In this document: piece by piece, positions 1-24,576 of the stretch
How the letters are laid out: every line of letters begins with the position of its first letter
Position numbering within the stretch: the first letter of the stretch is position 1
IMG/VR virus record: IMGVR_UViG_3300044712_002695
Span: 1-24,576 of that record
Direction: 5' to 3' (one strand)
Source: a virus
Length of the DNA stretch: 24,576 nucleotides
Position numbers and translations under genes: made by a program
The notes under the pieces: generated by a model
The model's database searches: none
Seen by the model: only the letters and a program-made list of their open reading frames with translations
Told to the model about the DNA's origin: nothing

Positions 1-582
1 TTATTTGGTGCGGATTTCAACGTGTTGACCATCACTTTGAACAAGTACATAACGAATACTTGAACACGCCGAACCACAACCATGATCGAATTCACCTTGC
101 ATAACTTGTTCTACTAAATTTGCATTACCGAGTAAGCAACCAGCGCCCCATTTGGCATAAACAGATGCTTCTCTTTCAAAATACGCAATTGTGCCTTCGC
201 CTACATTATCAGTATATTGGATAGTTCCATCAATGACAATGTCACCTAACACAAATGTTCCTGGAGAAACAGTACGCGTTTCACCGCTCTGAAATGATGT
301 GCAAGATGACAAACTCTCAACGGCAGGAATGATAATTGGTTGTGTTGAAACAGGGACACTTGGTTGTTGTATTTGCGATGTTGCGGTAATAACAATAATA
401 ATGGGGGTGGAAATTGGGTCTTGTTGAGGTGGCGCAGACTGTCCGCCATCGCTTATTGGAGAACTACCGACTGGGCTGAATGGAGAAAGCCAACTTAGCA
501 ATGCCACAACACAAGCCGCAATTGTAAAAATAGTGCCTATGATTGCTAAAAAAATACTTATGAATTCACGAGGTTGCTTCAT
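1..582 (-). CDS. Hypothetical membrane-anchored protein, 193 aa
   Basis: Function is not recognised. The protein starts with a short basic stretch and one hydrophobic segment (about residues 8-33, rich in I, A, L and V), so it is probably anchored by its N-terminus with the rest outside. A proline/serine/threonine-rich linker follows (about 40-90). The C-terminal domain (about 91-193) has four or five cysteines, including a GCGSAC cluster near the end, which could form disulfides if extracytoplasmic. The stop codon lies at the first bases of the window and the start ATG at 580-582, so the gene is complete. It is AT-rich like its two minus-strand neighbours and unlike the capsid cassette. It is separated from the gene at 866-1720 by 283 bp that carry a strong hairpin, so it probably has its own promoter. 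It might be a cargo gene of the element or host DNA. Confidence 0.6.
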   Translation of the reverse strand: MKQPREFISIFLAIIGTIFTIAACVVALLSWLSPFSPVGSSPISDGGQSAPPQQDPISTPIIIVITATSQIQQPSVPVSTQPIIIPAVESLSSCTSFQSGETRTVSPGTFVLGDIVIDGTIQYTDNVGEGTIAYFEREASVYAKWGAGCLLGNANLVEQVMQGEFDHGCGSACSSIRYVLVQSDGQHVEIRTK

Positions 583-865
583 TAGTGTAATCTCCCAATT
601 AACTCTTTGACTTGTCTTTTATGGGTTCTTGTTAACAAGAATTTCAAATGAATGGAAGGGCGGGCTGATGTTTTGCGTTGACATCCGCCGCGCTAGGCGC
701 GGCCTCTGCCCGGGAGCAGAAAAAATCTCGATCCCACCTCCTCCCCCAAATTGGACGCTTCTCCAATTTGGGGGATCGCGTAGCATACCCGCAGCGATAG
801 CGGAGTGGTAGGTGTCGCAGACGGAGGGGGCGATAGAACGCTGTGTTGGGCTGTATTAATGGTAT
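583..865. other. Intergenic region with a perfect 13-bp stem-loop
   Basis: No credible gene is seen between the two minus-strand CDSs. The main structure is a perfect inverted repeat: arm 743-755 (CCCCCAAATTGGA), 6-nt loop 756-761, arm 762-774. No T-run follows on either strand, so it is not a typical intrinsic terminator. A shorter GC-rich palindrome sits near 688-702 (CCGCGCTAGGCGCGG). On the minus strand, GCCCAAC occurs shortly after the stop of the 866-1720 gene, which fits the integron R'' consensus RYYYAAC, but no matching GTTRRRY box was found downstream. Confidence 0.55.
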
Positions 866-1720
866 TTAGCTTGCTTGCTCACTGATTAGGTTGATGCCAA
901 TCTTCTTTGGGTCAATAGCGCTTGTAACTATCATTATGTGATCTTCTAACTGAGCAAATAGCTCTGGCAAATAATCATGGTCAACTGGTTTTATCCTTTT
1001 TAAAATATGGGTGAATTCATCCCATATTTTGTCATAAGTTGCTTGTTCCCCTTCAATGGCCGCCTTGGTCATCTCCGAATCTGCTGCGAGATTATCAGCG
1101 ATTCGTTTATAAGTTGTTTTCTGCCCACTTCGACATCGAACAATCAAATGCCCCTTGAATTGCTCTAAAAGTCTTCGTGGGTCAGCGGCCGCGAGTGGGG
1201 GTTCTATTACTTTAGCAGCACATCTTAAGACTGCTTCAGATGCACTGCCATGAAGTTCACCAAGTTCTGGATTTAGTTTTGCCAGTCTTTTTGCTACTTC
1301 GGCAGATGTATTGTGAGCGTCTCTAATTTTCTTATACGATTTTTTGTTCTCGTCTACCCAGTTTAGTATAAAAGCCTCACCTACATTGTTACCTATGTTG
1401 TCCATGTAACGATAATATTGGGTTGGCAGAATAGTCCCCGATGTTGACGGATAGATTTCAAAATTTTCTGGAGCACTTGGGATGTTTAGCAACCCTGGTA
1501 GTGTCTGCTGCGTTGCTTGCAAAACATATCTAAAATTCTCGTCAATATACGGAGAGAGCACATCAGGCTCTTTTTCAGCAGCGTGCTCCATCCATTCCTG
1601 AAACTCCAAATCTTGTTGAATGACAGGAATGTATCGATTCCAACCTAACAACTTATCCAAAAATTCCCTCTTGGTATTTCCAATAGAGAATATCAGGGCT
1701 TTTGTTTCATTATCACTCAT
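866..1720 (-). CDS. Hypothetical protein, 284 aa
   Basis: Function is not recognised. The protein is soluble and mostly helical in appearance, with no signal peptide or membrane segment. The N-terminal third has many aromatic residues (NRYIPVIQQDLEFQEW and a YYRYMDNIGN stretch). The middle is rich in K, E and A, and the C-terminus reads like helices with acidic/hydrophobic periodicity. A strong ribosome binding site (AGGAGG, about 8 nt before ATG) supports the start at 1720. It lies 51 bp downstream of the HEPN-like gene on the same strand, so the two are probably co-transcribed, and it could be a partner of that gene. No catalytic motif is visible. The alternative is an unrelated cargo protein that is simply adjacent. 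Confidence 0.65.
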   Translation of the reverse strand: MSDNETKALIFSIGNTKREFLDKLLGWNRYIPVIQQDLEFQEWMEHAAEKEPDVLSPYIDENFRYVLQATQQTLPGLLNIPSAPENFEIYPSTSGTILPTQYYRYMDNIGNNVGEAFILNWVDENKKSYKKIRDAHNTSAEVAKRLAKLNPELGELHGSASEAVLRCAAKVIEPPLAAADPRRLLEQFKGHLIVRCRSGQKTTYKRIADNLAADSEMTKAAIEGEQATYDKIWDEFTHILKRIKPVDHDYLPELFAQLEDHIMIVTSAIDPKKIGINLISEQAS

Positions 1721-1755
1721 TCGTATACCTCCTGTCGACTACAGCACGCTTTTTT

Positions 1756-1764
1756 GTTAGGCGC
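1756..1764 (-). other. Integron R''-like box (GCGCCTAAC on the minus strand)
   Basis: Seven bases after the stop of the HEPN-like gene, on its coding strand, is GCGCCTAAC followed by an A-run and GCGTGC. GCCTAAC fits the RYYYAAC consensus that opens attC sites. No closing GTTRRRY box occurs before the next gene, so a complete attC is not present. It could be a remnant or chance, although its mirror image lies on the other side of the same gene at 2553-2561. Confidence 0.25.
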
Positions 1765-1771
1765 ATCTTTA

Positions 1772-2542
1772 CTACTCTTCACTATTGGTATCAATTGTTT
1801 CTGCCGACGTTTCGATTTTATCCTGAGAATTATTTTTTGTTCGTAATGCAATTTCTTTAAGTTGAATCTCTAGTTGCTGCTTTATCATTGCTTTTATCAC
1901 TTGTTTTGAAAAGTCATAAGTATTTTTTATCCATTCTTCTACCTGATTGACACTTAAAGACGATGCTTTGAGTTTTCGACCATCTTTAGCTCTTAAACGA
2001 TCCGTGTTATGGACAATTTTATGCCGTCGTTCCATGATTTTTTGAATTTTGGGCAATATCAAATCTAATTCTTTAGAAGGTCGAAGTCCGCAATCTTGGA
2101 TAAGAGCCATAATATCTGTTGTGTCATTAAAACTTAGCCTTGTCAGGTAATCGCTTACTGAGGCGTCCAGAAGTGCATCAACTGTTTTTCCCCGATGGTG
2201 AGCCAATTTCCCGAGTAAAAACTTTTCAGGTCTTCCAACATTATTTAATCCCATCAAGGGGATACGATTTAATGCCTCTTCACTACTAATTGGTAAATAG
2301 TACGCTGCCACAGATCTCAGAAATTCCTCAATTGTTGCGTGAAGAAAAACTACAGCAAATCTCAAGAGATCAGATTTGTTTGCAGACCTTCTGCCTGCTC
2401 CATGTCCATAAGTATCTCGATAGAGCAACAGAACATGCCTAACCCGTTGTAGGTTTTCCGACAACGATTCAAGAGGATCGGAAAGAACATCTGCTAATGC
2501 TTTCGCGATAATTGATGCGGGGTCAGAGTCTTTTTTGTTCAT
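1772..2542 (-). CDS. Probable HEPN-domain protein, 256 aa (putative RNase/toxin)
   Basis: The protein is all-helical in appearance and carries the motif RRHKIVHN at about residues 172-179, which gives R173-x4-H178. This R-x4-6-H pattern is the catalytic signature of HEPN ribonucleases, and RHKIVHN in particular resembles the RiboL-PSP-HEPN type seen in abortive-infection and toxin systems. The helix before it (about 60-85, FLHATIEEFLRSVAAYYL) looks like the paired HEPN helix with conserved acidic and polar positions. A charged C-terminal tail rich in K, N and E follows. No MNT-type nucleotidyltransferase antitoxin is adjacent. The downstream gene at 866-1720 is the only candidate partner. It is AT-rich and bracketed by 9-bp inverted boxes, which suggests acquisition as a cassette. 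The HEPN call rests on the motif and the helical pattern only. RNase activity is inferred. Confidence 0.6.
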   Translation of the reverse strand: MNKKDSDPASIIAKALADVLSDPLESLSENLQRVRHVLLLYRDTYGHGAGRRSANKSDLLRFAVVFLHATIEEFLRSVAAYYLPISSEEALNRIPLMGLNNVGRPEKFLLGKLAHHRGKTVDALLDASVSDYLTRLSFNDTTDIMALIQDCGLRPSKELDLILPKIQKIMERRHKIVHNTDRLRAKDGRKLKASSLSVNQVEEWIKNTYDFSKQVIKAMIKQQLEIQLKEIALRTKNNSQDKIETSAETIDTNSEE

Positions 2543-2552
2543 CTTCTAATAA

Positions 2553-2561
2553 GCGCCTAAC
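2553..2561 (-). other. Integron R'-like box (GTTAGGCGC on the minus strand)
   Basis: Read on the minus strand, GTTAGGCGC lies 10 nt before the ATG of the HEPN-like gene. It is preceded by TTTTGCTGAACACGTA, which resembles the L' side of attC sites. GTTAGGC fits the GTTRRRY box where integron cassettes join. The upstream half of the attC was not found; an ATTTAAC 36 nt away is too close. This is a suggestive half-site, not a proven attC. Confidence 0.3.
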
Positions 2562-2688
2562 TACGTGTTCAGCAAAATTTCTTGTTAAATACCCTCGTGC
2601 GGGGTGTCTATATTGCCCTTATTTTATCAAACAAACAGTAAAACTTCAGAGATCGCACAAGCGCTTTCTTTTCTGTAAAAGCCCGCTT

Positions 2689-2746
2689 GTCGAGCGACGC
2701 GCTGAGCCTGTCGAAGCGTAGGCCGTTCGTTGGCCGTATCGAGACC
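2689..2746. repeat. 58-bp dispersed repeat, left copy
   Basis: This sequence opens with GTCGAGCGACGCGCTGAG and closes with TATCGAGACC. The same 58-bp layout recurs at 10487-10544 in the same orientation. The first 31 bases match except for one change, the middle is diverged, and the last 10 match exactly. The two copies lie just outside the first and last genes of the virion cassette. Related short elements are, as far as I recall, scattered through many environmental bacterial genomes, so this may be a general dispersed repeat. Confidence 0.75.
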
Positions 2747-2788
2747 CAACCACTTGCGTTTCACGAATATTTGTGCTAAATTCCCCCC

Positions 2789-2821
2789 CGTCCCGACCCG
2801 CCCCCCATCGCGGTCGGGACG
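2789..2821. repeat. Perfect 10-bp inverted repeat upstream of the portal gene
   Basis: CGTCCCGACC (2789-2798) pairs with GGTCGGGACG (2812-2821) across a 13-nt C-rich loop. No T-run follows on either strand. It stands about 150 bp before the portal start and could insulate the cassette from the minus-strand genes or act in its leader. Confidence 0.6.
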
Positions 2822-2862
2822 ACTGCATTTAATTCGGGGAGTGGGTCATTCAAAAAATCTTT

Positions 2863-2936
2863 CCCTTGCTCTTGCCCTTGCCTTTGCTCTTGTTCTTGAT
2901 CTTCCTTTGTGCCCCTTCGTGTCCTTCGTGGTTAAA
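2863..2936. repeat. Pyrimidine-rich short tandem repeat and 'TTCGTG' dispersed element
   Basis: Positions 2863-2898 are an imperfect 6-bp tandem repeat of the type CTTGCC/CTTGCT. It runs into CCTTTGTGCCCCTTCGTG and a second TTCGTG before GTTAAA (2904-2935). The latter matches a dispersed intergenic element I recall from environmental genomes; read on the minus strand it gives NHEGHEG-type peptides in spurious ORFs. It is not coding. Confidence 0.5.
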
Positions 2937-2969
2937 AGTTCTTCGCTCTTGATCTAAAGGCTCTTCCCC

Positions 2970-4322
2970 ATGTTCAAAAACTTCCTCGCCCGTCTCCCCT
3001 TCATCTCCCGCACCATCCAGCGCGAAGTCCGCGCCACCCTCGCCTACAAAGCCGAGACCGATTCCACCATCACCCAAGGCCGCCGCCTCGGGCAGTTGGA
3101 ACGCGAGCGCACGCCCTACGACCGCAAGACCATCATCCTCGAAACCCTCAAAGCCTGGCGGGATAACCCCATTGCCCGCCGCCTGGTCGAGATCACCACC
3201 GAATACATCCTCGGTGCCGAAGGCTTCAAGATCGAATGTGAGCACGACCACACCGCCAAATTCATGGATGAATTCTGGCATCACTTCATCAACCAGATGG
3301 ATGAGCAAATCAACGAATGGGCCGATGAGTCCACACGCGCAGGCACGCTCTTTATTCTGTTTTCCACCGATGTCAGCGGCATGCCGCTGGTACGCGCCGT
3401 CTCTGCCGAGAACATCGAGACCATCGTTACCAAAGGCAATGACTACCGCCAGGCCGAGCGCTACGAAACCGCCGAAGTAGACGTCACCTATCCTGCCTTC
3501 GATCGCAATGCCCCCCAGCCTGTCTTTATGGTGCATTTCCCCATCAATCGTCTGGTCGGTTCCGCTTGGGGTGAAAGTGACCTCACGCCCGTTCTGGTTT
3601 GGATCAAACGCTACACCGACTGGCTCGAAAACCGCGCCCGTCTCAATCGCTTCCGCAATGCCTTCCTCTGGATCCTCAAACGCAAATGGACCAGCGAAGC
3701 CGAGAAGCAGCGCAAGCAGAACGAGTTGAACGCCAACCCGCCGCCGCCCGGATCCGTGATGGTCGCCGACCTCGACGAGACCTGGGAAGCGCCCGCGCCC
3801 AAACTCGATTCCTCCGACGCCAATGCCGATGGCCTTGCCCTCAAAAAGATGATCGGCGGTGGCTTCGGAATTCCCATGCACTGGTTGAGCGAACCCGAGT
3901 CCTCCACGCGCACCACCGCCGAAGCTGCGGGTCTGCCAACCTTCAAACGTTTTGAACAGCGTCAACGCTGGTTCAAAAATGTGATCCTTTCCGTGCTCAC
4001 TATCGCCGTGCGCGTGCGCGCCGATTACGACAACCTGATCGACCCCAAAGCCGCCATCAAGATCACCGCGCCCGACATCTCCGAGCGCGACAATGCCGCC
4101 CTTGCCCTTGCCACGTCCAATATCGTTTCCGCCTTCCAACCCTTACTCGATAAAGGCTTGATCAAAGCCGATGAATTCCTGCGCATCGTCTACCGTTTCG
4201 CAGGCGAAACCTGGCCGCCCAAAGCTGGAAACAAAATATCCCAAAAGAGTCAGCCGCCCAAAAAGACGGGCGTCCGTGTAGACGCCTCTTCGGGCGATGT
4301 CACCACCCCAGGAGCAGCTTAA
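2970..4322 (+). CDS. Phage portal protein, 450 aa
   Basis: The portal forms the dodecameric ring at the capsid vertex through which DNA is packaged and where the tail attaches. The length is normal for the family (about 400-550 aa). The basic N-terminus leads into a helical region with DNPIARRLVEITTEYILG (about 67-84), the usual early portal block. The core has an MPLVRAVSAENIETIV stretch. The C-terminal half has a PPPPGSVMVADLDETWE stretch followed by DANADGLALKKMIGGGFGIP and a helix rich in R, F and W, which matches the wing/stem/crown pattern of many portals. It is the first gene of the plus-strand cassette, and the next ORF overlaps its stop by one base. The usual upstream terminase is missing. 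The start is supported by position and a weak AAAGG site. Family membership is by recognition of pattern, without a search. Confidence 0.85.
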   Translation: MFKNFLARLPFISRTIQREVRATLAYKAETDSTITQGRRLGQLERERTPYDRKTIILETLKAWRDNPIARRLVEITTEYILGAEGFKIECEHDHTAKFMDEFWHHFINQMDEQINEWADESTRAGTLFILFSTDVSGMPLVRAVSAENIETIVTKGNDYRQAERYETAEVDVTYPAFDRNAPQPVFMVHFPINRLVGSAWGESDLTPVLVWIKRYTDWLENRARLNRFRNAFLWILKRKWTSEAEKQRKQNELNANPPPPGSVMVADLDETWEAPAPKLDSSDANADGLALKKMIGGGFGIPMHWLSEPESSTRTTAEAAGLPTFKRFEQRQRWFKNVILSVLTIAVRVRADYDNLIDPKAAIKITAPDISERDNAALALATSNIVSAFQPLLDKGLIKADEFLRIVYRFAGETWPPKAGNKISQKSQPPKKTGVRVDASSGDVTTPGAA

Positions 4323-6442
4323 TGCAAAAGTCCTTCCACTTCCAACTCCAAGCCAGGCCATCGGGCGATGACTTCAAGATCATTGCCATTTCCGCAGGCG
4401 AAGCCAAAGGGCACGGCCTATCGTTTACCGACGCCGTACTCAAAGAGTCCTTGCCGCTCTGGGACGGGATCCCTTGCATGTTGGACCATGATTGGATGCC
4501 CTCCGTCACCCGTCTGGCGGGCATCGTCAAAAATCCCACTTGGGACGAGACCGAGCACGGCATTCAAATGACTCTCGTCCCCAACGGCCCCGGCGCACAG
4601 GTGCTCAAAGACCTGCAAGCCGCCGTCAAGTCCGACCACGCCCTCTCCAAAGTCGTCGGGTTTTCGGCAGTCGTCAGCCTGTCCTATAAGGCCAGCGGCG
4701 AAGTGATCAAAGTCAACACAGCCCGCTCCGTGGACTGTGTCATTGACCCAGCGCGCGGTGGGAAGTTTTTAAGCCGAGGCAGCTACATGCTGCCATCGGC
4801 TACCTCGGCGACAAGAGTCGCCGAGGTCAGCCGCCTCCTGCCGCCATCGGTTATATCGGCGCTCCGAAGCGCCGATGTCCGCGCTAATCCAACCCATTCT
4901 CTTGAAAGGAGAAACCAAATGACCAAGAAGACCCCCACCGCCGCGCTCGAAGAGCAAGTGGACGAGACAGAAGAACTCGCCGCCGATGAGATCGATGAGA
5001 CCGAAGACCTCGCCGCCCGCATCGACGAGACCGCCGCACGCCTGCAGGGAGCCCAGGCGCACGTTGAAACCTTGCAGAGCAAGGCGCAAGAAAGCACGCA
5101 AATTCTGGCGAGTATTTGTCGGAACTTGCTCGCCACCTCCCTCAGCACCTCGCGCCTGCCGTCCAGCGTCACCGCGCCCATCAAGAAACGCATGCTGAAA
5201 CTGATCGAGACCGACGAACTGGACCGTTTCTCGGAAGTCCTCGAAACCGAGATCACCGAAGCGCGCTCCATGCTGTCCGAACTGACCGCCTCCGAGACCG
5301 TACAAGGTCCGTCCCGCCTGTCTTCCTTCACCACCGGCGGAGATCAATTTTCCGCCGCCGTCTACGATCTGATGAGCGCCCCCCGCCCCGATCATCTCGT
5401 CAAAGTGAAAGCCACTCGCTTGTCGGGCATCCGCGAGATGTACATCCTGGGCACGGGTGATCGCTACTTCCATGGCGGCTACGATCCCGAAGCCATCCAC
5501 ATGTTTGCCACCACCGCCAGCCTGCCGAACTTGTTGACCGACGCGCTCAACAAGTTGGTGCATGACAACTGGAACAAGTTTGCCGCCAAGGGCTACGGCT
5601 GGTGGAGAAATATTGTCCGCGTCGAACACTCGGACAATATTCAGGATGTCAAAGGCATCCTGCTCGGGCAAACCGATATTCTTCCCACCGTCGCCGAAGG
5701 CGATCCGTATGACGAACTCGAAGTGACCGACAGCAAAGAGAGCGCCGCCTGGGTCAAGAAAGGTGCCTACCTCGGCCTCACGCTCGAGATGTTCCTGAAA
5801 GATGACACCCGCAAACTGCGCGCCTTCCCGCGCATCATCGGCAACTCAGGCATCCGCACCATCTCCGCCTGGATCGCCGGACTCTTCACCGCCAACGCCG
5901 GCGCAGGCCCCGTCATGGCCGATACGGGCAACCTCTTCAACGCCACCGCCATTGCCACACCAGGTGGACACGCCAACCTCTTGACGGCCGCCCTCGATGC
6001 TACCGCCTGGGAAGCGGTTTGCGCGGCCATGTATGGCCAGCCCATGCTCGCACCCACCGGCGCAGACGGCGGGGTTCTCGCTGTCGAGCCTGCTTTCTGT
6101 CTGACGCCTCGCGCCCTCAAAAAGACCGCATGGGATTTGTTCAAGAACGATTGGGTTACCACCGACAACAAACACGCCACCAACCTGTTGAAAGACACAG
6201 CCACCCCGCTGGTGGTGCCCGAATGGACCGACGCCAAAGATTACGCCGCCGTCGCCGATCCCGATATCGCCCCGGCCATCACCGTGACCGAGATCTTCGG
6301 CCTCGAACCTGAACTCTTCATTGCAGGCAGTTCCACCGACCCCGCCATGTTCGAGAACGACGAGTCCCGCATCAAGGCGCGCCACTTGCTCAACGTGCTG
6401 GTCGAAGACTTCCGCCCCCTGCACAAATCCAACGTCACCTAA
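4322..6442 (+). CDS. Fused prohead protease - scaffold - major capsid protein, 706 aa
   Basis: This single ORF covers three head-assembly functions. Residues 1-150 look like an S78-type prohead protease: LDHD (H56) is the likely catalytic histidine, GFSAVV (S115) the likely nucleophile, and SVDCVIDPA (136-144) the typical closing strand. Residues about 205-325 are acidic and coiled-coil-like (many E, D, A and L; DETEELAADEIDETEDLAARID), as expected for an internal scaffold or delta domain. Residues about 340-706 have the composition and layout of a HK97-fold or Mu gpT-like major capsid protein, with an E-loop-like region and a LTLEMFLKDDTRKLRAFPRI stretch that recalls gpT. A strong internal ribosome site (GGAG, 7 nt) precedes an in-frame ATG at 4919, so scaffold-capsid can also be made alone. 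Two hairpins interrupt the linker (4802-4878). The RBS AGGAG lies in the end of the portal gene. The protease cut site between scaffold and shell is not predicted. Confidence 0.75.
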   Translation: MQKSFHFQLQARPSGDDFKIIAISAGEAKGHGLSFTDAVLKESLPLWDGIPCMLDHDWMPSVTRLAGIVKNPTWDETEHGIQMTLVPNGPGAQVLKDLQAAVKSDHALSKVVGFSAVVSLSYKASGEVIKVNTARSVDCVIDPARGGKFLSRGSYMLPSATSATRVAEVSRLLPPSVISALRSADVRANPTHSLERRNQMTKKTPTAALEEQVDETEELAADEIDETEDLAARIDETAARLQGAQAHVETLQSKAQESTQILASICRNLLATSLSTSRLPSSVTAPIKKRMLKLIETDELDRFSEVLETEITEARSMLSELTASETVQGPSRLSSFTTGGDQFSAAVYDLMSAPRPDHLVKVKATRLSGIREMYILGTGDRYFHGGYDPEAIHMFATTASLPNLLTDALNKLVHDNWNKFAAKGYGWWRNIVRVEHSDNIQDVKGILLGQTDILPTVAEGDPYDELEVTDSKESAAWVKKGAYLGLTLEMFLKDDTRKLRAFPRIIGNSGIRTISAWIAGLFTANAGAGPVMADTGNLFNATAIATPGGHANLLTAALDATAWEAVCAAMYGQPMLAPTGADGGVLAVEPAFCLTPRALKKTAWDLFKNDWVTTDNKHATNLLKDTATPLVVPEWTDAKDYAAVADPDIAPAITVTEIFGLEPELFIAGSSTDPAMFENDESRIKARHLLNVLVEDFRPLHKSNVT
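4802..4878 (+). repeat. Two in-frame tandem hairpins with compensatory stem changes
   Basis: Hairpin 1 has an 11-bp perfect stem, ACCTCGGCGAC (4802-4812), loop AAGA and arm 4817-4827. Hairpin 2 has an 11-bp stem, ATATCGGCGCT (4853-4863), loop CCGA and arm 4868-4878, with one G-T pair. The units are 51 bp (17 codons) apart. Stem positions 3, 10 and 11 differ between them, and in each case the partner base changes too. They encode residues about 161-186, the linker between protease and scaffold, and keep the frame open. Confidence 0.8.
4904..4921 (+). promoter_or_regulatory. Internal ribosome binding site and start codon (scaffold-capsid)
   Basis: GAAAGGAG (4904-4911) is followed after 7 nt by ATG at 4919-4921, in frame with the 4322 ORF as codon 200. 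This is the best Shine-Dalgarno/start pair in the cassette, better than that of the portal. It predicts a 507-aa nested product that lacks the protease, in the manner of nested protease/scaffold genes of lambda. Confidence 0.75.
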
Positions 6443-6448
6443 CCCTCC

Positions 6449-6483
6449 ACTTACCACTTACCATTTACCACTTACCAATTTCC
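6449..6483 (+). repeat. 7-bp tandem repeat (ACTTACC type), five units
   Basis: Five head-to-tail 7-mers (ACTTACC, ACTTACC, ATTTACC, ACTTACC, AATTTCC) fill most of the gap between the capsid gene and the next CDS. They lie just before the AAGGA ribosome site at about 6485. The array could vary in copy number by slippage. Confidence 0.8.
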
Positions 6484-6499
6484 ATAAGGAAAAAATCCA

Positions 6500-7027
6500 A
6501 TGGCAATCAATGATCCCAATTTCGCCTTCCTCGCCTGCAAGCCCACCGCTGCCTACGGCACGGTGGCCGCTTGGGCAGTCGGAGCCAGCCAGGTGGCCGG
6601 CGCGCTCGCCTACTCGTGCGATGCCACCGATGAAGCCGCCCACCTCTTCATCCCGCTCGATGCCATCTCGCACTTGCCGAACCGCATCGGCAACGCGGCC
6701 AAGGGTTTCGAGTTGGAGAGTATCCAACTCGACTTCGAGATTCGCACCGCCGCGCTGGATGCCATGAGCGCTGTCATCAACAAAGTGAAGCGCGGAGCCG
6801 ATGGCTCCGCCGCGGTCGTCAGCACGCCCGCTTTCACCTATGACGCTGGCCACGACAGCGCCGCCGAGCGCGTGGACGTGGACCAGCACCGCATGACCCT
6901 CACCCTCACCACGCCCGTTTTCATCGAAGATGATGAGTTCTACGTCATCGACCTCACCATCGACAAGGCCGCCACCAGCCTGTTCGATTTCCTCGGCGCG
7001 TTCGCCTACGGCCGACTCAAGGCGTAA
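6500..7027 (+). CDS. Putative virion structural protein after the capsid gene, 175 aa
   Basis: No family is recognised. The position directly after the major capsid gene is where head-decoration or tail-tube-like proteins usually sit. The sequence is small, without membrane segments, and the second half alternates hydrophobic and polar residues as in beta-strands (HRMTLTLTTPVFIEDDEF then YVIDLTIDKA). It ends LGAFAYGRLKA. A perfect 8-bp hairpin (6792-6799 with 6803-6810, loop GAT) lies in the coding sequence and gives RGADGSAA. The start ATG at 6500 follows AAGGA by about 10 nt. A decoration or tube role is inference from position. Confidence 0.65.
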   Translation: MAINDPNFAFLACKPTAAYGTVAAWAVGASQVAGALAYSCDATDEAAHLFIPLDAISHLPNRIGNAAKGFELESIQLDFEIRTAALDAMSAVINKVKRGADGSAAVVSTPAFTYDAGHDSAAERVDVDQHRMTLTLTTPVFIEDDEFYVIDLTIDKAATSLFDFLGAFAYGRLKA

Positions 7028-7029
7028 CG

Positions 7030-7257
7030 ATGGACGAGCAGAAATTCCCCTCGCGCATCCTTGCGCTCGCCGAGCAGAGCAAAGGCCAGCCGCTCGACTT
7101 CCACGAATACGAAGATCGCATCGTGATCGTCTTCGTGGACGGACGCAAGCAGACTTTCTGGAAAGACCGCAACAGTGGAGAAACTGAGGTCACCGTCAAG
7201 CACGCTGAGATCTCGGCGCACACCGAAGCCGCGCCGAAGAAAGGCAAACGCAAATGA
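7030..7257 (+). CDS. Small hypothetical protein of the virion cassette, 75 aa
   Basis: Unrecognised. It is a compact protein with one alternating beta-like segment (YEDRIVIVFVDGRKQTFW) and a basic, lysine-rich C-terminus (KKGKRK). The start follows the previous stop by 2 nt, and its own stop overlaps the next start by ATGA, which indicates translational coupling. It has the codon use of the cassette. It may be a small head- or neck-associated factor, but no motif proves this. Confidence 0.6.
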   Translation: MDEQKFPSRILALAEQSKGQPLDFHEYEDRIVIVFVDGRKQTFWKDRNSGETEVTVKHAEISAHTEAAPKKGKRK

Positions 7258-7418
7258 AACTCGCCCAGGTGCTCCAATCCCGCAAGTTTTGGGCCGCCAT
7301 CATCGGCCTGCTGGTCGTGTTCTTTGGCGCACGCGCCAACATCAGCCCCGAACAATTGCTTGAAGCCGTTGTGATCGTCGTCGGTTACATTCTCGGCGTT
7401 GCCCTCGACAAAGGCTAA
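7254..7418 (+). CDS. Holin-like small membrane protein, 54 aa
   Basis: The ATG at 7254 overlaps the previous stop (ATGA). The protein starts MKLAQVLQSRKFWAAIIGLL, has a first hydrophobic segment (about 12-26), a short polar turn with NISPEQ, and a second hydrophobic segment (about 36-50, ending YILGVALDKG). Two short membrane helices around a polar turn and the KFWAA..YILGVAL pattern are common in small phage holin-like proteins. Holins form the inner-membrane lesions that time lysis. No endolysin is next to it, so a lysis role is unproven and it could serve another membrane function. It is too short for most gene finders. Confidence 0.65.
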   Translation: MKLAQVLQSRKFWAAIIGLLVVFFGARANISPEQLLEAVVIVVGYILGVALDKG

Positions 7419-7444
7419 TCCCCGTTCCCCTCCTACCTCCCGAA

Positions 7445-7471
7445 GCCCCTGATAATAAAATTATCAGGGGC
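7445..7471. repeat. Perfect 12-bp stem-loop between holin-like and connector genes
   Basis: GCCCCTGATAAT (7445-7456) pairs with ATTATCAGGGGC (7460-7471) around AAA. No T-run follows. It fills the only sizeable gap inside the cassette (7419-7546) and may be a processing site or partial terminator that sets the level of the downstream tail genes. It is also symmetrical enough to be an operator. Confidence 0.65.
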
Positions 7472-7546
7472 AGGGAAAAGCGTATTTGGCAAAAAGAACG
7501 CCCAGACCGTCCAAGCCAGAAACGAGCCCTGGAAAGGCCATTTTCA

Positions 7547-8188
7547 ATGTCCGACACTCTCGCCCTGCTTACAGACAAAATTCAGGCCGCCTTAGGCGAT
7601 GATGGCACCTATTTCAGCGATGCCCTCTGCACCGCCGCCGTGCGTGCCGCACTCAGTGAGATCAACGAGCGCGCCCCCGTCCACTCCAGCCAGATCGTGG
7701 ACGTGTCTGCCGGCCAGAAGATTTATGAAGTCTCGCTCGTAGACGAGCGCGCCATGACGATCCTGAACGTACTGAAGCAGGACACCACAGGCCAGGACGA
7801 CCAGCCGCTCAATTACGATCCCTTCACCGAAGACTCTCGCCTCTGGTTTCGTTTACGCACCGCCCTCAGTTCTGGTTATCTGGTCGTCAATTTCACCATC
7901 CCTCACACCATCGCTGGCTTGGACAGCGAGACCGAGTCCAGCCTGCCTGCCCACAACGACGCCGCGCTGATCAGCGGCGCGGTCTATCATGCCTGCCTGA
8001 TCCGTTCCGTCTCTCGCGTCGAAGGCAACAACCTCGACAAATCCACCAGCGACAATTACATGCAGATTGCCAAAATGCACCGCCTCACATTCGACACCGC
8101 CCTCGACCGCATGGCTGCCCAACTTCCGCCAGTCGGAGAGCCGGGCGGCGAAGCCTGGAACGATCCATACTTCGGAAGGACCGCATGA
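7547..8188 (+). CDS. Probable head-tail connector (adaptor) protein, 213 aa
   Basis: The N-terminal part is helical (LALLTDKIQAAL, then DALCTAAVRAALSEINERAP). A beta-rich middle follows with a YEVSL strand and a WFRLRTALSSGYLVVNF stretch. The C-terminal half is again helical (DAALISGAVYHACLIRSV...). This helix-strand-helix order and the size fit head-tail connector or neck proteins that bind below the portal. The gene comes after the head genes and before the tail-like genes, as expected. GGAAAGG lies upstream, and its stop overlaps the next ATG. The assignment is by order and pattern only. Confidence 0.55.
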   Translation: MSDTLALLTDKIQAALGDDGTYFSDALCTAAVRAALSEINERAPVHSSQIVDVSAGQKIYEVSLVDERAMTILNVLKQDTTGQDDQPLNYDPFTEDSRLWFRLRTALSSGYLVVNFTIPHTIAGLDSETESSLPAHNDAALISGAVYHACLIRSVSRVEGNNLDKSTSDNYMQIAKMHRLTFDTALDRMAAQLPPVGEPGGEAWNDPYFGRTA

Positions 8189-9219
8189 GAACCATCGACC
8201 CCCTCCTCTCCGCGGCCCTGGCCGCCGGCACAGGCGAACCCGTCTTCAAGATGTTCGCCCACTACACAGACGGCAACGAAAGCGAATACAGGCCAACGAT
8301 CAGCAAATACCAATCCAGCCGCTTCAAACTCTCCATTTGGGGAAATAATGCCATCGACCAGAGCACGCTCGAAGACGTCCAATACTTTACTTTCTCGCGT
8401 GGACTGATGATCAATGGCGTCGAATATTTTGCATCCTCCCCGCTCTGGTACAAGCAATCCTTTAGCATGGATTACAGAACCAACGAATGGCGCATGGATT
8501 GTCTCGCCTGGGACACCACCAGCTACAACAAAAGCACCAGTGCCACCCAAACCGCCAAGCAAGTCCTCGAAGCCCTCGTGCCCACAGGTTGCAGCGCCTC
8601 GTTTCTATCGCAAACGTGGACAGGCTTGCAATGGGACAAAGCAGGCACGGTCAAACCGAATCAATTTGAAGCCTTGCTCCCCATGTTGTGGAACAAGTAC
8701 ACCGTCAAACTCTTTCCACTCGATGACGGCGATCTTCTCTTTCAATCCAAGATCATCACGACTGAAAAGACAAGGATAGAGCCAGGCTGGAGCATCAATA
8801 CAGCCACCGAAACCCGCCGCTATTACACCTACATTGACCAAAACTATTACAACATTCGCGCCCCCATCTGGAACATTTTTTGGGAAGACGAGACAGGTGC
8901 AACCCACAGGCTGAGTGCAACCTACAGCTACTTATCTTCATTCCCGCTACGCAATGCAGGCTTCTTTCCTTCCACCACAAGCGTTTCCTACATCAAACAA
9001 TTGTTGAGCGACCCAACCAGGATCACCCCCATACCGCTTACCCTGCATGAATTCACCATGCGTCCCGATCTACGCATCGAGCAAGGCGAGTATATAGAAA
9101 CAGACGGCGTGCTGATCCTCGCCAGCGTAAAGGAATCTTTCAACATCTCAGGCACAACCTATCCGTGGGAGATGAAAGTCAAAGGCGAACCCATGTTTTA
9201 CGAAGGCGGCACCCCATGA
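8185..9219 (+). CDS. Putative tail or baseplate-like protein, 344 aa
   Basis: No family is recognised with certainty. The sequence is rich in aromatic residues and T/S, with many short beta-like segments (FKMFAHYTDG, WGNNAIDQ, RRYYTYIDQNYYNIR). The C-terminus (DLRIEQGEYIET, then VLILASVKESFNISG) resembles a hub or tail-tip beta domain. It starts at an ATGA overlap with the connector gene and ends at an ATGA overlap with the fibre gene, so the three are translationally coupled. From order it is likely a tail-tip or baseplate component that joins connector and fibre. With no tube or tape measure present, a short-tailed arrangement is one option. Confidence 0.5.
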   Translation: MRTIDPLLSAALAAGTGEPVFKMFAHYTDGNESEYRPTISKYQSSRFKLSIWGNNAIDQSTLEDVQYFTFSRGLMINGVEYFASSPLWYKQSFSMDYRTNEWRMDCLAWDTTSYNKSTSATQTAKQVLEALVPTGCSASFLSQTWTGLQWDKAGTVKPNQFEALLPMLWNKYTVKLFPLDDGDLLFQSKIITTEKTRIEPGWSINTATETRRYYTYIDQNYYNIRAPIWNIFWEDETGATHRLSATYSYLSSFPLRNAGFFPSTTSVSYIKQLLSDPTRITPIPLTLHEFTMRPDLRIEQGEYIETDGVLILASVKESFNISGTTYPWEMKVKGEPMFYEGGTP

Positions 9220-10148
9220 GCATTGAACAGACCCAAACCAACCAACCAGAAAGCATCGACACCTCTGCTTTTACAGGCTTGCTCAGTGACGCCGAGAACA
9301 GCCTGCAAGCCCTCGCCCGCCGCGTGGACAGTTTACGCGCCACCCTCGACACGCTCTACGCCGCCCTCGCGCATAACCACGCAGGGACAGACATCACCTC
9401 CCAGGTCGCAGACAGCGACACCGTAGACGGTCAACACGCGTCCGCCTTTGCTCCTGCCGCCAAAGGCGTAACGAACGGAGACAGCCACGACCACAACGGC
9501 GGAGACGGCACGCAGATCAATCACACCACGCTTTCGAACATCGGCACGAACACCCACGCGCAGATCGATACCCACCTTGCTACAGGCGCGCACGTCACCA
9601 ACGGAGATTCCCACGACCACAACGGCGGAGATGGTGCGCAGATCAATCACACCACGCTCTCCAACATCGGCACGAACACTCACGCGCAGATCGATACTCA
9701 TCTCGCGCTTACTCGCTGGACCACCGTCCGAAAGACCGCAGACGAAAGCCGCGCATCAAACACCACCTTCACGAACGACTCCGATTTGATTTTCACTGTC
9801 CCCGCCAACAAGACCGTTGCCGTGCGCGGCGTCATCTGGTTTTCCACTCCCGCCGCCGCAGACTTCAAGTACAGGTTTGCATTCTCTGGCACATTGATCT
9901 GGCTGGAACACGACAACCATGGAGCCGGTGTAACCGGCGTAGGCTCAGAAGATATCGGCACCGCCAGCCCCATTTCAGGCACCGTCTTGGGCACCGGCAC
10001 AGACGGCGGCTACGTTGAATTCGACGGCCTCCTCACCGCCGATTCTGTCGGACGCAATTTCAATTTCGCTTGGGCACAGAACACATCCACCGCCAGCAAT
10101 ACAACGGTCCGAAAAGGCAGTTATATCGAATATCTTTCCATCGACTAA
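9216..10148 (+). CDS. Tail fibre-like protein with histidine-rich tandem repeats, 310 aa
   Basis: The start is set at ATG 9216 (ATGA overlap with the previous gene). The N-terminus contains a helix (about 18-55, LLSDAENSLQALARRVDSL) that could form a trimeric coiled coil. A DTVDGQHASAF motif follows, typical of phage fibre stalks. Next come two near-identical 38-aa units (residues about 85-164) with HDHNGG and HAQIDTHL, an HxH pattern like the metal-binding needles of phage fibres. The C-terminal part (about 170-310) is beta-rich and glycine/threonine-rich, as in a receptor-binding tip. Its likely role is host recognition at the virion tip. No chaperone gene is obvious. The fibre call is strong from the repeats, the receptor unknown. 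Confidence 0.75.
   Translation: MSIEQTQTNQPESIDTSAFTGLLSDAENSLQALARRVDSLRATLDTLYAALAHNHAGTDITSQVADSDTVDGQHASAFAPAAKGVTNGDSHDHNGGDGTQINHTTLSNIGTNTHAQIDTHLATGAHVTNGDSHDHNGGDGAQINHTTLSNIGTNTHAQIDTHLALTRWTTVRKTADESRASNTTFTNDSDLIFTVPANKTVAVRGVIWFSTPAAADFKYRFAFSGTLIWLEHDNHGAGVTGVGSEDIGTASPISGTVLGTGTDGGYVEFDGLLTADSVGRNFNFAWAQNTSTASNTTVRKGSYIEYLSID
9468..9707 (+). repeat. Two 114-bp in-frame tandem units in the fibre gene
   Basis: Units 9468-9581 and 9594-9707 are almost identical, with a 12-bp linker between them (period 126 bp, 42 codons). Most differences are silent third-position changes (for example AACACC/AACACT, CTT/CTC), so the protein repeat is under selection. Copy number could change by recombination and lengthen or shorten the fibre. 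Confidence 0.85.
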
Positions 10149-10160
10149 AGGAGACTCCCC

Positions 10161-10481
10161 ATGCAACAAAGTTACACGTTCCCGAACGACAAGGCCACGT
10201 ACATCATCGAAGGCAAGGAAGAAGAACATACCTCTGCCAGTCTCACGATCAAATTCACCGAGAAGTTATCCGCCCGCTTCAAGTTGAATTTGGACGGCAC
10301 CAGCGAAGTCACCACCCCCAACATCCCGCGCTACTTCAACGCCTACCTCGTTTCCCAGGCACAGACGCGCTACCAGGCCATCATCACCGACGGACGCAAG
10401 CGCGGCCTCCTCAACGTCTACAAGATCCTCCAGCGCCACTTCGAAACCCGCAAGACGACCAGCGCCATCCGTAACACATAA
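10161..10481 (+). CDS. Hypothetical protein at the end of the virion cassette, 106 aa
   Basis: Unrecognised. The first half looks beta-rich (TASLTIKF-like, ATYIIEGK) and the second half helical and basic (YQAIITDGRKRGLLNVYKIL, then RHFETRKTT). AAGGAG before ATG at 10161 supports the start, 12 bp after the fibre stop. It is the last gene before the 58-bp repeat and the terminator at 10584, so it shares the cassette's transcript. Possible roles are a fibre-associated protein or a small regulator. No evidence separates them. Confidence 0.6.
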   Translation: MQQSYTFPNDKATYIIEGKEEEHTSASLTIKFTEKLSARFKLNLDGTSEVTTPNIPRYFNAYLVSQAQTRYQAIITDGRKRGLLNVYKILQRHFETRKTTSAIRNT

Positions 10482-10486
10482 CGTTG

Positions 10487-10544
10487 GTCGAGCGACGCGC
10501 TGAGCTTGTCGAAGCGTTGGTAGCTCTTTAACCATATCGAGACC
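10487..10544. repeat. 58-bp dispersed repeat, right copy
   Basis: Same orientation and same 58-bp length as 2689-2746, with matching ends (GTCGAGCGACGCGCTGAG at the start, TATCGAGACC at the end). It begins 6 bp after the stop of the last cassette gene. The repeat pair encloses about 7.7 kb that contain exactly the virion cassette. Confidence 0.75.
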
Positions 10545-10583
10545 TTTTTTTTGGATGACTTCGGCGACGCCGCGCCGAGTCTC

Positions 10584-10617
10584 AGCCTGGGCATAGCCTC
10601 CGCGCCCGGGCTTTTTC
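10584..10617 (+). terminator. Intrinsic terminator after the virion cassette
   Basis: AGCCTGGGC (10584-10592) pairs with GCCCGGGCT (10604-10612), 9 bp with one G-T pair, and TTTTT follows, then CTTT. It would end the long structural transcript. A related arrangement, hairpin then promoter repeat, recurs after the first cargo module. Confidence 0.8.
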
Positions 10618-10655
10618 TTTCCCCCAAACCACCGCCTCTTTCTGGACCGTCAGCC

Positions 10656-10767
10656 GCCGCGTCCTCCCCAGCCTCTCCCCCCTCCCGATCGGGATTTTTC
10701 CCCAATGACACCACCCCAAACTATCAGTATAATCAGCCCATTCACCGCAAATTAATCTTCCACCGCC
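10656..10767 (+). repeat. 112-bp promoter-bearing repeat, copy 1
   Basis: It matches 12435-12546 at 108 of 112 positions (my hand alignment, no gaps). The block starts GCCGCGTCCTCCCC and ends CTTCCACCGCC. Both copies carry the same promoter and the palindrome CCCGATCGGG. After the last base the two loci diverge completely into different cargo genes, so this is a module boundary. Confidence 0.9.
10705..10733 (+). promoter_or_regulatory. Near-consensus sigma-70 promoter for cargo module 1
   Basis: ATGACA (10705-10710), 17-bp spacer, TATAAT (10728-10733). The -10 is a perfect match and the -35 is 5 of 6. Both hexamers are unchanged in copy 2, while some spacer bases differ. It would drive the genes at 10979 and 11728 with a leader of about 240 nt. 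Confidence 0.75.
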
Positions 10768-10854
10768 TAAAGTCCCAAATTAATTTCGGCATTAGAATCC
10801 AAGAGGTAGATAAGGAATTGGGACGTCAAATGGCGTTCGAAACACTGTTAGGCG
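10764..10854 (+). other. attC-like imperfect palindrome (weak)
   Basis: CGCCTAA (10764-10770) pairs with TTAGGCG (10848-10854), 91 nt apart, and inside GTCCCAA pairs with TTGGGAC. GTTAGGCGTTAGAT at 10847 resembles the joining box of integron cassettes. The left box is GCCTAAA, not GCCTAAC, and the inner pairs are offset, so this is not a textbook attC. It starts exactly at the end of promoter repeat copy 1. Confidence 0.2.
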
Positions 10855-10978
10855 TTAGATCCGATTTGTCGAGAAAATAATGGTCAATTGCAAGACATTC
10901 AACTTACGTGATAGTTCGTTCTGTCTTTCTCTGTACTGTATGCGCAATGAAGGATAGTGATTCACACAAGGAGGAGTA

Positions 10979-11437
10979 ATGTCCAATCCATTCGAAGCGT
11001 TTAAGAAGGAGCGACTTGCTAAAGAAGCAGCCCTTCGACAAGAAGGTGAACGAAAGCAAGAGGCTCTTAAACTTGCTGAGGCTGAAAGAGAAAAAAAGAT
11101 TGCTGAACAAAAACGACTGAATCTTGATTTGCATAATCAATTCAATGTAATGGTTCTTAGTATCTTAAATGCTCTACAGGACGCCGTATACCCCAGTTAT
11201 CAAGTCAAGGGAAGCAAAGATTCGCCATATTGGAGCATAGGTGCAGATGAATATTGGGAATCTCATATGGGCGAAAATAGTGGCTATACATGGAAAGCAA
11301 GGGTTGAAGTTAGAATTGACCCAGAGAAATTTCCGTATCTGTTCATATGTTCAGTTAATAGTAAGCGAATGGAATGTCAAGCGTCAGAATCAGAATTGAT
11401 AAAGACACTTACTTTGCTGCATGAGCAAAATCAATAG
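10979..11437 (+). CDS. Hypothetical cargo protein with N-terminal charged helix, 152 aa
   Basis: Function unknown. Residues about 1-55 are a continuous K/E/A/R-rich helix (FEAFKKERLAKEAALRQEGE and on), probably a coiled coil. The rest (about 60-152) is a small mixed domain with aromatic residues (SPYWSIGADEYWESHMGENS) and a strand pair (RVEVRIDPEKFPYLFIC). There is no signal or membrane segment. GGAGGAG six or so bases before ATG is a very strong ribosome site. It is AT-rich relative to the capsid cassette and lies downstream of the promoter in the 112-bp repeat, so it reads as a moron gene with its own expression. It could be an anti-phage or lysogenic-conversion factor, but nothing in the sequence shows which. 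Confidence 0.65.
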   Translation: MSNPFEAFKKERLAKEAALRQEGERKQEALKLAEAEREKKIAEQKRLNLDLHNQFNVMVLSILNALQDAVYPSYQVKGSKDSPYWSIGADEYWESHMGENSGYTWKARVEVRIDPEKFPYLFICSVNSKRMECQASESELIKTLTLLHEQNQ

Positions 11438-11727
11438 CCAAGGTCACAAAGTAGAGAGTTGGTTATATAACAGTACCATGTACAATTTATTTGAGCGAGT
11501 TACCATACTGATGGGTAATCCAATCCAAATCCACCGCCTACAAAGCGTGCAGTGGACGGTGGGGATTCTGGGGCATTTTCGGGCTTTTTCTACATCCGAA
11601 CAGAATCTTGGTCTTGGAGTTTTATCTACGCCCACCCCACTACCACTAACGCCAAGCCGTTAGCCCGTTTCCTATTACCTAAAATTTCTTCAAAGCAAAG
11701 TAAAGAACGCCAGCAGGAGAAAGATAT
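11438..11727. other. Gap between the two module-1 genes
   Basis: No credible gene is seen in these 290 bp. An imperfect hairpin CCACCG...CGGTGG (about 11539-11568) precedes GGGCTTTTTCT (11581-11591), which may be a weak terminator for the 10979 gene. The region ends in an AT-rich leader with GGAG before the next start. Confidence 0.4.
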
Positions 11728-12231
11728 ATGTCCACACCCAGCACGCCCGAAACTAAAGAAGCAGGGAAAATCCGTATAACTGAGTGGATTGGTGTTTTTA
11801 TCTCAATTGTCAACCTGATTGTTCTAATCTATGTGGCGAATTTAAGTATAGAACAGCAAAAATCCTTAGAGAGTTTCAAGAAACAACTTGCATCTGCGAC
11901 AATTTCAAGTAATTACAATACTGATAATGGAATACTTGAAATAATTAATACTGGAGAGACCGAAGCCATAAATATAGTAGTAACTATCTGGGCAAGAGTC
12001 GATGTTGATTACCGTTTCATGCTCCCTGGGATAGCACAATTCAATCCAACAACAGATCAAATACTTGCCCCTGGCAGATACATAATTTTTGATGTAGAAA
12101 AACTTTCACCCAGCCAAAAGTTAGTTCTTCAATTTGGAAAAAATCAGGAATACACTGAAATACCATCCAAGGAAGAAATATATGCTTCAATTACATGCAC
12201 TAATTGCATGGGAGCAGTAGAAATTCGATAA
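11728..12231 (+). CDS. Hypothetical single-pass membrane protein, 167 aa
   Basis: Unrecognised. A short polar N-terminus is followed by one membrane helix (about 22-42, IGVFISIVNLIVLIYVANLS). A linker with SIEQQKSLESFKKQL follows, then a beta-rich domain (about 60-167) whose pattern (NNGILEIINTGETEAINIVV-like, then VLQFGKN) recalls small Ig-like or CARDB-type folds. A CxxC pair (CTNC) lies near the C-terminus. GGAG about 9 nt before ATG supports the start. It is AT-rich, the second gene of the first cargo module, and ends before the 12368 terminator. Surface exclusion or stress sensing are possible roles, but this is speculation. Confidence 0.65.
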   Translation: MSTPSTPETKEAGKIRITEWIGVFISIVNLIVLIYVANLSIEQQKSLESFKKQLASATISSNYNTDNGILEIINTGETEAINIVVTIWARVDVDYRFMLPGIAQFNPTTDQILAPGRYIIFDVEKLSPSQKLVLQFGKNQEYTEIPSKEEIYASITCTNCMGAVEIR

Positions 12232-12367
12232 CAAAACACGGGCTACCGATAAACAGGAGTGTGAAGGGGTAAGCACTCTGAATCTGAAAATTGATCTCAA
12301 AATGGAGAAATGGTTCTGAATGGAAAATATTTGGAGCCATTTTTTCATTCTCCACCATCAGTATCTC

Positions 12368-12402
12368 AGCCCGTACACACCTCCCCGTGTACGGGCTTTT
12401 TT
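12368..12402 (+). terminator. Intrinsic terminator after cargo module 1
   Basis: AGCCCGTACAC (12368-12378) pairs perfectly with GTGTACGGGCT (12387-12397) around an 8-nt loop and is followed by TTTTTT. Both arms are identical to those of the terminator at 14299-14333; the loops differ by one base (ACCTCCCC, ACCTCCAC). Confidence 0.9.
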
Positions 12403-12434
12403 ATTTCACACACACGCATTCCCCGCGATCCGTC

Positions 12435-12546
12435 GCCGCGTCCTCCCCATCCTCTCCCCCCTCCCGATCGGGATTTTTCCTCAATGACACCACCTCAAAC
12501 TGTCAGTATAATCAGCCCATTCACCGCAAATTAATCTTCCACCGCC
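12435..12546 (+). repeat. 112-bp promoter-bearing repeat, copy 2
   Basis: Second copy of the block at 10656-10767, with four substitutions. It lies 38 bp after the preceding terminator, as copy 1 lies 43 bp after its terminator. So terminator plus promoter block form one compound unit of about 180 bp, repeated at each module boundary. Confidence 0.9.
12484..12512 (+). promoter_or_regulatory. Near-consensus sigma-70 promoter for cargo module 2
   Basis: ATGACA (12484-12489), 17-bp spacer, TATAAT (12507-12512), as in copy 1. The start codon of the driven gene is about 140 nt downstream. Confidence 0.75.
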
Positions 12547-12658
12547 CATAGGGAAATATCCAAAATTTTCACTGTATAACCACCCTTTGGGAACTTAAAC
12601 CAGAAATCTCGCCGCTCCAAAAAAGAGTTGGCTGGCAAAGCAAAATATAGGAGTTGTC

Positions 12659-13624
12659 ATGACAAATATCATTCTTATCATATCCATATTGTTTATCATC
12701 ATTTTTGCGATTCTGAAATTTACAGATTTTGTCAAGTTAGATGACCCCGCAATACTTCTTCAGAAATCATTGGATGAAATATTTGTGACATCCAAATTAA
12801 AAAAACAACTATATAGTGAGTATTCATCACTTATTCACAAGGTTGACATTGACTATAAAGATATTAATAAAATACATTACAAAATCTATCTTGTTGGGGA
12901 TTGGCAAAATAACAAAATAAACGATAAGTTTTTTGAAAACTATAAACCTGTATGGATAGATAATTCCAGCATTGAATCAAAGTACAAATTTATCAACAAC
13001 AAATTTCAAAAATCTATAAATACCGAATGCCTACTTTTACAAGAAGAACTCTTGACAAGGAAATTCAAAGAAAACCTCTTGAAGGATTACGTTTTACTTT
13101 CGAAAGATGTTGACAAATTCATTTTTATTTCCCAACAATCAAACGATTCTGCTTATTCAAAAATAAAACACCGCTACACAAAAATATTAAATGCTGGTCT
13201 TATAGATTCTGTAAGACAAAAAACTGCTAAATCTGTATCAAGAGATGAAGTTGAAGAAACGACCATTATAGGAATGATGATAGGTAAAAAAATAAAGAAA
13301 GATACTCGTGCCTACGTTTTATTATTTGCAGGGCTAGTAATCTATTTGCTATTCGGACTCTTCACTGCACAAACCAATCTATTGGGATTGATGTTTTTTG
13401 CTTTAGCGATTCTAGCCTTACAACTGAATCAGAAAGTAACAGAATATCGAATTCGAAAAGGATTCTATGGAACAAATTATTACGAAGCCCGAGAAATCAT
13501 TCAGTTTGTTGTCGAAAACGCCGATGAGAATTTTTACTCTGGCGGCAAAATCAAAAAACTTATGCCTGAACCTGAAGTAATGCAAGAAGAAGCCAGATGT
13601 GTAGAAGGCGGAGTATTCGCATGA
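12659..13624 (+). CDS. Hypothetical three-helix membrane protein, 321 aa (cargo module 2)
   Basis: Function unknown. An N-terminal membrane helix (about 2-22, IILIISILFIIIFAILKF) is followed by a long cytoplasmic region (about 30-215) rich in K, N, D and I with helical character. Two close membrane helices follow (about 218-236 and 242-258, AYVLLFAGLVIYLLFGLF and LLGLMFFALAILALQ). The charged C-terminal tail contains YRIRKGFYGTNYYEAREI. The gene is very AT-rich, using AAA, ATT and TTA freely, and stands out from everything around it, a sign of recent transfer. AGGAG lies 7 nt before ATG. It overlaps the next gene by ATGA, so the two form a coupled pair. A soluble sensor-like part joined to a membrane part, paired with a second small membrane protein, is a layout found in several anti-phage systems, but no known effector motif was recognised. 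Confidence 0.7.
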   Translation: MTNIILIISILFIIIFAILKFTDFVKLDDPAILLQKSLDEIFVTSKLKKQLYSEYSSLIHKVDIDYKDINKIHYKIYLVGDWQNNKINDKFFENYKPVWIDNSSIESKYKFINNKFQKSINTECLLLQEELLTRKFKENLLKDYVLLSKDVDKFIFISQQSNDSAYSKIKHRYTKILNAGLIDSVRQKTAKSVSRDEVEETTIIGMMIGKKIKKDTRAYVLLFAGLVIYLLFGLFTAQTNLLGLMFFALAILALQLNQKVTEYRIRKGFYGTNYYEAREIIQFVVENADENFYSGGKIKKLMPEPEVMQEEARCVEGGVFA

Positions 13625-14064
13625 ATAACCACATGAATAGACTTACAGCCATTTTCAAAATAGCCACAGACATATTGCTTGTCAAAAACCCAGTAGGAAC
13701 AAGTATGGGGCTACTTTTTGGAGTTATAGCGCATGGCATAGCCTCTTTATTCGCACCTTTAATTGAGTTGACTTGGGCGCTAAAACTATCTGTATTGAAA
13801 ATTTATCACTTTATGGCAATTGGGATATTTGGTTTTAACGTAAAAAGCCTGAATGCTAAAAATAAAATTCCGCCAGATGTGGAAGAAGCGATTCAAATGG
13901 TTGACAAGTTAGAGAAACAGGGAAAAATCAGTATGTCACAAGCCACGTTATACTATCGAGAAATAACTAATAGAGTAATTGAAAATGTAAAATTGAATAA
14001 CAATGCTGAAATTCAAGCGGAACTTTTCAGAGAAATATTAAAGAAGCAAATTGAATCAACTTAA
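13621..14064 (+). CDS. Hypothetical membrane-associated partner protein, 147 aa
   Basis: Unrecognised. The start is set at ATG 13621 because it overlaps the preceding stop (ATGA) and GGAG lies 8 nt upstream. The N-terminal half has hydrophobic stretches (about 27-47, GTSMGLLFGVIAHGIASLF, and about 50-72, ELTWALKLSVLKIYHFMAIG). The C-terminal half is a soluble helical domain with KIPPDVEEAIQMVDKLEKQG and KISMSQATLYYREITNRVIE, rich in E, K and N. It is as AT-rich as its neighbour and was surely acquired with it. It should act together with the 12659 product, probably in the same membrane complex; that is inferred from coupling only. Confidence 0.65.
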   Translation: MNNHMNRLTAIFKIATDILLVKNPVGTSMGLLFGVIAHGIASLFAPLIELTWALKLSVLKIYHFMAIGIFGFNVKSLNAKNKIPPDVEEAIQMVDKLEKQGKISMSQATLYYREITNRVIENVKLNNNAEIQAELFREILKKQIEST

Positions 14065-14141
14065 AAACATCTTCAAGACAAGCGTGTTTTAATTCCTAGA
14101 AATGCCAGCCACAAAGCGTCCTTAGAAACCATTCCATCAGG

Positions 14142-14178
14142 AGCGCCCCAGATGTAATCATCCGGGGCGCTGTTCTTT
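14142..14178 (+). terminator. Intrinsic terminator after cargo module 2
   Basis: AGCGCCCC (14142-14149) pairs with GGGGCGCT (14164-14171), and GTTCTTT follows. It lies about 80 bp after the stop of the 13621 gene. It is the first of three closely spaced terminators. Confidence 0.7.
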
Positions 14179-14245
14179 GGAAAACCACGCCCGCCTTCAC
14201 CTTACGACCCAAAAAACGCCAGAAATCTCGCGGACGGCTAAACGC

Positions 14246-14280
14246 AAAACAGGCGTTCTCCCAGGAGAACGCCTGTTTTT
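14246..14280 (+). terminator. Strong 15-bp stem terminator
   Basis: The stem runs 14246-14260 with 14265-14279 (AAAACAGGCGTTCTC and its complement) around a CCAG loop, with A- and T-runs on either side. It can act on both strands. It is the strongest terminator in the window and seals the cargo region from what follows. Confidence 0.9.
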
Positions 14281-14298
14281 ACAAATCCACCTCTTCTC

Positions 14299-14333
14299 AG
14301 CCCGTACACACCTCCACGTGTACGGGCTTTTTT
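14299..14333 (+). terminator. Intrinsic terminator, twin of 12368-12402
   Basis: 11-bp stem AGCCCGTACAC (14299-14309) with GTGTACGGGCT (14318-14328), then TTTTTT. The ATTTCAC that follows is also shared with the twin. Here no promoter repeat follows, so the third boundary is incomplete. Confidence 0.9.
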
Positions 14334-14837
14334 ATTTCACCACACACAAACCAAAATCAAACCCCATCCACTCTTGTACAACCACAGAACAATGACCACG
14401 GCGGGAAAGACGAACACCCGCCTATCATCCACGCCTTTTGCGTTTTGAAGCAAAAGGCTCAGAACGGGTAGGCAATAAAAAATCGGTGTGCATACACCCG
14501 TATTTTATTGCAGGAAACGCAGAAGCGGAAGCCGAAAAAAAAGATGTTTCACTCTTTTTTTTCGCTGCTTAATTTCCGCCGCCGCTGTTTGGGCATTTTA
14601 CCCGCGCAACCCACGCAAAAGACAAGCACCCAACTGCATCGTGCAAAGCGGGGCGTGTGCCCATTTTTTGCTGGAAGAGCACCAGCAAAACAATTCCGCT
14701 TTGCCGTGCAGTTTGCAAACGTGCTTGCTTTTGAAAATGTCGGCCAGAAGAACGCTGGCGTCGCCATTCGTGGGATTGGCGGGTGTGCCTGCCCTCAGTC
14801 GGCTGGCGTAGCCGTTTCGTTTCTCGTGGAGGTTCCC
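14334..14837. other. Leader region before the SLOG-like gene with nested hairpins
   Basis: No gene is called in these 500 bp. GCCTTTTGC (14433-14441) pairs with GCAAAAGGC (14450-14458). A nested hairpin follows: outer stem GCAATAAAA (14472-14480) with TTTTATTGC (14503-14511), and inside it GGTGT...ACACC around GCAT. A GGCGGG...CCCGCC pair near 14401-14421, with CTATC after it, recurs at about 16804-16850 with longer spacing. The frame of the SLOG-like gene stays open back to an ATG at 14508, but the peptide there lacks domain features. The area may hold a regulatory leader. Confidence 0.45.
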
Positions 14838-15407
14838 GTGTTTGCTTTCGTTCTTCCTGCTCGTGCGCCTGTCTATGTCGGGGGTTCTCGTGAGCTCGTG
14901 CCTTCGTCTCAGGGTGGTCTGCTTTGCCGTTCGGTGGTGCACCGTTTGGCTTTCGCTGGTCATCCGCTTCACGTTGGCTGTGCTGTCGGGGCTGATGCCA
15001 TCGCTATCCAGGCTTGTCTGTTGCATCCCGGTGCCCGTCTGTCTGTCTTTGCCGTGGGTTTGCCCTCTGGCTTTGGCTTCTGGTCTGGCTCTGCATTGCC
15101 TGTCGTTCGCAAGGCTGCTGCAGCTGGTGTGCCTGTGCGTTGGGCCGCTGGGGGTCATCCTGGCCGTGTGCCGTTGGTTCCCCGTCTCATGGCTCGGTCT
15201 GTGGCTGGCTTTCAGGGGTGTGCCTTGTCGCTGTTCTTCTCCCCTGGTCGTGGTTCCTCCGCTGTGGCTGTGCGTTCCCTGCGTGTTGGCATCCCTGTCA
15301 TCCTCTTCTGTGCGTTCCCTCCAGAGCTGTCCTATCGTGGTCAGGTCTGGTTGCCCGTTGCCTCTCAGTTCATGGGTTCGCCGTGTTGGTTCTTTCCCGC
15401 TCATTAG
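14838..15407 (+). CDS. SLOG/DprA-like nucleotide-binding-fold protein, 189 aa
   Basis: The protein shows the SLOG (Rossmann-like, DprA/LOG superfamily) pattern. A first strand leads into GGSREL (about 15-20). GCAVGADAIAI (about 47-57) is the glycine-rich site, a second strand follows (RLSVFAVG), then SPGRGSSAVAVR (about 135-146) and the closing strand GIPVILF. SLOG proteins bind nucleotides or nucleotide-derived ligands, or ssDNA in DprA, and occur in defence and mobile-element contexts. The start is GTG at 14838, because GGAGG precedes it by 5 nt exactly as in the GTG genes at 17007 and 17364. Codon use is unlike the neighbours: GCT, GTT, CGT and TCT dominate and the strand is rich in T and G. 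It has no coupled partner. The ligand is unknown. Confidence 0.7.
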   Translation: MFAFVLPARAPVYVGGSRELVPSSQGGLLCRSVVHRLAFAGHPLHVGCAVGADAIAIQACLLHPGARLSVFAVGLPSGFGFWSGSALPVVRKAAAAGVPVRWAAGGHPGRVPLVPRLMARSVAGFQGCALSLFFSPGRGSSAVAVRSLRVGIPVILFCAFPPELSYRGQVWLPVASQFMGSPCWFFPAH

Positions 15408-15537
15408 CAAGTTATCAGGGGGATTCTTTTTTCGGCGTCTCCAATCTAACAACATCCAACCAATACGCGGTGCGTGACAGTGAGTCTTGCAAAGCAATAT
15501 AAGACCGCCCTTTTGTTATTCCATGCAAGATCCATTC

Positions 15538-15571
15538 CCGCTCGACGGTGCGGAGTACCGCCCGCGAGCGG
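15538..15571. repeat. AGTA-loop hairpin 1
   Basis: CCGCTCG (15538-15544) pairs with CGAGCGG (15565-15571). Inside, GGTGCGG (15547-15553) pairs with CCGCCC (15558-15563), leaving one bulged T, around the loop AGTA (15554-15557). Confidence 0.65.
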
Positions 15572-16399
15572 TGGAAATAATTGTGCAGGCTGGACAACCA
15601 CCAGCCGCGCCGCGTGGCGGCCTTTTGTAGCTCAGCTGACAGAGACGCGGCCAATCGCCCCGAACACACTCAACCTCCACCCTTCGAGGTCGTGGTCGCA
15701 GGCTTAGACGCGTCGCCTAGCTTCGCTGCTCGCAACAATCGCTCGTAAACGCTAGCCAGGCTACCACGCTCCACTTGCAAACCTTCGGGGCTCGGCAAGC
15801 CTTCGCACTCATTCCATCCCGCGCGGTCGCAAGCTCTAACGCATTCCTGTGACGAGTCACGCAGGCCGGCGCGACCGCCAGAGGCTGGCGGTTTCTAAGC
15901 TAAGACCAAAGAGCAGCGGGGAGTTGCCCGCACCCCCGACTGGCTTGCGCCACGGAACGCCCACCGTGAACGGCGCAAGCAAACACGGCGCAGGCCGAGG
16001 ACGGCCTTCCCGCGCCACGAGCAAGAGCAGACGAGATGCGGCTTTCAGCCCATCTCTCGAAGAACGCCCACGGCAACGGGCAACGGCCATCCGCACAACA
16101 CCCGCCGCTCACCCTTCCCCCCTCCCAAACCCAACCCCCCAACCCAGGCCGTCAAAACCGCCATCCTGTCGGTTTTGCGTCCAGCAAGGTTGGTCTCATT
16201 GGGATAGGGGAGCAGGGTGAATGACTCCTGCATTGATCCTGCGCGTGGCGCAGGCGCAGGCGGCGGGATGCGGATTGGCTCGTGCCCGAAGTACACGCCG
16301 TGACTGAACCAAAAAACAGAGCGGACGGTGGCCGCGCCGCCACCTCCAAAACCACAGCGGAACTTGGGGCGTTGCACCGCCCCAAACCCCCTGCTTCGC

Positions 16400-16545
16400 T
16401 CGCCGAGTACGGCGATGCCGAACCACACACCTCTCTTGGGGCGAATTCTACCAGCCACCCAAATTCGCAAGCCGTGAGTACACGGCCTCGCATGAACGGG
16501 GCTAAACGTGCGGGTGAGCCAGGCGGGGCGTGAGTACACGCCGCC
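16400..16545. repeat. AGTA-loop hairpins 2, 3 and 4
   Basis: Hairpin 2: TCGCCG-AGTA-CGGCGA (16400-16415). Hairpin 3: GCCGTG-AGTA-CACGGC (16471-16486). Hairpin 4: GGCGTG-AGTA-CACGCC (16527-16542), extended by GGC/GCC (16522-16524 with 16543-16545) past a GG bulge. The stems differ but the loop is the same. Confidence 0.7.
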
Positions 16546-16902
16546 AAACGCCTGTCTGCCGCATTTGCTCTGACGAAGAAGGCAGGAACACTCCAAGGCA
16601 ATTGCGAAGCCTCTCTATCTGCGAAGCCGAGATTTTAAGCTCGGCTTCGTTCGCCATATCCAAAGTAATAGGGCTTCGCAATTCGCTCTTTCCGTTGCCT
16701 TCTTCTGCAATTCTGGCAGACGACCACCGCCAGAATTCCGCAAATGCCAGGCAACGAACCCGCAGCCCCATGCGGCCACAGCACGGCGGGGCAGAAAATA
16801 CAACGGCGGGAAATGCGCAATCTCGACATTGCACCCAAACACCCGCCTATCCCCGCCGTGGCCTGTGGTTGCGCCTTTGGTTCCCGTCTGGTGTGCCCCT
16901 TA

Positions 16903-16944
16903 CGGCTGCTGGCAGCAGCCGTCAGCAGTTGGAGTACCAACTGC
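16903..16944. repeat. Double hairpin with AGTA-loop hairpin 5
   Basis: CGGCTGC (16903-16909) pairs with GCAGCCG (16915-16921). Directly after it, GCAGTTGG (16925-16932) pairs with CCAACTGC (16937-16944) around AGTA (16933-16936). They lie about 60 bp before the first start codon of the small-gene operon. Confidence 0.7.
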
Positions 16945-17006
16945 GAAGATCAAAACCACTCGGCCACAGGCCGAGACATTCAGAGCCATGCGCTCAGGAG
17001 GCTACC

Positions 17007-17288
17007 GTGTCCCGCAAGCATCAGTCCGTAAGCCCCGAAATCGTCAATGACGTTTTCGGCACTAATTTCACCGAACCCGTTGATGTCACATACGGTTTCG
17101 ATGGTCCGTGTCATGATTACTTCATCGAGACTTTCACCGAGATTGAAGATGGCGAAGGTCTGGTGGGTGTTCATTACGGCGGTATTGGGTTCACAGAAGA
17201 AGTGACCCGCGGCAAACTGCTCGAAATTGCCGAGAAATTGCATTTGCCTGGAATGGCTGATGCAATTGCGCTCGACATGCCACTCTAA
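17007..17288 (+). CDS. Hypothetical protein, first gene of the small-gene operon, 93 aa
   Basis: Unrecognised. GTG at 17007 is chosen over upstream ATGs because AGGAGG precedes it by 5 nt, and the upstream in-frame translation looks like noise. The protein is acidic, with a VFGTNFTEPVDVTYGFDGPC stretch, a glycine-rich turn (GLVGVHYGGIGF) and a C-terminal helix (RGKLLEIAEKLHLPGMADAI). It opens a run of fourteen plus-strand genes and probably shares their regulation. The alternating strand then helix order suggests a small alpha/beta fold. No role can be named. Confidence 0.7.
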   Translation: MSRKHQSVSPEIVNDVFGTNFTEPVDVTYGFDGPCHDYFIETFTEIEDGEGLVGVHYGGIGFTEEVTRGKLLEIAEKLHLPGMADAIALDMPL

Positions 17289-17312
17289 TTTCACTTCACT
17301 TCGTTTCGTCAA

Positions 17313-17339
17313 CTCCCCTGCGAAAGCAGGGGAGATTTC
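17313..17339 (+). repeat. Intercistronic stem-loop (CTCCCCTG)
   Basis: CTCCCCTG (17313-17320) pairs with CAGGGGAG (17327-17334) around CGAAAG, followed by ATTTC. It resembles the stem-loops at 21475 and 21906 in sequence and in position, shortly before a strong ribosome site. Confidence 0.75.
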
Positions 17340-17363
17340 ATTCCCAACCCCAAGGAGGTTGCC

Positions 17364-17663
17364 GTGTCTACCCATTCTTGTTCGCCGTGTGAGTTTGCTT
17401 GTCATCCCGCCCTGAAAGTTGTTCAACTTGTTCGTGAACGTCTCGCCAAGTTCGATATCAAGCCCTTGTCCGTTGTGGTTCACAACGAACAAGCCATCTT
17501 CACCCTCAAATCGGTCGAAGATGCAGATTTCATGCTTGACGACCTCTGCGAGTTGGTCTTCGAAGAAAACGCAGAACTTCAGATCCTCGGTCACATGGAC
17601 ATTGAACAATTCGCCAATGTGCTGACCATCTCGAAGGCTTGCATCACGGACGATTACTCGTAA
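17364..17663 (+). CDS. Hypothetical cysteine-cluster protein, 99 aa
   Basis: Unrecognised. The start is GTG at 17364, with GGAGG 5 nt upstream, the same start context as 14838 and 17007. A CSPCEFACHP cluster (C6, C9, C13, H14) near the N-terminus could bind a metal. The rest is an alpha/beta domain (VVQLVRERLAKFDIKPLSVV, VHNEQAIFTLKS, then acidic DADFMLDDLCELVFEENAEL). It is the second gene of the operon, between two stem-loops. It could be a small DNA- or protein-binding factor, but this is not shown. Confidence 0.7.
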   Translation: MSTHSCSPCEFACHPALKVVQLVRERLAKFDIKPLSVVVHNEQAIFTLKSVEDADFMLDDLCELVFEENAELQILGHMDIEQFANVLTISKACITDDYS

Positions 17664-17699
17664 TCGTTCCTGATCGTTTCCGCAAGTGCGTTCAACCCA

Positions 17700-17718
17700 C
17701 CGCCGAAAGGCGGATTTT
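17700..17718 (+). terminator. Short GAAA-loop hairpin with T-run
   Basis: CCGCC (17700-17704) pairs with GGCGG (17709-17713) around GAAA, followed by ATTTTT. The stem is short, so it is a weak terminator or attenuator, 37 bp after the 17364 gene and 23 bp before the next start. Confidence 0.5.
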
Positions 17719-17741
17719 TCATTTCTCAAGGAGATTTTCCA

Positions 17742-17915
17742 ATGTCACCCCTTACGTTCACATCCTGGCTTGAAAAACTCGATGCGCTTTGTCAAAAGCT
17801 CATGGGTGGCTTACGCCTGGATACCCTGCCCGATGCTCCGCTCATGGAGTTCTGGCGCGACGGCATCACGCCGTCTGATGCTTTCCACACCTTCGTTGCC
17901 GAATACTGGAATTAG
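17742..17915 (+). CDS. Small hypothetical protein, 57 aa
   Basis: A clear short gene: AAGGAG lies 9 nt before ATG 17742, and TAG is at 17913-17915. The protein begins MSPLTFTSWLEKLDALCQKL, continues with LRLDTLPDAPLMEFWRDGIT and ends with an aromatic helix, PSDAFHTFVAEYWN. It is all-helical in appearance, with conserved-looking tryptophans (FTSWLEKLD, EFWRDG, EYWN). Small proteins with this W-rich helical pattern occur on plasmids and phages, but I cannot name a family with certainty. The codon use and spacing match the operon. It was missed by a 60-aa cutoff. Confidence 0.7.
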   Translation: MSPLTFTSWLEKLDALCQKLMGGLRLDTLPDAPLMEFWRDGITPSDAFHTFVAEYWN

Positions 17916-17926
17916 GGAGATTCGCC

Positions 17927-18256
17927 ATGGTTGCTTACAACTTCCTGCATCGCGAGCCTGTCTACCCTTACCACTACAAACCCGAACCACCTCGTGTTTG
18001 TCTCATGGCCTGGGTGACAGAGCGCAAAGATGACGGCGAGTTCGTCACCTACTTTGCCGAGATCCAAAAGGCCGAAGCCGCCAGCCGTACCGCCTGGGTA
18101 AAGACGCCAGGTCGCCTTTACTTGCATCCCGTCCCATTCTCAGCACTTCAATCCGTTGCGCTTTATGAAGGCTCCAAGGTTCTGAAAGCCTTCGGACGTC
18201 CGCCTTTGGCGGACGTACCCGCATGGGTTGAAAATGCCAGCTTCGAGGAGGCCTAA
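17927..18256 (+). CDS. Hypothetical protein, 109 aa
   Basis: Unrecognised. A tyrosine/proline-rich N-terminus (EPVYPYHYKPEPPRV) leads into a strand (CLMAWVTERKDDGEFVTYFA) and a helix, then a basic strand and a C-terminal tail. A perfect 9-bp hairpin (ACGTCCGCC, loop TTT, arms 18196-18204 and 18208-18216) is embedded in frame and encodes PPLAD. GGGAG about 8 nt before ATG and 11 bp spacing from the previous stop fit the operon. A role in DNA metabolism is only a guess from context. Confidence 0.65.
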   Translation: MVAYNFLHREPVYPYHYKPEPPRVCLMAWVTERKDDGEFVTYFAEIQKAEAASRTAWVKTPGRLYLHPVPFSALQSVALYEGSKVLKAFGRPPLADVPAWVENASFEEA

Positions 18257-18258
18257 CC

Positions 18259-18549
18259 ATGTCCCAGGACATCGTACTTGACACACGCTGGTGCGACGAG
18301 CATTGGGGAAAATGCTATTTCGCGTTCCATGAAGAAACAGCCACGTGGCAGCACATCGGTTCTTTCAGCGACATGGCCACGTTCATTGCCAAGATGAAAA
18401 CCGAATTCGGCTTTCAATGCAAACAGCGCAGCGGCATCTACACGCTTTACCGCCGTAAATCGCAACCACTCACGCTTCCACTTGATTGGCAAATGGCGCA
18501 GAACGCCGATCAAGAACGTGAGCCGATCGACCCCGCGCAGGACTGGTAA
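18259..18549 (+). CDS. Hypothetical protein, 96 aa
   Basis: Unrecognised. The N-terminal half has W, C and F residues in strands (TRWCDEHWGKCYFAFHEETA, TWQHIGSF), and the second half has a helix followed by KQRSGIYTLYRRKSQPLTLP. It is basic overall with a polar tail. GAGGAGG just before the start (2 nt after the previous stop) shows tight coupling. It is probably a small soluble protein of the same functional set as its neighbours. Confidence 0.65.
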   Translation: MSQDIVLDTRWCDEHWGKCYFAFHEETATWQHIGSFSDMATFIAKMKTEFGFQCKQRSGIYTLYRRKSQPLTLPLDWQMAQNADQEREPIDPAQDW

Positions 18550-18551
18550 CC

Positions 18552-19214
18552 ATGGCCTACCGCACTGTCACCGTTGTTGAAGAAATGCGGAAGAACGGCG
18601 ATGGCTATTACAAAACCGAATCACGCGTCCCATTCGTCCGCTTGCGCGGGCGCTGGCTTGAAAAACTCGGCTTCACGCCAGGCGCAAAAGCCTACATTTC
18701 CGAAATGCCGAACGGCCTACTCATCTCGTCCCAGCCTCCCGCTGGGACGAGCGTTTCTGACATGAAGCCACTGTCAGAAATCAAAGCCCAATTCAAGGCG
18801 CTTGGCATCGAGACAGAACAGAGATCGAAAAAGCGTGCCAAGCCGGATCCCACGCCCGCCGAACGCGGCGAACCCTTCATTGTCCCCACATGCGGAATCG
18901 CAAACACAGACCCGCTGGACATGGACGATGAAACCTACGCTCAGTGGATTGCCTGCCTACAACCCGAAGGGAAAAAACACTGGCTTTCTCTTCGAGCGCT
19001 CAAACCACCGGAGCCAACGCCCAAAAAGGTTGCTTGGACCAGCAAGAACGCCTCGCAACCAGACCTTTGGGCTTCCATGTTGCCGCAAACAGCCGCGGCA
19101 CAGGCGAATGTCATCCACGAACTACCCGATGACATTCCGCCCGATCAAATCCAATTCTTCAAGCCTCGCGAAATTGGAGCGAAGGCTTACAAGAAAATTT
19201 GCAATGACAACTAG
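18552..19214 (+). CDS. SymE-like (AbrB-fold) domain protein, 220 aa
   Basis: Residues about 25-60 read VPFVRLRGRWLEKLGFTPGA, then a strand and GLLIS. This is the SymE toxin pattern (P-x-x-R-L-x-G-x-W-L-x-x-x-G-F-x-x-G ... G-x-L-x-I), an AbrB-like swapped-hairpin fold. Classical SymE proteins are short toxins controlled by antisense RNA. Here the domain carries a long C-terminal extension (about 70-220, polar and proline-rich, with KKVAWTSKNASQPDLWASML), so the role may differ. Two perfect palindromes lie in frame: 18725-18735 with 18741-18751, and 18754-18762 with 18772-18780. No antisense RNA gene could be identified by eye. The DNA-binding or toxin role is inferred from the family. Confidence 0.65.
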   Translation: MAYRTVTVVEEMRKNGDGYYKTESRVPFVRLRGRWLEKLGFTPGAKAYISEMPNGLLISSQPPAGTSVSDMKPLSEIKAQFKALGIETEQRSKKRAKPDPTPAERGEPFIVPTCGIANTDPLDMDDETYAQWIACLQPEGKKHWLSLRALKPPEPTPKKVAWTSKNASQPDLWASMLPQTAAAQANVIHELPDDIPPDQIQFFKPREIGAKAYKKICNDN

Positions 19215-19225
19215 GAGATTTTCCA

Positions 19226-19651
19226 ATGACCTACAAACCGACCGAAGAACAGAAGAAACGTGCCGAAGAGCGCCGAGCCAAATTCCGCGACCTGTGCAAA
19301 CAGGTCGCTGCTCTTTCAGACGAAGAGCGCGCCGCGCTTGCCCAGCGCATCAACATCACGAACACCGATGGCCACCCGCTGACCGCCCACAATGCGATCT
19401 TGCTTACCTACCAGATGGAGAACGTCACCGTCGTTGGTGGATATCACCAGTGGCGCACCATGGGCAGGCAGGTCAAGAAAGGCGAGAACGGCCTTGCAAT
19501 TTGGGCGCCGAAGATGCCCAAGAAACAGGAGGGCGAGAGCAAACCCGCCGAGCCAACACCAGGTCAAACCGAAGACGAAAAACCGAATTTCTTGATGGTC
19601 ACTGTCTTCGATATTTCACAAACACAGGAGATCGAAAATGTTGACGCGTGA
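19226..19651 (+). CDS. ArdC N-terminal-domain (DUF1738-like) protein, 141 aa
   Basis: The protein matches the N-terminal ssDNA-binding domain of ArdC antirestriction proteins: an N-terminal helix, then AHNAILLTYQ (about 54-63), then GGYHQWRTMGRQVKKGENGL (about 71-90), then IWAPK, and near the end VFDISQT. The conserved W and the RQVKKGE block are the family signature. The C-terminal metallopeptidase-like domain of full ArdC is absent; the protein ends shortly after the VFDISQT motif, so this is a stand-alone ssDNA-binding domain. ArdC proteins protect incoming plasmid DNA. A perfect 9-bp hairpin (19287-19308) lies in frame. It overlaps the DUF3560 gene by 14 bp. Confidence 0.75.
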   Translation: MTYKPTEEQKKRAEERRAKFRDLCKQVAALSDEERAALAQRINITNTDGHPLTAHNAILLTYQMENVTVVGGYHQWRTMGRQVKKGENGLAIWAPKMPKKQEGESKPAEPTPGQTEDEKPNFLMVTVFDISQTQEIENVDA

Positions 19652-20420
19652 AGAATACGAAGCCAGGCGGCAGGCCAGATACGAACGCCTGCTCGCCGCC
19701 GCACAGAACGCCGAGCGGGAGAGTCAATCACTCTCCCGCCAGGCAGACCAGATGGCATCCATCATTCCGTTCGGACAGCCGATCCTCGTCGGTCACTACA
19801 CCGAGCACCGTGACCGCCGATACCGCGAGCGCATCCACAACAAGATGCGCCGCGGCTATGACTTGCACTTGCGAGCCGAGCATTTGCGAGAGCGAGCCCA
19901 GGCTGTCGAGCGAAACAACGCCATCTTTTCCGACGATCCGAACGCCGTCGAAAAAATTGAAGACAAGATCGCACGGCTTGAAGAACAACAAGCCGTGATG
20001 CGAGCGGCCAACAAGTTGGTTCGCAAGGGTGATCGAGATGGCTTGCTTGACATGGGTTTCACCGAGACGCAGGTCACCAAGCTATTCAAACCCGATTTTT
20101 GCGGTCGCCTCGGCTTCCCTGATTACCAACTCACGAACAACAATGCCAACATTCGCCGCTTGAAACAACGCGCCGTGGAAGTGCAGAAACGCCAGGCGCA
20201 GGCAGATGTGATCAAGGAAGTTCGGGGAATCAAGATCGAGATCAGCCCAAGCGAAAACCGAGTTCGCTTGTTCTTCAAGGGCAAACCACCGGAGACCACA
20301 CGCACAAAACTCAAGTCTCGTGGCTTCCGCTGGGCCCCATCACAAGGCTGCTGGTCGGCCTACTACAACAGTTCATCCTTATGGGCTGTACAAGACATTG
20401 AAAAAGGAGAGATCGAATGA
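19638..20420 (+). CDS. DUF3560-like protein, 260 aa
   Basis: A long charged helical region (about 1-140, R, E, A and Q-rich) includes the motif PFGQPILVGHYTEHRDRRYR (about 44-63), which is typical of DUF3560, a family found on plasmids and mobile elements next to ArdC-like genes. Its function is unknown. The C-terminal part (about 200-260) is a second domain (ENRVRLFFKGKPPETTRTKL, SRGFRWAPSQGCWSAYYN) with aromatic residues. AGGAG before ATG 19638 supports the start inside the end of the ArdC-like gene. A 10-bp in-frame palindrome (19715-19739) encodes part of the helix. Its stop overlaps the next start (ATGA). Confidence 0.7.
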   Translation: MLTREEYEARRQARYERLLAAAQNAERESQSLSRQADQMASIIPFGQPILVGHYTEHRDRRYRERIHNKMRRGYDLHLRAEHLRERAQAVERNNAIFSDDPNAVEKIEDKIARLEEQQAVMRAANKLVRKGDRDGLLDMGFTETQVTKLFKPDFCGRLGFPDYQLTNNNANIRRLKQRAVEVQKRQAQADVIKEVRGIKIEISPSENRVRLFFKGKPPETTRTKLKSRGFRWAPSQGCWSAYYNSSSLWAVQDIEKGEIE

Positions 20421-20767
20421 ACGAGCAATTTGTAAACCCACTGACTCCCTGGAAAGGCTACTACCGAGACGGCCAGAGCGCATTGAAGTATTACGAAATT
20501 CTGGACACGCTCACCGCCGAACAAATGCGCCAGTGCTGGCAGGAGACAGACGAGAAAACCTATTGGGATCTTCTCGAATGTGTCCCCCCTCTCCATCATG
20601 GGCCAAACGGATTCATGGTTGGCGAGTGCTCCACGCACACCGATGCAGGCGCGATCTATGACGTCTTTGTCGATTACGCGGGTCGCTTCTTCTGGCGTCC
20701 ATGCCCACGTCACGAATGGGATGAATTCCAATTCGTTCAGCAGATCAAAAAACTCTTTTTCAACTAA
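20417..20767 (+). CDS. Hypothetical protein, 116 aa
   Basis: Unrecognised. It is coupled to the DUF3560 gene by ATGA, with AAGGAG just upstream. The protein has a helical N-terminus, a middle with C and H residues (WDLLECVPPLHHGPNGFMVG, ECSTHTDAGAIYDVFVDYAG) and an aromatic C-terminus (RFFWRPCPRHEWDEFQF). The GRFFWRPCPRHEWDEF block looks like a well-conserved site and would suit a search. No known motif is assigned. Confidence 0.65.
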   Translation: MNEQFVNPLTPWKGYYRDGQSALKYYEILDTLTAEQMRQCWQETDEKTYWDLLECVPPLHHGPNGFMVGECSTHTDAGAIYDVFVDYAGRFFWRPCPRHEWDEFQFVQQIKKLFFN

Positions 20768-20815
20768 TCCCACTTGCCCGCTGGTCGGCATCGTAGGCCA
20801 GCAGAAAGGTTTCCC

Positions 20816-21157
20816 ATGTCCCCATCCGCTTACGACATCTACGAGTTCTACATCGAACCCAGTGACTTGAAAGGCCAGTCGCACTCCGTGAAGATCGCCA
20901 AGGTTGCGCTCGAAGACATCTTCGACCCCATCAGCAAGCACGACCAGAAGAAGATCGTGCTTTCCTTCGAACAGCGCAAAAAGAAAATGCCGCTCAACAA
21001 AACGCAGGTTGCGGCATTGATCGAGATCACAGGCACAGACGATTACAGCCAATGGGTCGGAGCGACCATCACGCTCACGCCCGCACAGGCCAGCAATCGC
21101 AAAGACACCATCACCGTCACGCCGAGCAAGATCGCCAAGACAGAAGGTGCGAAATGA
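20816..21157 (+). CDS. Small protein with LNKTQ-type motif, 113 aa
   Basis: The start is set at ATG 20816, with AAAGG upstream and without a spurious 14-residue extension. The protein has a first beta-like part, a basic helix, and then PLNKTQVAALIEITGTDDYS, WVGATITLTPAQ. This LNKT...D-x-x-x-W-x-G-x-x-x-T-L pattern occurs in small proteins of phages and plasmids, often close to recombination or ssDNA-handling genes. I cannot state the function. It overlaps the zinc-ribbon gene by ATGA, so they are coupled. Confidence 0.65.
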   Translation: MSPSAYDIYEFYIEPSDLKGQSHSVKIAKVALEDIFDPISKHDQKKIVLSFEQRKKKMPLNKTQVAALIEITGTDDYSQWVGATITLTPAQASNRKDTITVTPSKIAKTEGAK

Positions 21158-21459
21158 TGCAACAGCGTTCCCTTGTCATATCTACAACCTTCTACAGCGC
21201 GATTTGCTCAGGTTGCGGATATCCTGCCGAAGAAGGCGAGAGCAAATCCGAAGCCATCGAGAACGCCAGGCGCGACGGTTGGACCATGCGCACCATTTGG
21301 CCGAACGGCGAACCTCTCGAAGTCTTCACGTGCGCCATTTGCCAACAGAAAACCAATGCAGACCTCGAACTTGAAGCCGAAGAATTCAGTTCCTTCGATG
21401 ACACGCCCGATACGGACGCCGCTGGAAATTGTTTCAGCGACGCCGATCCAGGTCTGTAG
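21154..21459 (+). CDS. Zinc-ribbon protein, 101 aa
   Basis: The start is ATG 21154, overlapping the previous stop; a second ATG follows directly. Two CxxC pairs, C18-C21 (CSGC) and C60-C63 (CAIC), are 38 residues apart and would form one zinc site. The region between has a helix (KSEAIENARRDGWTMRTIWP). The C-terminal tail is acidic and disordered (LELEAEEFSSFDDTPDTDAA). Such small ribbon proteins often bind nucleic acid or a polymerase, but the partner here is unknown. Confidence 0.7.
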   Translation: MMQQRSLVISTTFYSAICSGCGYPAEEGESKSEAIENARRDGWTMRTIWPNGEPLEVFTCAICQQKTNADLELEAEEFSSFDDTPDTDAAGNCFSDADPGL

Positions 21460-21474
21460 CCCTACACAATCCAC

Positions 21475-21502
21475 TCTCCCCGCTTAAGCGGGGAGAAATT
21501 TT
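21475..21502 (+). terminator. Intercistronic stem-loop with T-run
   Basis: TCTCCCCGC (21475-21483) pairs perfectly with GCGGGGAGA (21488-21496) around TTAA, followed by AATTTTTT. It is terminator-like but lies inside the operon, 20 bp before the next start, so it probably attenuates or protects the upstream mRNA. Confidence 0.7.
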
Positions 21503-21522
21503 TTACTCCAAGGAGAATCCCA

Positions 21523-21891
21523 ATGATCACACTGAACATCCCCACGACTGACGAGCAGATCAAAGCGATCAAGGCAGTCACAGCCATTACAGACGCAGAA
21601 GAAAAAGAAATTCGCGCACGCTACGAATGGATGATCGAACGCGCCAAGCAATATATCCCGCGCAATCCCAACGACGAGTCCTTGTTCGACGACCGTCGCA
21701 ACATCCGCGTGGATGTGATGCTCTTGACTGACACGGGCAGTTATCAGATGGTCGCACACAACAGTGTGACCGACCTCGATAAGCCGCAAGGCCATTCCTT
21801 CAATTTCCATTTCCAGGAAACTTCCCGCTGGTTGTTTGGCTTCGGCATCGTTTTCGACAAAGAGACACACGAACTCTCGATGCACACCTAA
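21523..21891 (+). CDS. Hypothetical protein, 122 aa
   Basis: Unrecognised. The N-terminus is a lysine/glutamate helix (DEQIKAIKAVTAITDAEEKE). An acidic/basic stretch with NPNDESLFDDRRNIRVDVML follows, then beta-like strands with conserved-looking aromatics (FNFHFQETSRWLFGFGIVFD). The AAGGAG ribosome site lies 7 nt before ATG. It lies between two nearly identical stem-loops, so its expression may be set apart from that of its neighbours. Confidence 0.65.
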   Translation: MITLNIPTTDEQIKAIKAVTAITDAEEKEIRARYEWMIERAKQYIPRNPNDESLFDDRRNIRVDVMLLTDTGSYQMVAHNSVTDLDKPQGHSFNFHFQETSRWLFGFGIVFDKETHELSMHT

Positions 21892-21905
21892 TTTTTTTCC
21901 ATCCA

Positions 21906-21929
21906 CTCTCCCCGCCGAAGCGGGGAGAG
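21906..21929 (+). repeat. Intercistronic stem-loop, twin of 21475
   Basis: CTCTCCCCGC (21906-21915) pairs perfectly with GCGGGGAGAG (21920-21929) around CGAA. The flank ATCCA is shared with the 21475 copy. The T-run is absent here (ATATTCTTT follows). Confidence 0.75.
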
Positions 21930-21954
21930 ATATTCTTTCACAAGGAGACTTACC

Positions 21955-22227
21955 ATGGCCGCACACGTACTCGCATTTCTCAAAGAAGTTGCCGAAGGCA
22001 AATCCACTGCCGAGCAAGTCCTTCACGCTCTTTCCTACGCACCTCTCGGTGACAATATGGATTGGGACGACTGGCAGGACTTCTACCGCGCCGAACCTTC
22101 CATGCAGAAATTCCAAAAGATGGCAAACGATCTTTTGGATAAGTACACCAAAATGTGGCACGACCTCGGCGAACCGAACACCGCCGAAGCTTGGCAACGT
22201 GCCAAATTCCCAGGAAAGGCAGAATAG
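21955..22227 (+). CDS. Hypothetical protein, 90 aa
   Basis: Unrecognised. It is all-helical in appearance: AHVLAFLKEVAEGKSTAEQV, a DWDDWQDFY acidic/aromatic loop, then FQKMANDLLDKYTKMWHDLG. AAGGAG precedes ATG 21955. The size, W content and DDW-type loop suggest a small protein-protein interaction domain. The next gene starts 2 nt after the stop. Confidence 0.65.
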   Translation: MAAHVLAFLKEVAEGKSTAEQVLHALSYAPLGDNMDWDDWQDFYRAEPSMQKFQKMANDLLDKYTKMWHDLGEPNTAEAWQRAKFPGKAE

Positions 22228-22229
22228 CC

Positions 22230-22580
22230 ATGCCACTCAATTGGAACTCATCCAAATGCAAACCTGCACAGGACAAAGGCGAAGAACAAATGCGCCACAC
22301 GCTCTGCATCCTCACCGTGCGGATCGGCATCTTTGAAATCACACAGAAGAACGCCGCCGAAGTCTACGCCCGGGTCCACATCCTTGAAGAGATCAACGGC
22401 GCATTTCACACCCAGGCCATGCCCGAAGGTCTCATGCAACGGCCTTACTTGCCGAGCGACATCAAGCGCTGGATCGGACTGAATACAAACGCATCGAGCC
22501 TCACGCGTACGCAATTCCTAAAATCCATCAGCAACCAAATGGATGACTACGCTCGTGAATACAGGGAGATGACGAAATGA
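22230..22580 (+). CDS. Hypothetical protein, 116 aa
   Basis: Unrecognised. The start is set at ATG 22230, with GGAAAGG upstream; an in-frame ATG at 22155 would read into the previous gene. After a polar N-terminus comes a strand (HTLCILTVRIGIFEITQ), a helix with AAEVYARVHILEEINGAFHT, and a C-terminal helical region (LTRTQFLKSISNQMDDYARE). Its stop overlaps the next start (ATGA). Confidence 0.65.
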   Translation: MPLNWNSSKCKPAQDKGEEQMRHTLCILTVRIGIFEITQKNAAEVYARVHILEEINGAFHTQAMPEGLMQRPYLPSDIKRWIGLNTNASSLTRTQFLKSISNQMDDYAREYREMTK

Positions 22581-22822
22581 CCGCACCAGCTCCACAGCCC
22601 GAGCGCATGACCGCCGAAGAAGTCCGCGGCCTATTCAGGGACATGATCCACATCCTGACCGAGCAAAACTTGGTCATCTTGAAACTCAACACCTCGATGA
22701 TCAAAATCGAAGAAGAAATGGAGAAGCTCATCGACCAGAACGCCAGGCTTGGACGCATTGCCCTCAAAGCGCATGGCATCGATCCCGACACGATGAAACG
22801 CATCGAAGAAGAAGGAGACTAA
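22577..22822 (+). CDS. Small coiled-coil protein, last gene of the operon, 81 aa
   Basis: Unrecognised. After a proline-rich start the protein is one long helix with heptad-like hydrophobic spacing (LFRDMIHILTEQNLVILKLN, SMIKIEEEMEKLIDQNARLG), so it probably dimerises. An acidic tail (TMKRIEEEGD) ends it. GGGAG before ATG and the ATGA overlap give coupling to the previous gene. The UUCG terminator follows within 10 bp. Confidence 0.65.
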   Translation: MTAPAPQPERMTAEEVRGLFRDMIHILTEQNLVILKLNTSMIKIEEEMEKLIDQNARLGRIALKAHGIDPDTMKRIEEEGD

Positions 22823-22829
22823 ACCGACA

Positions 22830-22864
22830 ATCCCGCCGCCCTTCGGGGCGACGGGATTTTTTTT
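22830..22864 (+). terminator. Operon terminator with UUCG loop
   Basis: ATCCCG (22830-22835) pairs with CGGGAT (22852-22857), and CGCCC (22837-22841) pairs with GGGCG (22846-22850) after one C-A mismatch. The loop is TTCG and T8 follows. This is a canonical strong terminator that closes the 17007-22822 unit. Confidence 0.9.
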
Positions 22865-23076
22865 ACCTGCTCAATCCTGGTCGAAAACCACAACCAGCCC
22901 TTCGGGTCTTCGGGGGAGTCTGGTCGGCCACCTCATGGGCGGACGTCGGCCCGTCCACTAGGCCGATGCCTCGCCGCACCTGGCTGACGGGAAAATAATA
23001 GTGCCCATCCCCCGACCCCCTTCCCGCCTTCGGGCAGGGGGCGCGCAGGTCAATTCGAAATCCACACAATTGACTC

Positions 23077-23104
23077 TTGACATATTTCCCAACCTGCCTA
23101 TAAT
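23077..23104 (+). promoter_or_regulatory. Consensus sigma-70 promoter of the HTH gene
   Basis: TTGACA (23077-23082), 16-bp spacer, TATAAT (23099-23104): both hexamers perfect. Transcription should start about 7 nt later, at or next to the ATG (23112), which predicts a leaderless mRNA. Confidence 0.8.
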
Positions 23105-23111
23105 TCCCGAA

Positions 23112-23321
23112 ATGTCCAGCGAAGAAATATCCACACGAGAAGCTGCAGCCCTGCTACGTTGCTCAGAGCGCACCATCCGCAACATGATCAAGCGCGGAAG
23201 TCTTTCCGCCAGGAAACTTGATCCATACAGTAAAAGCGTTTATCTCCTCCTTCGCGCGGATGTTGAAAAATTACTTCCCCCCGATAGACAGAAGTCAACT
23301 CGACGAACTCGAAGTAAGTGA
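23112..23321 (+). CDS. HTH (excisionase/MerR-like) DNA-binding protein, 69 aa
   Basis: The protein starts MSSEEISTREAAALLRCSER, then TIRNMIKRGSLSARKL, and later VYLLLRADVEKLL. This is the helix-turn-helix type 17 (excisionase/BldC-like) pattern: S-T-x-E-A-A-x-L-L, recognition helix T-I-R-N-M-I-K-R-G, then a wing. A basic tail (RQKSTRRTRSK) follows. Start ATG 23112 is chosen because the domain begins there and the consensus promoter leaves no room for an upstream leader. Such proteins direct excision or repress lysogenic genes. It stands alone between the operon terminator and the tRNA, at what is probably the edge of the element, consistent with an excisionase. No integrase is near. Confidence 0.75.
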   Translation: MSSEEISTREAAALLRCSERTIRNMIKRGSLSARKLDPYSKSVYLLLRADVEKLLPPDRQKSTRRTRSK

Positions 23322-23339
23322 CCTGATCGTTATCCTTCT

Positions 23340-23380
23340 AAAAAAAATCCCCGCCCCCATGTTAGTAGCATGAGAGCGGG
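23340..23380 (-). terminator. Minus-strand terminator after tRNA-Gly
   Basis: On the minus strand, CCCGCTCTCATG (23380-23369) pairs with CATGGGGGCGGG (23361-23350) as 12 pairs including G-T, with a CTACTAA loop, then GATTTTTTTT. It would end the tRNA transcript and marks the boundary between chromosome and element. Confidence 0.8.
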
Positions 23381-23439
23381 AGCGATGACCCTACCATCGC
23401 CAAAGTGGTACAGCACCTTGACAACCGAATAGGGACTGA

Positions 23440-23510
23440 GCGGGTGATGGGACTCGAACCCACGATATCTTGCTTGGGAAGCAAGCGTTCTACCACTGAA
23501 CTACACCCGC
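23440..23510 (-). tRNA. tRNA-Gly(CCC)
   Basis: On the minus strand it starts GCGGGTG and ends CACCCGC, a 7-bp acceptor stem, 71 nt in all. The D-arm contains AGTTCAGTGGTAGAACG. The anticodon arm is CTTGC-TTCCCAA-GCAAG, giving anticodon CCC (codon GGG). The T-arm is GTGGG-TTCGAGT-CCCAT (last pair G-T). No CCA is encoded. The 3' end faces the mobile region to the left, the usual geometry for integration into tRNA 3' ends. Confidence 0.95.
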
Positions 23511-23547
23511 TTGCAGGCTGGGATTATAGCCAGCCCGTGGAGGCATG

Positions 23548-24576
23548 TCAAGCGCCGCGCTGGAGCAGTTTATCGGCCAGGAGTTTAAGCGACTCACCTG
23601 CCTCGCCTTGGGGATTGGCGACGCGCAGATTTTCCAGTGCGAGGTCTGTCATCTCACGCGCCGCATCCTGCGCGGACGTTCGGGCGGATTCCGTTTCGAG
23701 CAGGTTTGCCAACGCCTGAACCTCGTCCGCGCGGATCGGCCCCTGCCGCCAGCGTTTGGCGAACTCACCATTTTTTTCCAGCCCAAACAAAACAGGCAGC
23801 GACTTTTTCCCCTCCACCAGATCGCTCGCAGCAGACTTACCCGTCAGCGCCTCATCGCCCCAGATGCCGAGGATATCATCCTGCACTTGGAAGGCCAGGC
23901 CGAGGTAGTGACCGAATGCGCGGTAAGCCTCCTGCCGCGGTTCATCTGCGCCGCCGAGCAATGCGCCGAGGTGACAGCAAGCCGACAGCAACGCGGCCGT
24001 CTTTCCGCTGACCATCGGCCAGTAATCGTTCACGGTCAGGTCGGTGCGGTCTTCGTAGGAGATGTCGAGGAATTGGCCGCACGTTAGTTCGAGACAGGTT
24101 TGGTGGAGAATCTTCGCGGCGCGGAGAACGGTTGGGGCAGGGTAGGCCGCCTCGAGGTCCGCGAGAGCGAGGTTTGAGAGTACGAAGAGTCCGTCGCCCG
24201 CGTTGGTTCCCTGCGCGAGTCCCCATTTCTTCCAGACAGTTGTCCGCCCTCGGCGTTTGTCGCTGTTGTCTTCGATGTCATCGTGAACGAGCGAGAAATT
24301 ATGGACGAGTTCCACTGCTGCCGCGGCTGGTAATGCAAATTGCCAACGTGTACTGGATGCTTCTCCAGTATTTGCGCTGCACGCGGCAGTGCAAAGCAAC
24401 ACCATCAGAGGGCGGATGCGTTTGCCGGTAGCCTCAGGGCCTGCGCCTTCACCTGTCCAGCCCATGTGATAGGTGAGCATTTCATGGAAGGGAAGGGTGC
24501 TGGGCTGGTTGAGACGCGCGATCTGCTTTTGCAGCTCAGTTTCGATTTGCGGTAGGAGTTTTGAGATCGTGTCCAT
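23548..24576 (-). CDS. Polyprenyl (geranylgeranyl-type) diphosphate synthase, 342 aa
   Basis: A trans-prenyl diphosphate synthase that condenses isopentenyl diphosphate with allylic diphosphates to make the C15-C20 or longer chains for carotenoids, quinones or lipid carriers. GKRIRP (51-56) is the substrate-binding block. The first aspartate motif is DDIED (99-103), followed by RRGR. The second is QDDILGIWGDE (about 232-242), then TGKSAASDLVEGKKSLPV (about 245-262). A G in place of the fifth D in the second motif, and the whole second block, are typical of actinobacterial-type geranylgeranyl synthases. The length is normal. The start ATG is at the last three bases of the window, so the upstream context is not visible. 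This is a normal host gene, outside the mobile region. Confidence 0.92.
   Translation of the reverse strand: MDTISKLLPQIETELQKQIARLNQPSTLPFHEMLTYHMGWTGEGAGPEATGKRIRPLMVLLCTAACSANTGEASSTRWQFALPAAAAVELVHNFSLVHDDIEDNSDKRRGRTTVWKKWGLAQGTNAGDGLFVLSNLALADLEAAYPAPTVLRAAKILHQTCLELTCGQFLDISYEDRTDLTVNDYWPMVSGKTAALLSACCHLGALLGGADEPRQEAYRAFGHYLGLAFQVQDDILGIWGDEALTGKSAASDLVEGKKSLPVLFGLEKNGEFAKRWRQGPIRADEVQALANLLETESARTSAQDAAREMTDLALENLRVANPQGEAGESLKLLADKLLQRGA

Follow-up and report, generated by a model that had tools for sequence, protein, structure and literature searches.

A gap of about 1.6 kb without a recognised gene, located in a prophage, was found to carry five hairpins that all close on an AGTA loop and all have a G-C closing pair (5 of 5), and in which every stem sequence is different. 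Arrays of hairpins with the same loop on other stems occur in at least three further viruses, two of which are clearly unrelated to the phage carrying the gap. These AGTA hairpins are judged to be a real, undescribed hairpin family, and a search of the literature for an AGUA tetraloop or an AGTA loop retrieved nothing. From their sequence pattern we infer a function: with a probability of about 0.4, the hairpins are clustered binding sites, read in hairpin form by a putative protein acting in the phage control region, with DNA as the slightly likelier substrate.

The DNA analysed (the window; 24,576 bases, IMG/VR record IMGVR_UViG_3300044712_002695) is an Anaerolineales prophage (Chloroflexota host genome) at a tRNA-Gly gene, an assignment based on the portal, the capsid, an excisionase-like protein and the tRNA-Gly junction (Table 1). 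Homology to the Anaerolineales chromosome ends just beyond the 3' end of the tRNA-Gly gene, which is therefore taken as the junction of the element. The hairpin gap is flanked on one side by a weakly DprA-like gene (14508) and on the other by a series of small genes, among them the SymE-like, ArdC-N and DUF3560 genes. Searches of viral contigs returned zero relatives of the DprA-like gene and of the 93-aa gene (17007) that borders the gap, the latter having zero relatives among 350 Anaerolineales genomes as well. No DNA similarity to the gap was found in plasmids or phages, and 100 genomes of the G002 family gave only short matches, mostly C-rich and without AGTA hairpins; a family search around G003 led to the wrong lineage, apparently from the planctomycete label on that MAG, and was set aside. 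Elsewhere in the window, a RiboL-PSP-HEPN protein (PF18735; 1775-2542, - strand) is encoded upstream of the portal gene and on the opposite strand to it, and is a possible defence or abortive-infection gene. A near-identical direct repeat of ~110 bp (10655-10767 and 12434-12546) flanks accessory genes and carries the palindromic CCCGATCGGG, followed by a T-run.

Table 1. Hairpins and principal features of the window (loop start and stem length refer to the AGTA loop and the perfect stem beside it).
Feature	Position	Strand	Loop start	Stem (bp)	Details
Phage portal protein	2970-4322	+			phrog_10963
Phage capsid protein	4322-6442	+			PF25209
Gap without recognised gene, carrying all five hairpins	15408-17006				~1.6 kb
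Hairpin 1	15538-15571	+	15554	4	gcgg/ccgc on AGTA loop 15554-15557; outer stem ccgctcg/cgagcgg; RNA fold z -3.6
Hairpin 2	16400-16415	+	16406	6	tcgccg-AGTA-cggcga
Hairpin 3	16471-16486	+	16477	6	gccgtg-AGTA-cacggc
Hairpin 4	16527-16542	+	16533	6	ggcgtg-AGTA-cacgcc
Hairpin 5	16925-16944	+	16933	8	gcagttgg-AGTA-ccaactgc; RNA fold z -3.2
SymE-like, ArdC-N and DUF3560 genes	18552-20420	+			3' of hairpin region
Excisionase-like HTH protein	23001-23321	+			adjoining attachment site
tRNA-Gly	23438-23510	-			

The five hairpins, all in one orientation and with perfect stems of 4 to 8 bp, were reproduced at the coordinates of the preliminary description, and its statement that the stems vary with pairing kept around a fixed loop was borne out both in the window and in other phages. 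Between positions 15400 and 17006, 13 perfect hairpins have a 4-nt loop and a stem of at least 4 bp; AGTA is the loop in 5 of these, and in 4 of the 5 with a stem of at least 6 bp. The comparison with randomised sequence proposed in that description was run as 5000 first-order Markov simulations of the gap, none of which reached the observed counts with any loop sequence; the AGTA count lay beyond all 5000, the simulated mean being 0.008 per gap (stem of at least 4 bp). For the whole window, the four AGTA hairpins with stems of at least 6 bp were equalled by no loop in 1000 simulations. GAGTAC occurs six times on the + strand of the window, five times within the gap and there always in a hairpin (5 of 5); a sixth AGTA hairpin of the window, at 11979, has a T-A closing pair and looks like background. 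Outside loci selected by pattern, 2.35 Mb contained six G-closed AGTA hairpins with a stem of at least 5 bp and none with a stem of at least 6 bp. When 5.4 Mb of loci were scanned for 1-kb stretches in which at least three hairpins share a loop of 3-7 nt and differ in their stems, the AGTA arrays were found together with many scattered triples (mostly with three-base loops), which look like chance, and one other compact array, of TAGAGA-loop hairpins in Anaerolineales genome G370.

Scanning of IMG/VR with exact and gapped GAGTAC-containing patterns produced many chance matches and three real arrays, on partial contigs of 4-7 kb (L085, L255 and L408). The loop of the copies matched by these patterns is not independent evidence; the extra copies and the pairing beyond the pattern are. 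In L085, six AGTA hairpins lie within ~150 nt upstream of the small and large terminase genes, with spacing down to 1 base. Its portal is 43% identical to that of the window, compared with 30-35% for the other contigs recruited by the L085 terminase. Hairpin 3 of the window lies in 26 nt that match L085 at 92%, the 16-mer of this hairpin having been the query by which L085 was found. L116, a relative of L085 (terminase 78% identity), has one hairpin in the same place, and the alignment of the two is too diverged for insertion boundaries of the hairpins to be drawn. The six AGTA hairpins of L255 precede its terminase genes by ~600 nt, the longest stem (14 bp) extending well past the search pattern; its terminase is unrelated, and its portal is of another family (phrog_156). 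In L408, seven hairpins are divided between two gaps that separate structural genes, and three of the seven lie on the opposite strand. The array carriers differ in G+C content.

Variant loops were seen as GGGGGG-ATTA-CCCCCC, twice, in L085 (3820-4010) and as gagcg-AATA-cgctc, once, in L408 (1364), and the loop rule may therefore be A-N-T-A. The motif CCTGT-N(3-6)-TGCGTCC was observed in gaps of three phages (window, 16165-16182; L085, reverse complement position 521; L116, 3769), with one chance-like match elsewhere among the loci examined, and is possibly a conserved non-coding element. A further 23 viral-contig loci from a two-GAGTAC scan were judged to be chance, their stems barely extending, and L341, L261, L312 and L316 were rejected as arrays, having near-identical stems within coding-like repeats.

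The arrays are sporadic and follow neither phage family, host group nor ArdC. Relatives of the window portal were found in 106 of 400 Anaerolineales genomes, and 60 of these prophage regions (1.01 Mb) contained five AGTA hairpins with a stem of at least 5 bp, of which two were G-closed, and zero clusters; a related 5-kb contig (L169, 60% portal identity) contained no AGTA hairpin with a stem of at least 5 bp. Conservation among relatives, on which the preliminary description had made its reading depend, was consequently found in part only: these 60 regions lack arrays, but L085, with a portal at 43%, has six hairpins. Its suggestion that the hairpins cluster in front of ArdC-type operons was not supported, the other arrays preceding terminase genes or lying among structural genes. 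Two cluster patterns gave no arrays in samples of 400 genomes each from the Anaerolineales and the Chloroflexota; the window's own host lay outside these samples, and there may be a host-wide AGTA hairpin family in it. Genome matches to a triple GAGTAC or to a GYGAGTACRC pair were rejected because they were repeats, tandem or coding, or had stems of 3 bp.

In the 24 AGTA hairpins of the window, L085, L255 and L408, the AGTA loop and a G-C first pair are invariant (24 of 24). No site has an A at the 5' position of pair 2 (0 of 24) and pair 3 is G in 19 of 24, a bias at pairs 2 and 3 that comes partly from the search patterns; at pairs 4 and beyond all four bases occur, with pairing kept. Since a fixed loop on variable paired stems recurs in phages of different families, the loop is read as the part recognised, and this suggests an undescribed, putative loop-reading protein. 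Such a protein would recognise an AGTA loop with a G-C closing pair, probably together with the G three pairs down, on a stem that would need to be paired and could have any sequence, and adjacent sites would let several copies of it assemble. The hairpin would, slightly more probably than by RNA, be formed by one DNA strand, either extruded by supercoiling or single-stranded in replication or entry, and would act within the phage control region. The preliminary description had named a Rep, relaxase or RNA-binding protein as the possible reader of the loop; the pattern of a recognised loop is supported, but Pfam searches of window genes yielded no such partner. It counts against the proposed protein reading DNA hairpins that close phage relatives lack the arrays, and that all 17 hairpins carried by the window, L085 and L255 are on the coding strand, as expected of an RNA element.

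The main rival is an RNA leader element, in which a protein would bind G(AGUA)C loops in the transcript and thereby govern the downstream operon at the level of termination, translation or decay. The position of the 17 coding-strand hairpins upstream of operons fits such an element, as does exceptional folding as RNA of the L085 array (z -7.3) and the L255 array (z -5.3), but the L085 array is equally exceptional as DNA (z -8.8), so that folding is undecisive. Three of the seven L408 hairpins are on the other strand, and with Rfam 15 covariance models the tRNA was the sole match in the window at gathering score, leaving no Rfam family in the hairpin gap. An RNA-only hairpin is expected to contain more G-T: the full set of 25 GAGTAC sites in these regions gave, at pairs 2-5, 88 Watson-Crick pairs, 1 G-T, 2 A-C and 9 others, a scarcity of G-T that is weak evidence at this number of sites, and the stem first breaks at an A-C in five cases and at a G-T in two. 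The sites thus give no indication of RNA wobble pairing, and together with the use of both strands in L408 this leads to a lean towards DNA, a DNA hairpin being slightly more likely than an RNA hairpin. An RNA leader is on balance considered unlikely, if still worth serious attention.

Mobile hairpins of the REP type, that is, short palindromes spread by a loop-reading Y1 (HUH) transposase and brought into phages from host chromosomes, are an improbable source. Group 3 TnpA-REP is established as a reader of perfect palindromes by their loop, with loop positions critical and cleavage impaired by a stem mismatch (PMC8266576), and the AGTA hairpins are likewise perfect short intergenic palindromes; by analogy, their loop bases may be read and a paired stem required as in group 3 REPs. 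Group 3 TnpA-REP/RAYT REPs are GTAG-tagged palindromes (PMC8266576, PMC3733652), but none of 24 AGTA hairpins has a GTAG tag and only 1 of 24 has a correctly placed CGTC (within 8 nt). In further difference from REPs, which have a high, dispersed chromosomal copy number, the AGTA hairpins are few in copies, phage-borne and found in single regions only. Their stems are unrelated within a genome, and inside one phage too unlike for recent copies; no Y1 transposase was found in Pfam searches of the window and partner proteins (the latter from partial contigs), and the absence of arrays from the sampled Chloroflexota genomes also speaks against this origin.

A family of this other kind was seen in G370 (L533 8000-8150 and the rest of the genome), where dispersed TAGAGA-loop hairpins have varying outer stems and the core GTTAGAGAAC occurs in 111 copies, in both orientations, compared with 4 of the reversed control. 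These look like a GTAG-type REP family, with a CTAC/GTAC/TTAC foot near 43 of the 53 copies read, a tag that the AGTA hairpins do not have. With G370, hairpins that combine a fixed loop with varying outer stems are shown to occur in the host order, and to that extent a REP-like origin gains some weight. Two hairpins similar to the G370 family were seen in L530. In L461, the palindrome GTAGGGGCGTTCGGCCGAACGCCCCTAC is present four times in 20 kb (8423, 13296, 16670 and 19170), three times with different outer arms that also pair, as if it sat inside or extended different hairpins.

An identity as DNA hairpin promoters like those of the N4 virion RNA polymerase is very improbable. N4 promoters are phage DNA hairpins with a fixed loop, a fixed closing pair and one read stem base, and the identity of the non-conserved bases is irrelevant if the hairpin is kept (PMC4496689), which is the pattern of the 24 AGTA sites. 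The N4 loops are 3 nt, however, and the AGTA loops 4 nt (24 of 24); the L085 hairpins, in tight arrays with members 1 nt apart, are too close for separate promoters, and the phage parts searched yielded no gene for a giant RNA polymerase (the left end of the prophage lies outside the record). The AGTA hairpins thus share the split between fixed loop and free stem with both group 3 REPs and N4 promoters and belong to neither. The MS2/R17 coat-protein operator has an ANYA-type loop, a G-C closing pair and a bulged A two pairs below the loop. The AGTA loop, like the ATTA and AATA variants, is of the ANYA type and closed by G-C, a likeness that serves as a lead only, but the AGTA stems are continuous beside the loop, with no bulged adenine, and the carriers are tailed DNA phages. 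Chance or neutral palindromes are scarcely credible: the stems are short and the other arrays came from a pattern search, but a simple chance cluster is already refuted for the window by the simulations (0 of 5000), stems reach 14 bp, and the arrays recur in phages differing in G+C content.

The reading of the hairpins as sites for a loop-reading protein extends, at somewhat less than even odds, to the view that an undescribed class of control sites is common to unrelated tailed phages, namely clustered G-AGTA-C hairpins whose single-stranded form would be read by a putative loop-binding protein, with the stem left free. Sites set by loop and shape, and not by sequence, evade routine searches for repeats and motifs. 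Should unrelated phages share such sites, a protein that reads the loop would await discovery, and with a simple descriptor one could see how far they have spread.
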